NCBI RefSeq assembly: GCF_003123745.1
Contig: NZ_QETB01000001.1
Location: 124,001 to 188,000 of the forward strand
Origin: Ancrocorticia populi
GTDB taxonomy: Bacteria > Actinomycetota > Actinomycetes > Actinomycetales > Actinomycetaceae
Direction of reading: 5' to 3'
Length of the DNA: 64,000 nt
The notes beneath the pieces were generated by a model. The model did no database searches, was not told where the DNA came from, and worked only from the letters and a program-made list of their open reading frames with translations. The translations under genes were made by a program, and so were the position numbers. This document shows, piece by piece, positions 1 to 64,000 of this stretch; the stretch's first letter is position 1, and each line of letters begins with the position of its first letter.

Positions 1-1
1 A

Positions 2-787
2 CAACCCGCTTTGGCGGAGATTGATCGGCTCATGGTGATCGCGTGCGATCACCCAGCGCGCGGAGCACTCGGCGCAGGTGCCAATCGGATGGCGATGGAG
101 TCTCGAGAAGATGTGCTTCAGCGATGTGTAGCGGCACTATCCCGACCTGGAGTTAACGGATTCCTTGGAACCGCCGACATGATCGAAGATCTCGCACTTC
201 TGGGAGCGCTTGATGGTAAAGCCGTGTGGGGTTCGATGAACCGGGCGGGCCTTCAAGGTGCATCCTTCGAGATGGACGATCGGTTTACTTGCTACGACGC
301 AGAAGGCATCGAGGCCCAAGGACTCGTTGGCGGCAAGATGCTCTTGCGCTTCAACTACTCGGATGCAGCCACGGCGGCAACAATGGAAAGCTGTGCCCAC
401 GCAATCGACGAGCTTGCAGCACGTGGACTGAACGCAATGGTGGAACCATTTGTATCCGTATGGAAGGGAGATCGAATTGTCAACGATCTCTCAGCTGATG
501 CGGTGATTCGCTCTATCGCGATTGCGTCCGGGCTTGCGCGAACTTCCGCACATACGTGGCTGAAGCTGCCCTGCATCCAGGACATGGCTAGGGTCATGGA
601 GGCAACGACTCTGCCGAGTCTGATCCTTGGGGGCGAAGTATCGAATGACCCCGACGCCACTCATGCCCTGTGGGCTGAGGCTCTCGCCCAGCCCAACGTA
701 CGCGGCCTTGTGATTGGCCGTTCACTGTTGTATCCGCCCAATGATGATGTTGAGGCGGCCGTAGACCAAGCTGTGGAGTTGCTATGA
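2..787 (+). CDS. Cgl0158-family aldolase-like TIM barrel, 5' end outside window
   Basis: The reading frame is open back to base 2, so the gene begins upstream and roughly 30-40 N-terminal residues are missing; the TTG at 11 is not a convincing start. The fragment opens with IACDHPARGALG and ends with GGEVSNDPDATHALW and GLVIGRSLLYP, which match my recollection of the Cgl0158 family found between iolC and iolB in Corynebacterium-type inositol clusters. By position it is inferred to perform the aldolase step that cleaves 5-dehydro-2-deoxy-gluconate 6-phosphate (the IolJ role); that biochemistry is an inference. Its TGA overlaps the iolB ATG by four bases (ATGA), indicating translational coupling. 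Confidence 0.8.
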   Translation, partial: QPALAEIDRLMVIACDHPARGALGAGANRMAMESREDVLQRCVAALSRPGVNGFLGTADMIEDLALLGALDGKAVWGSMNRAGLQGASFEMDDRFTCYDAEGIEAQGLVGGKMLLRFNYSDAATAATMESCAHAIDELAARGLNAMVEPFVSVWKGDRIVNDLSADAVIRSIAIASGLARTSAHTWLKLPCIQDMARVMEATTLPSLILGGEVSNDPDATHALWAEALAQPNVRGLVIGRSLLYPPNDDVEAAVDQAVELL

Positions 788-1659
788 ATAACGAAAAGTA
801 TGTAATCCGTGCGGGTCAAACCGCACACGACGAATATGCCCTTGACCTTTCGCCAGAAATCGCAGGTTGGGAATGGTCTTCACTCCGCGTCGTTGCCCTC
901 GAGGCTGGCGCGAGTGTGACGGTTCCAGGCGGCGAGGCCGAGTTCTTGGTCCTGCCACTTCAGGGAGGATGCGCTGTTGAGGTTGACGGGCGCAGCTACG
1001 AGATTGCTGGCCGTGAATCCGTGTTCACAGATATCACTGACTACATCTACATCCCTCGCCACACGGATATCCGCGTGAGCTCAAAGGAAGGTGGGCGCTT
1101 CTCCCTCCCGGGTGCCAAGGCAACTAGGGATTTGCCGGTGCGATACTGCCCACGCGATGAAGTTCAGGTTGGCCTCCGAGGTGCTGGACCGTCCTCACGC
1201 CAGGTGAACAACTATGCGCTCGGCAATGATCTGGAAACTTCGCACCTGCTTGCAACCGAGGTGCTTACGCCAGGCGGCAACTGGTCTTCTTACCCTCCGC
1301 ATAAGCACGATGAGCACAACGATGTTGAGCGCGTCCTCGAAGAGGTCTACTACTACGAAGTGCGTCGCGGAGATAACGACACCGAAGGTTTCGCTCTTCA
1401 ACGGATCTATCCTTCCCCGGGCCACGATATTGATGTGTGCACCGAGGTTCGAGACGGAGATATCGTTGTGATGCCCTACGGTTACCACGGCCCATCTGTT
1501 GCTGCTCCGGGCTACGATCTCTACTACCTAAATGTCATGGCTGGCCCGGCTGAGGATTCGGTATGGCTAATGACTGACGATCCGCACCACACATGGGTAC
1601 GCCAAACATGGGAGACCCAAGAAGTAGATTCACGCCTGCCCATGACCCCAATGGAGTAG
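784..1659 (+). CDS. iolB: 5-deoxy-glucuronate isomerase IolB
   Basis: This 291-residue cytosolic cupin-type protein isomerises 5-deoxy-D-glucuronate to 2-deoxy-5-keto-D-gluconate in myo-inositol breakdown. Diagnostic stretches are NWSSYPPHKHDEH and EEVYYYEV, which carry the metal-binding His/Glu set of the second cupin domain, followed by MPYGYHGPSVAAPGYDLYYLN and a tail DDPHHTWVRQTW. Length is normal for the family. It starts inside the stop of the preceding aldolase-like gene and is followed after 65 nt by iolD, so the three are probably one operon. Confidence 0.95.
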   Translation: MNNEKYVIRAGQTAHDEYALDLSPEIAGWEWSSLRVVALEAGASVTVPGGEAEFLVLPLQGGCAVEVDGRSYEIAGRESVFTDITDYIYIPRHTDIRVSSKEGGRFSLPGAKATRDLPVRYCPRDEVQVGLRGAGPSSRQVNNYALGNDLETSHLLATEVLTPGGNWSSYPPHKHDEHNDVERVLEEVYYYEVRRGDNDTEGFALQRIYPSPGHDIDVCTEVRDGDIVVMPYGYHGPSVAAPGYDLYYLNVMAGPAEDSVWLMTDDPHHTWVRQTWETQEVDSRLPMTPME

Positions 1660-1724
1660 TAGGCCCGCATCCGTTTTGGCCTCATCGATGAGCGCCACTT
1701 ATTCCAAACCCATCAGGAGAAATT

Positions 1725-3635
1725 ATGAGTAAACCCCTAGTTGAAACGGTCCGCCTAACGGTGGCGCAGGCAACGATCCGTTTCCTTGTTAATCAGTATT
1801 CCGAGCGTGACGGCGTGGAGCAGCGCCTGATTGCCGGAGCATTCGGCATCTTCGGGCACGGCAATGTAGCGGGTCTAGGCCAGGCCCTACTGCAAAACGA
1901 ACTTGACCCCGAGCCGGATGGCGGCGAAATGCCCTACATCATGCCGCGCAACGAGCAAGGTGAGGTCCACGCGGCCTCCGCGTATGCCAAGTCGACGAAT
2001 CGGCTGCAAACCTACATGTGCACGGCCTCCATTGGTCCAGGCTCTCTGAACATGGTGACAGGCGCAGCGCTGGCAACAACGAACCGCGTACCCGTTCTGC
2101 TGTTCCCATCGGATCAGTTCGCCACGCGCTATCCAGATCCAGTACTACAGCAGATCGAGAATCCTCAAACGTTGGACACCACCTGTAACGATGCGTTCCG
2201 CCCCGTTTCGGCGTTCTTCGATCGCATCAACCGTCCTGAGCAGCTGCTTCCCTCGTTGATGCAGGCGATGCGCACGCTCACGGATCCCGCAGATACGGGC
2301 GCTGTTGTTGTGGCCATGCCTCAGGATGTCCAGGCTGAAGCCTTCGACTTCCCCGTGGAGATGTTCAACAAGCGTGTGTGGCACATTCGCCGCGCGCCAC
2401 TTGACGATGCGTCGCTCAAACGCGGTGCGGATCTTATCCGCGGCGCCAAGCGTCCGATCGTCGTTTCGGGTGGAGGAACAATCTACTCGGAGGCTTCGGA
2501 AGAACTGCGGGCCTTTGCTGCTGCCACCGGAATTCCGGTCTCAGACACTCAGGCTGGCAAGGGAGCCATCAATTGCGATCACCCTCAATCTGTAGGTGGG
2601 GTAGGTTCGACCGGCGGTGACGCTGCCAATCACCTAGCTGATAAGGCTGATTTGGTCATCGGAATCGGCACTCGCTACTCAGATTTCACCACAGGATCAC
2701 GGACGCAGTTCAAGAACCCCGATGTCAAGTTCCTTAATATCAACGTCAAGGCGTTTGATGCTGTGAAGAATGCTGGCGACATGCTTGTTGCTGACGCCCG
2801 CGAAGCTCTCACCGCTCTCACGAAGGAGCTTGAGGGTTACAGCGTGAGTGAAGATTACGCCGCTGAGGTTGCTCAGGAGAAGGAAGCGTGGGAGAAGCTT
2901 GTTTACAAGCACACGCATCTTGATAACCAGCCGCTTCCTGCACAGACTGACGTGTTTGGCGCTCTCAACGAAATGATGGGCGATAACGATGTCATGATCA
3001 ATGCCGCAGGCTCCATGCCTGGTGATCTTCAGGCGCTTTGGCGTGCGAAGACTCCAGTGCAGTACCACGTTGAGTATGCGTTCTCGTGCATGGGATATGA
3101 GATTCCTGCTGCGATGGGTGTAAAGCTGGCATTGCCTGATTCCGAAGTGGTCTCGATCGTTGGTGATGGCACTTACCAAATGCTCCCGATGGAACTGGCT
3201 ACCATCACCCAAGAGGACATCAAGGTAATCTTCGTTCTGCTCCAGAACTACGGCTACGCCTCTATCGGTTCGCTCTCCGAATCCCATGGCTCCCAGCGAT
3301 TCGGTACGACGTACCGTCAAGGCGGAACCGGTACCGATCACACGGCAGTCAACACACCGAAGCTGGATGTAGATATTGCGGCCAACGCGCGCTCGTGGGG
3401 GATCGACGTTATCGAGGTACATACGATGGAGGAGTTCAAGGATGCCTACCGTCAGGCTGAGGCCTCCGATAGGGCAACCATGATCCATATCGAGACAAAC
3501 CTATACGGGCCGAATCCGCCCTCCTCCTCGTGGTGGGATGTCCCAGTTTCCGAAGTGTCTCGCATCGAGAGCACTCAGCAGGCCTATCAGGAACACCTCG
3601 AGTACAAGAAGCCACAGCGGCATTACTTGCGGTAA
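1725..3635 (+). CDS. iolD: 3D-(3,5/4)-trihydroxycyclohexane-1,2-dione hydrolase IolD
   Basis: This 636-residue thiamine-diphosphate enzyme opens the inositol ring, converting trihydroxycyclohexane-dione to 5-deoxy-glucuronate. The three-domain acetolactate-synthase layout is visible: the N-terminal PYR domain with the conserved glutamate E80 in GEVHAASAYAK, a central Rossmann-like domain (VVSGGGTIYSEA), and the ThDP motif beginning GDG at residues 480-482 and closing near LQNYGY. The C-terminal SSSWWDVPVSEVS is typical of IolD. A CAGGAGAAATT Shine-Dalgarno precedes the ATG. It is the last gene of the iolB-iolD unit. Confidence 0.95.
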   Translation: MSKPLVETVRLTVAQATIRFLVNQYSERDGVEQRLIAGAFGIFGHGNVAGLGQALLQNELDPEPDGGEMPYIMPRNEQGEVHAASAYAKSTNRLQTYMCTASIGPGSLNMVTGAALATTNRVPVLLFPSDQFATRYPDPVLQQIENPQTLDTTCNDAFRPVSAFFDRINRPEQLLPSLMQAMRTLTDPADTGAVVVAMPQDVQAEAFDFPVEMFNKRVWHIRRAPLDDASLKRGADLIRGAKRPIVVSGGGTIYSEASEELRAFAAATGIPVSDTQAGKGAINCDHPQSVGGVGSTGGDAANHLADKADLVIGIGTRYSDFTTGSRTQFKNPDVKFLNINVKAFDAVKNAGDMLVADAREALTALTKELEGYSVSEDYAAEVAQEKEAWEKLVYKHTHLDNQPLPAQTDVFGALNEMMGDNDVMINAAGSMPGDLQALWRAKTPVQYHVEYAFSCMGYEIPAAMGVKLALPDSEVVSIVGDGTYQMLPMELATITQEDIKVIFVLLQNYGYASIGSLSESHGSQRFGTTYRQGGTGTDHTAVNTPKLDVDIAANARSWGIDVIEVHTMEEFKDAYRQAEASDRATMIHIETNLYGPNPPSSSWWDVPVSEVSRIESTQQAYQEHLEYKKPQRHYLR

Positions 3636-4054
3636 TCCATTGCGGCAAAAAGTGAATAGCTTCCCTCTTGGCCATCGTGCCTTGGGGGAGTGAGCACGCG
3701 GCGGCGGGGTGTGAACGACGTGGAGTCTGAAGGACTTTGCGGAGCTGCTGGCCAACGCCCTAACTATGTGGGCTCATGAATGCGGGAGGCTATCTGGCAA
3801 ATGGTGGGTCCAGATTGTCTCCCGCACTCTATTAGTCACTATCTAACTGTGAATCATAAGAACATGAAGTTTGCGTCATAAAGCCGAAGAACCTAGCAAC
3901 TTCGGTAGACGGTGCGTTTGCAGCACAAGAAAGAATGCAACACTTCACATATGTCATGACAAAAGTCCTACGATGGGTTAAAGTAGTGGTGAGCATGGCA
4001 CATGCGCCTGCAAGCACCATAAGGTGTGAAACATTGAACAAGGAGTTCGCGACG
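3636..4054 (+). promoter_or_regulatory. Intergenic region with candidate iolA promoter
   Basis: The 419-nt gap between iolD and iolA is A+T-richer than its surroundings. A sigma-70-like promoter can be read at 3956-3984: ATGACA, a 17-nt spacer, then TAAAGT. The Shine-Dalgarno AGGAG lies at 4041-4045. In-frame codons extend upstream of the iolA ATG to 3935, but they would lie on top of this promoter and lack a ribosome site, so they are treated as leader. I see no convincing operator palindrome here. Confidence 0.45.
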
Positions 4055-5548
4055 ATGAAGACGATTGAACACTGGGTAGACGGTGCTTACTACGAGGGCA
4101 CCCCAACTGGCCGTTTTGCTGTGGAAAACCCAGCTACCGGTGAAGTGGAAGCCGAACTGCTCCAAGCCTCGGATGCAGATCTGGATCATGCCGTTGAAGT
4201 TGCTAAGAAGGCCCAAAAAGAGTGGGCGAATGTCCCGCTTGCCAAGCGCGTGGACATCATGTTTAAGATGCGCCAACTCGTATTGGACCATCAGGATGAG
4301 ATGGCCAAGCTGATCGTTGCAGAGCACGGCAAGAACTACTCAGACGCCATCGGCGAAATCCAGCGCGGTCGCGAGACCCTCGACTTTGCATGTGGAATCA
4401 ACGCGGCACTGAAGGGTGAGCACTCGTTCAATATCTCTCGCGGTGTTGATATCCATACAATGCGCCAGCCCGTCGGTGTTGTTGCTGGCATCTGCCCATT
4501 CAACTTCCCCGCCATGGTTCCGATGTGGATGCATCCGGTGGCTATTGCCACTGGTAACGCATTTATCCTCAAGCCTGCATCGGCCACGCCCTCCGCGGCG
4601 CTGCTCACAGCCAAGCTGTACAAGGAAGCCGGGCTTCCCGATGGCGTGTTCAACGTGGTGTCCGGTAACCGCACGATGGTGACGAAGGTGCTGGAGCATC
4701 CCGGTATTGATGCTATCTCCTTCGTGGGTTCTACCCCGGTTGCCCACATCGTTCAGGACACCGGAGTTTCGCACGGCAAGCGCGTTCAGGCACTCGGTGG
4801 CGCCAATAACCACGCGATCGTCCTCCCCGATGCGGACCTAGACTTCGCGGCAGGCCACATCTCGGCTGCAGCCTTCGGAGCAGCTGGCGAGCGATGCATG
4901 GCCCTGCCGGTTGTGGTAGCTGTTGGTGGCGTTGGCGAAACTCTCGCTAACAAGGTCAAGGCCCATGCCGAGGGCATTAAGGTTGGCCCCGGTCTAGAAG
5001 AGGGCGTTGAGATGGGTCCTGTTATCGACGCAAAGGCGAAGACACGAATCGTTGACCTTATTGATGACGCCGAAAAGCGTGGAGCAGATGTGGTTATGGA
5101 TGGCCGCAACTTCGTGGTGCCAGGCCACGAAAATGGCCACTTCCTCAAGCCAACCATTCTCAACAAGGTGACGCTGGATTCCCCGGTTTACCAAGAAGAG
5201 GTCTTTGGCCCGGTTTTGACGATCGTTGAGGCGGACAGCTACGAAGAGGCCATCGAAATCGTCAACTCCTCGGAGTTTGGCAACGGTGCGGCAATCTTCA
5301 CGAACGATGGCGGCATGGCCCGCCGCTTCACACTGGACGTTGAAGCTGGCATGGTGGGTATCAATGTTCCGATCCCAACGCCGGTGGCCTACTACTCGTT
5401 CGGCGGATGGAAGGATTCACTGCTTGGCGATACCCACATCCACGGTCCCGAAGGCGTCAAGTTCTACACCCGCGGCAAGGCAATCACGTCCCGCTGGCCC
5501 TCCGAGGCTACGTACGAAGCGACGATGTCCTTCCAACGCGAGGATTAA
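4055..5548 (+). CDS. iolA: Methylmalonate-semialdehyde dehydrogenase (CoA-acylating) IolA
   Basis: This 497-residue aldehyde dehydrogenase oxidises malonate semialdehyde (or methylmalonate semialdehyde) to acetyl-CoA or propionyl-CoA, the last step of inositol catabolism. The MmsA hallmarks are present: GICPFNFPAMVPMWMHPVA, the nucleotide region SFVGSTPVA, the catalytic cysteine in GAAGERCMALPVVV, and GPVIDAKAK. The ATG at 4055 is chosen because it has AGGAG upstream and yields a family-length protein beginning MKTIEHWVDG; the frame extends 40 codons further upstream without family resemblance. A strong terminator follows, so it is probably transcribed alone. Confidence 0.95.
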   Translation: MKTIEHWVDGAYYEGTPTGRFAVENPATGEVEAELLQASDADLDHAVEVAKKAQKEWANVPLAKRVDIMFKMRQLVLDHQDEMAKLIVAEHGKNYSDAIGEIQRGRETLDFACGINAALKGEHSFNISRGVDIHTMRQPVGVVAGICPFNFPAMVPMWMHPVAIATGNAFILKPASATPSAALLTAKLYKEAGLPDGVFNVVSGNRTMVTKVLEHPGIDAISFVGSTPVAHIVQDTGVSHGKRVQALGGANNHAIVLPDADLDFAAGHISAAAFGAAGERCMALPVVVAVGGVGETLANKVKAHAEGIKVGPGLEEGVEMGPVIDAKAKTRIVDLIDDAEKRGADVVMDGRNFVVPGHENGHFLKPTILNKVTLDSPVYQEEVFGPVLTIVEADSYEEAIEIVNSSEFGNGAAIFTNDGGMARRFTLDVEAGMVGINVPIPTPVAYYSFGGWKDSLLGDTHIHGPEGVKFYTRGKAITSRWPSEATYEATMSFQRED

Positions 5549-5566
5549 GAGATTCGCTGAGTGAGG

Positions 5567-5604
5567 AGTGGGTGGTTGCCTTTTAGGTGGCCACCCGCTT
5601 TTCT
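5567..5604 (+). terminator. Rho-independent terminator after iolA
   Basis: The stem is AGTGGGTGGTTGCC pairing with GGTGGCCACCCGCT around a TTTTA loop, followed directly by TTTTCTTA. It ends the iolA transcript. Confidence 0.8.
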
Positions 5605-5779
5605 TATGCTTGTTCGCGTACGGGTGCTACGCCGTCGTCGTCAAAACCGGACCTTTGCCCTAAAGAAAGAAACAAATGTACTCAAGTTTCTTCAAATGAC
5701 TGTACAAATCTGAACCTCGTGCGATAGAGTATTAGCGCGCTCCAAAGATGGAGTCTCAAGGACGAGGAGAGGAGAGGCC

Positions 5780-6712
5780 ATGGCCTCGAAGGCACGGAAT
5801 ACGAACGATCCCAAGTACTCGAAGCTAGCAATTGGCGTTTGTCCTGATCAGTGGGGAGTCTGGTTCCCTGAAGATGAGAAGCAGATGCACCCGCGCCAAG
5901 CAATGGAAGAAATGGCGGCAGCAGGTTTCGAGATCATCGAAACTGGCCCCTACGGCTACTTCCCGAAGGATCCGAAGGAGCTCGCGAAGTGGACAACCGA
6001 GCTTGGTCTCAAGGTTGTGGCGGGAACCGGCTGGGGAATCCTCCATAAGAAGGAAGCTTGGGCCGATACAGAGAAGACGTTCCGCGCGATCGCGGAAACG
6101 CACGCCGCTGTAGGTGCGGAATACATCGTGCACCTGCCTCCGCTCTACCGCGATGACAAGACGTGGGAGTGGACCGATGATCGCGTCCTGTCCCCAGATG
6201 CTTGGAAGCTATACGTAGATAACGCAAACCGTCTTGGCGCTATGCTCCTTGATGAGTACGGACTCAAGATGGTGCTGCATCCCCACGGTGATTCCCACAT
6301 TGAAACCCCGGAGGAGATCGCCCGGATCTTCGATGCAACGGATCCGAAGTACGTGAACCTGTGCCTCGATTCTGGCCACGTTGTGTATGGCGGCGGCGAT
6401 CCGGTACAGCTGATCAAGGATTACCCCGAGCGCATCACCTATGTTCACATCAAGGCGTTTGATGAGGACATCACCAAGGAAGCGCATGAGAAGGATTGGC
6501 CATTTGGTGAGGCCGTCACCAAGGGTGCATCCGTGTGTCCGCCTGCAGGCCTGCCTGAAATGCATGCATTCGTGGATGCGTTGGCGGAGCTGGACAAGGA
6601 TATCTACTGCATCTGCGAGCAGGACTGCTACCCGTGTGAGCCAACGTTCCCGAAGCAGAACGCAATCAATATGCGCAACTACCTGGCCGAATGTGGTCTG
6701 GGCCTGAAGTAA
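5780..6712 (+). CDS. Sugar phosphate isomerase/epimerase, IolE-like TIM barrel
   Basis: This 310-residue xylose-isomerase-like TIM barrel begins MASKARN and contains GVCPDQWGVWFP, MVLHPHGDSHIE, LCLDSGHVVYGGG and YVHIKAF, so it resembles inosose dehydratases in layout. The canonical IolE of this island is at 21158, leaving this one to act on a different inosose or cyclitol intermediate; the substrate is unknown. The ATG sits after GAGGAGAGGAGAGGCC, a strong ribosome site. It is followed after 47 nt by iolG, implying a dehydrogenase plus TIM-barrel operon. The leader around 5672-5750 is A+T-rich and holds a short palindrome AGCGCGCT at about 5736. Confidence 0.85.
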   Translation: MASKARNTNDPKYSKLAIGVCPDQWGVWFPEDEKQMHPRQAMEEMAAAGFEIIETGPYGYFPKDPKELAKWTTELGLKVVAGTGWGILHKKEAWADTEKTFRAIAETHAAVGAEYIVHLPPLYRDDKTWEWTDDRVLSPDAWKLYVDNANRLGAMLLDEYGLKMVLHPHGDSHIETPEEIARIFDATDPKYVNLCLDSGHVVYGGGDPVQLIKDYPERITYVHIKAFDEDITKEAHEKDWPFGEAVTKGASVCPPAGLPEMHAFVDALAELDKDIYCICEQDCYPCEPTFPKQNAINMRNYLAECGLGLK

Positions 6713-6759
6713 GAACGCACGTAAAGCAGAAACTGACTCATAGAAGAGAAGGACAAACA

Positions 6760-7767
6760 ATGACTGTTCGTATTGGACTCATTGGTGCTGGCGGCATGGG
6801 CCGCGCACACGTAGATCGTATTGAGAACGACCTAGCTGGCGGCAAGATCGTGGCCGTTGCTGATATCAACATTGAGGGCGCGAAGGCCGTTGCCGAACCG
6901 CTGGGTGCCAAGGCCTACGGTACGGGCGCGGAGCTGATCGCTGACCCGGATGTGGACGCGGTTCTGATTGCCACCTTCGGCAAGGTGCACGCACCGGACG
7001 TTATCGCTGCAATCGAGGCTGGCAAGTACGTACTCTCCGAGAAGCCGCTGGCAACCACCCCCGAGGATTGCATCGCCATTATGGAGGCGGAGCAGAAGGC
7101 CGGCAAGCATCTGGTCACTGTTGGCTTCATGCGCCGTTTTGACAAGGGCTACAACGAGATGCGCGATGTTCTCAACAGTGGCGATCTTGGCTACGCTACC
7201 CTAGTTCACTGCCGCCATCGCAACCCCTCCGTCCCGGAGAACTACACCACTCGGAACATGATTGACGATACGGCGATTCACGAGATCGATACGTGCCGTT
7301 ACCTGCTGGGCGAAGAGATCGTTTCGGTCCGTGTAGATACTCCGCGCGCCACCTCCAAGAAGTTTGATCACCTGCAGGATCCTCTTGTCCTGGTGGCCAA
7401 GACGGAGAATGGCATCCTTATCGACGATGAGGTTAACGTCAATATCCAGTTTGGCTACTCCATTGAGTGTGAGCTGGTTATGGAGGCCGGCACGGTCCGG
7501 CTAACCGATCAGGAGCACTCGGCCATTCGCACTGGACAGGTTGATAAGCACGCAATTTGTCAGAGCCACGTGGATCGGTTCCAGGACGCGTTTAATCAGG
7601 AGTTCCAGCAGTGGATTCGCGCTGTTGAGCGCGATGAGCACACTGGTTCATCGTCGTGGGACGGCTACGCAGCAACCTGCGTTGTGGATGCAGGTCTGGA
7701 ATCCCTCGAGAATGGCGGTAAGGAAGTTGCTGTCAAGATGATTGAGAAGCCAGCGTTCTACGCCTGA
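6760..7767 (+). CDS. iolG: Inositol 2-dehydrogenase IolG (copy 1)
   Basis: This 335-residue Gfo/Idh/MocA enzyme oxidises myo-inositol (or an isomer) to the 2-keto form with NAD. The Rossmann start IGLIGAGGMGRAH is clear. The catalytic triad K95 (SEKPLAT), D170 and H174 (DDTAIHEID) has the same Lys/Asp/His spacing known from Bacillus IolG. The true start is the ATG at 6760 after AGAGAAGGA; the frame runs 23 codons further upstream but that part overlaps the previous gene and has no family match. The motif MRRFDKGY is shared with the paralog at 10882. Confidence 0.9.
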   Translation: MTVRIGLIGAGGMGRAHVDRIENDLAGGKIVAVADINIEGAKAVAEPLGAKAYGTGAELIADPDVDAVLIATFGKVHAPDVIAAIEAGKYVLSEKPLATTPEDCIAIMEAEQKAGKHLVTVGFMRRFDKGYNEMRDVLNSGDLGYATLVHCRHRNPSVPENYTTRNMIDDTAIHEIDTCRYLLGEEIVSVRVDTPRATSKKFDHLQDPLVLVAKTENGILIDDEVNVNIQFGYSIECELVMEAGTVRLTDQEHSAIRTGQVDKHAICQSHVDRFQDAFNQEFQQWIRAVERDEHTGSSSWDGYAATCVVDAGLESLENGGKEVAVKMIEKPAFYA

Positions 7768-7781
7768 TAGTTGAGTAGGTA

Positions 7782-7803
7782 GGGCCCGCGTTTGTGTGGG
7801 CCC
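7782..7803 (+). terminator. GC-rich hairpin after iolG copy 1
   Basis: GGGCCCGC pairs with GTGGGCCC (one G-T wobble) around GTTTGT. There is no U-run, so this is a terminator-like or attenuating hairpin rather than a classic terminator. Confidence 0.5.
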
Positions 7804-7848
7804 CACCTCGCTACGTAAGGTGCGGGATTACCTCCAGAGGTTCTTAAC

Positions 7849-7860
7849 TAACGCGCGTTA
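7849..7860. promoter_or_regulatory. LacI-type operator TAACGCGCGTTA (site 1)
   Basis: This perfect 12-bp palindrome with a central CpG is typical of LacI-family operators. Just downstream, TGCTAGATT (7861-7869) reads as an extended -10 element, so the operator sits where RNA polymerase would bind upstream. The same core occurs at 15217 and, as TGACGCGCGTCA, at 18910. It lies about 100 nt before the gene at 7959. Confidence 0.65.
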
Positions 7861-7958
7861 TGCTAGATTTGTTATTACATTGTCGACGACGACGGCCGCC
7901 GCCCGTTCTGCTATACCGCACGGCTCGGGAGGCGCTCTCTAGATGAAAGGAGCATGTC

Positions 7959-8825
7959 ATGGTTGATATCGCACTAGACCCGAACATGTATTACCGCACG
8001 ATGTCCACGGCCCAGACCCTGCACAAGGCGGCAGAGCTTGGCTTCAAGCACGTTGAGCTTTCCCCGAACACTGAGTTTCACCTATGGCACCACTACCCGA
8101 AGGGCGACGATCAATTCGTTGCGGAGCTGAAGCAGGCATCGAAGGATACGGGTGTGACGGTTCGTACCCTCAATCCGGTGTTCAACTGGTCCTCGACCGA
8201 TGAAACGGAACGGCAGGCTCAGGTCCGTAACTGGCGCCGCCTGCTGGAGCTCGCTGACCAGATCGGCGTTCGCGAGATTGTTTCTGAGTTCTCAGGGAAC
8301 CCGAACACCCCAGGAGAGTGTGAGGCACAGTGGTACCGCTCTCTTGAAGAGCTGGCCCCTGTGTTTGAGAACTATGGGATCTCGCTCAATATGGAAGCCC
8401 ATCCCTACGATTTCGTTGAAACACAGGAAGAGGCGTACGCGATCATTCGCGGCGCAAACCTTGAATGGTTGGGCTACGAATACTGCGCCCCGCATACTTT
8501 CCATCTGAGCAAGGGCCTCGGTAATGCTGGTGAGATGATCAGGGCCGCTGCGCCGAAGTTGCGAGAGGTCCATATCTCCGATTCCTACAATCACCTTGCT
8601 AATGACGGTAATCGTTACATCATCAATCCTCCGGGTGTTGATGCTCGCGTGCACCAGCACAATGAGATCGGCCAGGGCGAAGTCCCGTGGGATGAGGTCT
8701 TCAGTGCGTTGCGGGAGATCAATTTTGACGGGGTTCTTTCTGTGTGTATCTTCGGGTGGCATGAGTGGGCGGATGAGATGAACGTGCGTGTTCTTGAACG
8801 CCTGAAGAAGGAGTTTAACCAGTAG
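7959..8825 (+). CDS. Sugar phosphate isomerase/epimerase, TIM barrel (IolH-like position)
   Basis: This 288-residue xylose-isomerase-like TIM barrel begins MVDIALDPNMYYRTM. Candidate metal ligands appear in LNMEAHPYD, YCAPHTFHL, EVHISDSYNH and CIFGWHEW. It is transcribed from its own operator-bearing promoter (TAACGCGCGTTA at 7849) and followed by a hairpin and a LacI gene. Corynebacterial inositol clusters carry a comparable isomerase called IolH, but I cannot confirm orthology. The role is probably isomerisation of a keto-inositol or related sugar; the substrate is unknown. AAAGGAGCATGTC precedes the ATG. Confidence 0.8.
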   Translation: MVDIALDPNMYYRTMSTAQTLHKAAELGFKHVELSPNTEFHLWHHYPKGDDQFVAELKQASKDTGVTVRTLNPVFNWSSTDETERQAQVRNWRRLLELADQIGVREIVSEFSGNPNTPGECEAQWYRSLEELAPVFENYGISLNMEAHPYDFVETQEEAYAIIRGANLEWLGYEYCAPHTFHLSKGLGNAGEMIRAAAPKLREVHISDSYNHLANDGNRYIINPPGVDARVHQHNEIGQGEVPWDEVFSALREINFDGVLSVCIFGWHEWADEMNVRVLERLKKEFNQ

Positions 8826-8848
8826 CGATATAGTTCAGCTGGTGGTGG

Positions 8849-8882
8849 CTGCGGGGGTGAAGCTTAACTTCACCCCCCGCAG
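8849..8882 (+). terminator. Strong hairpin between 7959 gene and lacI
   Basis: CTGCGGGGGTGAAG pairs with CTTCACCCCCCGCAG around CTTAA. No U-run follows. It ends or attenuates the isomerase transcript before the LacI gene begins 40 nt later. Confidence 0.6.
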
Positions 8883-8921
8883 TTGCATGCCGATCGTATG
8901 GATCAGTATTTAGGGGGACTC

Positions 8922-9920
8922 ATGGCTTCGCGGCCAACTCAGGCGGATGTGGCGGTTATTGCCGGCGTTTCACGGCAGACTGTTTCCCTCGTAGTTCGTG
9001 ATGATCCGCGCGTTTCTGATCAGAAGCGAGACGCTGTCCATGCCGCAATGCAGGAGCTGGGCTACCACACGAATCTTGCAGCACGTGCACTGGCGAGTAA
9101 CCGGACTCGGTTTATCGGGATCGTTCTCTCGGTCATGGACAACCCGTTTCATTCTCACCTCGTGGAACTGATCCGCCAACACTGCGAGACCGCTAATTTA
9201 ATCCCCTTCATCGCTCCCGTGGGAGAGAACACCGCGGAGGAATCGATTGCCATAACCCGATTCAGCGAACTCAATGTGGACGGTCTCATCCTCATCTCGC
9301 CACTTCTTGAAGAGGACCAGATTCAAGGGATTGCTTCTCGAACACCAACGGTTTTGGTCACGCGCAACGTTGGTCCAGAGAATGCGGATTTGGTGCATAC
9401 CGATGATGTGGCTGGCGGCAGGATGGCTACCGAGCATCTTCTTGACGCGGGATACGAACGGGTGATCTTCCTTGGGTACGATCGCCCCGTTCCGGGGGAT
9501 TCGTCCGTTCTGCGTTGGCGCGGCTATGAGCAGGTGATGGGCGAAGTTGCCCAAGCACCGCACAGCTACCTCAGGCCGAAAGAAGCCGTTACCGCTACCG
9601 CCCGCTCAATCTTGGAGCAGTTCGGTGCCGGAACTGGAATTGTCTGCCACAATGACATGATCGCCATCGAGGTGATCGGAGTTCTTGGTGAGTTTGGTCT
9701 AGCGCTTGGTAAGGATATTGGAATCGTCGGTTTTGACAACACCAGAATTGGGGCGCTGCCGGCGATCTCTCTGACGTCGATTGATCAGCAAACCGAAGAG
9801 ATCGCCCGGAAGGCGATGAACTTTCTGACAGAACGAGTCGAGGGACAGCGGAGTGACCGCAAGAATCTCTCACTGCCATCAACGTTGATCCCCCGAGGGT
9901 CTACTCAGAGAACCCGCTAA
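8922..9920 (+). CDS. LacI-family transcriptional regulator
   Basis: This 332-residue regulator has an N-terminal helix-turn-helix (QADVAVIAGVSRQTVSLVV, residues 7-25) and hinge region NLAARALAS, then a periplasmic-binding-protein-like effector domain (GIVLSVMDNPFHSHLV through VGFDNTRIGALPAISLTSID). The ATG at 8922 follows TAGGGGGACTC, a good ribosome site, and gives a normal family start; earlier in-frame starts lack this. It converges with the minus-strand operon at 9917, the two stops overlapping by four bases. It presumably senses an inositol-related ligand and controls neighbouring modules. Confidence 0.9.
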   Translation: MASRPTQADVAVIAGVSRQTVSLVVRDDPRVSDQKRDAVHAAMQELGYHTNLAARALASNRTRFIGIVLSVMDNPFHSHLVELIRQHCETANLIPFIAPVGENTAEESIAITRFSELNVDGLILISPLLEEDQIQGIASRTPTVLVTRNVGPENADLVHTDDVAGGRMATEHLLDAGYERVIFLGYDRPVPGDSSVLRWRGYEQVMGEVAQAPHSYLRPKEAVTATARSILEQFGAGTGIVCHNDMIAIEVIGVLGEFGLALGKDIGIVGFDNTRIGALPAISLTSIDQQTEEIARKAMNFLTERVEGQRSDRKNLSLPSTLIPRGSTQRTR

Positions 9921-10882
9921 ATATCCTGAGGCTTCCAGCTTGCCGGTTTGACGGGGAGCACGCCGCGCAACAGGTTGACGGTTTGCTCGAGTCCCTCAAC
10001 TGAATCGAGGACAACGTCCTCATGTTCGATCGCGAGGGTACCGTCGTAGCCGGCTGAACGCAGCTCGCACAAGAACTGGCCCCAGAACTGTTGGCCACCT
10101 GGGTATCCGAGACCGAGGGTGACGTAGTTCCATGGCCTCTCCCCGTGTTGCTCGGGAGGTTGGGTTCCGAGGATTCCGTTTGCAGCAACAACGTGGTGCT
10201 GGAAGCGTGAATCCTTGGCGTGGACGTTATAGATCGCGCCATTGAGAGCGCGGGCGACTGCCAGCGGATCGGCACCCATCCACATCGGATGCGATGGATC
10301 GAGGTTTGCGCCCACATTCTCACCCACCGCGGATCGCAGCCGTAGCAATGTGTCCGCGTTGTAGACGAGTTGGGAACCGTGCATCTCAATAGCGAAGCGA
10401 ACACCGCGTTCCTGACCAAAAGCTGCCAGCTCACGCCAATACGGAATCGCCACGTCGTTCCACTGGTAATCGAGTATCGTCTGGGTCTCGGGCGGCCACG
10501 AGGTGGTCACCCAGTTGGGGGTTGTGTCCCCGGCTGCACCGCCGGGCAATCCAGACATGAGCACAACGGTGGGGACGCCGAGCAAAGAAGCGAGTTCTAC
10601 GGCATTGCGAACAACGCGATCGATTTCCGGTCCGATCACTGGATGGAGCTGGTTACCGTTGGCGTTTAGAGCAGAGATGCGGAGTCCACGAGATTCGATT
10701 GCGCCCACGAAGCGTTGGCGCGCCGCTGAATCGGCAAGGAGCTCGCGAGCATTGATGTGAGGGGCCGAAGACCACCCGCCGGTGGGGAACTCAAGATCTG
10801 TGATACGTAGGGTCGCGGCTTGGTCAAGCATTTCCTCGAAGGGGAGATGCGCGAGGGAGTCTGTCACCATTCCGATGCGCAT
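9917..10882 (-). CDS. Sugar phosphate isomerase/epimerase TIM barrel, partner of 10882 dehydrogenase
   Basis: This 321-residue TIM barrel carries the metal-site pattern IEMHGSQ, NLDPSHPMW, NVHAKDS and AIEHEDVVL. The DPSH and IEHED motifs and the long GTQPPEQHGERPWNYV insertion make it a homolog of the 15343 protein rather than of IolE or IolI. Its ATG overlaps the TAA of the upstream dehydrogenase by one base (TAATG), so the two are translationally coupled. Proteins of this architecture paired with a Gfo/Idh/MocA oxidoreductase often act on keto-sugars or keto-inositols; the substrate is unknown. Confidence 0.85.
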   Translation of the reverse strand: MRIGMVTDSLAHLPFEEMLDQAATLRITDLEFPTGGWSSAPHINARELLADSAARQRFVGAIESRGLRISALNANGNQLHPVIGPEIDRVVRNAVELASLLGVPTVVLMSGLPGGAAGDTTPNWVTTSWPPETQTILDYQWNDVAIPYWRELAAFGQERGVRFAIEMHGSQLVYNADTLLRLRSAVGENVGANLDPSHPMWMGADPLAVARALNGAIYNVHAKDSRFQHHVVAANGILGTQPPEQHGERPWNYVTLGLGYPGGQQFWGQFLCELRSAGYDGTLAIEHEDVVLDSVEGLEQTVNLLRGVLPVKPASWKPQDI

Positions 10883-11913
10883 TAGCCCAATACCTCCTCA
10901 ATGGCTGGGACGGCTACTTGGACACCGCCGCGTTCCATGGATTCAACAAGCGCGTTGGCAACGTTTGTTGCCCGCAGCGCGTCTGTTGCGGTAGCTGCGC
11001 CTTCTGGGATCTGCTTGGCGGAGGCCGCCTGAACCCAAGCATTGAGTTCTGCACGGTAGGCGGCAGCAAACCGCGGCCGCCAGTCCGCGGGATACGCCGA
11101 TGATGCTGTGAGATTCTTACTGACAAGTACGGGGTTTTCCTCAACCAATGTTGGGACCCGTGGGAGTTCTACGTTGGCTGTCTCGCACACAAGCTCGCAG
11201 CGGACATCGTAGCCGTATTGCGCCTGGACCTGAACTTCGACTGTATGGAGCACGCCAGCTGCATCTGTCATGAGGTAGAACTGGGGGTCGAGGCGCTTGG
11301 TGATGAGAGAAGATCCTTTACCGCTTGTCCACTGAACGTGGGCGATCGGACTACCTGCCAGCCAAGGAATCGTGTCGATCTCGTGGATGCCAGAATTCGT
11401 GATGGTGTCTGATGAGGTGCCATCTGGATGGGCATCGACATTGCGGTGGACTGAGTGAGACATGAGTAGTGCTCCGTCCATCCCGGTCACTAGACGCTGC
11501 TTGAGAGCGAGGTAGCCAGGATCGAAACGTCGCATGAAACCAACGGTCACGAGGGATTCGCCTAGCTCGCGCTCGCGGTGTACAACCCCTGCTGCCTCGT
11601 CAGCGGTAGGGGCTAGAGGCTTCTCGCATAGGACGGGAAGGCCGCGCTCCATTGCTCTGATGGTGAGCCCGGCGTGGAAACGATCAGGTGCGGCGATGAT
11701 CACGGCGTCCACCTCACCAGAGTCGATGAGCTCTTCGCCACTGCTAAAAACGTGCTCCGCTCCAGCTTGAGCCGCGAGGCTGCTGGCCGCTGCGGTGTTC
11801 ACGTCGGCTACGGCCACGAGCCGTCCTCCAGCAATTCCAGAAGCGAAGTTTCGTGCATGGTCCTGTCCCATGACGCCGGTACCGATGATTCCAACTCTAA
11901 GTGTTTCAGCCAT
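10882..11913 (-). CDS. Gfo/Idh/MocA oxidoreductase with Asp-to-Asn change
   Basis: This 343-residue NAD(P)-dependent dehydrogenase has the Rossmann start VGIIGTGVMGQDHA, K98 in CEKPLAP and H177 in GIHEID. The residue four before that His, an aspartate (D169/D170/D191) in the other four paralogs here, is N173 (codon AAT in TNSGIH). The rest of the fold looks intact (MRRFDPGY as in IolG). It leads a two-gene operon with the TIM barrel at 9917, and AAGGAGGAACA precedes the ATG. It faces iolT across a 372-nt divergent promoter region. Either the substrate differs or the proton relay works without Asp. Confidence 0.85.
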   Translation of the reverse strand: MAETLRVGIIGTGVMGQDHARNFASGIAGGRLVAVADVNTAAASSLAAQAGAEHVFSSGEELIDSGEVDAVIIAAPDRFHAGLTIRAMERGLPVLCEKPLAPTADEAAGVVHRERELGESLVTVGFMRRFDPGYLALKQRLVTGMDGALLMSHSVHRNVDAHPDGTSSDTITNSGIHEIDTIPWLAGSPIAHVQWTSGKGSSLITKRLDPQFYLMTDAAGVLHTVEVQVQAQYGYDVRCELVCETANVELPRVPTLVEENPVLVSKNLTASSAYPADWRPRFAAAYRAELNAWVQAASAKQIPEGAATATDALRATNVANALVESMERGGVQVAVPAIEEVLG

Positions 11914-12285
11914 TGTTCCTCCTTGAATGACGGCAAATGTTTGATAAATGTAGCGTATCGCTCAAAGATTGAGATGACAAGGAAGTATTCCTAACTGCAT
12001 GTGCTCTTGAGGTGGTTTGGTTTCTCTTCCATCAAGTTTTGTGAAAATCCTAGGCTGTTGAGGATGTGATACACACTGAGGATGAAATAGGATTACGGAA
12101 GAGCATGACAGTAGGTACCGATGTGTTGGCGTCGCGAGTCACTTAAAAACTGCTTCAAACTTTGTCTGGACAAACAACCGTTAGCGATGTACCCTCGGTT
12201 TAGAGCGTTCCAATCGCTATAAGCGCTCAACTCAATGATGAGTGCCCCGCCAACAGGAGGCGGGCTCGGATGGAGGTTAATCCAC
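11914..12285. promoter_or_regulatory. Divergent promoter region before iolT and the 10882 operon
   Basis: This 372-nt gene-free stretch holds several dyads. TTTGTCTGGACAAA (12160-12173) is a perfect inverted repeat. AGCGTATCGCT (11952-11962) lies close to the minus-strand start. AGCG and CGCT half-sites recur at 12204-12218, next to a possible -10 TATAAG (12218-12223). Which regulator binds which site cannot be told from sequence alone. Confidence 0.4.
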
Positions 12286-13872
12286 ATGACAGCTACACCT
12301 GAAGGGGCGATTCGGCGCGATCCGACGTCCGCAGAGATTGAGGAGTTGGTGGCGGATACGCCCCCCTCGGGGAAGAAGCGTTCCCTCGGCTTTCTGGCAA
12401 TCGTTGCCTGCCTTGGCTCACTTCTCTTTGGTTACGACACTGGCGTTATCGCTGGCGCGTTGCCGTTCATGCACATGCCGACTGATGCAGGTGGACTGCA
12501 ATTGACGTCATTCGAGGAGGGCCTCATTGGAGGCCTCCTCGCAATCGGCGCGGCACTCGGGGCAATTGTTGGTGGCCGGATGTCGGACCGTTGGGGACGC
12601 CGCCACAACATCACGATGCTCGCTATCGTGTTCATCATCGGCACAGTTGGGTGCACTATTGCCCCGAATATCTGGGTTCTCTACCCCTTCCGCATAGTCC
12701 TCGGATTTGCTGTTGGCGGTGCCTCCGCAACGGTTCCGGTGTTCCTTGCCGAGAGCGCGCCCAAGCGACTACGTGGTCCGCTAGTGGCAATTGATCAGTT
12801 CATGATCGTGTTTGGTCAGCTCGTTGCCTACACGATGAATGCATGGATTTCTTCCCATAACGGTGGGCCGCAGGTAGAAACCACTGACGGCCACATGTCT
12901 TGGGACGAAGCAATCCCTATTCTCGAGCAGCTCACCATCACCGGAGGAAACGGTGACGCATGGCGCCTCATGCTTGTTCTGGCAACGATCCCGGCTGTTG
13001 CCCTGTGGATCGGTATCCGCATGCTTCCCGAGTCCTCGCGCTGGTATGCAGCGAACTTCCGGTACCCGGAAGCGATCGGAGCTCTCAAGCGTTTGCGCGA
13101 TGAAGAGAAGGACGGTCCCGTTGCCATCGAAATTGAACAGATGGTGGAGGTCAATCGTCAGGAGGAAGAGGCGGAAAAGTGGACTCTTCGTCAGGCATGG
13201 AACACCAAGTGGACTAAGAAGATCCTGCTCATCGGCATTACACTGGGCTGTTTTGATCAGCTCACGGGTATTAACACGGCTATGTACTACTTGCCGAAGG
13301 TTCTCCATGCGGTGGGCTTTAGCTCGGCGGATTCCATCACCCTGAACGTTTATACGGGCATCGCTTCGTGTATTGGTGCTGGTACGGGCCTATGGGCGGT
13401 TGCAAGGTTCCTGCGCCGCCACGTGGGAATGTATCAAGAAGCTGGCATTACCATCGCACTGTCCTCACTAGCACTAGTGTTTGCCTTTGGTGTTGCACCG
13501 TACGAGCTGGAAGATGGCACCTTCTCTGCGAATATGCCAGCGATGGTTCCGTGGCTGGTTCTGGTGCTAGTTGCCCTCTTTGTGTTCATCAAGCAGTCGG
13601 GCACGGTGGTGTGGATCTACATGGGTGAGCTCTTCCCCGCCAAGATTCGTGGTATTGGAAATGGGCTTGCCGTTGGATGTCTCTGGATCATGAACGCTAT
13701 CGTGACCGCAGTGTTCCCGCCGATGATCGAGAACCTCGGCGGTGCGATAACCTACGGAATCTTTGCGGCGATTAACCTAGTGGCATTCCTCTTCTACTGG
13801 AAGGTTGTGCCCGAGACGAAGATCTACACGCTCGAGGAGATCGAGGAGCGCCTCGAAAAGGAGTACTCCTGA
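12286..13872 (+). CDS. iolT: Myo-inositol/sugar:proton symporter IolT (MFS sugar porter)
   Basis: This 528-residue, 12-helix major facilitator brings inositol in with protons. Sugar-porter signatures are GYDTGVIAGALPF in helix 1, GRMSDRWGRR in loop 2-3, PESSRW at the end of the sixth helix, QLTGINTAMYY in helix 7 and PETKIYTLEEIEERL after helix 12. The ATG at 12286 follows GGAGG (12272-12276); codons further upstream in frame overlie the promoter. It is a single-gene unit ending in a bidirectional terminator. Its C-terminal motif is the template for recognising the transporter remnant at 19005. Confidence 0.92.
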   Translation: MTATPEGAIRRDPTSAEIEELVADTPPSGKKRSLGFLAIVACLGSLLFGYDTGVIAGALPFMHMPTDAGGLQLTSFEEGLIGGLLAIGAALGAIVGGRMSDRWGRRHNITMLAIVFIIGTVGCTIAPNIWVLYPFRIVLGFAVGGASATVPVFLAESAPKRLRGPLVAIDQFMIVFGQLVAYTMNAWISSHNGGPQVETTDGHMSWDEAIPILEQLTITGGNGDAWRLMLVLATIPAVALWIGIRMLPESSRWYAANFRYPEAIGALKRLRDEEKDGPVAIEIEQMVEVNRQEEEAEKWTLRQAWNTKWTKKILLIGITLGCFDQLTGINTAMYYLPKVLHAVGFSSADSITLNVYTGIASCIGAGTGLWAVARFLRRHVGMYQEAGITIALSSLALVFAFGVAPYELEDGTFSANMPAMVPWLVLVLVALFVFIKQSGTVVWIYMGELFPAKIRGIGNGLAVGCLWIMNAIVTAVFPPMIENLGGAITYGIFAAINLVAFLFYWKVVPETKIYTLEEIEERLEKEYS

Positions 13873-13994
13873 CTTGGGATCCATCCCAAACAAGTGGGAT
13901 GAGTACACTGTGAGAAATTTGGGAGATCGTGGCTGACTCCTAAATGAGGATCATTCCTTCATTTCCATTGGGTTTAGATCTGACGGGTGGTCCG

Positions 13995-14024
13995 GTGGGC
14001 GCAGTTCTTCGGAACTGCGCCCAC
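13995..14024. terminator. Bidirectional terminator with TTCG tetraloop
   Basis: A perfect 13-bp stem, GTGGGCGCAGTTC with GAACTGCGCCCAC, closes on a TTCG tetraloop between convergent iolT and lacI genes. A weaker hairpin CATCCCA/TGGGATG lies at 13882-13901. Confidence 0.8.
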
Positions 14025-14042
14025 TTCCTATTCCCGTGACGA

Positions 14043-15029
14043 TTAGGACGTAGTTCGAACAGTCAAGGTTGGCTGAACGATGGAGTTGATCGCCACGGCA
14101 TTGTCATCATTCTGTCTGCGGTTGACGTGGTTGAGTGCTGTCTGGATCAGCTCATGTGCGTCTTGGTGGATTGACGTCAAGGACCATTCTGGCCTTTGAG
14201 CAACATGGGTATCGTCGTAGCTGATAACCGCCACGTCCTTGCCCGCTGTGAGATTCAGCCGGTGTAACGCAGGGATCACATCCATGGCGAGCCTGTCATT
14301 GTGCACAACAATTGCTAACGAGTGTTCCTCATTCTGGGGGACGAAGCGGGCGATGAGCGGAGAGAGCGGTTGGTCCGCCTGAATGAGGGCAGAGTCCAGA
14401 GGAGTCTGCCCCAGTGCCACTTCAAGAGCTTTGAGCCGGTTATCTACCCACACGTTTCCGTCGTCAATCTCAGATGAGAGGTGGAGGATGCGCTTCCAAC
14501 CACGTTCGCGGATATGCGCAGCGATAAGTTGAGCTGCTGCATTTTCATCCATATGGACGGTGTCCACTGCTCCGCCGATAGCTCCAGCGCCGATTACAAC
14601 GGTTGGAAGGGAACGCCCCTGCTTGATGAGTTCTTCTGGAGGTTCCACCGGCGATACGACGATGACGCCGGCAACATCGAGCTCTTGAAGCTTGCGCAAC
14701 ACCTGGGCCTCGTGATCGGAGCGATTCAGCGACGTCACGATGAGGGGAAGGAGATCCAACTCCGTGGAGCTCTGCTGCAGCTCCGCTACGAGCGTCTCAT
14801 AGAACGGGTTCCTGAGATCCGGTAGCACGAAGCCAAGCGTGGAGTGGAACTTGCCGGCTAGGGCTGCTGCGCCGATGTTCCGTACATATCCAAGTTCGTC
14901 GGCAATTGTGACGATACGGGCACGGGACTCCTCGCTAACGCCAGACGATCCTGACAGGGCGAGGGACACCAGACCGCGCGATACTCCCGCTGCGCGAGCA
15001 ATATCGGATTGGGTGGGCCTTTGTTTCAA
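14043..15029 (-). CDS. LacI-family transcriptional regulator
   Basis: This regulator of about 328 residues has the helix-turn-helix QSDIARAAGVSRGLVSLALSG at its N-terminus and a PBP1-like ligand domain (STLGFVLPDLRNPFYETLVAEL through VISYDDTHVAQRPEWSLTSIHQD). The start chosen is the TTG at 15029, preceded by AGAGGA and giving a family-standard N-terminus (LKQRPTQSDIA); the frame is open to a TTG at 15158 but without a ribosome site. It is divergent from the 15343 TIM-barrel operon, whose promoter holds the CTAACGCGCGTTAG operator, so it is the likeliest repressor of that unit. Confidence 0.88.
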   Translation of the reverse strand: MKQRPTQSDIARAAGVSRGLVSLALSGSSGVSEESRARIVTIADELGYVRNIGAAALAGKFHSTLGFVLPDLRNPFYETLVAELQQSSTELDLLPLIVTSLNRSDHEAQVLRKLQELDVAGVIVVSPVEPPEELIKQGRSLPTVVIGAGAIGGAVDTVHMDENAAAQLIAAHIRERGWKRILHLSSEIDDGNVWVDNRLKALEVALGQTPLDSALIQADQPLSPLIARFVPQNEEHSLAIVVHNDRLAMDVIPALHRLNLTAGKDVAVISYDDTHVAQRPEWSLTSIHQDAHELIQTALNHVNRRQNDDNAVAINSIVQPTLTVRTTS

Positions 15030-15175
15030 TGGGATCCTCTGAGTGTCTGGGGGTGCGGTGCCTTGTTGTGGTGAGTCTTTTGGCGAGAGCTTACCAATAA
15101 TTCGCCGGTATAGGGCCAAAGGCCCGGGTGGTGGATGTCCGTGCCTTGAGATTCGCAAATACCCGCTATTCTCTA

Positions 15176-15229
15176 TTGACCTTACAAATATACCAATGTA
15201 CTCTAAATATAGTAGCTAACGCGCGTTAG
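15176..15229 (+). promoter_or_regulatory. Promoter and LacI-type operator CTAACGCGCGTTAG (site 2)
   Basis: The 313-nt divergent gap 15030-15342 contains TTGACC (15176-15181) and, 17 nt on, TACTCT (15199-15204) as a possible promoter. A perfect 14-bp palindrome, CTAACGCGCGTTAG (15216-15229), lies just downstream. The placement fits repression by a LacI protein. Confidence 0.6.
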
Positions 15230-15342
15230 GTATTGAGATCGGAACCAATGGAGGCTTGTCTGGCTTGTTCTCGTGACAACCGATCTCACACCGTTGAGTC
15301 AGAAGGCCCAACGGAATCAATCGAAGAACATAGGAGTTCCTT

Positions 15343-16344
15343 ATGTCGCTTAAGTACGGCGCATACACCGCTTGTCTTCACGATCGGTCGCTTGGCGATG
15401 CCCTTGACGTCCTCAAGGATGCCGGCCTCAGCGGTGCCGAAGTCAACGTTGGCGGATTCATCCCTTCTCCGCACTGCCCTGCCGAGGTTCTGCTTGGCTC
15501 CCAGGCTGCCCGCGACGAATACCTCGGAGTGTTCGAGGAGCATGGCGTTGAACTGACCGGCCTCAACACGTCCGGTAATCCCCTTTCCCCACTGCCTGAG
15601 GAAGGTATCATCCAGGCACATGAGCTCAAGCGTGGCATTCGTACCGCCGGAGCCCTCGGTATCAAGGAAATCGTCGCGATGTCCGGCACCCCGGGCACTG
15701 ATGCAACAGCGAAGTACCCGACCTGGATCGTCAACCCTTGGAACGGCATTGATCTAGATATTCTGGACTACCAGTGGTCCGTTGCAGTGCCATTCTGGAA
15801 GGAAATCGATGCACTTGCTCGTGACAATGGCGTGGATGTGTGCCTAGAGCTACACCCCCGTAACCTCATCTTCAACGTCCCGGCCTTTGAGCGCCTTATC
15901 AATGAAACTGGTGCAACCAATATCAAGGTCAACATGGATCCCTCCCACTTGTTCTGGCAGCAGGCTGAGCCGATCGAGGCCATCAAGCGCCTCGGCTCCC
16001 ACGTTGGTCACGTTCATGCCAAGGATACGAAGGTTTTCCCAGGGGTCGCTTACCGTGGCGTGCTGGATACAGATTACGGCCACCTGCCGCCCGAGGCGGC
16101 TGGCTCGGCTCCGTGCGCGGTTGGTCATGACTGCTCCGTGTGGCCCGAGGCTCCGGCGTGGCGCTTCGTTGCCTTCGGCCTCGGCCATGATGAGCAGTAC
16201 TGGGCCGACTTCCTCAAGGCGCTCTCCGATGTAAATCCCAACATGGTCGTGAACATCGAGCACGAGGATGCCGAATACGGCAATGTCGAAGGCCTGAAGA
16301 TCTCAGCCTCCAACTTGTTGAAGGCGGCGGCTCGGCTCGGCTAG
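15343..16344 (+). CDS. Sugar phosphate isomerase/epimerase TIM barrel
   Basis: This 333-residue TIM barrel has metal-site candidates E169 (CLELHP), D199 and H202 (MDPSH), H225 (HVHAKD) and E306 (NIEHED). It is a homolog of the 9917 protein and, like it, is paired with a Gfo/Idh/MocA gene (16481). The family includes keto-sugar isomerases and the large subunit of C-glycoside-cleaving enzymes; no small DUF6379-type subunit gene is seen nearby, so the latter is not claimed. AGGAGTTCCTT precedes the ATG. Confidence 0.85.
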   Translation: MSLKYGAYTACLHDRSLGDALDVLKDAGLSGAEVNVGGFIPSPHCPAEVLLGSQAARDEYLGVFEEHGVELTGLNTSGNPLSPLPEEGIIQAHELKRGIRTAGALGIKEIVAMSGTPGTDATAKYPTWIVNPWNGIDLDILDYQWSVAVPFWKEIDALARDNGVDVCLELHPRNLIFNVPAFERLINETGATNIKVNMDPSHLFWQQAEPIEAIKRLGSHVGHVHAKDTKVFPGVAYRGVLDTDYGHLPPEAAGSAPCAVGHDCSVWPEAPAWRFVAFGLGHDEQYWADFLKALSDVNPNMVVNIEHEDAEYGNVEGLKISASNLLKAAARLG

Positions 16345-16480
16345 GTCAAGTCGGCCACGACGCTGATGTACTGGTAGGGTCCCTGAAGCGCTATGGCGTA
16401 TCGGGGGCCCTACTGTGCGTGGAAATCCATGATCGAGCGACAGCCCCCGGTAGAAGCAACGAATTCAATGGAGAGTTCTC

Positions 16481-17674
16481 ATGTCAAGAGAAGTATTAGG
16501 AATCGGAGTTATCGGCCTCGGATGGATGGGACGCCTCCACACACGGTCGTACAAAGCACTCACGGAGCATTACCCAGAACTGGACGTGCAGATTCGGCTG
16601 GTCAACATCTGCGATCCGATCGAAGCGAATCGAGCCTTCGCCGTCGAATCGCTGGGGTTCGAGCGAGCAGTCGAGGATTACCACGATCTTCTCGCAGATC
16701 CAGAGGTTGACATTGTCTCAATCTGTTCACCGAACTACCTTCATCGGGAGATCGCGCTGGCAACCGCTGAGGCGGGCAAGCCTTTCTGGATTGAGAAGCC
16801 CATGGGAGTGTCCGCTGAGCAGTCAAAGGACATCGCCGTTGCGGCCCAGAATGCGGGAGTTGTAACCTGCGTCGGATTCAATTACCGCCACGTGCCCGCC
16901 ATTGAAAAGGCGCGTGAGTTGGTTCGAGCCGGACGGCTGGGCCGCATCACCAACATGAGGTGCTGGCTTCTGGCCGATTACGCTGCATCTCCTCAAGGTC
17001 CACTTACGTGGCGGTATGATCGCAAGCTTGCTGGCGCCGGAATCGTTGGAGATCTCATGAGTCATGGTGCAGATCTTGTCCAGTACGTCTGTGGCCGGAT
17101 CTCCTCTGTGTCCGCTCTGACGGATACGTTCATCATTGAGCGCCCCGTCCCCACCAAGGCCGGAATCGGCCACAGCGGTTGGGAGGTCTCCGATCAGCGT
17201 GGATCCGTGGGCAACGAGGATTACGTCGCCATGATGGTGCGATTGGACAACGGGGCTGTGGGTACGCTCGAATCCTCGCGCGTCTCTGTCGGGCCAAGAG
17301 CCGAGTATGCCCTAGAGGTGTATGGCACCGCGGGATCGCTTCGCTGGAACTTTGAGCGAATGAATGAGCTTGAGGTGTGTTGCGGATTCGAGAATGAGTT
17401 TCAGGGGTACACGCGCGTGATGGCCGGCCCAGACTTCCCGTCTTTCTCCCTCTTCCAACCCGGCGCCGGTGTGAGCATGGGTTTCGATGATCTGAAGACG
17501 GTTGAAGCGGCACAGTTTATTCAATCGGTCGCGACGGGTAGGCAGTTGGCGCCTTCGGCCGCAGATGGTTGGGCTGCAGCTGAGGTGGACGAGGCGACTG
17601 TTCTATCAGCGACTGATGGCCAGTGGCACGATGTCGCCAGAGTCACTGGGCAAACCACCCACGACACGGTCTGA
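16481..17674 (+). CDS. Gfo/Idh/MocA oxidoreductase
   Basis: This 397-residue NAD(P)-dependent dehydrogenase, longer than the IolG copies, has Rossmann motif GVIGLGWMGRLH, K106 in WIEKPMG, and D191/H195 in GDLMSHGAD. Downstream are VGNEDYVAMMVRLDNGAVGTLE and a C-terminal extension absent from classical IolG. Enzymes of this longer subgroup oxidise various cyclic polyols or sugars. It lies 136 nt after the TIM barrel with GGAGAGTTCTC before the ATG, so it may be co-transcribed from the operator at 15216. It converges with the LacI gene ending at 17693. Confidence 0.88.
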   Translation: MSREVLGIGVIGLGWMGRLHTRSYKALTEHYPELDVQIRLVNICDPIEANRAFAVESLGFERAVEDYHDLLADPEVDIVSICSPNYLHREIALATAEAGKPFWIEKPMGVSAEQSKDIAVAAQNAGVVTCVGFNYRHVPAIEKARELVRAGRLGRITNMRCWLLADYAASPQGPLTWRYDRKLAGAGIVGDLMSHGADLVQYVCGRISSVSALTDTFIIERPVPTKAGIGHSGWEVSDQRGSVGNEDYVAMMVRLDNGAVGTLESSRVSVGPRAEYALEVYGTAGSLRWNFERMNELEVCCGFENEFQGYTRVMAGPDFPSFSLFQPGAGVSMGFDDLKTVEAAQFIQSVATGRQLAPSAADGWAAAEVDEATVLSATDGQWHDVARVTGQTTHDTV

Positions 17675-17692
17675 ACTGCAAGAGTCTTCTCG

Positions 17693-18682
17693 TTACGACG
17701 ACGACCGCTTGACCAGACGGGGCGGGAACACCAGCTCTCGAGCCTCCCGATCGAAATATTCGGCACGCGAGTTGATCAGTTCGAGTACTGCTTGTGCTTG
17801 CCGCTCTAGCTTTTGGTCCACTGAGGTAAAGTTGCCGGCAAATTCGGCTGCCAGGCGGGTATTGTCGTAGCTGATGACGGCAGCGTCCTTGCCTACACGG
17901 AGGCCCGCACCGCGAAGCGCAGAAATGACTTCCATCGACAGGAAGTCGTTATGGCAGATGAATGCGGTTCGCGACTGACTTTGATTTGCCATCGCGTGTG
18001 AGATGGTGGCATCAATACCCGATGAGAACTCGAGCACGTCCAGTTTGACACCGAGGGCGGTGGCTTGGGCGGCGAGTGCACTGCGTCGGCGATCGAGGCC
18101 GCGGTCATGCTCGGTTGCGACATCCACGAGGTAGATGGCCTCTTTCCATCCGCGTGTTCGCACGTGCTCCAATACTGATTGAGCAGCGGCCGCCTCGTCG
18201 AGTCGGATGGAATCCACCTTGCCGCCGATATCGCTATCGCCAATAACAACGAGCGGAATTTTGGAGCCTGTCTCAACAAGATCCTTGCGATCCAACCCCG
18301 GGCTGAACACGGCGAGGCCTCGCACGCGTAGCTCCCGGAATCGCCGGATAACGTTCGCTTCCTTCGCAGGATCATTGTCGGCGGTGGCAACAAGGGGAAG
18401 TAGTGCGGATTCTTCGGCATTGGCATCTAGTGCAGCAATGAGGTCTTGAAAGAATGGATTATTGAAGTTTGGAGCCACTATCCCGATGATGGGCGAGTTA
18501 GAGGCCGAAGCGAGGGTTGCGGCAGAAAGGTCGCGCGTGTATCCCAATTCGGCGGCAACCTTTTCGATGCGCTGCCGGGTTTCGGCGGCCACACGCGGGG
18601 AGCCGGAGAGTGCCATGGATACCAGAGTGCGCGATACACCCGCTTGACGCGCAACTTCAGCTTGGGTGACAGCCGTGTACAT
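17693..18682 (-). CDS. LacI-family transcriptional regulator
   Basis: This 329-residue regulator has helix-turn-helix QAEVARQAGVSRTLVSMALSG and a PBP1-like domain (IIGIVAPNFNNPFFQDLIAAL to VISYDNTRLAAEFAGNFTSVD). It is close to the 14043 protein in its recognition helix (VSRTLVS against VSRGLVS), fitting the near-identical operators at 15216 and 18910. The ATG at 18682 follows AGGAGAGGAGGCGCA, an unusually strong ribosome site. It is divergent from the operator TGACGCGCGTCA that precedes the transporter remnant and the iolG-iolE operon, its likely targets. Confidence 0.9.
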   Translation of the reverse strand: MYTAVTQAEVARQAGVSRTLVSMALSGSPRVAAETRQRIEKVAAELGYTRDLSAATLASASNSPIIGIVAPNFNNPFFQDLIAALDANAEESALLPLVATADNDPAKEANVIRRFRELRVRGLAVFSPGLDRKDLVETGSKIPLVVIGDSDIGGKVDSIRLDEAAAAQSVLEHVRTRGWKEAIYLVDVATEHDRGLDRRRSALAAQATALGVKLDVLEFSSGIDATISHAMANQSQSRTAFICHNDFLSMEVISALRGAGLRVGKDAAVISYDNTRLAAEFAGNFTSVDQKLERQAQAVLELINSRAEYFDREARELVFPPRLVKRSSS

Positions 18683-18909
18683 TGCGCCTCCTCTCCTGTG
18701 CTGCACTTTTGACGCTCTGCTTGAACTTATCCTAGGTGTTGGCGAGACAGACTTCAGACGGCTGCAGATTTCTGAATTGTGCGCACATTTAACCTACGGG
18801 AGCAAGGCCCTGACAACGTTGACACGCTTCAATGTCGAAATCAAAAGGTAAATATAAGAGATCTCGGGCTTGACATAGCCTATTTATACGCTAGCCTTGA
18901 CGTTGTAGG

Positions 18910-18921
18910 TGACGCGCGTCA
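18910..18921. promoter_or_regulatory. LacI-type operator TGACGCGCGTCA (site 3)
   Basis: A perfect 12-bp palindrome in the 322-nt divergent region 18683-19004. It shares the ACGCGCGT core of sites 1 and 2, with outer T-A pairs changed to G-C. TTGACG (18897-18902) with CAATAG 17 nt later could be the promoter it overlaps. Confidence 0.6.
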
Positions 18922-19004
18922 ATAGCGTGGATCACGTACTGGTCCCGTAGCTTTTGCGGAAAAGTGAAAACAAAGGCCGAATCGGTCGCATGCAAAGGAG
19001 CACA

Positions 19005-19202
19005 ATGCGAGCTGAAGAAATGTCTAAAGCGGGCGTCGCGGCAGATGCTGACCTCGATGTACGTGATGATTCAGCGCAACCATGTGAAACGAAACGATGT
19101 ATCGGCGCGCCAGCGATCGCTTTCTTCGTCAAGTTCGTGCCAGAAACCAAATATCACTCGCTCGAAGAACTCGAGATCCAGTTCCAAGAACAGTACAACT
19201 GA
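19005..19202 (+). pseudogene. Remnant of an IolT-like MFS transporter (central deletion)
   Basis: Sixty-five codons survive. The 5' end is well formed: AAAGGAG at 18994-19000, then ATG and a polar N-terminus (MRAEEMSKAGVAADADLD). The 3' end AFFVKFVPETKYHSLEELE matches the end of a sugar porter (compare AFLFYWKVVPETKIYTLEE in iolT at 12286). Everything between, roughly 450 codons, is missing, and the reading frame across the join is open. It starts 13 nt before the iolG operon and so was probably its first gene. It may still be translated as a short peptide, but it cannot transport. Confidence 0.75.
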
Positions 19203-19214
19203 TAGGACATCAAA

Positions 19215-20204
19215 ATGATCAATATCGCTCAATTCGGCGCTGGCTTTATCGGCCAGGTCCACGCCAAGAATCTGTCCGAGCATCCGAGCGTCAATTTCGC
19301 TCGCGTCTATGATGCAGATCCGGCCCGGGCTCAGGCAGCGGCTGAAAAGTTTGGCACCACCGCCGCCGCCACGATCGAGGAGATCCTCGGGGATACTTCG
19401 ATCGATGCCGTGCTGATCGCCTCCTCGACGAACACGCATGCAGACCTGCTCAAGGCGGCAGCCCGCGCTGGCAAGGCTGTATTCCTCGAAAAGCCTATCG
19501 ATCTGAGCTACGAGGTAGCCCAAGACGCCGCGGCCGTGGCCAAGGAAGCGGGCGTGCCCGTGATGATCGATCTCAACCGCCGGTTCGATGCGTCGAACGA
19601 GGCCATTCGCGAGGCCGTACTCTCCGGTGAAATCGGCGATGTAGAACTCATTGAGCTGAGCTCGCGTGGCCCATCGCTGCCACCGATCGAGTACCTCAAG
19701 GTATCGGGTGGCCAGATGCGCGATCAGAACGTCCACTTCTTCGATCTCATGTGCTGGATCACGGGGTTGGAGCCGGTATCGGTTTCCGCTATGGGTTCAG
19801 CTTTGGTTGATCCTCAGGTTGCGGGGGTGGGGGACGTTGATACCTCCGTTGCCATCCTTAAGCTCTCCAACGGTGCACTATGTCAGATCGATGCCCAGCG
19901 GCGCATCGGGTATGGCTACGACGAGCGGATCGAGGTGAACGGATCGAAGTCCATGGTTGAGGCCGGGCGTCAACGCACTGGTTGGGTCAATCGGTACTCC
20001 AAAGATCAGATCTCTACCAACGGAATGCATGCGGGTTGGTTCGAACGAATTGAGCCCACCTATCGTGCGGCTCTCGATGCCTTCGTGGATGCACTAGAGA
20101 AGGGAGAGGCTCCATCGCCTTCCCTCGAGGACGGCCTGCGTGCTCAGCGCATCGCGGAAGCAGCCACCGAGGCTCTCACAACCGGAAAGGCCGTGCAACT
20201 CTAA
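19215..20204 (+). CDS. Inositol 2-dehydrogenase-like Gfo/Idh/MocA enzyme (IolG copy)
   Basis: This 329-residue enzyme starts MINIAQFGAGFIGQVHAKN, with K93 in LEKPIDL and D170/H174 in RDQNVHFFD, the IolG-type triad. RRFDASNEAI and RRIGYGYDERIEV are also characteristic. It begins the functional part of the operon with the IolI-like isomerase (20231) and IolE (21158), giving a complete oxidise, isomerise, dehydrate set. A natural inference is use of an inositol isomer such as scyllo- or D-chiro-inositol, the isomerase linking it to the IolE substrate. Confidence 0.88.
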   Translation: MINIAQFGAGFIGQVHAKNLSEHPSVNFARVYDADPARAQAAAEKFGTTAAATIEEILGDTSIDAVLIASSTNTHADLLKAAARAGKAVFLEKPIDLSYEVAQDAAAVAKEAGVPVMIDLNRRFDASNEAIREAVLSGEIGDVELIELSSRGPSLPPIEYLKVSGGQMRDQNVHFFDLMCWITGLEPVSVSAMGSALVDPQVAGVGDVDTSVAILKLSNGALCQIDAQRRIGYGYDERIEVNGSKSMVEAGRQRTGWVNRYSKDQISTNGMHAGWFERIEPTYRAALDAFVDALEKGEAPSPSLEDGLRAQRIAEAATEALTTGKAVQL

Positions 20205-20230
20205 CGCCCACACTGAATCAAAGGAGCACT

Positions 20231-21121
20231 ATGAAACTCTCAATGAACGTGACGTCCACCTTCTTCGGAAACGTCGTCAATGACATCAAGGTGGCTAAGG
20301 AAGTCGGATTCGACGGCATCGAGCTTCAGAACCCGAAAATGGATCGCTACCTCGAAGCCGGGTACACCGCCGAAAGCGTGGTCCCTATGCTCGATGGCAT
20401 CGAGGTATCAGCATACGGTGCCCTGCAAGAAATGGAAGATGATGCTTTCCGTGCTGAGGCCGAGCGCTTAGCAAGCCAAGCCCAGCTTTTCGGAGCGCCA
20501 ACGCTTCAGATGTGCACAGGTCCGGTGGACGTTCAGGTGGTTAAGGATTTCAAGGCGGGCAAGCTCGCTGCGAACGATCCTCGTTACCGCGGCCTGCTCG
20601 GCGTGCCGGAAAAGGAACTCATCGAGAAGACGGCCAAGCGCATCGGCCTAGCCGCGGACATTGCAAAGGATCACGGCCTTGGCCTGTTTATCGAGCCACT
20701 CGGATGGGCACCGGTCAACGCTTTGCCTCAAGCGTTGCAGATCCTCGAGTTAGCCAAGCGTGACAATCTCGGGATCGTTGTTGATTTCTGGCATTTCTTT
20801 GTTGCCGGCGATACGCCCGAGGATGTGGCCAAGCTCGATCCGTCGATTATCCACGCGGTTCATGTATGCGACGGCCTCACGGTACCCGCAGGCGAGGTCC
20901 CCGATCAGGCCATCTCCCGCAACATCTGGACTGGTGGAGGTGATATCCCGTTGCAAGAGTGGGTGGATTCCGTCAAGGCCACTGGCTATGACGGGTGGTG
21001 GACCTCGGAGATCTTCTGCGATAAGACCCAAGAACTCGATTTCAATCTGGTAGCTGGGGCACTTCGCGACAACATGCAGATTCTCGTATCTGGAAAGCCA
21101 GGCGGAAAGTTCGCCAAGTAA
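20231..21121 (+). CDS. IolI-like inosose isomerase TIM barrel
   Basis: This 296-residue xylose-isomerase-like protein begins MKLSMNVTSTFFGNV. Metal ligands are in the expected order: E155 (LFIEPLGW), D185 (VVDFWHFF), H211 (AVHVCDG) and E260 (TSEIF), matching the Glu/Asp/His/Glu site of IolI-type isomerases. IolI interconverts 2-keto-myo-inositol and 1-keto-D-chiro-inositol, which would suit its place between a dehydrogenase and IolE. It is 26 nt after the dehydrogenase, with AAAGGAGCACT before the ATG. The exact substrate is inferred. Confidence 0.82.
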   Translation: MKLSMNVTSTFFGNVVNDIKVAKEVGFDGIELQNPKMDRYLEAGYTAESVVPMLDGIEVSAYGALQEMEDDAFRAEAERLASQAQLFGAPTLQMCTGPVDVQVVKDFKAGKLAANDPRYRGLLGVPEKELIEKTAKRIGLAADIAKDHGLGLFIEPLGWAPVNALPQALQILELAKRDNLGIVVDFWHFFVAGDTPEDVAKLDPSIIHAVHVCDGLTVPAGEVPDQAISRNIWTGGGDIPLQEWVDSVKATGYDGWWTSEIFCDKTQELDFNLVAGALRDNMQILVSGKPGGKFAK

Positions 21122-21157
21122 GAGTATCGATCTATACAACGAAGTAAAGGAAGAATA

Positions 21158-22045
21158 ATGAGCAAGATTGAACTGGGAATCCACCCGATCGGCTGGACGA
21201 ACGATGATATGCCCGAATTGGGCGATGAGAACACATTTGAGCAGTGCATCTCCGAAATGGCACTTTCGGGCTACACGGGAACCGAGATTGGACACAAGTA
21301 CCCGCGCGACCCCGCCGAACTGCATTCCTATCTAGACCCGCGCGGGCTCCGCGTGACGTCCTGCTGGACCTCGCTGTTCCTCACGACGAAGCCCTACGAG
21401 GAAACTGAGAAGGACTTCATCGATCAATGCAAGTTCCTTCAGGCGATGGGTTCTAAGTGCGTGGTGGTATCCGAGCAGGGACACTCGATCCAGGGCCAGA
21501 CTGAAACCCCGATCTTCGATGAAAAGCCGGTCTTTACCGATGAAGAATGGGATCGCCTGACTACAGGTCTAGAGAAGCTGGCGGACGTTGCCGCCCCCTA
21601 CGGTCTGAAGATCGCATTCCACCATCACATGGGTACGGGTGTGCAGACCACCGAGGAGATCGATCGCCTCATGGCTTCGACCGATCCATCCAAGGTGTAC
21701 CTGCTGCTAGATACCGGCCACCTCGTGTTTTCCGGTGAGGACCCGATGGATATCGCGACCCGCTATCTGGATCGGATCATCCATGTGCATCTCAAGGACA
21801 TTCGCGGCCCAGAACTGGCGCAGGCTCACGCGGAGAAGCAGTCCTTCCTTGGTGCTATCCGTAACGGCGTGTTCACTGTTCCAGGGGATGGGATCGTGGA
21901 CGTAGCCTCTGTCATGAGCCTCTTCAAGGATTCGGATTACGAGGGCTGGTTCGTTGTGGAGGCCGAACAGGATCCCGCCAAGGCGAATCCATTCACCTAC
22001 GCCACGATGGCACGGAAGTACATCAAGGAAACCACAGGGATCTAG
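21158..22045 (+). CDS. iolE: Inosose dehydratase IolE
   Basis: This 295-residue TIM-barrel enzyme dehydrates 2-keto-myo-inositol to trihydroxycyclohexane-dione, the IolD substrate. Near-canonical IolE stretches are HPIGWTNDDMPELG, ENTFEQCISEMALSGYTG, FHHHMGTGVQT and LLDTGHLVFSGEDP. AAGGAAGAATA precedes the ATG. It is last in the 19215-22045 operon and separated from iolB/iolD by 17 kb, so the core pathway is split between operons with different regulators. Confidence 0.95.
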   Translation: MSKIELGIHPIGWTNDDMPELGDENTFEQCISEMALSGYTGTEIGHKYPRDPAELHSYLDPRGLRVTSCWTSLFLTTKPYEETEKDFIDQCKFLQAMGSKCVVVSEQGHSIQGQTETPIFDEKPVFTDEEWDRLTTGLEKLADVAAPYGLKIAFHHHMGTGVQTTEEIDRLMASTDPSKVYLLLDTGHLVFSGEDPMDIATRYLDRIIHVHLKDIRGPELAQAHAEKQSFLGAIRNGVFTVPGDGIVDVASVMSLFKDSDYEGWFVVEAEQDPAKANPFTYATMARKYIKETTGI

Positions 22046-22099
22046 AACTCCATATTCTGTCCCTGAACTCCGAGGAGGTTGAACCTCATGGGGTGATGG

Positions 22100-22134
22100 T
22101 GGAGGGTCCTGCGCTTACTGCGCGGGACCCTCCA
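22100..22134. terminator. Strong hairpin between convergent iolE and YczE genes
   Basis: A 15-bp stem, TGGAGGGTCCTGCGC against GCGCGGGACCCTCCA with one wobble and loop TTACT, lies between the converging transcripts. Confidence 0.75.
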
Positions 22135-22171
22135 GCACATCAGCCAGTGCAGTTTCGGTCAGCAACCTCGA

Positions 22172-22804
22172 CTACGCCGGAGGCCCGAAGCGCAAGAACT
22201 TGCCTCGATCTAGGATCCGCAGCGAAAATTGGAGCGAGGTCCCTAAAAGGAATACGCAGGCGATTGTTCCGAATCCGAACGTTCCGCCCATGAGCACACC
22301 GATGGTAAAGAGTGTGGCGTCGTAAGCGACTCGTACGGTGCGGTATTGGAATCGTCGCTGATGTTCGAAGATTGCGAGGGGAACGTTATCGTTGGGGGCC
22401 ATACCAAGATGGGCAAGCTGCACTAGGGCTAAGCCGAACCCGATAACGCAAGGTCCAATAATGACGGCCGCTATTCGGATGCCAAGGTGGGAATCGAGCA
22501 GCCACTGTCCGAACGCTAAGGTGCAGACGTTCACTGTGCTGCCAATGAGCAGGACGCCGAGGACTGTCCCGATTCCAATGTGCTGCCGTGCGGTCAGGAG
22601 CAGAACGATGAGCAAAACGCCCTGATTGATATTCGCAATGGTGCCTACGAGCAAACCGGTGTGTATCGAGACCCCCTGTGCCAGCAGATTGAAGGGGTCT
22701 GATCCAAGTCCGCTGTTCACAAGAAGGGAGCTGGCAAAGCCGATGATGATGAGGCCAAGCACAAGTAGCGTGAGGCGCCGTCCAAAATACCGAGGCCTTT
22801 TCAT
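22172..22804 (-). CDS. YczE/YyaS/YitT-family membrane protein
   Basis: This 210-residue integral membrane protein begins MKRPRYFGRRLTLLVLG and has about five hydrophobic helices. The GLGSDPFNLLAQGVS and MAPNDNVPLAIF stretches are typical of the YczE/YitT group, whose function is poorly known. It is the last gene of a minus-strand operon with TauE/SafE, iolG and UPF0303. GAAGGAATAAC precedes the ATG. A transport role is possible from context but unproven. Confidence 0.8.
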   Translation of the reverse strand: MKRPRYFGRRLTLLVLGLIIIGFASSLLVNSGLGSDPFNLLAQGVSIHTGLLVGTIANINQGVLLIVLLLTARQHIGIGTVLGVLLIGSTVNVCTLAFGQWLLDSHLGIRIAAVIIGPCVIGFGLALVQLAHLGMAPNDNVPLAIFEHQRRFQYRTVRVAYDATLFTIGVLMGGTFGFGTIACVFLLGTSLQFSLRILDRGKFLRFGPPA

Positions 22805-22837
22805 GTTATTCCTTCAGTGTGGTGAAGAGTGGCCGGC

Positions 22838-23635
22838 TCAGAACAGCAGATAGACGGAGCTGAGTACCGTCAACACGATGATGAGCGGATTGAAGATTGC
22901 GGGATTCATCCGTTTGATAAGCCACCGCCCGAGGGCCGCACCCACGATCACCGTTGGTATCAGAAGGAGGTCGGAGGAGAGCGAGTGTGCAGAATGTAGC
23001 CCCAGCGTGGCCTGGAACGGCACCTTCGCGATGTTCACAATGAAGAAGAACCACGCCTGAGTGCCGAGGAATCGCACCATGTCGAACCCGGAGGCAAGGA
23101 AGTACATCGTCATGGGTGGCCCGCCGGAGTTCGCGACCATCGTTGTGAAGCTTCCGATGAAGCCGTAGATCCACCGCGCGATGGGGTTTTTGGCGAATTT
23201 TTCCGACGACGACGAAGTGGTCCCGTCCGCAAGCTCTTTCGTTATGCGGTCCTTACGTTTCCCGTTGAACATTAAGAGAAGCGTGATCGCCGTGAGTGCC
23301 AGCAAGATAATGCCAATCATCTTGCGCATACCACCGTCAGAAATAAAGTTGAGGACGATTGCGCCGGCAATAAGTCCAATGAAAACTGGGGGCACGACGA
23401 AACGCAGTGCCTTCCAATCCACATCGTGCCGGTACGCCCACACGGCCAAAAGATCGCCCACGAGCAGAAGGATCAGCATCACGGCGGTGGATTCTTTGGC
23501 GGGTAGCACGGCAGCGAACATCGCTACCGCTAGTGTTGCGAGGCCGGGTAGGGCAGTTTTGGCAATACCAATGAGCAAGCCGGCCAGGATAAGGATTACC
23601 CAGCCGGAAGTCGCGAGATCGTAAACAGGGAGCAT
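22838..23635 (-). CDS. TauE/SafE-family sulfite/organic anion exporter
   Basis: This 265-residue membrane protein has about eight helices. TauE features are GIAKTALPGLATLAVAMFA near the N-terminus and NSGGPPMTMYFLASGFD in the middle. Known relatives export sulfite, sulfoacetate or other small anions. Here it sits 9 nt downstream of iolG, so the exported compound may be produced or co-processed by that pathway; this is inference. Confidence 0.85.
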   Translation of the reverse strand: MLPVYDLATSGWVILILAGLLIGIAKTALPGLATLAVAMFAAVLPAKESTAVMLILLLVGDLLAVWAYRHDVDWKALRFVVPPVFIGLIAGAIVLNFISDGGMRKMIGIILLALTAITLLLMFNGKRKDRITKELADGTTSSSSEKFAKNPIARWIYGFIGSFTTMVANSGGPPMTMYFLASGFDMVRFLGTQAWFFFIVNIAKVPFQATLGLHSAHSLSSDLLLIPTVIVGAALGRWLIKRMNPAIFNPLIIVLTVLSSVYLLF

Positions 23636-23644
23636 GGTGTGTGG

Positions 23645-24634
23645 TCAGCCTAGGACCGTAGCGGGTGTGTTGTGGGCTTGGATGGTTGCCGCCTCAGCGA
23701 GGGCGAGTGCTTCTACACCGTCCTGAAGGCTGGGGGAGAGCGGGCTCCCCTTATCTAGTGCGCGAGCAAAACCGGCAACCTGTGCCTCAAATGCAGCACC
23801 ATATCGTTGTGCGTTGTTGCTCGTTACGCGGCCATGGGCGCTCGTAGTGTTCGTACCCGATGATACAACCGAGGTTGCGTGTTGGTTCGTCATGGACAGT
23901 GAACCCAGTGAGCCGAATGCCTCGATGCGCTGATCCCAGCCATAGACGCACCGGCGGTCATTGATGATCGTGCCGATTGCGCCTGATTTGGCCCTCAGCA
24001 CGGCAACGGCACCGTCGAAATCTCCCAGCTCCTTGACTCGTGGGTCCACGACGTTCTGGCCCACTGCATGGATGGATTCGATCAGGCCCAAGAAGAAGCG
24101 GGCCAGATCCAGCTCGTGGATCATCATGTCCTTGAAAATCCCACCAGAGAGTGGAACGTACTCTAAGGGTGGCGGGAACTCATCGCGTGAAATGAGCGTC
24201 AGCTGCTCGAGTGTGCCTATCTCCCCGGCGCTTATCCGCTCGTGAATTTCGAGAATGCTGGGGTCATAGCGGCGGTTGAAACCCATCTGTACCTGCCCAC
24301 CAAAGTCCTCAACCCGTTCAAGGCACTTACGTGCACGGTCCAGATCAAGGTCTACAGGTTTCTCGCATAGAACGGCTTTGCCCGCATGAACTGCGGCGAG
24401 AATGTATGCAACGTGGGTTTCGGTGATGGTGGTAATGATAATCGCGTCAACGTCAGGGGCTTTGATTGCTGCGTAGGCATCGGAGCTTACTTTGACACCG
24501 GGGCCAGCAATCGCGTGGGCCTTTTCGATCGTCCGATTGGTGATCCACGTAAGGTTCGTCAGTTTGCAGCGGCGTACCGCATCTGCATGTACGGCTGCGA
24601 TCTTGCCGGCTCCGATGATGGCGATGTTGATCAT
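23645..24634 (-). CDS. iolG: Inositol 2-dehydrogenase IolG (copy on minus strand)
   Basis: This 329-residue protein is the most canonical IolG in the window: GAGKIAAVHADAVRR, K92 in CEKPVDL, MGFNRRYDPS, LSGGIFKDMMIHELDLARF with D169 and H173, then NDRRCVYGWDQRIEAFGS. It oxidises myo-inositol (or scyllo/D-chiro isomers) with NAD. It lies 10 nt after UPF0303 and 9 nt before TauE, so it is embedded in an operon without other known inositol genes, unlike the other copies. Confidence 0.9.
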   Translation of the reverse strand: MINIAIIGAGKIAAVHADAVRRCKLTNLTWITNRTIEKAHAIAGPGVKVSSDAYAAIKAPDVDAIIITTITETHVAYILAAVHAGKAVLCEKPVDLDLDRARKCLERVEDFGGQVQMGFNRRYDPSILEIHERISAGEIGTLEQLTLISRDEFPPPLEYVPLSGGIFKDMMIHELDLARFFLGLIESIHAVGQNVVDPRVKELGDFDGAVAVLRAKSGAIGTIINDRRCVYGWDQRIEAFGSLGSLSMTNQHATSVVSSGTNTTSAHGRVTSNNAQRYGAAFEAQVAGFARALDKGSPLSPSLQDGVEALALAEAATIQAHNTPATVLG

Positions 24635-24644
24635 AGTGATCTGA

Positions 24645-25169
24645 TTACTTGTGAAGTACTGAGGAGAGGGCAGTTACAACAAGCGCATGGTCATGTGCTG
24701 CCGCCAAACCCGAAACAGCAACATAGCCGAGTGAAAGACCACTGGTGAGCAGGAGAGGAAACGCGCCGCCATGAGCGGCATAATCTTCCGCGGGTAGCTT
24801 GCTTTGCTCATCGAATCCTCCCTCACCATCATTGAGTTCGTAAGTGAGGCCTACGCGGAGGGATGACTGCGTGTACTGTTCTACAACGCGGCCCTTTCGG
24901 CGTGCCCAGCAATCGTTAGTAGTTCCTGCGCCTGGCAGAGCCGTATGGAAGATCGTCTGTGTTCCTACCCGTATATCCACCGCCACCGGCAGGTCTTCGG
25001 TACGAGCTATCGAGCGAATGCTCGTACCGATCTCCCAGATGGTGTCTAGATCGAGGGATTCGAAGCGCAGATTCTTCTCTTGATCGTGAACCTCGGCCAA
25101 GAGCTCTGGCTGACTTAGCCCGTCAAAATGCTGGCAGAGCTCCACAAATGATTGAGAAAGATTACTCAT
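24645..25169 (-). CDS. UPF0303 family (heme-degrading-domain-like) protein
   Basis: This 174-residue cytosolic protein of the DUF336/HbpS-GlcG-like fold has the UPF0303 signatures: ELLAEVHDQEKNLRFESLD, LPVAVDIRVGTQTIFHTALPG, NDCWARRKGRVV, YAAHGGAFPLLL and VSGLAAAHDHALVVTAL. Function is not established; relatives often sit with sugar or cyclitol catabolic genes, as here. It is the first gene of the four-gene minus-strand operon. Confidence 0.85.
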   Translation of the reverse strand: MSNLSQSFVELCQHFDGLSQPELLAEVHDQEKNLRFESLDLDTIWEIGTSIRSIARTEDLPVAVDIRVGTQTIFHTALPGAGTTNDCWARRKGRVVEQYTQSSLRVGLTYELNDGEGGFDEQSKLPAEDYAAHGGAFPLLLTSGLSLGYVAVSGLAAAHDHALVVTALSSVLHK

Positions 25170-25502
25170 GATTACCCGTCACCTCGTTGTAGGGATGGCC
25201 GCGGCGATGGAGCCATGACCAAGAAACTTATAATGACAGTACAAGGATTCGCAATCTTGGTCAATCGAATGAGAGTCTGGCGGTTCGTTAGCACACATCG
25301 TCTGTTTATGACCGAACTGGTTGGGGACGTTAGTCGCACTATTGCATGTAAATCTCGAAGCACTACCGTAAATTTAGCTATTTGTTGTAACAATTAGATG
25401 AAAAGGCTTGAAATTGTAGGTACGCTTGCTGATGAGGCCAGGTGATGAACGTCAGAGCCGGCGTTTTGGATGGCTGAGACTTTCCTAGTCAAGGAGGACG
25501 AG
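25170..25502. other. A+T-rich divergent intergenic region
   Basis: This 333-nt stretch separates UPF0303 (minus) from the alcohol dehydrogenase (plus). It is clearly richer in A+T than the genes and must hold both promoters. I see no perfect palindrome above 10 bp and no credible small gene; the Shine-Dalgarno of the dehydrogenase (AAGGAGG) is at 25491-25497. Confidence 0.5.
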
Positions 25503-26636
25503 ATGGCCGTAGAAATTCCGTCAACAATGCGGGCAGCGGTACTGAGGGATTATGACAAGGGCTTGCAGGTTGAGGAGATACCCACTCCCCGGGCCCGCGC
25601 CGGAGAAGTATTGGTGAAGGTGAGTGCGTGCGGACTGTGCCACTCAGACCTTCACGTTATTGGCGGGGCGATTGCTTTCCCACTTCCATGTGTCCTCGGG
25701 CACGAGGTGGCGGGCGAGATCGTAGAGGTTGGACCGGGTAACGAGCACAACGAGCTAGAGGTTGGGCAGCGGGTTGCTGGTGCCTTCCTCATGCCTTGTG
25801 GACAGTGCGAGGCGTGTGCAGAGGGCCGCGACGATCTATGTGCGCCTTTCTTTGACCTCAATCGAATTCAGGGCAAGTTGTATGACGGCGAAACACGACT
25901 CTTCGAAGAGGACGGTTCACCCATCGCTATGTACTCCATGGGCGGCCTAGCGGAATACTGCGTGATTCCGTCGACCTCCGTCACTCCGGTTCCGGAGAAT
26001 ATCGATCCCGTATCCGGTGCGATCCTCGGTTGCGCAGCCATGACAGCATACGGAGCAGTACGCCGCGGTGCGGATCTCCGGTACGGAGAATCGGTGGCCG
26101 TGGTGGCAACGGGCGGTGTCGGATCTAATATCATCCAGATTGCCAAGGCGTTCGGCGCCAAACAGATCATCGCGATTGATGTTTCCGATGAAAAGCTCGA
26201 AGCGGCACGTGCGCTCGGGGCAACCGACGTTGTGAACTCTGCAAAGGAAAACGTTCGGGAAGCTGTGTTCTCCAAGACTGGTGGGCGCGGTGTTGACGTG
26301 GCGTTTGAGGCACTTGGCCGTCCACAAACATGGAATTCGGCACTTGATGCTTTGCGTGATGGCGGGCGTATGGTTCCCATCGGGCTTGGAGCTGGTGTGC
26401 AGACGGCCGAGGTTGAGATCAACCGGACGGTTCGCCGTTCGCAGTCCATCTTGGGCTCATACGGTGCGCTCACCCGGCAGGACCTTCCTGAGGTGGTGCG
26501 TATGGCTTCCAACGGCTCGATCCATTACGAGGAGATCGTTACGCGGCGGTTCTCTCTTGACGAAGTGGCTGAGGGCTACGATCTGCTCCGCAAGGGCGAG
26601 ATCCAGGGCCGAGGCGTTGTAGATATGTCGCTCTAG
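25503..26636 (+). CDS. Zinc-dependent medium-chain alcohol dehydrogenase
   Basis: This 377-residue MDR-family enzyme has the catalytic zinc ligands in CGLCHSDLH and LGHEVAG, the structural zinc cysteines in CGQCEACAEGRDDLC, and a Rossmann motif VVATGGVGSNIIQIAKAFGA. It oxidises or reduces an alcohol/aldehyde with NAD(P). The ATG at 25503 follows AAGGAGGACGAG; eleven in-frame codons upstream cover that ribosome site. Whether it belongs to polyol catabolism is unclear; it stands alone, facing the UPF0303-iolG operon. Confidence 0.9.
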   Translation: MAVEIPSTMRAAVLRDYDKGLQVEEIPTPRARAGEVLVKVSACGLCHSDLHVIGGAIAFPLPCVLGHEVAGEIVEVGPGNEHNELEVGQRVAGAFLMPCGQCEACAEGRDDLCAPFFDLNRIQGKLYDGETRLFEEDGSPIAMYSMGGLAEYCVIPSTSVTPVPENIDPVSGAILGCAAMTAYGAVRRGADLRYGESVAVVATGGVGSNIIQIAKAFGAKQIIAIDVSDEKLEAARALGATDVVNSAKENVREAVFSKTGGRGVDVAFEALGRPQTWNSALDALRDGGRMVPIGLGAGVQTAEVEINRTVRRSQSILGSYGALTRQDLPEVVRMASNGSIHYEEIVTRRFSLDEVAEGYDLLRKGEIQGRGVVDMSL

Positions 26637-26700
26637 GGTGTACTGGGGTCGTTGCCTGTAGCTGGGTGACGGCCCCAGTTTCTGGAAGTCTGGATGCAAA

Positions 26701-26737
26701 AGGATAAAAAAGTGGGCGGTACTTCGCTGTACCGCCC
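26701..26737 (-). terminator. Rho-independent terminator for the 26805 gene
   Basis: A perfect 9-bp stem, GGGCGGTAC with GTACCGCCC around a 6-nt loop. On the minus strand it is followed by a T-rich tract (ACTTTTTTATCC), so it ends the small membrane protein transcript. Confidence 0.85.
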
Positions 26738-26804
26738 GAATTATCTGGTGAGATTGTGTTGGTTGCCGTTAACGCGCAATCTCGGTTCTAGCTGTTTCCT
26801 CTAC

Positions 26805-27053
26805 TTAGGCAACAGGGGAGTCGATAGCATCCTTGATGGTGCCAGCAACTAGTACCAGTGAGAGGATGGCCGTCATAACGCCAGCGCCAATCACAACGCC
26901 TGAAGCTTCTGCCAGGGCACCCGCGAAGGCTACCAAGAAGAACAGGGTCATGAGGCCGAGAATAACGCCAAGGCGAATGCTTCCCTTGGACTCGACTGTG
27001 GCGGTCCGGACTACGGCCGGTGTGCGAACTGAAGTTGCTGCGATTGCAGTCAT
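26805..27053 (-). CDS. Small two-helix membrane protein
   Basis: This 82-residue protein has a short polar N-terminus (MTAIAATSVRTPAVVRT) and two hydrophobic helices, about residues 27-50 and 54-74. AAAGGAGCACAATA precedes the ATG and a good terminator follows, so it is a real gene transcribed alone. I recognise no family. The leader carries an elaborate hairpin (27081-27127). Confidence 0.7.
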   Translation of the reverse strand: MTAIAATSVRTPAVVRTATVESKGSIRLGVILGLMTLFFLVAFAGALAEASGVVIGAGVMTAILSLVLVAGTIKDAIDSPVA

Positions 27054-27080
27054 TATTGTGCTCCTTTATTCCTATGTTGA

Positions 27081-27127
27081 GGACATGTAGGAGCACCGGG
27101 ATGTTCCTACACATCCATGTGCTGTCC
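27081..27127 (-). promoter_or_regulatory. Structured leader of the small membrane protein gene
   Basis: Inverted repeats TGTAGGA (27086-27092) and TCCTACA (27105-27111) nest inside GGACA (27081-27085) and TGTCC (27123-27127). The structure ends 28 nt upstream of the start codon, so it would sit in the 5' untranslated mRNA or act as an operator. Confidence 0.4.
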
Positions 27128-27206
27128 AATGTTTCTTGGACACTTACAATAGTAGTGACAAAGGGCCTACGCGCCAAGAGTGCATAGCGTACGTTCCATC
27201 ACAACC

Positions 27207-28697
27207 CTAGTAGTTGCGGTGCGCCGCCTCGTGGAGCTCCTTGAGCTGGTCGGGCGTGGGGAATCCGCTCACGTCCCAACGCGGGGGCCACACGCCCTCT
27301 GCTTTGCTGAATCCTTCGGGCCAGACGTCGCGGGCGACGTGGAAGCGGATCGTCACGGTTTCACCCTCGTCCTCATCCCACGGCAGTCCGCTGCCTTTAC
27401 GCACAAAGGTGATGAAATCGGTCTGTGGTAGAGAGGCCGATTGATCTAGAGTCGAATACTGGCAGTTGGAAACCCAGCGGCCCGAACGGAGCCGGTGAAC
27501 GCTATAGGGCTTAAGCTCCATCTGTGTGCCCTCCCACGCCGCGATCTCCTTGGTCTGGCAGTCATACATCCGCTTGCGGTAGGTGGTCCGAAGCTCCTCC
27601 AGAACCTTTGAAGCAGGATGATCGGACATTGGGATCCATTCCTTCCACCCGTCCGAGGCAACGGTATGGGGGAGGGGATATAGGGCGTCGTCGTCGTTCT
27701 CATGGCCTCGAAGCTTCTCCATCAACTTCGGGAGGCGGGGATCATCGGCCATGACCGCGAAAAACGACGTACGGCTCGCGGGGATGAAGAGCGGGAGCGA
27801 ATCCGGATACTCCTGAACAAGGGAATCGGAGATAGTCTGGGCCATGTCCAGATCGGCGAACCATGAACTCTGGTAGTTATTCGGCGAGGTGAGCCAGAAA
27901 ACGCGCGCTCCAGCCACGTCCGCAATTCCCAGCTCGATGCCAGCCTGGCCTTCGCTGAAGTTGAGCTGGCGGAGTTCCTCCACGGCGTCAACGAACAGGG
28001 GGCCAAGCTCGGGCGCGATGGCCCGCTCGGCAAGATCGGAGAAGAACAGGGGCTGGATGGTATCGGGATGATCCTCGGCTAAGCCCACGCCAATGAACTC
28101 CGTCAGTGGGATGTACACCATGGAATCGTCGCGCTCGCGGTCATGGGAGGGTAGGAAGTAGTCCGCGGGGCGCACGATCGGGAGGCGGCGGATCTGGCCG
28201 TCGTGCTCCTCTTCGTCGTCGCCAACCACGAGCGAGTCCTCTTTGGTTTCGGGGCCCGCACCCAGTCCAGCAGTCAGCGGATTCTGCGAGGTGAGCGCCC
28301 CCATGATTGCATCAAACACGGAGCTCAGGGAGGGGCGTGCGCTTTGATCCTGTGGCTCGGCATCGGCAAGCTCCACCGAATCGCCGGAAGCATTGGCATC
28401 GCCAGTATCGCCGGGATCGCTAGATTCACGTGCAGGCGTGCTGGCACCCGCACCGCCCTCGCCTTCGGCCACCGCACTATCGGCCTGTTGTACGCCGATC
28501 TTCAACAGCTTATTCAGGAGGCTACGCCTAGTTTCCTCGGGCTTGGATTCATCGATCATCTGGCTAGGGCGGAAGCGGAATGCGCGCCCATCGGCCAACA
28601 AAACATCGAGCCACTCCCCGTCCGCGTCAACAAACGCGCCCTCTAAATCAGGGTGGGAGGCGGCAACATCCAGAACCCAGTCCATGAATTGCGACAT
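27207..28697 (-). CDS. Hypothetical protein, possibly DUF1444-like
   Basis: This acidic protein of about 496 residues begins MSQFMDWVLDVAASHPDLEG. It has an N-terminal globular region, a low-complexity Ser/Asp/Gly/Glu-rich linker (about residues 75-150), and a large C-terminal domain with YFLPSHDRERDDSMVYIPL, LFIPASRTSFFAVM and WDVSGFPTPDQL. The pattern of the middle part vaguely recalls the DUF1444 (YtpQ) fold, which I cannot confirm. The ATG at 28697 is preferred over an in-frame TTG at 28760. No signal peptide or membrane helix is evident. It is divergent from the LacI gene at 28805. Confidence 0.65.
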   Translation of the reverse strand: MSQFMDWVLDVAASHPDLEGAFVDADGEWLDVLLADGRAFRFRPSQMIDESKPEETRRSLLNKLLKIGVQQADSAVAEGEGGAGASTPARESSDPGDTGDANASGDSVELADAEPQDQSARPSLSSVFDAIMGALTSQNPLTAGLGAGPETKEDSLVVGDDEEEHDGQIRRLPIVRPADYFLPSHDRERDDSMVYIPLTEFIGVGLAEDHPDTIQPLFFSDLAERAIAPELGPLFVDAVEELRQLNFSEGQAGIELGIADVAGARVFWLTSPNNYQSSWFADLDMAQTISDSLVQEYPDSLPLFIPASRTSFFAVMADDPRLPKLMEKLRGHENDDDALYPLPHTVASDGWKEWIPMSDHPASKVLEELRTTYRKRMYDCQTKEIAAWEGTQMELKPYSVHRLRSGRWVSNCQYSTLDQSASLPQTDFITFVRKGSGLPWDEDEGETVTIRFHVARDVWPEGFSKAEGVWPPRWDVSGFPTPDQLKELHEAAHRNY

Positions 28698-28804
28698 AGG
28701 CCCATTGTCTCCCGCCTGCCCACTATTGTGGAATGAGTTCTCCGATGGTGAAGTGGGCAACTCGCTCCCGTTAGACTGTGATCCGTGAAGATTGGGAGAT
28801 CAAC

Positions 28805-29833
28805 GTGGCAAAACGGGTAACCCTCGCGGACATCGCGTGCCACACCGGACTGTCCGCCGCTACAGTCAGCATGGCGCTGAATGAACGCCCAGAGTCCCGC
28901 ATTCCGGAGCGGACGGCTGAGAGAGTTCGGACCGCGGCCGCAGAGCTTGGGTATACGCCAGACGTTAACGCTCGCGGCCTGCGAACGGGGCGCACGGACG
29001 CTATCGGCTTCGTCTCGGATGAGGTGACGCTCACGCGCTATGCTTCCGCGATGATTCGCGGCTTGCTGGACGAATCGGCCCGCCGCGGTTTCGCCGTCAT
29101 GATGGCTGAAGCAGAGACCGATTCGGCTAAGCAGGACCGCGCGGTTAAAGCACTGCTCGAACGGAGAATAGATGGCCTCATCTTTGGGCAGATGCGCGCG
29201 CATCAGATTGAGCTTCCATCCCTCGATATTCGCGTACCCATCGTTCTGATCAATGGGACGGCGCCCGGAATGCCCGCAGTGCTCCCAGACGAATATCAAG
29301 CCGGACGCGACGCCGCGAACTACCTGATTCAGCATGGCCACAAGAAGATCGCCATGATCGGGCGGTCTAGCGATCATCAGGATCCCACGTTCTCGGCCAC
29401 CATTCCCGAACGCATGCGCGGAATTGACGATGTTCTGGAGGGGGCCGGGCTTTCGCTGACGCAGGAGGTTTACGGCTCCGGGTGGGAACCAGAGTTCGGC
29501 TACGAGGGAACCCTGAGAATCCTCGATTCGTCGGAGATTACCGGACTGATCGCCGCCAATGATCGCGTGGCCTTCGGTGCCCTTCAAGCGGCGCAAGTTC
29601 GTGGGCTCTCCGTTCCGGATGATCTTTCGATTATGTCTTTCGACGACGAGTTGCTGGCCACCTACGTACATCCTCAGCTCACCACCATGAGGCTCCCGTA
29701 CCAAGAGATGGGGGAGATTGGGATGCAGCTACTCGCCGATGCCATCACGAACAGAACGGCCCTGGAGCCTGAGACGGTACTGGTGCCGATGCCTCTTGTT
29801 GAAAGGGAATCAGTCCGCCAGATAGCAGGATAG
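28805..29833 (+). CDS. LacI-family transcriptional regulator, candidate sucrose-operon repressor
   Basis: This regulator of about 342 residues begins VAKRVTLADIACHTGLSAATVSMAL, followed by hinge NARGLRTGRT and a PBP1-like domain (AIGFVSDEVTLTRYASAMIRG to SFDDELLATYVHPQLTTMRLP). The GTG at 28805 follows GGGAG; a GTG at 28778 is an alternative. It is upstream of the sucrose-type permease and GH32 genes, whose promoter holds TGCTTAATCGATTAAGCA, making it the likely repressor of that operon (inference from position). Confidence 0.88.
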   Translation: MAKRVTLADIACHTGLSAATVSMALNERPESRIPERTAERVRTAAAELGYTPDVNARGLRTGRTDAIGFVSDEVTLTRYASAMIRGLLDESARRGFAVMMAEAETDSAKQDRAVKALLERRIDGLIFGQMRAHQIELPSLDIRVPIVLINGTAPGMPAVLPDEYQAGRDAANYLIQHGHKKIAMIGRSSDHQDPTFSATIPERMRGIDDVLEGAGLSLTQEVYGSGWEPEFGYEGTLRILDSSEITGLIAANDRVAFGALQAAQVRGLSVPDDLSIMSFDDELLATYVHPQLTTMRLPYQEMGEIGMQLLADAITNRTALEPETVLVPMPLVERESVRQIAG

Positions 29834-29842
29834 GATGGTGTT

Positions 29843-31282
29843 ATGTCAGCACAGAATCCTGGCCCTGCTGGCCACGACAATGCGTCTCCCGTCCGCACTG
29901 GAGCACAAGTAGCGATCATTGGTGGAGGGCCCGGCGGCTACGAGGCGGCAACGGTAGCGGCCCGGATGGGCGCTCAGGTTACGCTGATAGAGGCCCGTGG
30001 GCTTGGCGGTTCGGCAGTGCTGACGGACGTGGTTCCGTCCAAGACGCTGATCGCCACGGCCGAACAGGCTCAGGAAACGGCCGAGGCGGATGATCTAGGT
30101 ATTGCCACCTCCGGTGTCTCTATCGACATGGCGCGAGTCAATGAGCGCGTTCGCCACCTCGCGCGCTCGCAATCGGGCGATATTCAGGTCTCTCTGGAGA
30201 CGCTCGGGGTCCAGGTGATCAATGGGTGGGCCAGCTTGAAGCCCGGCCTCGATGATCGCGGGCGCCGCCAGATCACCGTCCGCCTCGCCGAACCGGAGGA
30301 TCTTGACCTCGAACTGACCGCGGATATCGTTCTGATCGCCACGGGTGCTAGCCCGCGAGAGCTTCCCGCCGCCAAGCCGGATGGCAAGCGGATCCTCACG
30401 TGGGCACAGCTCTATGGGTTGGATGAGTTGCCGGAGCACTTGGTCGTGGTTGGTTCTGGAGTCACCGGTGCCGAATTTGCCGGCGCCTATCGCGGACTTG
30501 GGGCGAAGGTGACCCTCGTTTCCTCGCGGGATCGGATTCTTCCGGGGGAGGATTCGGACGCCGCGGAGATCATCGAGCGTGTATTTGTGGAGCGCGGAAT
30601 GTTCATCGAGCGGCGGACGCGTGCCGAGGCGGTCCGAGCCAGCGAAGACGGCGTGGACGTGACTTTGAACGACGGCCGCGTTATCTACGGCTCCCACTGC
30701 CTGATGGCCGTTGGGGCTGTTCCAAATACCGAGGGGTTGGGGCTCGTCGAATCCGGCGTTGAGACAACTGAGTCCGGGCACATCCGGGTTGATCGTGTCT
30801 CGCGAACCACTAGTTATCGGGTGTACGCGGCCGGAGATTGCACTGGAGTTTTGCCGCTGGCCTCCGTGGCCGCCCAGCAGGGGCGGATCGCCATGTGGCA
30901 TGCGCTCGGCGATTCGCTGGATCCTTTGAAAACAGACACCGTTGCTCGCGCAGTGTTCACCTCACCGGAAGTCGCGGCAGTGGGTATCTCCGAAGAAGAG
31001 GCTCGTTCCACGGGTCGCAAGATCAACGTGGCGAAACTCCCGCTGGCCCGCAACCCACGCGCCAAGATGCAGAGCGTGGAGGATGGATTCGTCAAGATCA
31101 TCTCCTCGCGATCGGGGATCGTGATTGGGGGAGTGATCGTGGGCCCACATGCCTCCGATCTCATCTTTCCCCTCACCTTGGCTGTGCACTCCCGGATGAC
31201 GGTTGACCAGCTCTCCTCCGCTTTCACCATCTATCCGTCCATTTCGGGCACGATATCTGAGGTGGCCCGGATCCTTCATTAG
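29843..31282 (+). CDS. lpdA: NAD(P)H-quinone dehydrogenase (LpdA-type flavoprotein)
   Basis: This 479-residue flavoprotein has the disulfide-reductase fold: FAD motif IIGGGPGGYEAA, second Rossmann motif VVVGSGVTGAEFA, FAD-binding YAAGDCTGVLPLASVAAQQG and C-terminal interface domain. The redox-active CxxxxC disulfide is absent; the equivalent region reads GLGGSAVLTDVVPSKTL. That loss is characteristic of the actinobacterial NAD(P)H-quinone dehydrogenase group rather than of true dihydrolipoamide dehydrogenase. It starts 9 nt after the LacI stop, so the pair may be co-transcribed, a linkage with no obvious functional logic. Confidence 0.85.
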   Translation: MSAQNPGPAGHDNASPVRTGAQVAIIGGGPGGYEAATVAARMGAQVTLIEARGLGGSAVLTDVVPSKTLIATAEQAQETAEADDLGIATSGVSIDMARVNERVRHLARSQSGDIQVSLETLGVQVINGWASLKPGLDDRGRRQITVRLAEPEDLDLELTADIVLIATGASPRELPAAKPDGKRILTWAQLYGLDELPEHLVVVGSGVTGAEFAGAYRGLGAKVTLVSSRDRILPGEDSDAAEIIERVFVERGMFIERRTRAEAVRASEDGVDVTLNDGRVIYGSHCLMAVGAVPNTEGLGLVESGVETTESGHIRVDRVSRTTSYRVYAAGDCTGVLPLASVAAQQGRIAMWHALGDSLDPLKTDTVARAVFTSPEVAAVGISEEEARSTGRKINVAKLPLARNPRAKMQSVEDGFVKIISSRSGIVIGGVIVGPHASDLIFPLTLAVHSRMTVDQLSSAFTIYPSISGTISEVARILH

Positions 31283-31344
31283 AAGGACGAAACCACCGTA
31301 CTCACACAAGTGACGTACCTCACAAGTAATCCCCCTCGAAAACC

Positions 31345-31398
31345 TTGATCATTTCGCCGCGCAGACATAGGTTTAAGTCATGCTTAATCGATTAAGCA
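31345..31398 (+). promoter_or_regulatory. Promoter and 18-bp operator of the sucrose-type operon
   Basis: TTGATC (31345-31350), a 17-nt spacer and TAGGTT (31368-31373) read as a promoter. A perfect 18-bp palindrome, TGCTTAATCGATTAAGCA (31381-31398), with central CG lies where transcription would begin, the classic position for LacI-type repression. Confidence 0.75.
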
Positions 31399-31474
31399 AC
31401 GAACGCGAGATCGATGAGTGCCCATGGCGGCCCACCGGATGTGCCGCCACTGCCCAAGGAAGGAACTGCCCACG

Positions 31475-32845
31475 ATGGCCAGCTTCACGAAATCGTTCAA
31501 GAACACGGGGTACCTGCAAAGCTCCGTAAATCTTTTACTGTTCTTCATGTCATGGGGGATCTGGTGGTCCTTCTTCCAGCTGTGGCTGAAGAAAGACATC
31601 GCCGAGGGAGGCTTGGGGTTTACCAACACGCAAGTTGGAACCGTCTACTCCATGAACTCGCTGGCAACCTTGATCCTCATGTTCCTGTATGGAACGTTTC
31701 AGGACAAGCTTGGTTACAAGCGCACAATCCAGATCTTCATCGCGGCGATCTCCGCGCTGGTAGGCCCCTTCGTCATCTTTGTGTATGAGCCGCTTCTGCA
31801 CAGCAACTTCATGTTCGGTGCGGTGCTCGGGGCGATTGTTCTGTCCGCCGGATTCATGGCCGGTGTGGGCCTACTTGAGGCCCTGGCCGAGCGCTTCTCC
31901 CGCCTCTACAACTTCGAGTATGGCCAGGCCCGCATGTGGGGATCGTTCGGATATGCCATTGTTGCTCTCATGGCGGGATTCCTCTTCACCATCGATCCCA
32001 AGATCAACTTCTGGCTGGGTTCGGCCATGGGGCTTTTGAACCTCCTCATCGTGGTGTTCTGGAAGGCGCCCGCACCAGAAGGAAAGGATTCGGCCGAGCA
32101 AGTAGTGGAAGAAGCCACAACCCCGAGCATTGGCGAAATGGTAGGCCTCCTAAAGATGCCGGCGCTCTGGCTCGTGATTGTGATCGTGTTCTTCACATGG
32201 ACTTTCTATACGGTGTTCGATCAGCAGATGTTCCCAGATTTCTACACCGGGCTGTTCGATTCAAAGGAAGCTGGTGAGCGCACCTACGGCGTGCTCAACT
32301 CCGTGCAGGTCTTCTGCGAGGCGGCGATGATGGGTGTTGTCCCCATCATCATGCGCAAGATCGGCGTCCGGAACACGCTCCTGTGTGGTTTCGCTGTGAT
32401 GACACTGCGGATCTTGGGTTGCGCGGTGTTCGCAGACCCGATCGTCATCTCCTTCGTCAAGATGTTCCACGCCCTTGAGGTTCCACTGTGCATCCTGCCC
32501 GTGATGCGCTACTTCACCCTGCACTTCAATCCCGCGATGTCCGCAACGCTCTACATGGTGGGCTTCCAGATAGCATCCCAGCTTGGCAACGTGGTGCTCT
32601 CCCCAGTGCTCGGAGCCCTCAATGATTCCCAGGGATACCGCTTCACCTTCTTCGTGATCTCCGCCGTGGTTGCATGCTCAGCGGTATTCGCCTTCTTCAC
32701 GCTAAAGAAAGACGATCAGCAGGTCCTCGGGGATCCGTTCATCCGCGAGACGAGGAAGCCCAAAGTAGAGGCGCCTTCGGACATCACGGCACCTGTGGCT
32801 CCTTCCGTTCCCGCCACTCCAGAAGATCCCACCGAAACTAAGTAA
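31475..32845 (+). CDS. Oligosaccharide:H+ symporter (OHS-family MFS), probable sucrose permease
   Basis: This 456-residue 12-helix transporter resembles LacY/CscB-type symporters: the opening SSVNLLLFFMSWGIWWSFFQLWL, LGFTNTQVGTVYSMNS, and YGQARMWGSFGYAIVALMAG are in the positions typical of that family. The ATG at 31475 has AAGGAAGGAACT upstream; codons back to 31418 are in frame but read through likely leader. A proline-rich cytoplasmic tail follows the last helix. The GH32 gene begins 40 nt downstream, so imported sucrose or a fructo-oligosaccharide is hydrolysed inside the cell. Confidence 0.88.
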   Translation: MASFTKSFKNTGYLQSSVNLLLFFMSWGIWWSFFQLWLKKDIAEGGLGFTNTQVGTVYSMNSLATLILMFLYGTFQDKLGYKRTIQIFIAAISALVGPFVIFVYEPLLHSNFMFGAVLGAIVLSAGFMAGVGLLEALAERFSRLYNFEYGQARMWGSFGYAIVALMAGFLFTIDPKINFWLGSAMGLLNLLIVVFWKAPAPEGKDSAEQVVEEATTPSIGEMVGLLKMPALWLVIVIVFFTWTFYTVFDQQMFPDFYTGLFDSKEAGERTYGVLNSVQVFCEAAMMGVVPIIMRKIGVRNTLLCGFAVMTLRILGCAVFADPIVISFVKMFHALEVPLCILPVMRYFTLHFNPAMSATLYMVGFQIASQLGNVVLSPVLGALNDSQGYRFTFFVISAVVACSAVFAFFTLKKDDQQVLGDPFIRETRKPKVEAPSDITAPVAPSVPATPEDPTETK

Positions 32846-32885
32846 CGTCAGATACAACACGCCACATCCCAAAGGAGAGAGTGAC

Positions 32886-34361
32886 ATGAAAGAACAACTA
32901 GCCAGAGCCGAAGCAGCGGTTGCCGCCCTCCGCGAAACCCGCAATGATCGGTGGTACCCCACTTTCCACATCGCCGCACCCGCCGGCTGGATCAATGATC
33001 CCAACGGCCTGTCCTTCTTCAAGGACCGGTATCAGGTGTACTTCCAGCACCACCCATATTCCACCCAGTGGGGTCCGATGCACTGGGGCCATGTCTCCTC
33101 AACGGACATGGTGACGTGGAAGCGCGAGCCGATCGCCTTCGCCCCGTCCATCGAGGCAGATCGCGACGGAGTGTTCTCCGGTTCGGCCGTCCCCTCCCCG
33201 GATGGTGAAACCCTCTACGTTTACTACACCGGCCACCGGTGGGCGAACGGCGTGAACGAGGATGACGGCAACGATCAGGTCCAGTGCATGGCAACCTCAA
33301 CGGACGGCATCAACTTCGAAAAGCATGGAGTTGTTGTGGAGGGCCCGGCCGAGCTCCCGCATTTCCGTGATCCCAAGGTGTGGCAGATTGGTGATACTTG
33401 GTACATGGTGTTCGGCGCTTGCTCGGCGGATAACCGCGGGCAGGTATGGCTCTACACCTCCACGGATATGGAGGATTGGGAGTTCGATTCCATCCTGTTT
33501 GAGGATCCTGATCCGGACGCCTTCATGCTCGAATGCCCGGACTTCTTCCCCCTCGGGGACAAGTGGGTGCTGACATACTGCCCGATGGGTCCGAAGCCGG
33601 CGGGCTACGCCAACCGGAATGGCCACAACGCGGGATACGTTGTGGGCACGTGGGCGCCCGGGGAGGCTTTCGTTCAGACGAAAGATTATGTGCTTGAAGA
33701 CTGGGGGCATAACTTCTACGCTCCACAGACCTTCGAGGCTCCTGACGGCCGGCGCATCCAGTACGGGTGGATGGGGAGCTTCGAGGAGCCGGTGGCCTCT
33801 CAAGCATCCGACGGATGGTCCGGCCAGCTCACCCTGCCGCGCGAGCTCACTTTGGGAGAGGACGGTAACTTGGTGGCCCGCCCCATCGACGAGGTGAAGA
33901 AGCTAAGGAACGCAACCGAGGAATTCGGGAATCTCTCCCTCGGATATGGCGAGAGCTTGGTTCTTGCCGAGGATTCGACCGCGGTGGAGATCGAGCTGGA
34001 TCTTGATTTGGCGGCTACTACGGCCGATCGTGTTGGCCTTCAGGTTCACAAGACCTCCGATGGCCATCACAGCTACGTCTACTATGACGCCCTAGCCGGT
34101 CGGGTGGGAATCGATTCCCGCCTGAGCTACGCAGGAGCGAAGGGCTACCGTGCCGCCGCCGTGAGTGGGGATAAGCTTCGCCTGCGCATTTTCGTGGATC
34201 GCGGTTCGATTGAGGTGTTCGCAAACGATGGCGCCACCGCACTCACCTCGTTCTCGTTCCCGGCAGATGGCCCCCGTTCCATCGAGCTATGCTCGGAAAA
34301 CGGGATTGCGGCCATCTCCGGGTTGCGAGTCCACACGCTGCGGACGATTTGGGAGGATTAG
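32886..34361 (+). CDS. GH32 beta-fructofuranosidase (sucrose hydrolase)
   Basis: This 491-residue cytosolic enzyme hydrolyses the glucose-fructose bond of sucrose (or sucrose-6-phosphate). The GH32 catalytic triad is complete: D38 in WINDPNG, D162 in FRDP and E216 in ECPD. The five-bladed propeller is followed by a C-terminal beta-sandwich ending in LRIFVDRGSIEVFANDG. No signal peptide is present, which fits an intracellular role after uptake by a proton symporter. The GGAGAG ribosome site precedes the ATG. Confidence 0.93.
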   Translation: MKEQLARAEAAVAALRETRNDRWYPTFHIAAPAGWINDPNGLSFFKDRYQVYFQHHPYSTQWGPMHWGHVSSTDMVTWKREPIAFAPSIEADRDGVFSGSAVPSPDGETLYVYYTGHRWANGVNEDDGNDQVQCMATSTDGINFEKHGVVVEGPAELPHFRDPKVWQIGDTWYMVFGACSADNRGQVWLYTSTDMEDWEFDSILFEDPDPDAFMLECPDFFPLGDKWVLTYCPMGPKPAGYANRNGHNAGYVVGTWAPGEAFVQTKDYVLEDWGHNFYAPQTFEAPDGRRIQYGWMGSFEEPVASQASDGWSGQLTLPRELTLGEDGNLVARPIDEVKKLRNATEEFGNLSLGYGESLVLAEDSTAVEIELDLDLAATTADRVGLQVHKTSDGHHSYVYYDALAGRVGIDSRLSYAGAKGYRAAAVSGDKLRLRIFVDRGSIEVFANDGATALTSFSFPADGPRSIELCSENGIAAISGLRVHTLRTIWED

Positions 34362-34365
34362 CCCC

Positions 34366-35004
34366 CTAGTTGGAATCGATGCGCAGGTTTGCGGATGGGG
34401 ATTTAACGTCGACGACGATTTTCGCCTCACCTATCTCCCCAATACCGCGACCCAGCAGAATGGATTTGCTGCCATAGGTGGCAAACGAGTAATCCGTCAG
34501 GGAGGGCTGGCCCACCTCGTGCAGGCCAAGCCCAACGTCAACCGCAACTGACCCGCTTCCAAGGGCAAGCCGGATGGCGATGGGCAGATCTGCATTCATG
34601 AGGAGGGCGATGTCCCCTCCGGTTGCCTCTAGCGGCACGAAGGTTGTTTCATCGCCGGGCTCCAGCCACCGAAGATCTGCTACGACCCGGCCCCCTGCGG
34701 AGGAAGCTCCAACTGCGGCATCTTGGGCCGTGAGAGGAACGAACTGGCGTTCTGGCATAGTGCTGGTAGTGCCCGTGTATGCGTTAGACGTGTATGCGGG
34801 CATTTCCTTCTTTCTGGGCCAGAATGCGGCGGTCAGCAGCAGTACGGCCGTGACTAGAAGCAGGCCTACCACAATCCACGTCAGGCTGAATGCCGGCGAG
34901 AAAAAGATGTTATGGCCGTAGGAGGAAAGGAGCCCGGCTCCTCCCACCAGAAGAGCGATCAGGCCGATAAAGATCGTGCCAAAAACGGGACGGTAATTCT
35001 TCAT
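34366..35004 (-). CDS. Membrane protein with C-terminal LiaF-like beta domain
   Basis: This 212-residue protein has two N-terminal membrane helices (about 8-28 and 40-62), a polar linker, and a C-terminal domain of repetitive beta strands (ADLPIAIRLALGSGSVAVDVG, AKIVVDVKSPSANLRID). The layout resembles LiaF-type modulators of cell-envelope-stress systems; orthology is not claimed. It follows the PspC gene by 6 nt on the minus strand and converges on GH32. Confidence 0.6.
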   Translation of the reverse strand: MKNYRPVFGTIFIGLIALLVGGAGLLSSYGHNIFFSPAFSLTWIVVGLLLVTAVLLLTAAFWPRKKEMPAYTSNAYTGTTSTMPERQFVPLTAQDAAVGASSAGGRVVADLRWLEPGDETTFVPLEATGGDIALLMNADLPIAIRLALGSGSVAVDVGLGLHEVGQPSLTDYSFATYGSKSILLGRGIGEIGEAKIVVDVKSPSANLRIDSN

Positions 35005-35010
35005 GGTTTC

Positions 35011-36378
35011 TTACTCTCCTGGAGTAGTTGTAGGTTCGGGTGTTGCGGTGGAGGACGCGTCATCGTCCGGATAACCCGCAACTTGTTGTCTTATCGTGAT
35101 GCTGGACATGGAGCTTTGAAGGTCAATGACGATATCTGCATCGTTGACGTTGGTGATTCCACCGAGGAAGATGGTTCGCGAATCGCTGCCCTCGAAGGAA
35201 TCACGGTAGGCGTAGGTATTTGAGTGGTCTTCCCAGCGCTCCTCCCATTCGTCGGTATCAACGTCGTCACCCCACTCAGGGTCCGTCTCATAGTAAAGCT
35301 CAAACGGTGGGTCCCCGCCGTCCGTGTAAGGTAGCTCGGTCTGGATCGAGGACATCCTGATATTCGTGTTGATGGCGACCTTTTGGTCTTCTGCAAATTG
35401 AAGGTGGAGGTCAGCCATCGAGGCACTCACGTTGATCGGCTCGGTCGAATCACCTACATCCAAGTTGGAAAAGTCAACCTTGGAGGTCCCCATCGTCACC
35501 GAATATCCAGTGCCGATATCGGAAACGGACGTTGGCTTCCAGCTCTTGTCACTCATCGTGGTCTCATTCGAGTACACCGTGGTGTTGATCAGCATGACCG
35601 GGACGGCTAGCATCGCGGCGATCAGCGCGAAGAAGGAGAGAACCCCGCCGCGCCTGCCGAAGATACCGATCACCAGCACGATGGCTCCGAGGGCCAGCGA
35701 GGTGAAAGCGATTGTGGCAGGAAGCTGATGCACACTGGAATCCGTGACTTCAAGCAATAACAGGAAGCCCGCGATCGAGAGCAGCGCAACCGCTAAAACC
35801 GCGGCAACGGACCGTCCCGAAAGGCGGCGGCGTGCCCGCATCTCCTCGCGCTGGTGCCGGGCCTCGTCGCGCTCGCGGTTCTTTTGTAGATTCTCTTGGG
35901 AAGGATAATTCTCTGCCCGCCCTGAGGTGGTCTCTGTAGCAGGCATGACGGTGGTTGGAGGCGTTACGTCGTCGTTATCAATCTCCCTATTGCGCCGGAA
36001 GGCGTTGTAACAAACGGCACCGATAATAACGGTGACAATAAGGCCAAGCGTGCTGGTGAAGCTGAGACCAGTAAATACTACGATGGCGGTCAGGAGAAGA
36101 GCGGCGGCACCCACGAGGCCGCCGGTGACGTTGCCGCGGGTGACTTCCTGCGCGTGGATCTGGCCGGTGCGCTCGTCCGGGAGGAAGGCCCAGGCCAGTG
36201 CATAGAGCATGGCGCCGGCGCCACCCGCGAAGGTGAGCGCGATGAAGCCTGCACGGACTAGGAGCGGATCAACGTTCCACTTGCGAGCGAGCCCGCTGGA
36301 AACGCCGCCGATCGGGGCGTCCGCATTGCGCTCAACGCCCAGAGATCGGATCTGTCCAAAGAAGGATGTATCTTTCAT
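35011..36378 (-). CDS. PspC-domain membrane protein with LiaF-like tail
   Basis: This 455-residue protein has an N-terminal PspC domain (PIGGVSSGLARKWNVDP, about residues 20-70), a cytoplasmic charged linker rich in Arg/Glu, several further helices, and a C-terminal beta-rich domain that includes DVSDIGTGYSV-type strands and an acidic WEERWEDHSN segment. It is divergent from a PspC-containing histidine kinase, a usual arrangement in Actinomycetota for envelope-stress sensing. It and the 34366 gene form an operon likely controlled by that kinase system. Confidence 0.75.
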   Translation of the reverse strand: MKDTSFFGQIRSLGVERNADAPIGGVSSGLARKWNVDPLLVRAGFIALTFAGGAGAMLYALAWAFLPDERTGQIHAQEVTRGNVTGGLVGAAALLLTAIVVFTGLSFTSTLGLIVTVIIGAVCYNAFRRNREIDNDDVTPPTTVMPATETTSGRAENYPSQENLQKNRERDEARHQREEMRARRRLSGRSVAAVLAVALLSIAGFLLLLEVTDSSVHQLPATIAFTSLALGAIVLVIGIFGRRGGVLSFFALIAAMLAVPVMLINTTVYSNETTMSDKSWKPTSVSDIGTGYSVTMGTSKVDFSNLDVGDSTEPINVSASMADLHLQFAEDQKVAINTNIRMSSIQTELPYTDGGDPPFELYYETDPEWGDDVDTDEWEERWEDHSNTYAYRDSFEGSDSRTIFLGGITNVNDADIVIDLQSSMSSITIRQQVAGYPDDDASSTATPEPTTTPGE

Positions 36379-36422
36379 GCTTCTAGTCTGGGCGTTGGTG
36401 GGCCGAGCCGGTATTGGGGATC

Positions 36423-36442
36423 ACCCTGAATAAACCCTGAAT
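36423..36442. promoter_or_regulatory. Direct repeat ACCCTGAAT with 11-bp phasing
   Basis: ACCCTGAAT occurs at 36423-36431 and again at 36434-36442 in the short divergent gap between the PspC gene and the PspC-kinase. One-turn spacing on the same face is typical of response-regulator sites. Confidence 0.4.
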
Positions 36443-36481
36443 CTGTAGGAGGGTAGGGCGTGGGCGTGACAGGATCAAGGT

Positions 36482-37678
36482 ATGGAAGGAAGCAGTCAGA
36501 CAGAACGCGCGCAGCGATACCCGCTACGCCGGCCCAAAAGTGGGCGAGTGATCTTCGGTGTATGCCAGGGAATCGCCGATCATCTTGACGTGCCGGTCAA
36601 GACAGTCCGGATGGTCGTTGCGCTCTCCGTGCTAGTTTTTGGTGCCGGAATCGTCCTGTATCTGTGGCTCTTCATTACCGTTCCCGCCTCCAGTGAGCGG
36701 CCCGCTTCTGTGAAGCTCGCACCCGTTCCCCGGAAGGAATTGGGGAGGCGGCAGAAGCTGCTGCTGTACGCGGGGATTGCCGTGGCAGCGGCAGGTCTAG
36801 TGCTGTTGGGCGGGGCACTCAATATTGCGTGGGGAACGGTCCTCGGCATTGTGTGTATCGTGGCCGGGGCTGGGTTCGCGTGGTCCAACCTTTCCGCCGA
36901 ACTCAGCACCAACCAGGCGCTGGCGCGGCTGGGGGGCGGCATCGCGCTCCTCGTGATCGGCGTGCTGGTCCTTACCGTGCGGGATCAACCGATGGGACGC
37001 GTGATTAGTTCTGTTGTTCTCGGAGTTGGGATCCTAGCGGTTGCAGGGCTGGCACTGTGGCCAGTGATCCAGCGGCTTGTGCGCGAGGTTCAGGAGGCCG
37101 AAGAAAAGAGTGCTCGCGAATCTGAGCGCGCGGAAATGGCTGCGCACCTTCACGATTCCGTACTCCAAACCCTCACGCTTATTCGCAATCAGGCGGGTGA
37201 TCCTGAGGCTGTTGGGCGCCTCGCGCGCGTTCAAGAGCGGCAGCTCCGGGCGTGGCTCTATAGCGATTCGGCGGGAGGCGAGGAAGGTAGCGGAAGTCTG
37301 AGCCTTGCCGAGGCCATTCGGGCCGCCGCCGGGCAGGTCGAGGACCTTTACGGGGTACCGATCGAAACCGTTGTGGTAGGGGAGGCCGATGGCGACGGCG
37401 CGAGTGAGATGTTGCTGGGGGCAGTGAAAGAGGCGCTGGCGAACGCTGTGCGCCACGGGCAGGCGCCAGTTACTTTGTACGCCGAGCTTTCGGGTGATGG
37501 CACCGACGTCTCTGTTCGGGATCACGGCGAAGGCTTCGATTTGGGCGCGATTCCAGCGGATCGGCACGGGGTTCGTGATTCTATCATCGGGCGGATTCGT
37601 GGGTGCGGCGGCGAGGTGAATTTCCGCCGGCGTGAGCCCGGAACCGAGGTGCAGATTCGGGTTCCATCGGGTTCCTGA
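36482..37678 (+). CDS. PspC-domain sensor histidine kinase
   Basis: This 398-residue kinase has an N-terminal PspC module (PLRRPKSGRVIFGVCQGIADHLDV, residues 13-75), several membrane helices to about residue 205, the HisKA_3-type phosphoacceptor H224 in AAHLHDSVLQ, and a HATPase domain (AVKEALANAVRHGQAP, DHGEGFDL). It senses membrane or envelope stress with the adjacent PspC/LiaF-like proteins. Its cognate NarL-type regulator is normally the next gene; here the best candidate is 5.4 kb away at 43080. Confidence 0.88.
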   Translation: MEGSSQTERAQRYPLRRPKSGRVIFGVCQGIADHLDVPVKTVRMVVALSVLVFGAGIVLYLWLFITVPASSERPASVKLAPVPRKELGRRQKLLLYAGIAVAAAGLVLLGGALNIAWGTVLGIVCIVAGAGFAWSNLSAELSTNQALARLGGGIALLVIGVLVLTVRDQPMGRVISSVVLGVGILAVAGLALWPVIQRLVREVQEAEEKSARESERAEMAAHLHDSVLQTLTLIRNQAGDPEAVGRLARVQERQLRAWLYSDSAGGEEGSGSLSLAEAIRAAAGQVEDLYGVPIETVVVGEADGDGASEMLLGAVKEALANAVRHGQAPVTLYAELSGDGTDVSVRDHGEGFDLGAIPADRHGVRDSIIGRIRGCGGEVNFRRREPGTEVQIRVPSGS

Positions 37679-37729
37679 ACTTGCCCTATAGGCGAACGTC
37701 GTTGAAATGCTGAGTAAGAGCTGGAATGG

Positions 37730-37746
37730 TGTTGTGGCGTACAACA
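37730..37746. promoter_or_regulatory. Inverted repeat TGTTGT-N5-ACAACA
   Basis: Perfect 6-bp arms spaced by GGCGT lie 21 nt before the start codon of the betaine-type binding protein gene. A candidate operator; the cognate regulator is unknown. Confidence 0.4.
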
Positions 37747-37767
37747 TAGCTAACCGACGGAAAGATC

Positions 37768-38667
37768 ATGCGAAAAAAGAATCCTGTGAGTCCCGCCAAA
37801 GTTGCTTCAGTCCTAGCTGTAGGCGCGCTCGTGCTGTCCGGTTGTGGCGGCGACGGGGGTGACGACAAAGGGTCAATCACCATCGGTGCCGTGCCCGGAT
37901 GGTCGGATCAAACCGGCACCGCCTACCTCTACAAGTCCGTACTAGAAGAAGCGGGCTACGACGTTGATATTCAGGAGCTGGGCGATAACGCGCTGGTTTA
38001 CAGCGGCGTTTCTCAAGGGCAAATCGATCTGTTCGGGTCCGGTTGGATCGATCGAACACATGCGTCCTACTGGGAGGAATACAGCGATTCCCTCGAGGAT
38101 CTAGGTACCTACTACGATGACGCCCGGCTTTTCCTAGCAGTACCCGAGTACTCCGACATTGAGTCTATTGAGGACATTCCCGAGCACGCGAGTGAGCTGG
38201 AGAATCAGATCATTGGCATCGAACCAGGTGCCGGCCTCACGATGATCACCGAGGACGAAGTGATACCGCACTACGGGCTGGATGCTGATTTCGAGTTTGT
38301 ACAGTCCTCCACCGCCGCGATGATCAGTGAGCTTGAAAGCGCATTAAAGAACGAGAAGGACATTGTGGTGACCTTGTGGACGCCCTTCTGGGTCCCTGTC
38401 AACATGGACGTCCGCGAGCTTGAGGATCCCGATGGAATCTACGGCGAACCAGAGGCTCTTCACACGCTTGCGCGTGATGGCTTCTCTGAAGAACATCCCG
38501 AAATTGTGAATATGATTGAAAACTTTGAGCTGACCGGCGAACAGTACGGTGACCTCGAGGACACGATGATCAACGAATACGGCGGCAACGATGACGAGGC
38601 TGCCGTGGAAGCTTGGCTGGAGGAGAACCCCGAGTTCCGCGACGAGCTGGTCGAAGCCCTCTCCTAA
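37768..38667 (+). CDS. Glycine-betaine/choline-type ABC binding lipoprotein (orphan)
   Basis: This 299-residue protein has a lipoprotein signal with lipobox LSGC (Cys26), then an OpuAC-like substrate-binding domain: TIGAVPGWSDQTGTAYLYKSVLEEAGY, GQIDLFGSGWIDRTHASYW and VVTLWTPFWVPVNMDV, whose Trp residues are of the kind that cage quaternary ammonium groups. It would bind an osmoprotectant outside the membrane. No permease or ATPase gene is next to it, so it must work with a transporter encoded elsewhere. Confidence 0.85.
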   Translation: MRKKNPVSPAKVASVLAVGALVLSGCGGDGGDDKGSITIGAVPGWSDQTGTAYLYKSVLEEAGYDVDIQELGDNALVYSGVSQGQIDLFGSGWIDRTHASYWEEYSDSLEDLGTYYDDARLFLAVPEYSDIESIEDIPEHASELENQIIGIEPGAGLTMITEDEVIPHYGLDADFEFVQSSTAAMISELESALKNEKDIVVTLWTPFWVPVNMDVRELEDPDGIYGEPEALHTLARDGFSEEHPEIVNMIENFELTGEQYGDLEDTMINEYGGNDDEAAVEAWLEENPEFRDELVEALS

Positions 38668-38678
38668 GATTCACCCCG

Positions 38679-38721
38679 GCTCTCCCCTCCCGAGATTTGA
38701 CGCAATCTCGGGACGGGGAGC
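38679..38721 (+). terminator. Hairpin after the binding-protein gene
   Basis: A 10-bp perfect core stem, TCCCGAGATT with AATCTCGGGA (loop TGACGC), is extended by CCCC/GGGG pairing. It starts 12 nt after the stop. No U-run follows. Confidence 0.65.
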
Positions 38722-38763
38722 GGCTCGAGGGGCGAGGGGCCTTTGAGGTTTCATCCCCGCTTA

Positions 38764-38825
38764 GAATTCACCTTATGGTTCCGCATGACGGTTATATCCC
38801 TCGCGCTGAACGACAAGGTGAATTC
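38764..38825 (+). repeat. 62-bp palindromic repeat, copy A
   Basis: It starts GAATTCACCTT and ends AAGGTGAATTC, an 11-bp perfect terminal inversion, with conserved interior GGTTATATCCCTCG. Copy B (42965-43026) is the same element inverted, and copy C (58599-58660) is a diverged direct copy; all are exactly 62 bp. Confidence 0.85.
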
Positions 38826-38875
38826 TGAACAAGCTTGACACGCATGTGTTCTACCTGACAGGCTCTTGTCACCGA

Positions 38876-38920
38876 ATGTTCACGTGAACATGTGTGTGGC
38901 CGCAAATGTTTACGTAAACA
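38876..38920. promoter_or_regulatory. Tandem palindromic operators before the GH30-like gene
   Basis: ATGTTCACGTGAACAT (38876-38891) and TGTTTACGTAAACA (38907-38920) are perfect palindromes with central CG. Their centres are 30 bp apart, about three helical turns, suggesting cooperative binding of a LacI-type dimer pair. A TTGACA at 38835-38840 could be the -35. Confidence 0.7.
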
Positions 38921-38984
38921 CTCGTCGAAGGTATCTGGCCTACACAGTGATGTGCGCTGGATTTCATCCACCGAAGGAGAACCA

Positions 38985-41900
38985 ATGACGTGGTCTCGAA
39001 GAACCCACCGGGCCTCATCGAAAAAGCCAAGATTGGCGCGAACAAGCAAGAAAACAGGTGCGGCGCTCACGGGCGGGGCGTTGATCGCCTCAGCCTTCGC
39101 GGGGCTAGCGATTCCCGCAACCGCGGCTCCGGTAGCCATCGCCCCCGCCGCAAGCGGCGTTACCATCACACCGAATCCTTCCTATAAGAGCGATCCCTTC
39201 GAGGGCTGGGGCACCAGCCTCGTCTGGTTCGCCAACGCCACTGGAGAATACCCCGATGAGCTGCGCGAGGACATGCGGGATAAGCTCTTCAGCGATGAGG
39301 GTCTGAACCTCAACATCGCCCGCTACAACGTGGGTGGCGGAGACGCCACGGACGTTCCGCCATACCTGCGCGCAGGAGGCGCCGTTCCCGGTTGGTGGAA
39401 TACCGAGATTAAGGGCGACGACGGCGAACTAGTTTCCACTGAATATGCTGACCGTCAGGCCTACCGTGATGCTTGGGACGGCGACAACCCGGAGCACTAC
39501 AACTTTGATGCCGATCAGGGCCAGCAGTGGTGGCTGAAAAACACTGCAAAAGATGTGGATCATTTCGAGGCGTTCTCAAACTCCCCTCCCTACTTCCTCA
39601 CTGAGAGCGGCTTTGTCTCCGGCGGCATCAACAACGCCACGAGCGTGCAGCTGGCACCCGAGAACATGGAGGCCTTCGCCGATTACATGGTGACCGTGGT
39701 TGAGCACCTCGAAGATACATACGGCGTGGACTTCAAGACCATCGATCCGTTCAACGAGCCGAACACCAATTATTGGTCTGCAAAGCTCGGGCCCGATGGT
39801 TGGCCAACCAGCGCCTCCCGCCAAGAGGGCGCCCACATTGGCCCCAAGGCTCAGGACCAGATGATTCAGGTTCTTGCCAATCGGCTGGCCGAGGACGGCA
39901 CTAAGACTGATGCCGTGATCTCCGCGATGGACGAGACTAACCCGGGGACCTTCATTACTAACTTCGACGCATACAGCGCCGAGTCCCGAGAGGCGGTTGG
40001 CCAGTACAACGTTCACTCCTATGGTCAAGGCAGCAGCCTCGGCGCTCGCGACATCGCCAAGGCCGAAAGCACTCCGTTGTGGATGAGCGAGGTAGAGGGC
40101 GATTGGGCTAGCGCGAGCGGCTTCGACGTTCTTGATATGGACAATGGCCTGGGCCTGTCCAAGCACATCGTTGATGACCTCCGTAATCTCGAGCCCACTG
40201 CCTGGGTGTTCTGGCAGCCGGTTGAGGATACCTACAACATGGAGAAGACAGAGAAGCTCAACTGGGGCACTGTGTTCATCGATTTCGATTGCGATGACGA
40301 GGGTAACTCAGCGCGTCGCCTCGCGGATGGCGATGAGGATCCTTCGTGCAAGGTGCAGACCAACGCCAAGTACAACACGTTCCGTAACTTCAGCCATTAC
40401 ATCCTGCCTGCCGATCAGCTGATCCCCAGCGGGAACAACAACGCGACCGCAGCGGTAACGCAAGATGGAAACGGCATGAACGCCGTGTACGTGAACGATG
40501 GCAGCAGCTCTGAGTCCGTTACCATCGATCTGTCTGGTTTCGAGAACTTCAGCGGAGCAACAGTTACCCCGGTTGTCACCACCGCACCCGAGTCCGAGGC
40601 TACCATCGAGGATAATGCGCTGGTTGAGGGAGAGGGCGTCGTCGTCGGCGAAAATGGTAAGGCAACACTACAGGTGCCCGCCAAGTCCGTAACCACGTTC
40701 GAAGTTGAAGGCGTATCGGGCGTTTCCGAGGACGCGCCTCAGTTTGTGGACGGGGATACCTACCAGCTGACCGGTGTGGGATCGGGCCTCCCGCTTTCCG
40801 CGAAGTCTGACGGTGGCGTGGAGATCAACGAGCTGAGCGCGGATACCGCGGCGCGTCAGACGTGGACCGTGACTTCCGTGGACGGTGCCGGCACGAACCA
40901 TCAGGAGATCGTGCTGACCAACGCTGAAGGTCAGGTGCTCACCGAGGTGGACGGGGATGTCAAGGCGGTTAAGCCCGATGGCGATCCCGCGGCCAACGCC
41001 TCCATGCGCTGGATTCCTTCCACGCAGAATGGCAAGGATTTCTCCCTGCAGCCCTCGAATAACCGCAATGCTCTGGACATTAACGGACAGGAAAGTACGG
41101 CGGGTTCGCGGGTCGGGCTATACCAGCATTCGGGCGGAAGCCATCAGCGGTGGATCCTTCAGGACACCACGCTGGAAGGGTTTAAGCCCATCACGATCAA
41201 CGCCGAGGCCGGCGTGGCACCCGTTCTACCCGAGACCGTGACGCCGATCTACGCGTACGGTGTGGGCCAGAACGTTGACGTCACCTGGGATACCAAGGGC
41301 GTTGACTGGGATACCGTGGGGACCGCCCGGCTCAAGGGTTCCGGTGTTGACGGCTATGGGCGCGAGTTCGATAACGCTGAACTGACAGTGGAAATCGGTG
41401 GGGCAACCTTCTCCGATCCCACCTCGATGACGGTTCGCGTGGGAATCTCTCAGGACATCGTGGCCGCGCAGGCCCCGACGGTTGTTCAGGGACAGTTGGG
41501 GGTCTCCGAGAACCGCTTCGATATGGACGTGGAGTGGGACTGGAGCGGCATTGACGATGCCGCCTTCGCCAAGACCGGCGTGGTTAAGGTCCCAGGTACC
41601 GCAACCGCTGCTGGCGGATCGGTTGACGCCGTGCTCAATGTGCTGGTGACCGAATCGATGGACGTGAACATTGCTCCAGACTCAACGCCCAACGCGACAA
41701 GCACCGAGTCTGGCTACAGCGTTGCGGACACCATCAACGGCGTGACAACCGATAAGGCGTGGTCCAACTGGAAGAGTGGGAGCCAGAATGCCTCGGATAC
41801 GCTCACTTACGAGTGGGATGCCGATAACGAGCTGACATCGGCGAAGATCTTCTTCTTGAAGGACGGGACGGATAGCTGGCCCTCTGAGATTACTCCCGAG

Positions 41901-42863
41901 TATCGGGACCTAGAGACGGGCGAGTGGACGGCTCTAGACCCCGTTGAGGTTTCCGAAGGCAAGGACGATCCAGCGCCCACCGTGAAAATCGATCTGGGCG
42001 TGCACACCGACGCCGTGCGGTTTGTTATGACGGCGCGCGATAACACGCACATGATCGTATCCGAGACCGAGGTGTATTCACCCGATGCCGGCCCGGCCTC
42101 ATACGCGGATCTGGCACGGCTGACCGTTGGTGGCAAGGACGTTGAAGGGTTCGATCCTGAGACGCTCGATTACGAGGTGGAATACGAGGGGACTGATTAC
42201 CCCACGGTGAATGCGGTGGCGCTGGATAAGGATGCGACCGTGGAGATTACGCAGGCGACCGAGGATAAACCGGTGGCTACCGTTACCGTGACTTCGGCTG
42301 ATGGTGAGAATACGGCCACCTACACGGTTACGATCGATCTCGTGGATCCGCCCGCTCTTCCCAGCGTGGAGTTCACGAGCAGTGGCGAAGCACTGAACGA
42401 GGGTGCCGCAGTGTTGCCTGGTCAGGAAGTAACCGCGGTTGTCTCTGACGCCGAAGAGGGGTCCGCTGGCGAGTTCAGCTTCCACTCCGATCCCGTGGTT
42501 CTGAGCGAAGGGACGGCCAATGAGGCCGGCACCATCGAAATGTCAGGCAAGGTTCCCGAGGATGCGGCCGCTGGTGCGCATGCTCTGGTTGTGACGCTGG
42601 ATGATGAGGAGCTCGGGCGAGTAAACCTCAACGTTCAGGACGAGGATCCGGGAACTGACCCGACGGATCCGGGGACGGACCCAAGCAACCCGGGGACGGA
42701 TCCGACTGATCCAACAGATCCGTCAACCGTCCCGAGCGCAACCCAGAGTCCCGGCGATAGCTTGCCGAATACCGGAGGTAACGCCGCGCTAGCGGTTGTG
42801 GGCCTAGCGCTGGTGGCAGCGGGAGCAGCGGTTCTGATGATCCGCCGCCGCGCAACCAACTAG
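38985..42863 (+). CDS. Sortase-anchored GH30-like glycoside hydrolase, multidomain
   Basis: This 1,292-residue surface enzyme starts with a signal peptide of about 50 residues ending near AIPATAAPVA. The GH30-type catalytic region (FEGWGTSLVWFANATGEYP; FSNSPPYFLTESGFVSGG) has acid/base candidate E258 in FNEPNTNYW and nucleophile candidate E369 in LWMSEVEGD, resembling endo-beta-1,6-galactanases. Next come a ricin-like CBM13 region (about 585-720), Ig-like and discoidin-like modules, a cadherin-like beta sandwich (DYEVEYEGTDYPTVNAVAL), a DPTDPGTDP linker and LPNTG at 1260-1264 with helix and RRR tail. The substrate is probably a host or plant galactan-type glycan (inference). ATG 38985 follows GAAGGAGAACCA. 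Confidence 0.85.
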   Translation: MTWSRRTHRASSKKPRLARTSKKTGAALTGGALIASAFAGLAIPATAAPVAIAPAASGVTITPNPSYKSDPFEGWGTSLVWFANATGEYPDELREDMRDKLFSDEGLNLNIARYNVGGGDATDVPPYLRAGGAVPGWWNTEIKGDDGELVSTEYADRQAYRDAWDGDNPEHYNFDADQGQQWWLKNTAKDVDHFEAFSNSPPYFLTESGFVSGGINNATSVQLAPENMEAFADYMVTVVEHLEDTYGVDFKTIDPFNEPNTNYWSAKLGPDGWPTSASRQEGAHIGPKAQDQMIQVLANRLAEDGTKTDAVISAMDETNPGTFITNFDAYSAESREAVGQYNVHSYGQGSSLGARDIAKAESTPLWMSEVEGDWASASGFDVLDMDNGLGLSKHIVDDLRNLEPTAWVFWQPVEDTYNMEKTEKLNWGTVFIDFDCDDEGNSARRLADGDEDPSCKVQTNAKYNTFRNFSHYILPADQLIPSGNNNATAAVTQDGNGMNAVYVNDGSSSESVTIDLSGFENFSGATVTPVVTTAPESEATIEDNALVEGEGVVVGENGKATLQVPAKSVTTFEVEGVSGVSEDAPQFVDGDTYQLTGVGSGLPLSAKSDGGVEINELSADTAARQTWTVTSVDGAGTNHQEIVLTNAEGQVLTEVDGDVKAVKPDGDPAANASMRWIPSTQNGKDFSLQPSNNRNALDINGQESTAGSRVGLYQHSGGSHQRWILQDTTLEGFKPITINAEAGVAPVLPETVTPIYAYGVGQNVDVTWDTKGVDWDTVGTARLKGSGVDGYGREFDNAELTVEIGGATFSDPTSMTVRVGISQDIVAAQAPTVVQGQLGVSENRFDMDVEWDWSGIDDAAFAKTGVVKVPGTATAAGGSVDAVLNVLVTESMDVNIAPDSTPNATSTESGYSVADTINGVTTDKAWSNWKSGSQNASDTLTYEWDADNELTSAKIFFLKDGTDSWPSEITPEYRDLETGEWTALDPVEVSEGKDDPAPTVKIDLGVHTDAVRFVMTARDNTHMIVSETEVYSPDAGPASYADLARLTVGGKDVEGFDPETLDYEVEYEGTDYPTVNAVALDKDATVEITQATEDKPVATVTVTSADGENTATYTVTIDLVDPPALPSVEFTSSGEALNEGAAVLPGQEVTAVVSDAEEGSAGEFSFHSDPVVLSEGTANEAGTIEMSGKVPEDAAAGAHALVVTLDDEELGRVNLNVQDEDPGTDPTDPGTDPSNPGTDPTDPTDPSTVPSATQSPGDSLPNTGGNAALAVVGLALVAAGAAVLMIRRRATN

Positions 42864-42964
42864 CCGTGCAATTAGCGAGCTGCGCAAGTAACTAGCAGCA
42901 CGATCAACCATCTGCGCGAGCTGCGGGCAACGGGGGAGGGACCATTGGGTTCCTCCCCCGTTTA

Positions 42965-43026
42965 GCATTCACCTTGTCGTTCAACTCGAGGGATATAACC
43001 CTCATGCGGAGCTACAAGGTGAATGC
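42965..43026 (-). repeat. 62-bp palindromic repeat, copy B (inverted)
   Basis: Thirteen-bp perfect terminal arms GCATTCACCTTGT and ACAAGGTGAATGC enclose GAGGG-ATATAA-CCCTC, an inner hairpin. On the minus strand it aligns over its whole length with copy A. A short extra copy of the right end (GGTGAATGCTGAA) is duplicated just downstream, at about 43044-43055. Confidence 0.85.
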
Positions 43027-43079
43027 TGAAGGTGGTGGGTGGGTGAATGCTGAATCCGTTTGGCAGGTAGGCTTAACCC

Positions 43080-43733
43080 ATGCTTCGTGTTCTCGTGGTT
43101 GATGACCATCCCCTCGCCAGAGCTGGCATGGTGGGAGAGCTCCAACGTGTGGGCGAAATTGAGATCGTGGGGGAAGCTCACGATGTTGATTCGGCCGTCC
43201 GGGCAGCGCATGAGCTTGGGCCGGATATCGTGCTGCTCGATGTGCACCTGCCGGGCGGGCAGGGCGGCGGTGGAGCCGAGGTTGTGGCGAAATGCCAAGA
43301 CCTCTACCCGGACACAAAAACCCTCGCCATCTCCGTGTCTGATGCAGCCAAAGATGTTGTGGGCGTGGTCCGGGCCGGCGCTCGCGGATACGTGACTAAA
43401 GATGTGACGGGCGAAAAGCTGGCAGACGCCGTTACCCGTGTGGCTGACGGCGATGCGGCATTTTCCGCGCGCCTAGCAGGCTTTGTACTCGATGCATTTG
43501 GGGCATCCAAGGATGATGTTGCCGAGCGGGATAACGAACTCGACCGCCTTTCCGCCCGCGAGCAGGAAGTCATGCGGCTAATAGCACGAGGCCTCTCATA
43601 TAAAGAGGTAGCCTCCGATCTGTTCATCTCAGTGAAGACGGTGGAGACTCACGTCTCCGCGGTGCTCCGTAAGCTCCAGCTCTCGAATCGGCATGAGTTG
43701 GCGCGGTGGGCGGCGGCCCGCAGGATCGTGTAG
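43080..43733 (+). CDS. NarL/LuxR-type response regulator
   Basis: This 217-residue regulator has a receiver domain with phosphoacceptor D54 (IVLLDVHLPGG) and K in YVTKDVTGEK, then a LuxR helix-turn-helix (LSAREQEVMRLIARGLSYKEVASDLFISVKTVETHV, about residues 158-193). Regulators of this type usually follow PspC-kinases directly in Actinomycetota; here it is separated from the 36482 kinase by the binding-protein and GH30-like genes. It is the best candidate partner of that kinase. Confidence 0.9.
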   Translation: MLRVLVVDDHPLARAGMVGELQRVGEIEIVGEAHDVDSAVRAAHELGPDIVLLDVHLPGGQGGGGAEVVAKCQDLYPDTKTLAISVSDAAKDVVGVVRAGARGYVTKDVTGEKLADAVTRVADGDAAFSARLAGFVLDAFGASKDDVAERDNELDRLSAREQEVMRLIARGLSYKEVASDLFISVKTVETHVSAVLRKLQLSNRHELARWAAARRIV

Positions 43734-43789
43734 CCGCAGTCCACGTGGTCAGATGCGAAGTCGCGCGCCAAATCTGCGAAGATGGTCAG

Positions 43790-44617
43790 GTGAAGCGACT
43801 TGTATTTCTGGATGTAGACGGCACGCTGATAAATGAGAACCAAGAAATCCCGGCATCGGCGCGCGACGCGATTGCGGAGGCCATAGCCGCCGGGCACACT
43901 CTGATTATCTGCACGGGCCGTGCCAAGCCAGAGATTTACCCCTTCCTCTGGGAGCTGGGCTTCCAAGGATTCATCGGCTGCAATGGCGCATACGGCGAGC
44001 TCGAGGGCAAACAGGTATTCGCCGATTTCATGCCAGCATCAGAAGTGACAGAGCTTTCGGATTGGTTGGAATCCCACCACGCCGGGTGGATGTGGCAGGG
44101 GCCAAACACTCTGTATCCACACAGCTTCTTCCTAGACGTTTTCCGCACGCCGGAGGAGGAGGGCGGAACGCCTGGCGATTGGACCAATTTTCTCAAGCAG
44201 ATCGAGCCAGCTCTGGACTGGCACCGCCCCGAGCGTGCGTTCAAGCTGACGTTCGTGTTTCCCCACGGTTCGCCGGTAGGGATGCAGGACGCCATGGATG
44301 AATTCGGCGACCGCTTCTGCATACTGCCCGGCTCTCTTGCACCCACGGGATTCCGCGATATGTCGGAACTCACAGCCAAGGGGATGTCCAAGGCTGTGGG
44401 CGTCAAGCACTTTGCCGAACACATGGGCATTCCGCTCGAGGATGTTATCGCTTTTGGGGATTCTGCCAACGATCGCGAGATGCTCGAGGTTGTGGGCCAC
44501 GGTATCGCGATGGGGAACTTCAAAGATGGAATCGACGAGGTTGCCTCTTGGATCACCAAGCCGGTAAACGATGGAGGCCTAGCGCACGGCTTCCGGGAAA
44601 TGGGACTGATCGGGTAA
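43790..44617 (+). CDS. HAD-superfamily Cof-type phosphatase
   Basis: This protein of about 275 residues has the HAD motifs in order: LVFLDVDGTLI with nucleophile and acid Asp near residues 8 and 10, IICTGRAKPEI, a C2-type cap, K in TAKGMSKAVGVKHF, and FGDSANDREMLEVVGHGIAMGN. Cof-type enzymes dephosphorylate sugar phosphates or cofactors; the substrate is not predictable. The GTG at 43790 is chosen as giving a family-standard start; the frame is open 28 codons further into the regulator gene. Confidence 0.85.
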   Translation: MKRLVFLDVDGTLINENQEIPASARDAIAEAIAAGHTLIICTGRAKPEIYPFLWELGFQGFIGCNGAYGELEGKQVFADFMPASEVTELSDWLESHHAGWMWQGPNTLYPHSFFLDVFRTPEEEGGTPGDWTNFLKQIEPALDWHRPERAFKLTFVFPHGSPVGMQDAMDEFGDRFCILPGSLAPTGFRDMSELTAKGMSKAVGVKHFAEHMGIPLEDVIAFGDSANDREMLEVVGHGIAMGNFKDGIDEVASWITKPVNDGGLAHGFREMGLIG

Positions 44618-44635
44618 TTCGCTAGACTGCCCACC

Positions 44636-47600
44636 ATGGATAGATTGGCACGGGCATCCCTCCGAAATCGGTCATTTGTAGCTCTGGTCTGTATCGTTGC
44701 AGCGATTCTGGGTGGAATCTCGATGTCATCGATGCGCCAAGAGCTCATCCCGCAGGTGGAGCTCCCTGCCGTTTCCGTTGTTGCCGTTTCCCCTGGCGCC
44801 ACCGCCGAGCAGGTGAACGAGCGCGTTGCGGGACCCATTGAGCAGCAGATGGCAACGATTCCTGAGGTGAAGGAGGCGAGTACTAATTCGTCGTCGTCCT
44901 ACGGAATGATCACCATCGAGCTGGAGTATGGTACTGACCTCTCCCGCGCCACCTCAAAGGTTGAGCAGTCTATCTCTCAGATCGAGGATTCGTTCCCTGA
45001 TGACACTACAACGCAGGTGACTTCGGGTGGTTCGTCCGATATCCCGCTTTCTATGGTGGGAGTTACGAGCGACGACGACGCACTCCAGACCGCGCAAAAC
45101 GTCCGCGGCTCCGTGATTCCCCATTTGGAGAAGATCGACGGGGTTGCCTCCGCCCAGCTGATTGGGGCACCAGAACAGCGCGTGACTATCTCTCTCAACA
45201 TGGAGAAGGCTGCAGCTGCGGGTGTGAGCGCCGATGCGATTCAGGATGCGTTGGACGATAACGGCCTTTCTGTTCCCGCTGGCACAGTCGCGGGCGATGA
45301 CCATACTCTTGACGTCACGATCGGGCAGGATATCGATTCCCTCGATGGGCTTAAGGAGATCCCACTTCTTGCCACGGATCCCCTTACGGGCGAGGACACT
45401 TCCGTAGAACTTGGCGAAGTTGCCAAGGTTGACCTGACGGGAGAGACGTCGGACCTCATGGCCCGAATTGACGGCAAACCTGCCGTTGCCATGATCATCT
45501 TCCCCACGGCCAATGCGAATATCGTGGAAACCTCGGGTGAGGTGAACGATGCGCTTGCAGATCTGACCGATATGGCGGGCGAGGGTGCCGCCTTCACGAC
45601 AATCTTCGATCAGGCGCCCTTTATCACCACGTCTATTCAGGCACTTGCTCAAGAGGGCGGCTTGGGACTGATCATGGCTGTGGCCGTGATCCTCATCTTC
45701 TTGGTTGCGGTGCGTCCCACGCTGGTGACAGCTGTTTCTATCCCGCTTTCGCTGCTACTTGCGTTCATCTTCATGAATGTCGCGGGATATTCGCTCAACA
45801 TGCTGACGCTGTCAGCGCTCATCATCACGATTGGCCGGGTGGTAGACGATTCGATCGTGGTGATTGAGAACATCAAGAGACACCTCGAATACGGCGATCC
45901 TAAGCGGCAGGCGATTCAGACGGCCGTCAAGGAAGTGGCCTCGGCGGTCACTGCTTCGACGATTGTCACCTGCCTTGTGTTTATCCCGGTCGGGTTTATC
46001 TCAGGTATGGTGGGCGAACTCTTCAAGCCGTTCGCTTTCACTGTGGTGCTGGCGATGGCCTCGTCACTGTTCGTATCGCTCACAATCGTTCCGGTTCTCG
46101 CGTACTGGTTCCTCCGCCCCTCGAAGGCCGCTCGTGCTTCTGAAGATGCAGTCAGGGCCGCACACGCCACCACCGAGGTCGTGGAGGGGCGTAGCGTGAG
46201 CGAGGCACGCGAGCGCGCCGAGCGGCTTCTAGCCGAACAGCGCGCGGCCGCCGAAGCCAAGGAAGAGAAGTCGTGGCTCCGCCGGATCTACCGGCCAGCG
46301 CTCCGCGGCACCCAGAAGCATCCAGTGATCACTTTCGTTGTGGCCGTTGCGATTCTTGCTGGCTCGGGTGCGTTGTACCCAATGCTTAAGGTGAATCTGC
46401 TGGGAGATACCGGCCAGAATATGGTGATGCTTTCGCAGGAGGCTCCGGCTGGCACAGATATGGAGTCACTGACTGATCGCGCAGCCGTTGCCGAGGAAGC
46501 CCTTGGCAACGTGGCTGGCGTCGAGTCCGTTGCCACCACTATTGGCGGCGCAGGAATGGGCCAGTCCGCCGCATCCATCTCCTACGTGGTGACAACTGAC
46601 GAGGATGCCGATCAGGAGCTCCTCACCCAGAAGCTGGAAGACGCCCTTGCTGAAAACTCCTCGGGGGATCAGACAGGATCCTCTGAGATGGAGGGAATTA
46701 CCTCCACGAACGTGGACGTCAATATTGTGGCGAACAATGAGCAGACCCTGCAGGAGGCCAACGATCAGCTATTTGAGGCACTGCAAGATACGCCCGGTGC
46801 CAAACAGGTAACTACGAACCTTTCCGCGGAGCAGCCCTCCGTCAAGGTGACAGTGAACCGCGAAGCAGCGGCCGCTGCGGGGCTCTCCGAGAATGACATC
46901 GTGGGTCTGATTGCTTCCCAGATCGTCTCCCCGTCAATCGGCCAGATCACACTGGATAATATCGACACTGATATTTACGTGAAGCTTGCAGATCCAGTGA
47001 GCAGCCTCGATGATCTAGAGAATATGGAGATCATGGGTCAGCCGATTTCGGCCTTCGCAACCGTTGAGGAAGTGGACGTTGTTCCCAGCGTTGTAACCAT
47101 CAACGGGCAACAGACGGCCACCATCTCCCTAACCCCAGAGGATTCGGACGAACTTGGTGCTCTGCGCGATAACGTGGCGGAGACGGTGGATTCCACCGAT
47201 CTACCTACCGGTGCAACCACAACGGAGGCCGGAGCGGCTCAACAGTTGGACGATGTATTCAACCAGCTTGGCTTGGCGATGGCCGCCGCGATCCTCCTGA
47301 TGTACGTGGTGCTGGTCTGGATCTTCAAGAGCCTGTCCCAGCCACTGATCCTCCTAGTCTCCATCCCGTTTGCCGCGATCGGCGCCTTCCTCGCGATGCT
47401 CATGACCAGCACGCCACTGGGCGTTTCCTCGCTGATCGGTTTGCTCATGCTCACGGGCATCGTGGTGACCAACGCGATTGTGTTGATCGATCTCATCAAT
47501 CAGTACCGCCGCCAGGGCATGTCTATGGACGAGGCGATCGATCTTGGCGCCCAACGCCGTATGCGTCCCATCATTATGACCGCCGTGGCCACGATTGCCG

Positions 47601-47908
47601 CTCTGGTCCCAATGGCGCTCGGCATCACGGGTCACGCTGGATTTATCTCCCAGCCGCTTGCGGTCACGGTGATCGGAGGCCTCATCTCCTCCACGCTCCT
47701 CACACTGGTGCTTTTGCCGGTGCTCTACCGCCTGACTCAGAAGAACGCGATCAAGGCGGAGGACTTGGAGGAAATTCCAGTAGTACCTTCCGGGCAACCG
47801 GCTGAAGAATCTGCTGAAGAACAGGCCGCAGAACCAGCTGCCGAAACAGCGCAATCGCCCTCCAAGAAGCACCGCTCCCGCAGGCGGCGCTGGTTCGGCC
47901 GCAACTAG
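44636..47908 (+). CDS. RND-superfamily efflux permease (HAE-type)
   Basis: This 1,090-residue protein has the duplicated RND layout: helix 1 then a large extracytoplasmic loop (EQVNERVAGPIEQQM), a helix block with GRVVDDSIVVIEN, then the same again (TGIVVTNAIVLIDLINQYRRQG). It ends with a basic tail KKHRSRRRR. The family exports drugs, lipids or other hydrophobic compounds using protons. No periplasmic adaptor or outer-membrane partner gene is present, as expected of a monoderm. It follows the HAD gene by 18 nt. Confidence 0.9.
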   Translation: MDRLARASLRNRSFVALVCIVAAILGGISMSSMRQELIPQVELPAVSVVAVSPGATAEQVNERVAGPIEQQMATIPEVKEASTNSSSSYGMITIELEYGTDLSRATSKVEQSISQIEDSFPDDTTTQVTSGGSSDIPLSMVGVTSDDDALQTAQNVRGSVIPHLEKIDGVASAQLIGAPEQRVTISLNMEKAAAAGVSADAIQDALDDNGLSVPAGTVAGDDHTLDVTIGQDIDSLDGLKEIPLLATDPLTGEDTSVELGEVAKVDLTGETSDLMARIDGKPAVAMIIFPTANANIVETSGEVNDALADLTDMAGEGAAFTTIFDQAPFITTSIQALAQEGGLGLIMAVAVILIFLVAVRPTLVTAVSIPLSLLLAFIFMNVAGYSLNMLTLSALIITIGRVVDDSIVVIENIKRHLEYGDPKRQAIQTAVKEVASAVTASTIVTCLVFIPVGFISGMVGELFKPFAFTVVLAMASSLFVSLTIVPVLAYWFLRPSKAARASEDAVRAAHATTEVVEGRSVSEARERAERLLAEQRAAAEAKEEKSWLRRIYRPALRGTQKHPVITFVVAVAILAGSGALYPMLKVNLLGDTGQNMVMLSQEAPAGTDMESLTDRAAVAEEALGNVAGVESVATTIGGAGMGQSAASISYVVTTDEDADQELLTQKLEDALAENSSGDQTGSSEMEGITSTNVDVNIVANNEQTLQEANDQLFEALQDTPGAKQVTTNLSAEQPSVKVTVNREAAAAAGLSENDIVGLIASQIVSPSIGQITLDNIDTDIYVKLADPVSSLDDLENMEIMGQPISAFATVEEVDVVPSVVTINGQQTATISLTPEDSDELGALRDNVAETVDSTDLPTGATTTEAGAAQQLDDVFNQLGLAMAAAILLMYVVLVWIFKSLSQPLILLVSIPFAAIGAFLAMLMTSTPLGVSSLIGLLMLTGIVVTNAIVLIDLINQYRRQGMSMDEAIDLGAQRRMRPIIMTAVATIAALVPMALGITGHAGFISQPLAVTVIGGLISSTLLTLVLLPVLYRLTQKNAIKAEDLEEIPVVPSGQPAEESAEEQAAEPAAETAQSPSKKHRSRRRRWFGRN

Positions 47909-48039
47909 CTGCCCTAGGCGCAAAGTCCCCCGATCCCGGGGTAAGATAAGGCGGAAAGCTGGTCATTTCCGAGGAGACCGGAAACAGGCTGGTGCTATCC
48001 GTTGCGCAACGCTGCGCCCAGTTGTGTGAGGAGCGAGGG

Positions 48040-49209
48040 ATGAACGATACCGCACGCCTAAGCTCCGGGCTGCGCGGTATGCGCGTGGGCGGCGGCCTAG
48101 TCTTGGGTGCGGGCTTGCTCATATTCTCGCTTGTGACCTCGGAGAGTATGGATTGGAGCCCGCTCGGCCTAGGAATCCTCTTCGGCGCCTGTGCCGCGGT
48201 GGCCTTATCGGGCCTGTTTCCGATCGTGGCGGCTTGCATGCTGGCCGTTGCCCTTCCGCTTGTGTGGTTCACTCCGGACAAGACGATGCAGCTCGGATCG
48301 CTCTCCACGTTCATCGTGCTGCTCATGTTGCTCTGGCACCGCCAGCGCGTAGCCGCCGCCTTTTTCGGTGTGTGGTATTACGTCTGGTCGGTAGTACTTA
48401 TGATCCCCACAACCACGGGGACGGAACTTATTACCGGTGCCCTTGTGTGGGCGGGCCTGATGGCGGCCTTTGCGGTTGTTGGCGAACTCCTCGGGCGCCA
48501 GCTTGTCCAAAACGAGGAGCTGGAGATACGCCGCCGTCAAGAGCTCGCCGATCAGCGGCAGGCAATTGCCCGGGAGCTGCATGACACGGTGGTGTATTCA
48601 ACCACGATGATGGTGATGCGGGCTGAGGCAGCAAAGCTCCACATAACCAAGGATCCGTCGCATCCGGAGGCGGCTCAGGCGCCCGACGCGGATTTCACGG
48701 CCGATCTGGACTTCATTGCCAACACGGGCCGGCGGGCTACTGCTGATCTGCGATCCATGCTTGCGGTGCTTCGGATGAACGATTACGAAACCGCAGATGC
48801 AGCTCAGCGCTTCACTATCCCGCAAACCTCGTTTGATCGCGTCCTAACCGATCAATCCCACAAGGTGCGCGAGGCCGGCCTCACCGTCCAGATGGCGGTT
48901 GAAGGAGATCTGGGTACGTTGCCGGAAGAGGTTGCATCTGCGCTCTCGATGATTGTCACGGAGGCGTGCTCCAACATGGTCAAGCACGCCGCGCGTGACG
49001 TCCCGGCAACGATCATGATCGAAGTCAACGAGGATGCCGTTGAAGGGGCGTTCGTCAACGGTTTGGCCACGGCACGTAGTGGCAAAGAGGGGCCGGGCTA
49101 CGGCCTTGTTGGGGTCCAAGAAAGGGCCGAGGCGCTGGGCGGAACAGTGGATATTTCCACCACCGATTCGCGCTGGATTATCCGAATCTCAATTCCGACC
49201 AAGAGATGA
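48040..49209 (+). CDS. NarL-type sensor histidine kinase
   Basis: This 389-residue kinase has about five membrane helices (residues 15-155), a HisKA_3 phosphoacceptor H181 in ARELHDTVVYST, and a HATPase domain (VTEACSNMVKHAARD, GPGYGLVGVQERAEALGG). The ATG at 48040 follows GAGGAGCGAGGG; an in-frame GTG at 47992 is the alternative. It forms a pair with the regulator that starts 3 nt after its stop and is followed by the small secreted peptide gene at 50084, a possible ligand. Confidence 0.88.
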   Translation: MNDTARLSSGLRGMRVGGGLVLGAGLLIFSLVTSESMDWSPLGLGILFGACAAVALSGLFPIVAACMLAVALPLVWFTPDKTMQLGSLSTFIVLLMLLWHRQRVAAAFFGVWYYVWSVVLMIPTTTGTELITGALVWAGLMAAFAVVGELLGRQLVQNEELEIRRRQELADQRQAIARELHDTVVYSTTMMVMRAEAAKLHITKDPSHPEAAQAPDADFTADLDFIANTGRRATADLRSMLAVLRMNDYETADAAQRFTIPQTSFDRVLTDQSHKVREAGLTVQMAVEGDLGTLPEEVASALSMIVTEACSNMVKHAARDVPATIMIEVNEDAVEGAFVNGLATARSGKEGPGYGLVGVQERAEALGGTVDISTTDSRWIIRISIPTKR

Positions 49210-49212
49210 GCA

Positions 49213-49884
49213 GTGAGCATGATGAGTGAGAGTGGGGGAGAAGCGATTCGCGTCGTCGTCGTCGATGATGATGATCTCGTACGTGAGAATATACGTACGT
49301 ACCTCGCGGGCGCGCCGGATATCGAAATCGTGGGTACGGGGGCTACCGGTTTCGAGGCGACGCGGCTAGCCGGTGATTTGGCGCCGGATATTCTCATGAT
49401 GGATATTCGGATGCCGGTCATGGATGGGATTTCCGCAGCTGAGCAGATTCGCCAGTTGTATCCGGCCGTCAAGGTTGTTTTACTGACTACTTTTGACGAC
49501 GACGACGCCATGCTCGCGGGCCTCCACGCCGGCGTTTCTGGATTTCTGCTCAAAAGCACATCGCCGGAGGATCTAGTACACGGGCTGCGGCAAGTAATGG
49601 ACGGCGGAACCGTGGTTTCCCCAGGGCCCACGGCACGGCTGGTCCGCGATTACCTCGTGAGTCCGCAGCCGACGGAGCGCATCGAGATCGAGTTTTCGAT
49701 GCGTGAGCAGGAGGTTCTGGACTTATTGTGTCAGGCCTACACGAATCAGGAGATCGCGGAGAGGCTGTTCGTGCGCGAATCCACGGTGAAGTCTCACGTC
49801 TCCTCGATCATGACAAAACTGGGTGTGAGCAGCCGCCTGAAGGTGGTTGTTCGTGCACATGAGCTTGGACTGGTGCGGCATTAG
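49213..49884 (+). CDS. NarL/LuxR-type response regulator
   Basis: This 223-residue regulator has a receiver domain with D64 (ILMMDIRMPVMDG) and K in FLLKSTSPEDL, then LuxR-type DNA binding (MREQEVLDLLCQAYTNQEIAERLFVRESTVKSHVSSIMTKLG). In-frame starts at 49213 (GTG), 49219 and 49222 (ATG) are all possible. It is paired with the 48040 kinase and may bind the dyad at 49997-50018. Confidence 0.9.
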   Translation: MSMMSESGGEAIRVVVVDDDDLVRENIRTYLAGAPDIEIVGTGATGFEATRLAGDLAPDILMMDIRMPVMDGISAAEQIRQLYPAVKVVLLTTFDDDDAMLAGLHAGVSGFLLKSTSPEDLVHGLRQVMDGGTVVSPGPTARLVRDYLVSPQPTERIEIEFSMREQEVLDLLCQAYTNQEIAERLFVRESTVKSHVSSIMTKLGVSSRLKVVVRAHELGLVRH

Positions 49885-49996
49885 GTCCGAATGACGGGCC
49901 GCGAGTCTCAAAGGGTGGGCAAATAGGGATCTTGCTGGCTCTAGTTTCGGGGGCCGAGGGCTAGTAAATGGCGCATTGGTGCGGCTCTCCAACTTT

Positions 49997-50018
49997 AGTA
50001 GGAATAGAAATTCCTACT
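49997..50018. promoter_or_regulatory. Dyad AGTAGGAAT-agaa-ATTCCTACT
   Basis: Nine-bp perfect arms separated by four bases lie between the regulator stop and the secreted-peptide gene, 66 nt before its ATG. It could be a binding site for the adjacent response regulator or a weak terminator of its gene; no U-run favours the former. Confidence 0.5.
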
Positions 50019-50083
50019 TTCGGGGGAGAGACTCGGGTGAACTGTCCGGATACTCTTTGTTTATCGGATAAAGGAGGGTTTCG

Positions 50084-50272
50084 ATGGCGAAGACTGCAGC
50101 TTTGACTGCCGCCGTTGGCTTGGTGTTGGCTGGCGCGGTTGGTCCTATTGTGGGAACTGTCGATACTGCGGTAACGGATACAAGATCTCCGGTATCGGTT
50201 ACCGAGGCGCAAATTCGGCCTATGTTCCTCTGCTCGTGGTTCCCCTACCTACGTCCGCTCTGCAAGGGTTAG
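50084..50272 (+). CDS. Small secreted two-cysteine peptide
   Basis: This 62-residue product starts MAKTAALTAAVGLVLAGAVG, a signal-like N-terminus with a hydrophobic stretch of about 20 residues, then a polar spacer and a C-terminus FLCSWFPYLRPLCKG with two cysteines nine residues apart. AAAGGAGGGTTTCG before the ATG is an excellent ribosome site and a clear terminator follows, so it is a real gene. The mature end could form a disulfide loop rich in aromatic residues. Next to a two-component pair, it may be a signalling peptide or small bacteriocin; this is inference. No family recognised. Confidence 0.65.
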   Translation: MAKTAALTAAVGLVLAGAVGPIVGTVDTAVTDTRSPVSVTEAQIRPMFLCSWFPYLRPLCKG

Positions 50273-50365
50273 CCCTCCAGAGATAAAAGAATAGGTTGGC
50301 CAACGGTTGATGGATGGGTTTTTCGGATACGCCCGTCTACCAAAGGTGCAAGGCTGATCGTCTAG

Positions 50366-50414
50366 GTGCGAGGCTCGAATGGAGCGTGAACATTCGAGCT
50401 TCGCACTGTTTTAT
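50366..50414 (+). terminator. Rho-independent terminator after the peptide gene
   Basis: A 16-bp stem, GTGCGAGGCTCGAATG with CATTCGAGCTTCGCAC (one wobble), has a 9-nt loop and is followed by TGTTTTATTT. Confidence 0.85.
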
Positions 50415-50459
50415 TTGCGCGGTCTTGTAGGATGCACATCAGAGATGTGGAGGTAAGGC

Positions 50460-51077
50460 ATGCCAAAGATTGAGGCGCCAACAGTTCGTGAGCATCACGC
50501 CATGGTCAAGGCCAAGCTCATTGGGGCAACCGAGGCGATACTTCGCGAAAAGGGGCCCGATAGCCTGAGTGCGGGTGCAGTAGCTGAGCAGGCGGGAATT
50601 GCCCGCAATTCGATCTATCGGTACGTCGATTCGGTAGATGATCTCAAACTTCTGGCGTTAGAACAGCACGTGCCCCGCTGGTCTGAGGCCGTCTTTTCGC
50701 AGGTTGATCCCGAGGCGGATCCGGCGGAGAAGCTCGCTAGCTTCGCAGTGGCGAGCCTCCGGCAAACCCAGGATTCTTCGCACGGGTTCCTCATGAGCCT
50801 CATGCGGACGGCCCGGCCGCGCAATACTTCCCACGTACGCATGCAGGCTGAGGGTGAAGTGAAGACGATTCACTCTCAGGTATTCGGGTTTATTCGGGAG
50901 CAGTGGCAGGCCCTCGATGTTGCTGAACCGGAGGTGTGGGCCGGGTACGTGCACGCGATCATCTTCGATTCGTTCGGTCAGGCTGAAGCCGGAGCGGATG
51001 TTGAGAAGTTGGCCGGGCCACTGCACGATTCGGTCTTGGCGCTCGCCCGGGCGGCCGCGATGGATAAGGTTAGGTAA
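50460..51077 (+). CDS. TetR-family transcriptional regulator
   Basis: This 205-residue regulator has an N-terminal helix-turn-helix (EAILREKGPDSLSAGAVAEQAGIARNSIYRYVDSVDDL, residues 20-57) and an alpha-helical ligand domain. GGAGGTAAGGC precedes the ATG. Its TAA overlaps the ddh ATG by one base (TAATG), so the two are co-translated. It may control its own operon, which would make it a regulator of lysine or diaminopimelate synthesis (inference). Confidence 0.88.
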   Translation: MPKIEAPTVREHHAMVKAKLIGATEAILREKGPDSLSAGAVAEQAGIARNSIYRYVDSVDDLKLLALEQHVPRWSEAVFSQVDPEADPAEKLASFAVASLRQTQDSSHGFLMSLMRTARPRNTSHVRMQAEGEVKTIHSQVFGFIREQWQALDVAEPEVWAGYVHAIIFDSFGQAEAGADVEKLAGPLHDSVLALARAAAMDKVR

Positions 51078-52054
51078 TGGAGAAAATCAAGGTAGCAATT
51101 AACGGATATGGCAATCTTGGGCGGGCCGTAGAGCTTGCCGTGACGGGCAGCGAGGACATGGAGCTGGTTGCCATCTTCACGCGCCGCGACCCGGCGGATC
51201 TGGAGACGGCCAGTGGACTCGCGGTGGCGCAATCCGAGATGGCCAAGTGGGTTGGCAACATCGATGTGTGCATCAACTGCGGCGGGTCCGCCACCGATTT
51301 GCGCCATCAATCCCCTGAAGCCGCCACTCTGTTCAACGTTGTGGACACCTTTGATACTCATGCCGCGATCCCGCAGCACTTCGCGGTTGTTGATCAGGTG
51401 GCGCGTGAAAACGATCGCCTCGCACTTATCTCTACCGGGTGGGATCCAGGCCTCTTCTCCCTCAACCGCCTGCTTGGGGAGTCCATTCTCCCGCAGGGCG
51501 AGACCTACACGTTCTGGGGACCGGGCCTATCTCAGGGGCACTCCGATGCGCTGCGGCGGATCGATGGCGTGGCCTCGGCCGTGCAGTACACGATCCCGAA
51601 CGAGGATGCGCTTGAGAGCATCCATGCTGGGGAGCAGCTTGAACTGAGCACGCGAGACAAGCACCGGCGCGAGTGCTGGGTTGTGTTGGAGGATGGCGCG
51701 GATGGAGAGGCCATTCGCGAGCAGATCGTCACCATGCCCAACTACTTCGCCGAATATGACACTACGGTCAACTTCATCAGCCAGAAGGAATTCGACCGCG
51801 ACCACACGGGAATGCCCCATGGCGGCACGGTGATCCGGCAAGGTCAGACGAGCGACGGTACCTCACAGGTTATGTCCTTCAAGCTCGCGCTCGATTCGAA
51901 CCCAGAGTTCACCGGTTCGGTGGCGTGTGCAACCGCTCGGGCGGTTGCGCGGATGGCCGCCGAGGGGGCGCGCGGGGCGATCACGCTGTTTGACGTGCCA
52001 CCCGTGAAGTTTTCGCCGGAGGCTCCTGAGGCGTTGCGTAAGCGCCTGCTCTAG
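51077..52054 (+). CDS. ddh: Meso-diaminopimelate D-dehydrogenase
   Basis: This 325-residue NADPH-dependent enzyme aminates tetrahydrodipicolinate directly to meso-diaminopimelate, a one-step route to lysine and peptidoglycan. Diagnostic stretches are VAINGYGNLGRAVE (nucleotide binding), FTRRDP, NCGGSATDL, VDTFDTHAAIP, STGWDPGLFSLNR and FWGPGLSQGHSDALRRI. The length is normal. It is coupled to the preceding TetR gene. Confidence 0.94.
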   Translation: MEKIKVAINGYGNLGRAVELAVTGSEDMELVAIFTRRDPADLETASGLAVAQSEMAKWVGNIDVCINCGGSATDLRHQSPEAATLFNVVDTFDTHAAIPQHFAVVDQVARENDRLALISTGWDPGLFSLNRLLGESILPQGETYTFWGPGLSQGHSDALRRIDGVASAVQYTIPNEDALESIHAGEQLELSTRDKHRRECWVVLEDGADGEAIREQIVTMPNYFAEYDTTVNFISQKEFDRDHTGMPHGGTVIRQGQTSDGTSQVMSFKLALDSNPEFTGSVACATARAVARMAAEGARGAITLFDVPPVKFSPEAPEALRKRLL

Positions 52055-52059
52055 CGCCT

Positions 52060-52107
52060 CCCGGGAGTGCGTCAAGTCCGGGGTACCCCAACCCGGGAGT
52101 GCGTCAA
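52060..52107. repeat. Tandem 16-bp direct repeat, 32-bp period
   Basis: CCCGGGAGTGCGTCAA occurs identically at 52060-52075 and 52092-52107 in the gap after ddh. The following bases are also similar (GTCCGGGGT against ATCTCGGGGT). Confidence 0.7.
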
Positions 52108-52141
52108 ATCTCGGGGTGGAGGGGTACGTGGGTGGCCGCCC

Positions 52142-52159
52142 GGTAGAGCCAGCTCTACC
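52142..52159. promoter_or_regulatory. 18-bp dyad GGTAGAGCCAGCTCTACC (copy 1)
   Basis: Eight-bp perfect arms with a CA centre lie 56 nt before the start of the ABC ATPase gene. The identical 18 bp recur at 63113, so this is a candidate response-regulator box. Confidence 0.8.
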
Positions 52160-52215
52160 CAAACGCGATAGGTGAATCCATAGCCTCCCGCCGCTCCCGC
52201 GGGTTGAATGGAGCT

Positions 52216-52941
52216 ATGACAACGGAAGCAATGCTGGCGGGGCGGGGCCTCGTCAAGAAGTTCGGTTCGGTCCCGGCCCTCGCTGGCGTAGATATTGATA
52301 TCCCAGCCGGGCAAACACTGGCGATCATGGGGCCGTCTGGCTCCGGTAAGTCCACGCTCCTACATTGCCTCTCTGGGATTCTTGCGCCAAACTCCGGCGA
52401 GGTCACGCTGGGGAATCGGCAGGTTTCGGGACTCTCGGATGCCAAGCGCTCTCAGCTCAGGCTCCACGAGTTCGGATTCGTCTTTCAGGACGGCCAACTG
52501 ATCCCGGAGCTCCCAGCCCGTGAGAATGTGGCGCTTCCGCTCATGCTTAGCGGAACGTCACGCCGGCAGGCGCTGCGTGCGGCCGATGAGTGGTTGACGC
52601 GCCTTGGCCTCGAAACTGAGTCCCAGCGCCGCCCCGGCGAAATGTCAGGTGGGCAGGCCCAGCGGGTTGCAATCGCCCGCGCGCTGGCCGTGAACCCTTC
52701 GGTGGTCTTTGCCGATGAGCCCACAGGCGCTCTGGATCAGGCCACGGGCCACGAGGTGATGCAGCTCTTGACTGTAACCGCACGCCGCACCGGATCCACG
52801 CTTGTTCTAGTGACGCACGATCCGCAGGTCGCAGCGTGGTGCGATCGCCTTGTGGAGATTCGTGACGGCAGGATTCATGCTGATTCGGCAGCGGAGCGCG
52901 CTCAAGCAGACGTGCAGGTGGAAGCCGGTGAGGCCCGATGA
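52216..52941 (+). CDS. MacB/LolD-type ABC transporter ATP-binding protein
   Basis: This 241-residue ATPase has Walker A GPSGSGKST, Q-loop FGFVFQDGQL, signature MSGGQAQR, Walker B VVFADEPTGALD and H-loop VTHDP. The ATG at 52216 has GGAG before it. It overlaps the permease ATG by four bases, forming a two-gene exporter of the MacB/FtsX type, a group that removes antimicrobial peptides or other envelope-active compounds. The upstream dyad links it to the kinase system at the right edge. Confidence 0.92.
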   Translation: MTTEAMLAGRGLVKKFGSVPALAGVDIDIPAGQTLAIMGPSGSGKSTLLHCLSGILAPNSGEVTLGNRQVSGLSDAKRSQLRLHEFGFVFQDGQLIPELPARENVALPLMLSGTSRRQALRAADEWLTRLGLETESQRRPGEMSGGQAQRVAIARALAVNPSVVFADEPTGALDQATGHEVMQLLTVTARRTGSTLVLVTHDPQVAAWCDRLVEIRDGRIHADSAAERAQADVQVEAGEAR

Positions 52942-54317
52942 AGCAGGCACTACGGCTGGCCCCCTCGCTCACGGCGGCACGGCTACGTTCCCGCACGGGA
53001 GATGCATGGTTGGACGTTCTGGCCGTGCTGTCTTTTACCCTCTCAACCGTCATGGCATTAACACTGTCGGGCGGTATATGGATGTTTTCCCAGTGGAGCG
53101 CCCATCCTACGGCCCATCAGATCGCACTAGGAAGCGATACTGGCTGGGGCACAGACGGCAGCTTCCTTGATCTGTATCTCTCGCTGGCTCTCACGGCGGG
53201 AGCACTCCTCGTGTTCCCAATCTTTACGCTTGGTGCCTCGGCGGCCCGGCTCGGAGCACGCGGCCGCTCCCAGAGGCTCTCCTCACTGCGCCTTCTCGGG
53301 GTGACGGGCGGACAGACCATCGCAATGTCCCTCGTAGAAACCGTGGTGCAGTGGACGATTGGTGCGGTGATCGGCACGATCGCCTATTACCTCTCCCTGC
53401 CGCTATGGGGGAACATCACGTTCCTCGAGGAGCAGATCCATCCATCCGAGATGATGCTGCCCGTTGGCCTCCTCGTGCTTGTGCTAGCCCTACTTTTCGT
53501 AATCGCCCTACTCTCCACTGTGATGGGCCTGCAGCGCGTGCGCATCTCCCCGCTTGGGGTGGCCCGGCGCGAAGCCTCTCCGGCGATGAAGCATTGGCGG
53601 CCTCTCGCTTTCGCGGCGGTACTAGTTTTCTACGTGATATGGGCACAGAAGAACCCTGCCCAAGTGGGGAACTCGGCGCAGTACATGGTCATGGCGGGAA
53701 TGATCCTCCTAGTGGTGGGGGCTATTTCGGTTGTGGGGCCGTGGATACTCCAACTCTTTGCATACCCCGCAACCAGAACCAGCTCGGTTCCACGCCTGTT
53801 GGGAATGCGTCGCATCCTCGATGATCCTCGCGCGGCTTGGCGCACGGTGAACGCCATCGCGCTGCTGTGCTTTATCGCGGGATCCGTGGCAATCATCCCA
53901 ATGGAAGCCGGAGAATCGGATGCTTTCCTCTTCCAGGACATCTTTACTGGTGTGATGATCACGCTAGGCTTTGGCTTCGCTGTGGCCGCTTTGTCCACTC
54001 TCATGAACCAATCCTCCACTGTGTTTGATCGAGCACCCGAAACCGCTGCCCTGACTCAGGTGGGTTTCCCGCATAGAGTGTTTGCATGGACACGGATGTA
54101 TCAGGTGATGATGCCGCTGGTGCTGGCGGCGCTTGGAGCCTCGGCTCTGGGGCTCGGGCTCGGGGTGGTGTCATCCACAATGCAGGTGTCCATGTCCGGA
54201 GTCACCAGAGTTGTTATTACCGTGCTCATTGGCGTGGGCCTATCCGGAATTGCTCTGGCCGTGTGTCAGCCGCTTGAACGCCACGTCCTTGCAAACCGTG
54301 GCCGTGCCAACGATTAA
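52938..54317 (+). CDS. FtsX-like ABC permease
   Basis: This 459-residue membrane protein has about eight to ten hydrophobic helices in two clusters (residues 30-215 and 225-450), the first followed by LGARGRSQRLSSLRLLGVTGGQT, an FtsX-type coupling segment. It is the partner of the preceding ATPase, with a start overlapping by ATGA. There is no large extracellular domain, unlike the 808-residue permease at 59915. Confidence 0.85.
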   Translation: MKQALRLAPSLTAARLRSRTGDAWLDVLAVLSFTLSTVMALTLSGGIWMFSQWSAHPTAHQIALGSDTGWGTDGSFLDLYLSLALTAGALLVFPIFTLGASAARLGARGRSQRLSSLRLLGVTGGQTIAMSLVETVVQWTIGAVIGTIAYYLSLPLWGNITFLEEQIHPSEMMLPVGLLVLVLALLFVIALLSTVMGLQRVRISPLGVARREASPAMKHWRPLAFAAVLVFYVIWAQKNPAQVGNSAQYMVMAGMILLVVGAISVVGPWILQLFAYPATRTSSVPRLLGMRRILDDPRAAWRTVNAIALLCFIAGSVAIIPMEAGESDAFLFQDIFTGVMITLGFGFAVAALSTLMNQSSTVFDRAPETAALTQVGFPHRVFAWTRMYQVMMPLVLAALGASALGLGLGVVSSTMQVSMSGVTRVVITVLIGVGLSGIALAVCQPLERHVLANRGRAND

Positions 54318-54426
54318 GCCGCAGGTTGGGACTGACGGCCTTTTCAACGGCGGTTTTGTGTGAAATTCTTGAAGGGTTGAACGATTCAAGTTCGCAGTGC
54401 ATCGAGACTCGACATAAGGTAGATCC

Positions 54427-54927
54427 ATGATTATCGCAACACCTGTTACGCCAGACGGTCAAGTTGACCATAGCTGGGGCAAGGCCCCACGCGTGGCCAT
54501 CACTGACATTGAAGATGGAGTGGTCCAGAGCTGGGACGAACACGAGGTGGGCTGGGACGTCCTCCACGACGAGGGTGCTCATGGAAGCCACCACGCACGC
54601 ATCGTCAAGTTCCTACGCGAAAACAACGTTGATGCCGTGATTATCAACCACTGCGGCGCCCCTATGCTCAACACGATGCAGAAGATGGGCCTCATTATCG
54701 CTCTCGATGCTGAAGGGCCGGCACGCGATGTAGCCCTCAACACTTCCCCAAAGATTCAGGACATCCTTAACATGGAGGCCGGTGGCGGCTGCTGCGGTGG
54801 TGGCGAAGCTGGCGGCTGCGGATGCGGTGGCGGCGCTGCTGACGAACTGCCGGAGCTAGAGCTTGAGCCCGCGGGCGCTGGCGGCTGCGGTTGTGGTGGC
54901 GGCGGTTGCGGCTGCGGCGGCCACTAA
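54427..54927 (+). CDS. NifX/NifB-like protein with Cys-Gly-rich metal-binding tail
   Basis: The first 115 residues form the NifX-type domain (dinitrogenase iron-molybdenum cofactor family): IIATPVTPDGQVDHSWGKAPRVAI at the start and VDAVIINHCGAPMLNTMQKMG in the middle. From about residue 118 the 166-residue protein becomes a tail of Gly with CC and CGC clusters, interrupted by an acidic linker (DELPELELEP), ending CGCGGH. That is eight tail cysteines plus a terminal histidine, likely to bind a soft metal or cluster. No nitrogenase gene is nearby, so the role is metal handling or redox; the target is unknown. Confidence 0.85.
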   Translation: MIIATPVTPDGQVDHSWGKAPRVAITDIEDGVVQSWDEHEVGWDVLHDEGAHGSHHARIVKFLRENNVDAVIINHCGAPMLNTMQKMGLIIALDAEGPARDVALNTSPKIQDILNMEAGGGCCGGGEAGGCGCGGGAADELPELELEPAGAGGCGCGGGGCGCGGH

Positions 54928-54935
54928 GAACTAAT

Positions 54936-54966
54936 CCCCGGAGGCTTTACGCTTCCGGGGTTTTTC
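54936..54966 (+). terminator. Rho-independent terminator after the NifX-like gene
   Basis: The stem CCCCGGAGGC with GCTTCCGGGG (loop TTTAC) is followed by TTTTTC. Confidence 0.92.
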
Positions 54967-54976
54967 TTTGCCCTCC

Positions 54977-54992
54977 CATGACAATCGTCATG
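54977..54992. promoter_or_regulatory. Dyad CATGACAATCGTCATG
   Basis: Six-bp perfect arms separated by AATC lie 57 nt before the ABC ATPase start. TCATGAC-type dyads are used by NarL-family regulators of exporter operons, and a regulator of this type is encoded in this operon at 57895. Confidence 0.55.
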
Positions 54993-55049
54993 ATCAGCTA
55001 ATGATTCCTGACAGTTCCTCCTGCCCTGCAAACTCGGCACGATGGAAAC

Positions 55050-55970
55050 ATGAATACAGAGCAGAAAGCCGTCAGTATCGAGGCGGTGACGAAGCGCTTC
55101 GGTAGCCTCACGGCAGTAGACGATGTCAGTTTTACCGTGCCCGTTGGGGAGGTTATGGCGTTGCTGGGCCCAAATGGTGCCGGCAAGACAACCCTCCTCG
55201 ATATGATCTTGGGCTTTACCAAGCAGAATGCAGGAAGGATCGAGGTCCTCGGCTCCCAGCCAACGGCCGCCACTACGGGTGGAAGGGTTGGGGCTGTGCT
55301 CCAAACAAGGGGCCTACTCGATGACCTCAGCGTTAGGGAAACCCTCCAGATGGTGGCGGCGTGCCACTATCGCCACCTTCCGGTGGAGGACGTGATGGCC
55401 CGCGCGGGCATCGATACGTTCGGTGGCCAGAAGGTCAAGAAGTGTTCGGGAGGTCAGGTTCAGCGGCTCAGGTTTGCCCTCGCGCTCCTGACAGATCCGC
55501 AGCTCCTCATCTTGGATGAGCCAACGGCTGGCATGGACGCGAGCGCGCGGCGCGATTTCTGGAATTCGATGCACGCGGAGGCCGAACGCGGCCGCACGAT
55601 CGTGTTCGCCACCCACTACCTTCAAGAGGCGGATGACTACGCGGATCGCGTGGTGCTGCTGGGCAAGGGCCGAGTTGTGGCCGATGGTTCAGTGGCTGAT
55701 ATGACGAACGGTCATGGAAAGACCGTTGAGGGCATTTGGCATGGTCGGACCGAAGGCTTGGAGCCGGAGGAAGTATGCCGTCGCTTCGGTGGCGATAACA
55801 TCCGCTTCGAGTACGAAGGCGCTCGTATCGCCTTCACCACGAGTAACTCGGACGCTCTCGCGCTCTTCCTCTTGGAGCGCTCCTTGATCAGCGATGTTCG
55901 GGTAACGCGACCCTCGATGGAGAATGTGTTCTTTGAACTGACGGACGATCAAGCTAGGAGTGAACGATAA
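55050..55970 (+). CDS. ABC transporter ATP-binding protein (ABC-2 drug-export type)
   Basis: This 306-residue ATPase has Walker A GPNGAGKTT, signature KCSGGQVQR, Walker B LLILDEPTAGMD and H-loop FATHYLQEADD, plus a C-terminal extension typical of drug/antibiotic ABC-2 exporters. It overlaps the permease start by one base (TAATG). It forms a four-gene unit with its permease, a DesK-type kinase and a DesR-type regulator. Confidence 0.93.
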   Translation: MNTEQKAVSIEAVTKRFGSLTAVDDVSFTVPVGEVMALLGPNGAGKTTLLDMILGFTKQNAGRIEVLGSQPTAATTGGRVGAVLQTRGLLDDLSVRETLQMVAACHYRHLPVEDVMARAGIDTFGGQKVKKCSGGQVQRLRFALALLTDPQLLILDEPTAGMDASARRDFWNSMHAEAERGRTIVFATHYLQEADDYADRVVLLGKGRVVADGSVADMTNGHGKTVEGIWHGRTEGLEPEEVCRRFGGDNIRFEYEGARIAFTTSNSDALALFLLERSLISDVRVTRPSMENVFFELTDDQARSER

Positions 55971-56782
55971 TGACAACTACGCTCTCTCAACCAGCAAGCA
56001 AAACTCAGATCCTGTTTCGCTACACCGCGTGGGAATTCTGGCGCAACATCCGGATGATCGAATCGGCGTTCTTCGTGGTTGTACTGCCAGCGGCCATGTA
56101 CCTCATGTTTGGGGTGGGAATGAATCAGGGCCAAGGCCAGGCCAGCAACGGTAACGTGCCAGCCTATGTGATGACCTCGATGGCCGTGTACGGCGCGGTG
56201 GTTGCCACAACAGCTATGGCGGGTACCGCCGCGGTGGAACGTGATTATGGATGGGGACGCCAGCTGTCCATGACGGGTCTGTCTAACGCAGGGTATTTCA
56301 CGGGTAAGACCCTCATGTCCGTGGGAGTCGCAGTGATGCCGATTCTTGTGGTGTTTGCCCTAGGGCTAGTTACCGGCGCGGAGTTGGACGGAACGTGGCG
56401 CTGGTTTGCCACGGGTGCCCTTACGCTCCTAGTAGCTCTTCCGTTCGCCCTCTACGGCATGGCTATTGCCCTGATCTTCCGTTCTGAAACAGCGGTTTCG
56501 GCAGCCTCGGGCCTGCTTGTAGTGTTTGCCTTCTTCGGGAACCTCTTCGTTCCCCTATCCGGCACGCTCCTCGCGATCGCGAAGTTCACGCCCCTGTACG
56601 GTGTGGCAACCCTAGCGCGCTGGCCCCAGATGGAAGGGTTCATAATCCCACTGGACGGAACGGGCCCGGGGTACCGGCCAGAGTACGATTCACTTGGGCT
56701 CTCCATCCTCAGCCTCGTGGTATGGACTGCCATCTTCGGAGCGATCTGCATGGTTGCCAGCCGCCGCCGGACCCAGCGCTAA
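55970..56782 (+). CDS. ABC-2 type permease
   Basis: This 270-residue membrane protein has about six helices. The pattern MTGLSNAGYFTGKTLMSVGVAVMPI and the central GNLFVPLSGTLLAIAKFTPLYG, then a last helix before MVASRRRTQR, are typical of ABC-2 export permeases. It follows its ATPase with coupled start and stop and is 12 nt before the kinase. Confidence 0.9.
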   Translation: MTTTLSQPASKTQILFRYTAWEFWRNIRMIESAFFVVVLPAAMYLMFGVGMNQGQGQASNGNVPAYVMTSMAVYGAVVATTAMAGTAAVERDYGWGRQLSMTGLSNAGYFTGKTLMSVGVAVMPILVVFALGLVTGAELDGTWRWFATGALTLLVALPFALYGMAIALIFRSETAVSAASGLLVVFAFFGNLFVPLSGTLLAIAKFTPLYGVATLARWPQMEGFIIPLDGTGPGYRPEYDSLGLSILSLVVWTAIFGAICMVASRRRTQR

Positions 56783-56794
56783 TAGACTGATACC

Positions 56795-57898
56795 GTGAGC
56801 CCACGTCTAGGATCCTGGGATCCGCCAGATTGCCAGACTCCCGCCGAACAGCGCACCACGCTCTTATACGGCGGGATCTGGCTTGTGTTCATGTTGTGGC
56901 CGCTCGCCATCATCGTCACATCGGGAGCGGGCGCGCTCTGGACGGTGATCGGTGTACTAGCACTACTAGTATTCGTTGCGGTGTATCTATTCGCTCTCAC
57001 GCATCCGAAGATACTTGCATCGGTTCCGCGCCCCATTTCAACCCTCCTGTACACGGCCATTATGGCGGCAATGGTGGGGTTGATGATGCCGGCTGCAGGT
57101 GTCGCGATCCTGACCTCCTCGCCATTCTTCATGGCCCTCTGGCTCTTTTCTTACAAGCTAGGCATAGGCGTGGTCGCGGCCCTGCTCATTGCGATGTCCG
57201 CTATTCTCACCGGGCACATCGTCTACCCAGATCACCCCACCGCGGCGCTAGAGATTCCGGTGGGGATGACGTTCATCATCCTCATAATCGTCCGTATCAG
57301 CACGGAGCGCGATGAGCAGGACCGCCAGCTGAGCGAGAATCTCGCACTGTCCGAACAACGCGAGGAGCTCGGCCGCACCGTCCATGACGTGCTCGGCCAT
57401 TCCCTGACCGCGATCACCGTTAACGCACAGCTTGCCCGCCGTCTCATCCGTACGGATCCGGAAGCCGCAGAGGAACAAATCGACTACGTGCTCTCCACGG
57501 CTAGGAAGGCTTTGGGGGAGGTGCGCCAGACCGTCGTCGCCCTAAACCAACCGGAACTGGCCGAACAACTTATGGTGGCCCGCGAAGTCTTGAGGCACGC
57601 TGGAATCAGTGCGCGCGTCCCAACGGAACCTCCCGAAATCCCGGAGAAGGCCGGGGAGTTATTCGCGTGGTGCCTTCGCGAGGGGGTCACGAACGTGGTG
57701 CGCCACTCTGGGGCCAAATCGTGCCGGATTAGTTTGGGGGAGAGTTATTTGAGGGTCGACGACGACGGCACTGGCCCCGCCGGGCCCGAGGGAAATGGAC
57801 TCCGCGGGCTTCGCGCACGGGTGGAGCAGTCGGGCGGGACGCTGACAGTGGAGGATCATCCAGATCATCCGGGTACGCGCATGGAGGTAACGTTATGA
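56795..57898 (+). CDS. DesK-type sensor histidine kinase
   Basis: This 367-residue kinase has about six membrane helices (residues 25-165), phosphoacceptor H197 in GRTVHDVLGHSLTA, and a HATPase domain (REGVTNVVRHSGAK, DDDGTGPAG, GNGLRGLRARVEQSGG). It starts at a GTG and overlaps the regulator gene by four bases. Its natural job is to sense the substrate or membrane effect handled by the upstream exporter. Confidence 0.92.
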   Translation: MSPRLGSWDPPDCQTPAEQRTTLLYGGIWLVFMLWPLAIIVTSGAGALWTVIGVLALLVFVAVYLFALTHPKILASVPRPISTLLYTAIMAAMVGLMMPAAGVAILTSSPFFMALWLFSYKLGIGVVAALLIAMSAILTGHIVYPDHPTAALEIPVGMTFIILIIVRISTERDEQDRQLSENLALSEQREELGRTVHDVLGHSLTAITVNAQLARRLIRTDPEAAEEQIDYVLSTARKALGEVRQTVVALNQPELAEQLMVAREVLRHAGISARVPTEPPEIPEKAGELFAWCLREGVTNVVRHSGAKSCRISLGESYLRVDDDGTGPAGPEGNGLRGLRARVEQSGGTLTVEDHPDHPGTRMEVTL

Positions 57899-58491
57899 TC
57901 CGGGTGTTGATCGCTGACGATCAGGAGCTTGTGCGGGCCGGGCTGGCGGCCCTGCTGAACCTCGAAGGGGATATCGAGGTGGTGGCGCAGCTGGCCTCAG
58001 GTGAGGGCTGCGCCGACGCCGTGCGGGAGCATGGGGTGGACGTAGCGCTGCTGGATATCGAGATGCCCGGGATGGATGGGATCGCGGCAACCGAGGCGTT
58101 GGCCGGGCTGTGCAAGGTTCTGATCGTGACAACCTTCGGCCGGGCCGGATACCTCCAGCGTGCAATGGAGGCGGGGGCCGCGGGATTCATGGTCAAGGAT
58201 GCTCCGTCCGAGCAGCTCGCGGAGGCTATCCGCAAGGTGGCGGCTGGCGGTAATGCGGTGGATCCGGGGCTTGCGGCGGAGGCGCTGGTGGCGGGTATCA
58301 ATCCGCTGACTGAGCGCGAGCGGGACATCCTTCGCATTGCGATCTCCGGGGCTTCGGTCAAGCACATTGCTGGGGAGCTATACCTTTCCCCGGGGACAGT
58401 GCGCAATCACCTCTCCTCCGCCATCGGCAAGACGGCGACGGCGAACCGGACTGAGGCCGCGCGGGTAGCTCAGGCCAAGGGCTGGCTGTAA
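57895..58491 (+). CDS. DesR-type NarL/LuxR response regulator
   Basis: This 198-residue regulator has a receiver domain with D54 (ALLDIEMPGMDG), K in FMVKDAPSEQL, and a LuxR helix-turn-helix (LTERERDILRIAISGASVKHIAGELYLSPGTVRNHLS). Its start overlaps the kinase stop (ATGA). The dyad CATGACAATCGTCATG before the operon is its likely site. Confidence 0.92.
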   Translation: MIRVLIADDQELVRAGLAALLNLEGDIEVVAQLASGEGCADAVREHGVDVALLDIEMPGMDGIAATEALAGLCKVLIVTTFGRAGYLQRAMEAGAAGFMVKDAPSEQLAEAIRKVAAGGNAVDPGLAAEALVAGINPLTERERDILRIAISGASVKHIAGELYLSPGTVRNHLSSAIGKTATANRTEAARVAQAKGWL

Positions 58492-58598
58492 GGCACGCCC
58501 GTCTAAATGCCGGCAGCTGGCGCTGGGGCTCTCCAAGGGGTTGAAGCGGTTTCGGGCGCGGGAAGTGAGGAGGCGTTCCCAATTCAGGTCGCGGTTCC

Positions 58599-58660
58599 GT
58601 ATTCACATTGTGGTTCAGCATGAGGCATATAACCTAAATACTCGGCAACAAGGTGAATCC
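58599..58660 (+). repeat. 62-bp palindromic repeat, copy C (diverged)
   Basis: It begins GTATTCACATTGT and ends ACAAGGTGAATCC, aligns with copy A in the same orientation, and keeps the central ATATAACC-type core while having more mismatches in its arms. It sits after the regulator gene at 57895. Confidence 0.75.
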
Positions 58661-58722
58661 TGAACGGGTAACTGACGATGCGCAAGTTGGATATGCTGGC
58701 TCTGTAGGTAAGGGGAGCGAAG

Positions 58723-58983
58723 ATGCATCCAGTCGGAAAACGTTGCATTTATTGGGCTATTGGTCTTTTTATCGTGGGTGCGCTCGCGATTGTATTTGTG
58801 CCGGATATCGTGTTTGCCATAACAAACTATTTGGGTGTGAACGGGTCAGCTGGCGTTTATCCCGTTGAAGTGATCCTGACGATCATCCGCTGGGCGGCCT
58901 TCCCCACGGGTGCTGCACTCATTGGTGCCGCGGTGGTGATTCAGGTTCTGGCGCCGCGATCGGACGAAGAATCCGAGGATTAG
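58723..58983 (+). CDS. Small two-helix membrane protein
   Basis: This 86-residue protein starts MHPVGKRCIYWAIG and has two or three hydrophobic segments (about 8-33 and 46-77), ending in an acidic tail PRSDEESED. AAGGGGAGCGAAG precedes the ATG. No family is recognised. The last third of the gene is duplicated 0.7 kb downstream (59697-59771), beyond the toxin-antitoxin pair. Confidence 0.65.
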   Translation: MHPVGKRCIYWAIGLFIVGALAIVFVPDIVFAITNYLGVNGSAGVYPVEVILTIIRWAAFPTGAALIGAAVVIQVLAPRSDEESED

Positions 58984-59122
58984 GGCCGACTAATGGGTGA
59001 ATGGCACTGTCTGGGTAACGTTACCGGTATGAGTTGAACTGATTTCGTCGATGCTTATATTGCCATCGTGGGAGAGCCTAAGACCAATGACAGCTCACGT
59101 TTGTTCCACGTACACTGGTGGC

Positions 59123-59377
59123 ATGTCTATGAGTGTTGCTGAGATCGAACAGGCAATGCTCGCGCTTGATCGGCGCGACCTTGCTGCTGTGGTTCACCGC
59201 GGCATTCAAGCGCTCGATAATGGTGACGTGAACGAGCCACAAGAAGAAATCGATGCGGCTTGGCGTGATGAGCTCAGTAAGCGCATTGACGATCTACGAA
59301 CTGGCAAGGCCGAGACGATCCCGGCTGAAGATGTGTTCACGCACATTCGTGCAAAGCTTGCGGCTCGTCGCCAGTGA
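59123..59377 (+). CDS. Addiction-module antitoxin component
   Basis: This small acidic protein of about 84 residues starts MSMSVAEIEQAMLALDRRD and ends AEDVFTHIRAKLAARRQ; the central EEIDAAWRDELSKRIDDLRTGK is typical of the family of putative addiction-module components (short helical antitoxins paired with ParE/RelE toxins). Starts at 59123 and 59129 are both possible. The stop overlaps the toxin GTG by four bases. Confidence 0.85.
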   Translation: MSMSVAEIEQAMLALDRRDLAAVVHRGIQALDNGDVNEPQEEIDAAWRDELSKRIDDLRTGKAETIPAEDVFTHIRAKLAARRQ

Positions 59378-59685
59378 GACTCGTCCGCCGTTTCCATTCT
59401 GAGGCAGAGTTGGAATTCGAAGCCGCCGTTGATTGGTACGACGTCCAACAGCCGGGCCTCGGTGACGATTTCCTTCAGAGTGTCGAAGAAGCTTTAGAAT
59501 TTGTCCTCGAATGGCCCTCAATTGCACCAGTGGTTTCTGGCTGGGATCAAGAGCCCGAGGTGCGCACCCAAAGTGTTGCAAGATTCCCATATCAGGTGCA
59601 TTTCTTCCTCATAAATCATGAACTCATAATTGTTGCAATCGCGCACCACCGTCGCAGGCCGAACTACTGGAAGGGCCGTGTGTAG
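59374..59685 (+). CDS. RelE/ParE-family toxin
   Basis: This 103-residue protein has the ParE/RelE layout: SEAELEFEAAVDWYDVQQPGLGDDF (helical hairpin), then strands with RFPYQVHFFLI and VAIAHHRRRPNYWKGR, the usual C-terminal Arg/Tyr end. Such toxins act on gyrase or the ribosome. It is translated from a GTG within the antitoxin stop, so expression is coupled. Confidence 0.9.
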   Translation: MRLVRRFHSEAELEFEAAVDWYDVQQPGLGDDFLQSVEEALEFVLEWPSIAPVVSGWDQEPEVRTQSVARFPYQVHFFLINHELIIVAIAHHRRRPNYWKGRV

Positions 59686-59696
59686 TACGCGCAGAA

Positions 59697-59771
59697 GCGG
59701 CACTCATTGGTGCTGCGGTGGTGATTGGGGTTCTGGTGCCGCAGTCTCTGAGCTCACCAATCTTGGGTTGA
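59697..59771 (+). pseudogene. Duplicated 3' fragment of the 58723 membrane-protein gene
   Basis: In frame it reads AALIGAAVVIGVLVPQS and then stops at 59769-59771, matching AALIGAAVVIQVLAPRS at the end of the 58723 protein. DNA identity is high over about 45 bp, then lost. There is no start codon or ribosome site. The fragment lies 12 nt after the toxin stop. The remaining stretch to 59914 shows no gene. Confidence 0.75.
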
Positions 59772-59914
59772 GGTTACCGCCTTGGGAGGCCAATATAGCG
59801 GCAACCCACAGCGGAAGAGGCAACCCAAGTTGAGGCTGCTGCCACAGTGGGTAGGGCGGAGGATTCGCCGCGCCAGACTGCTAGGATGCGAGCGCTCTAG
59901 GCCGCGAGGGCGCA

Positions 59915-62341
59915 CTAGGCCGTGAGCGCCTCCACGGGAGAGATCTTGGCGGCCTTACGGCCCGGCATGAGCGAGGCCACGATGGCGGCCAGGATCGCCA
60001 CCGCCACCACACCAATAACTTGCAGCCACGGGATCACGATGACCGTTTGGGCAACATCGAACGGCATAGCCAGCGTTCCTACCCAGCCGAAGAAGATGCC
60101 GAGGGCAACGCCGATTATGGCGCTGGAACCAGCGATGAGCGTTGCCTCTAGTACGAGCATGCGCTTCATCTGCTTCTTGGTGAGGCCAAGGGCGCGGAGC
60201 AGCCCGTTCTCGCGGGTTCGCTCGAATACGGAGAGCGAAAGGGTGTTTGCCACGCCCACCAGAGCTACAAGCACCGAAACAGCCAGCAGCCCCACAATCA
60301 CCAGGAGCACGGTATTGATCATTTGGGTGTACATCGCACGCTCGGCGGCTGCGCCGCCCACATCTAGATTCTCGTCCATTGAGGTCAGCGAATTCTGGAC
60401 CTCGGTTGCGTCCGCATCGTCCGCGAGCTTCACGTAGATCTCGCGGATGCTGGATGAATCGGTTACGCGATCGAAGTCCTCGGGAGAGATGAGGATCTGA
60501 TCGGTATCCTCGTCCTGTGTGACGGCCAGCTCTTCGCACTGGGTGTCCCCGCAAACTTCTAGGGAATCGAGGTCCAGATAGCTCGGCACGCGGGCCTCAC
60601 CGCTCTCAATCACCGGGACGGTTGAATGCGCCACTGAGTTGAGATCGGGCTGAGCTAGTACGGCGACAGTTTGATCGTCTTCGGTAGCCTTCGCTGGATC
60701 GCCCAGAGTGAGCGTGTTGCCGCTCAGAGTGCCGTCGGTGCCGCGGACTTCTACCGCCGTGTCAACACCCTCGGTCCCATTCACCCGGTCAACAACGTTC
60801 TCCGAGATTCCGGAGCTTGTGGCCACGAGATCGTAGGGACGGTGGGAATCCACCTCAGTCAGGAGCGTCTCACGCATCGATCCGGCAGCAACCGCCATCG
60901 TGGTAATGAGGGTGACGCCTAAGATGATTGCTGTGCCAGTGGAGCCGGTTCGCTCCGGATTGCGAACCGTGTTGGAGCGGGCCATGATGCCCACGACGGA
61001 ACGGAAGGGCGCGCCAAACAGATAGGTGACCTTGGGCAGAATAACGGAGCACACGAGGAGCGCCCCGATGAAACCGAAAACGCCGGAGGCGAAGGCGACG
61101 AGGAAGCCAATATCCTCGCCCATATCGATCCCAAAGTAGAGTCCTGCAAGCGATACGGCCACGATGGACGTTCCAACAACAACGCGTACCTTGTGGCTGC
61201 GCTTAGCAGCTTCGGCATCAAGGGGAACTAGCGCCTCTATGGGTGAAACCTGCGTGACACTGCGGGCAGGGCGGGTCCCAATGAGGAAGGTGAGTAAGGT
61301 GCCCACGATCCAAACGATCGCCATCTGCCCGAGGTCCTGCATGGCGAAACCCTCGCTAAGGCCGTCGGCCACATCGATCCACACCAGCACAAAGGAGCCA
61401 AGCACGGCCCCAACCACAATGCCGATCAGTGAGGATACTGCACCAACCAATAGAGTTTCGCCTCGAATCATCCCGCGAACTTGGCGTGATGTGGCGCCGA
61501 GGGTGCGAAGGAGCGCGAGCTCGCGGCGGCGCTGCTCGAAGATGATGCGGAAAGTTGTGGACACCACGATGGCAGCCACGGCAAGCGCGATCACCGGGAA
61601 GACGAGCATAAAGACCGTCATGGTTCCCTGCCCGAGTTGCATCTGAGTGAGATCCTCGTCCATCGCATCCGCGCCGGACTGGACGGTCACGCCGGGATCG
61701 TCAATCGCCGATTCAATAGCCGCCGTCAGCTCGCCGCTTCCGGCTACGTAGAGGGCGTTAGGTTCGAAGGTTGGGTCAACGGCGCGAAGCGCTTGGGCGC
61801 TGGCTACAGTATCCGTACCGGATGTGGTGCCGCCTGACGATTCGAGGATCCCGGAGACTTGGAGGGTGTGCTGGTCCTCGTCGCCCCATGCACCCTGTGC
61901 AGTTACGCTGTCTCCAACGCCCACGCCTAAGGCATCGGCGTTGGCTTGGCTCAGTGCTAGCTGGTCAGGGCCGGATGGGAGAGAACCCGATACCAGTTCC
62001 TGCGCATGAGCCACGCTCACCGAGGGCGAAACCTTTCCTTCAGAGGTGCGAATATCCCAGTATCCATAGCCAAACTCGCGCACCGAATCGACGCCGTCCA
62101 CGCCTTCGACAACTGCAATGTACTCATTGAGGGGACGCTCTGAAGGATCGTCATAGTTCAGGGCGACCACAGCATCCACGCCCTCGTACTGCTGGCGCAC
62201 GGACTTGGTCAAAGAAGCATTCAGTCCTGACGATAATGCAAGGGCAACCACCACGAACGCCATCGAAATAGCTACGGCCAGTGCGGTGGCCATATACCGG
62301 CGCGAATGCGCCCTGATATTTGCTCGGAGAAGTTCTCCCAT
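59915..62341 (-). CDS. FtsX-family ABC permease, duplicated MacB-like (808 residues)
   Basis: This large membrane protein has a first helix (about 15-40), a MacB-type extracytoplasmic domain (to about 245), an FtsX helix set (about 250-430), a second extracytoplasmic domain (about 490-680) and a second FtsX set ending LMPGRKAAKISPVEALTA. Both FtsX units carry the LALLRTLGATSRQVR-type coupling motif (the second reads LLRALGLTKKQMK). It is the partner of the ATPase at 62344, 2 nt upstream on the minus strand. This single-polypeptide format is common in actinobacterial peptide or lipid exporters. Confidence 0.92.
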   Translation of the reverse strand: MGELLRANIRAHSRRYMATALAVAISMAFVVVALALSSGLNASLTKSVRQQYEGVDAVVALNYDDPSERPLNEYIAVVEGVDGVDSVREFGYGYWDIRTSEGKVSPSVSVAHAQELVSGSLPSGPDQLALSQANADALGVGVGDSVTAQGAWGDEDQHTLQVSGILESSGGTTSGTDTVASAQALRAVDPTFEPNALYVAGSGELTAAIESAIDDPGVTVQSGADAMDEDLTQMQLGQGTMTVFMLVFPVIALAVAAIVVSTTFRIIFEQRRRELALLRTLGATSRQVRGMIRGETLLVGAVSSLIGIVVGAVLGSFVLVWIDVADGLSEGFAMQDLGQMAIVWIVGTLLTFLIGTRPARSVTQVSPIEALVPLDAEAAKRSHKVRVVVGTSIVAVSLAGLYFGIDMGEDIGFLVAFASGVFGFIGALLVCSVILPKVTYLFGAPFRSVVGIMARSNTVRNPERTGSTGTAIILGVTLITTMAVAAGSMRETLLTEVDSHRPYDLVATSSGISENVVDRVNGTEGVDTAVEVRGTDGTLSGNTLTLGDPAKATEDDQTVAVLAQPDLNSVAHSTVPVIESGEARVPSYLDLDSLEVCGDTQCEELAVTQDEDTDQILISPEDFDRVTDSSSIREIYVKLADDADATEVQNSLTSMDENLDVGGAAAERAMYTQMINTVLLVIVGLLAVSVLVALVGVANTLSLSVFERTRENGLLRALGLTKKQMKRMLVLEATLIAGSSAIIGVALGIFFGWVGTLAMPFDVAQTVIVIPWLQVIGVVAVAILAAIVASLMPGRKAAKISPVEALTA

Positions 62342-62343
62342 TG

Positions 62344-63054
62344 CTAAATCTCCCTCAGCTGATCGGCTGTGGGGTGATCGAGCGAGGCGGAGATCTTCCC
62401 GTCCCGCACCGCGAGAACCCGATCGGCAATCAGAGCCGAATTCTCATCGTGGGTCACCATGATGACGGACTGCCCGAGCTTGTCCACGGCCTCACGGAGC
62501 ATTGAAAGAACCTCGGCGGACGCCTGCGAATCCAGATTTCCGGTGGGCTCATCGGCCACGATCACGGCCGGGCGCATGAGAAGGGCACGGGCCACCGCCA
62601 CGCGCTGCTGCTGGCCACCCGAGAGCTCGGAGGGCCGGTGAGAAAGGCGTTCGGAAAGCCCAAGTGAAGAAGCGATCTGATCGAACCACTGTGGATCCAC
62701 GCGCTCGCCCGCCAGCTTCAGCGGTAGGAGCATGTTTGCCTTGGCATCCAGCGTGGGGACAAGGTTGAAGCTCTGGAATACAAAGCCGATGCGTTCGCGG
62801 CGTAGGCGGGTGAGGTCGTCGTCGTCCAAATCCGTAATCTCACGTCCTTCGATCTGGACGGAGCCCTCGGACGGGGTGTCCAACCCGGCCAGAACGTGCA
62901 GCATGGTGGACTTGCCGGAACCGGATGGCCCCATGATGGCGGTGAAGCGGCCGGCTTCGAAGCCGACGGACACGTTGTCGAGGGCCACAACGCGCGTGGC
63001 GCCGCTGCCGTAGATCTTGGAAACGCCGTTCAGGGCGACAATGGGAGTGCTCAT
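62344..63054 (-). CDS. MacB/LolD-type ABC ATP-binding protein
   Basis: This 236-residue ATPase has Walker A GPSGSGKST, FVFQSFNLVPT, signature LSGGQQQR, Walker B VIVADEPTGNLD and H-loop VTHDE. It forms an operon with the 808-residue permease and is divergent from the kinase at 63163, sharing a 108-nt gap with the dyad at 63113. The exporter is therefore probably under control of that two-component system. Confidence 0.94.
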   Translation of the reverse strand: MSTPIVALNGVSKIYGSGATRVVALDNVSVGFEAGRFTAIMGPSGSGKSTMLHVLAGLDTPSEGSVQIEGREITDLDDDDLTRLRRERIGFVFQSFNLVPTLDAKANMLLPLKLAGERVDPQWFDQIASSLGLSERLSHRPSELSGGQQQRVAVARALLMRPAVIVADEPTGNLDSQASAEVLSMLREAVDKLGQSVIMVTHDENSALIADRVLAVRDGKISASLDHPTADQLREI

Positions 63055-63112
63055 GGTATCTATTCCAACGCATGGGCCAGGGGCAGCGGGAGTAGGTGAG
63101 CTATCTTCTTGA

Positions 63113-63130
63113 GGTAGAGCCAGCTCTACC
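63113..63130. promoter_or_regulatory. 18-bp dyad GGTAGAGCCAGCTCTACC (copy 2)
   Basis: Identical to the dyad at 52142, including the flanking C on the right. It lies 58 nt before the ABC ATPase start and 32 nt before the kinase start, in the shared divergent region. Confidence 0.8.
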
Positions 63131-63162
63131 CTCTAAGCTAGGTGGTGGGAAGAGAGGAAGGC

Positions 63163-64000
63163 ATGGGGATGCGCAAGATTAAGTGGCTGATTGCCGTACC
63201 GGTAATCGCTGGCGCAGTAGCGGCCCTCCTCTTAGGAGCTGGCTTCATCTTAGGCACTGGCGGGAGTTCGATGGCCTACATCGCCAGTTGGGGAGCTGCC
63301 GCGCTGGCCGCACCTTTCCTCGTTTGGAAGCTGGTGGAATGGGCGGCACGTAAGATCACCGCGGCGGTGGATCCGCGCGAGCCTGCCGAGATAGCTGCCC
63401 TCACCGAGTCAAGGCGCGAAATCGTGCGCGCTTTTGAGATCGAGCGGCGGCGGATCGAGCGCGATCTTCACGATGGGGCACAACAGTATTTGGTGACGTC
63501 ATCCATGGCGGTGGGCGAGGCCGATCTGATCCTCGAAACCGGCGGGGATGTGGACGCGGCGCGAAAGCTGCTGGCAAAGGCTCAGGACGATGGCGCGGCA
63601 GCTCTACGGGCGCTGCGACACACGGTGGCCGGCGTGCATCCCAAGGTGTTGTCCGATCTGGGGTTGGAGGCGGCCGTGCGCAACCTCGCCGCCGATAGCC
63701 CACTGGAAGTGACCGTGCGCGTACCCCACCAACTCCCCGAGCTCCCCGAGGGCGTGGTGGCCGCGGGCTACTTCATGGTGGCCGAGGCCCTGACTAACGC
63801 CGCGAAGTACGCGGGAGGCGCATCAGTTTCGATCCTTCTGGTGGCCGATGACGATTTACATATTAGTGTTGTCGACGACGGACCCGGCGGCGCCGTGATA
63901 TCTCCCGATCATGGGTTGGCCGGCATGAAAGAACGTTTGGCCGCGTTTGGTGGAAGCTTCGGCGTGATGAGCCCGCCGGGTGGGCCAACAACCGTACAGT
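63163..64000 (+). CDS. Sensor histidine kinase, 3' end outside window
   Basis: The frame starting MGMRKIKWLIAVPVIAG runs off the right edge after 279 codons. It has two membrane helices (about 8-30 and 40-58), a HisKA_3 phosphoacceptor H103 in ERDLHDGAQQYL, and a HATPase domain (AEALTNAAKYAGG, DDGPGGAV, HGLAGMKERLAAFGG). GAGAGGAAGGC precedes the ATG. The response regulator is presumably next, off the window, and likely binds the GGTAGAGC dyads. Confidence 0.9.
   Translation, partial: MGMRKIKWLIAVPVIAGAVAALLLGAGFILGTGGSSMAYIASWGAAALAAPFLVWKLVEWAARKITAAVDPREPAEIAALTESRREIVRAFEIERRRIERDLHDGAQQYLVTSSMAVGEADLILETGGDVDAARKLLAKAQDDGAAALRALRHTVAGVHPKVLSDLGLEAAVRNLAADSPLEVTVRVPHQLPELPEGVVAAGYFMVAEALTNAAKYAGGASVSILLVADDDLHISVVDDGPGGAVISPDHGLAGMKERLAAFGGSFGVMSPPGGPTTVQ

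Follow-up and report, generated by a model that had tools for sequence, protein, structure and literature searches.

The three genes described here, which encode a sensor kinase, a NarL-type response regulator and a short precursor with a two-cysteine tip, recur together in related genomes and, as read from their sequences, probably constitute an autoregulated peptide-pheromone circuit that works without AgrB or a neighbouring ComQ. The features that sequence comparison shows directly are the gene set itself, a conserved operator-like element, a changing peptide tip, and covariation of this tip with the sensor part of the kinase. Positions given without a locus label refer to the window, i.e., the whole 64,000-nt stretch of DNA that was analysed (Table 1).

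Table 1. Features of the kinase-regulator-peptide locus, by position in the window
Feature	Position	Strand	Basis
Sensor kinase, HisKA_3 class	48040..49209	+	Pfam search, AlphaFold model
NarL-type response regulator, receiver + GerE	49213..49884	+	Pfam (Response_reg + GerE)
Putative upstream operator copy TCCAACTTTAGTAGGA, 2 mismatches	49988..50003	+	Motif scan
22-bp dyad across inner halves of both operator copies	49997..50018	.	Sequence
Putative main operator copy TCCTACTTTCGGGGGA, 24 bp from upstream copy	50012..50027	+	Motif scan
Possible -10 element TACTCT (TAnnnT), 23 nt past operator	50051..50056	+	Read from sequence
Ribosome site AAAGGAGG, six bases ahead of peptide-gene ATG	50070..50077	+	Sequence
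Peptide precursor, 62 aa, signal-like N-terminus, tip FLCSWFPYLRPLCKG	50084..50272	+	ORF list, homologues
Terminator hairpin, then U-rich tail	50365..50407	+	RNA folding

The locus and its kinase

The observation first made at this locus is confirmed, and it is stronger than the preliminary description had stated. Coordinates and domains agree with the NarL-type kinase and regulator pair reported there: the kinase frame, from its ATG at 48040 to a stop ending at 49209, matches HisKA_3 at E 4e-10 (its HATPase_c match scores under the curated cut-off), and the regulator carries Response_reg and GerE domains. The 62-codon gene is present with its ribosome site, and its product, whose N-terminus is signal-like both by eye and by a hydropathy filter, matches no entry of Pfam, NCBIfam or PHROGs at the thresholds applied. 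The terminator ascribed to this gene is a 17-bp stem (-30.2 kcal/mol, z -7.3) with a U-rich tail, which was picked up by folding and is absent from the output of a simple terminator scan. Hairpins 3' of the peptide gene have a common loop, GAGCGTGAA, on differing stems (in the window, at L002 1985-2023 and at L003 ~1124-1162, minus strand), as judged by folding for the window and L002 and by eye for L003.

Directly 5' of the kinase gene lies a gene for an AcrB-type RND permease (44636-47905), which is odd for a single-membrane bacterium; genome G028 also has such a permease 5' of its kinase gene (L031 374-3637), with other genes intervening. As a candidate exporter this permease was rejected, being absent from the ~2 kb seen 5' of the kinase in G231 and G038, and no exporter, protease or modification enzyme was seen beside the modules examined. 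Elsewhere in the window are a second NarL-type regulator gene without an adjoining kinase gene (43080-43730), a large GH30 protein that has a ricin-type lectin match and a C-terminus resembling an LPNTG sorting signal (38892-42860), and a NifX/FeMo-co-like protein with a Gly/Cys-rich C-terminal tail (54427-54924), a tail that its counterparts near the module in G028 and G057 do not have.

An AlphaFold model of the kinase (mean pLDDT 83.1, pTM 0.55) predicts five helices joined by short loops, and another that continues into the phosphoacceptor helix, i.e., a membrane part of about six helices without an extracytoplasmic domain. Solved structures align to the cytoplasmic part, a bacteriophytochrome first, followed by many DesK entries and DosS. 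Among the five closest kinases, leaving aside the pair from genus g29 described below, the sensor is 27-37% identical and the catalytic part 54-60%.

Recurrence of two-cysteine peptides

Searching 99 related genomes with the peptide alone returned clear homologues in two genomes besides the source (E 7.7e-9 and 3.6e-7), so that 3 of the 99, source included, fall at E below 1e-3, and 57 at E<=1. A three-row profile again found the same three genomes among 213, with 24 at E<=0.1 (weak matches at L045 and L050 were dropped after inspection), and a tblastn search of a named genome collection, which may omit the window's own genome, gave no match. Both homologues come from g29, are 45% and 39% identical to the window peptide, share with it the tip FLC[ST]WFP[YF]LRPLC, and are encoded after orthologues of the kinase and regulator. 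When the two g29 species are compared, 6 synonymous and 0 non-synonymous changes fall in the last 21 codons, versus 10 and 15 across the first 45, which makes it most likely that the gene is translated and that the tip is its constrained part.

The regulator reaches farther than the peptide. It was found at E<=1e-45 in 77 of 213 genomes of the family, and the best 30 loci were scanned with a loose filter (an ORF of 35-120 aa, at most 700 bp downstream, that starts hydrophobic and has two or more Cys among its last 30 residues). A two-cysteine-tipped, signal-like ORF lies 3' of all ten nearest regulators, which belong to g1, g5, g9 and g29 and of which the nine outside the window are 51-70% identical to the window regulator. 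In total 16 of the 30 loci passed, including 6 of the 20 beyond the top ten; the ORF that passed in G107 was dismissed as chance, and the G169 regulator has no peptide ORF within 700 bp.

We take the family to be Actinomycetaceae and genus g4 to be Actinomyces; the regulator of G110 lies at zero tree distance from that of A. israelii (NZ_JONS01000061.1). Within Actinomyces, 14 of 49 genomes hold 15 regulators of the clade, nine of them near a two-cysteine peptide and one (G140) near a peptide with a single cysteine; G113, G139 and G130 have the order regulator, kinase, peptide. Near the other five (G107, G117, G128, G145 and the second copy in G129) no peptide was found, nor was any peptide ORF found within 700 bp of eight sampled regulators of a further Actinomyces clade (G099, G110, G111, G119, G120, G126, G137, G144). 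Four loci (L298, L301, L304 and L305, from G107, G131, G121 and G122) have two sensor kinases in tandem ahead of one regulator, and in G131 and G107 both kinase motifs lie within one long open frame.

The tips diverge widely, from CIIFRAQGFSPRKIC in G231 and CTMPWTRSWRIMC in G038 to CTAVPWWIWC, CGAVPWWLWC and CQVVGWWYWC in g9 and CHNIWFWKC, CRAKVWFC and CLAIWSC in g4. By reading, 18 of the 19 two-cysteine tips have a Trp in the loop or at most two residues ahead of it, G231 being the exception. On a regulator tree of 54 rows, built by a quick method and with many open forks, presence of a peptide requires 7 changes versus a shuffled mean of 16.4 (0 of 500 shuffles as low), which shows clustering of the peptide label and not a single origin.

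Homologous small genes beside the same kinase, which the preliminary description had proposed to look for in relatives, occur in both g29 genomes, and two-cysteine-tipped ORFs accompany further regulators of the family. Its expectation that the peptide gene should stay wherever the kinase pair is kept holds at all ten of the nearest loci but not throughout Actinomyces, where none was found for 5 of the 15 regulators. Conservation across the sequences compared excludes both a chance ORF and an isolated gene.

How specific the filters are was gauged on two control sets. Of 24 regulators from other families, the best-scoring in a sample of 396 genomes of the order, one passed the loose filter, with an arginine-rich chance ORF. 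Among named NarL loci, retrieved with the regulator alignment as query (80 kept of at least 493 matches, mostly distant regulators, the regulator end set at a fixed position for most loci), four of the 80 passed, none with a convincing signal peptide. The loose filter accepts 15 of 15 known peptides tested. A strict filter was passed by 0 of the 24 outside-family loci and 2 of the 80 named loci kept of at least 493, but it misses 3 of the 15 known peptides (G038, G129, G131), and these low counts are therefore weaker evidence than they appear. The operator-like element described below was present anywhere at <=1 mismatch in 0 of the 24 and in 2 of the 80 kept of at least 493. A phage origin was considered and rejected, five peptides having no PHROG match better than E 0.09.

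An operator-like element at peptide promoters

Between the regulator and peptide genes the preliminary description had noted a 22-bp dyad. It is exact (AGTAGGAAT-AGAA-ATTCCTACT, within an imperfect inverted repeat at 49985-50030), but rather than a single operator it more plausibly marks the junction between two tandem operator copies, the second copy lying exactly 24 bp upstream of the main one. The element, TCCTACTTTYGDVGGA, starts 70-93 bp before the peptide ATG and is found with 0-1 mismatch at 10 of the 10 nearest loci; in reversed orientation it is found at four of six Actinomyces promoters (1 mismatch in G131 and G121, 2 in G129 and G106), and in G116 and G140 only at 4 mismatches. These counts are not independent of the pattern, which was read from some promoters and widened on others, reaching the form TCCTACTTTYGDVGGA once the g9 promoters and a pair of sites on contig C4 of the source genome were known (against the initial pattern these C4 sites show 2 and 3 mismatches). 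The window copy is the sole exact TCCTACTTTYGGGGGA in 2.65 Mb.

Since the element is common to all ten of these promoters, autoregulation is a natural reading; binding of the regulator is predicted from sequence, and the peptide gene is probably under its control. A simple scan found no sigma-70-like promoter ahead of the peptide gene. The position of the operator before TACTCT suits an activator, with repression also possible, and a similar spacing from operator to -10 element (22-23 nt, by eye) is seen in G028, G231 and G038. At three Actinomyces loci an operator-like site with 1 mismatch lies just 5' of the kinase gene (L298 7048, L299 6548 and L306 6353, from G107, G117 and G140). G107 and G117, where no peptide gene is nearby, might listen without speaking.

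Covariation of tip and sensor

With catalytic similarity controlled for, similarity of the tips goes with that of the sensors in a set of 18 modules (partial r 0.45, permutation p 0.0003) in which G121 and G122 contribute a catalytic part of only 100 residues, their frames ending early; omitting both leaves 16 modules with full-length catalytic parts and a partial r of 0.34 (p 0.005). Split into two halves of 9, the 18 modules give partial r 0.59 and 0.60 (p 0.005 and 0.007). All permutation p-values take modules as exchangeable; G139 is outside the kinase comparisons owing to runs of N, and G008, whose kinase frame is broken, enters the identity comparison by its sensor alone and neither covariation set. 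The leader of the same peptides shows no correlation with the sensor (r -0.07, p 0.75), and inclusion of the sensor leaves the tip without further correlation with either the DHp (-0.09) or the ATPase part (0.07, p 0.27). A control that is not clean, tip versus ATPase part given only DHp, yields r 0.36 (p 0.002).

Within g9, four species carry two tip classes, SFCTAVPWWIWC in G194 and G040 and SFCGAVPWWLWC in G008 and G196. Pairs of different class (G194-G196, G040-G196) are 69-70% identical in the sensor and 92-93% in the catalytic part, versus 87% and 92% for the same-class pair G194-G040. On either side of the operon no two species are closer than G194 and G196 (87-95% in full 150-bp windows). 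Across the membrane part (451-750 of the G194 locus) this pair drops to 72% and 67%, with G194-G040 at 85-86% and G008-G196 at 87% and 85%, so that the sensor alleles split with the tip classes, against the flanks. The nucleotides of the peptide gene show no such switch (comparison window 2401: G194-G040 84%, G008-G196 92%, G194-G008 91%, G194-G196 88%). Because a matching 2+2 split in four species has a 1-in-3 chance, and because the peptide gene does not switch, the match of sensor and tip in g9 is suggestive only.

Other sites in the source genome

The only other sites in the source genome within 1 mismatch of the widened pattern form a pair, again 24 bp apart, at G000:C4:32818 and 32842 (32818-32857, equivalent to L248 ~6819-6858), flanked by a LysM-domain gene and a gene for a 178-aa protein with no family match. 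About 650 bp past this pair are an excisionase-type HTH gene, a SAF/CpaB-like gene (so called by place and look, without a Pfam match) and a ParA-like, perhaps CpaE-like, gene. This gene arrangement is also that of cluster Mlut_14660/14650/14640 in M. luteus, which is reported to influence transformation and the expression of com genes (PMC8467076). The C4 pair near this competence-like cluster is a lead, not a result: ten other genomes lack the site at the orthologous gene. Nor does the source genome show an excess of operator-like sites (16 versus 13 control matches at up to 2 mismatches), and from neither comparison does a conserved regulon emerge. Across 213 genomes the 13-mer TACTTTYGGGGGA has 13 matches in 12 genomes, versus 11 for a reversed control; five of the 13 are at the peptide promoters that had supplied the motif, and a further match, in G231, is inside a coding frame. 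Eight further stretches with operator-like sites were rejected by eye as regulon members, the genes nearby being unrelated.

Discussion

The arrangement that the preliminary description likened to a peptide autoinducer circuit (peptide, membrane kinase, regulator and regulated promoter) gains support from the conserved operator, the tip-sensor covariation and the g9 sensor split, its function being predicted. In the circuit that we propose, the precursor would be exported by the general secretory route (Sec) and its signal peptide removed; the C-terminal two-cysteine segment (FLCSWFPYLRPLC here) would form a small hydrophobic ring by way of a disulfide, possibly once trimmed further; and this ring would be sensed, presumably by binding, by the membrane domain of the adjoining kinase. 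The kinase would then phosphorylate the NarL-type regulator, which would bind tandem TCCTACTTTYGGGGGA-type sites just 5' of the peptide gene's -35 region and, if it activates and does not repress, produce a positive feedback; it would probably also act at a few other promoters. Released peptide would carry the signal from cell to cell.

It is this last step that a first alternative denies. An exported peptide that stays at the membrane of its producer could tune that cell's own kinase up or down and convey nothing between cells, and gene order, operator and tip-sensor covariation fit such feedback equally with a pheromone. We consider it unlikely, since by itself it offers no reason for the large change of tips between lineages or for exchange of sensor alleles between species. 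More unlikely again is that the product is a small bacteriocin or toxin, its gene induced by a kinase responsive to envelope stress or to that same peptide: a mere output would not be expected to covary with the sensor, as the tip does, and neither an immunity gene nor a dedicated export gene lies beside the modules whose flanks were listed, even though the peptide is short and aromatic with two cysteines, and NarL-type kinases without an extracytoplasmic domain do include envelope-stress sensors (LiaS is among the best matches, far under cut-off). Least likely, a kinase that senses something unrelated might control the peptide as one output with another cell-surface function, which would accord with an operator indicating only probable control by the regulator and with the inferential footing of peptide-kinase binding, but not with a sensor that partially correlates with the tip and not the leader, nor with the g9 sensor split along tip classes.

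The pheromone circuit can be extended into a broader picture, which as a whole we regard as doubtful. It would be a system running through the Actinomycetaceae, Actinomyces included, in which Sec-exported disulfide rings, formed without a dedicated maturation enzyme, are read inside the membrane by a NarL-class kinase that has no extracytoplasmic domain; species would move between communication groups by swapping sensor alleles, and receivers without a peptide would persist in some genomes. In the source genome the circuit would also act on the cluster whose counterpart governs competence in M. luteus, because the only other 24-bp operator pair lies ~650 bp from it.

Peptide quorum sensing is well worked out in Bacillota and, to our knowledge, hardly so in high-GC Gram-positives. 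A review of quorum sensing in Actinobacteria agrees in tone, and the portion consulted treats gamma-butyrolactones, LuxR homologues and, in general terms, cyclic or modified peptides (PMC4748050); density signalling is shared with the present proposal, and that portion mentions no module of this kind. Nor did searches of the open-access PMC literature turn up a paper that, judged by title or abstract opening, describes such a module. Such a compact unit, in which a kinase, a regulator and an operator are joined by a self-contained two-cysteine peptide, would amount to a private language of Actinomyces and its relatives that is open to testing; it would offer natural allele pairs for work on specificity and a ligand that is easily synthesised.

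Among known systems, the LiaRS and MadRS NarL pairs share the kinase and regulator architecture and are among the best NCBIfam matches, with scores far under the cut-offs (MadS 42.9 of 500 bits, LiaS 38.5 of 450, MadR 139.2 of 300); in contrast to them, the module here has a linked two-cysteine peptide gene. The agr system (AgrBDCA) combines a small ring peptide, a multi-helix kinase without an extracytoplasmic domain, autoinduction and specificity groups. All four are proposed here too, but the regulator is of GerE type and not LytTR, and the ring would be closed by a disulfide where that of agr is a thiolactone. AgrB (PF04647) was found in 0 of 15 module-bearing genomes, a search of uncertain sensitivity given that 14 control genomes yielded only 3 weak matches, none over the cut-off.

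ComP and ComA of the ComQXPA system belong to the HisKA_3 kinase and NarL-type regulator classes, and the tryptophan of ComX is modified (prenylated). The system in Bacillus subtilis has a short, changing pheromone peptide that defines communication groups (PMC4408185, PMC4008528). No ComQ-type isoprenyl transferase was found by Pfam among the 14 window proteins from 38.9 to 56.8 kb. Here, too, a HisKA_3 kinase and a NarL-type regulator stand beside a short, changing, Trp-containing peptide; unlike ComQXPA, the present module has a signal-like precursor with a two-cysteine tip and the order kinase, regulator, peptide, and among the genomes sampled it is found only in the Actinomycetaceae.
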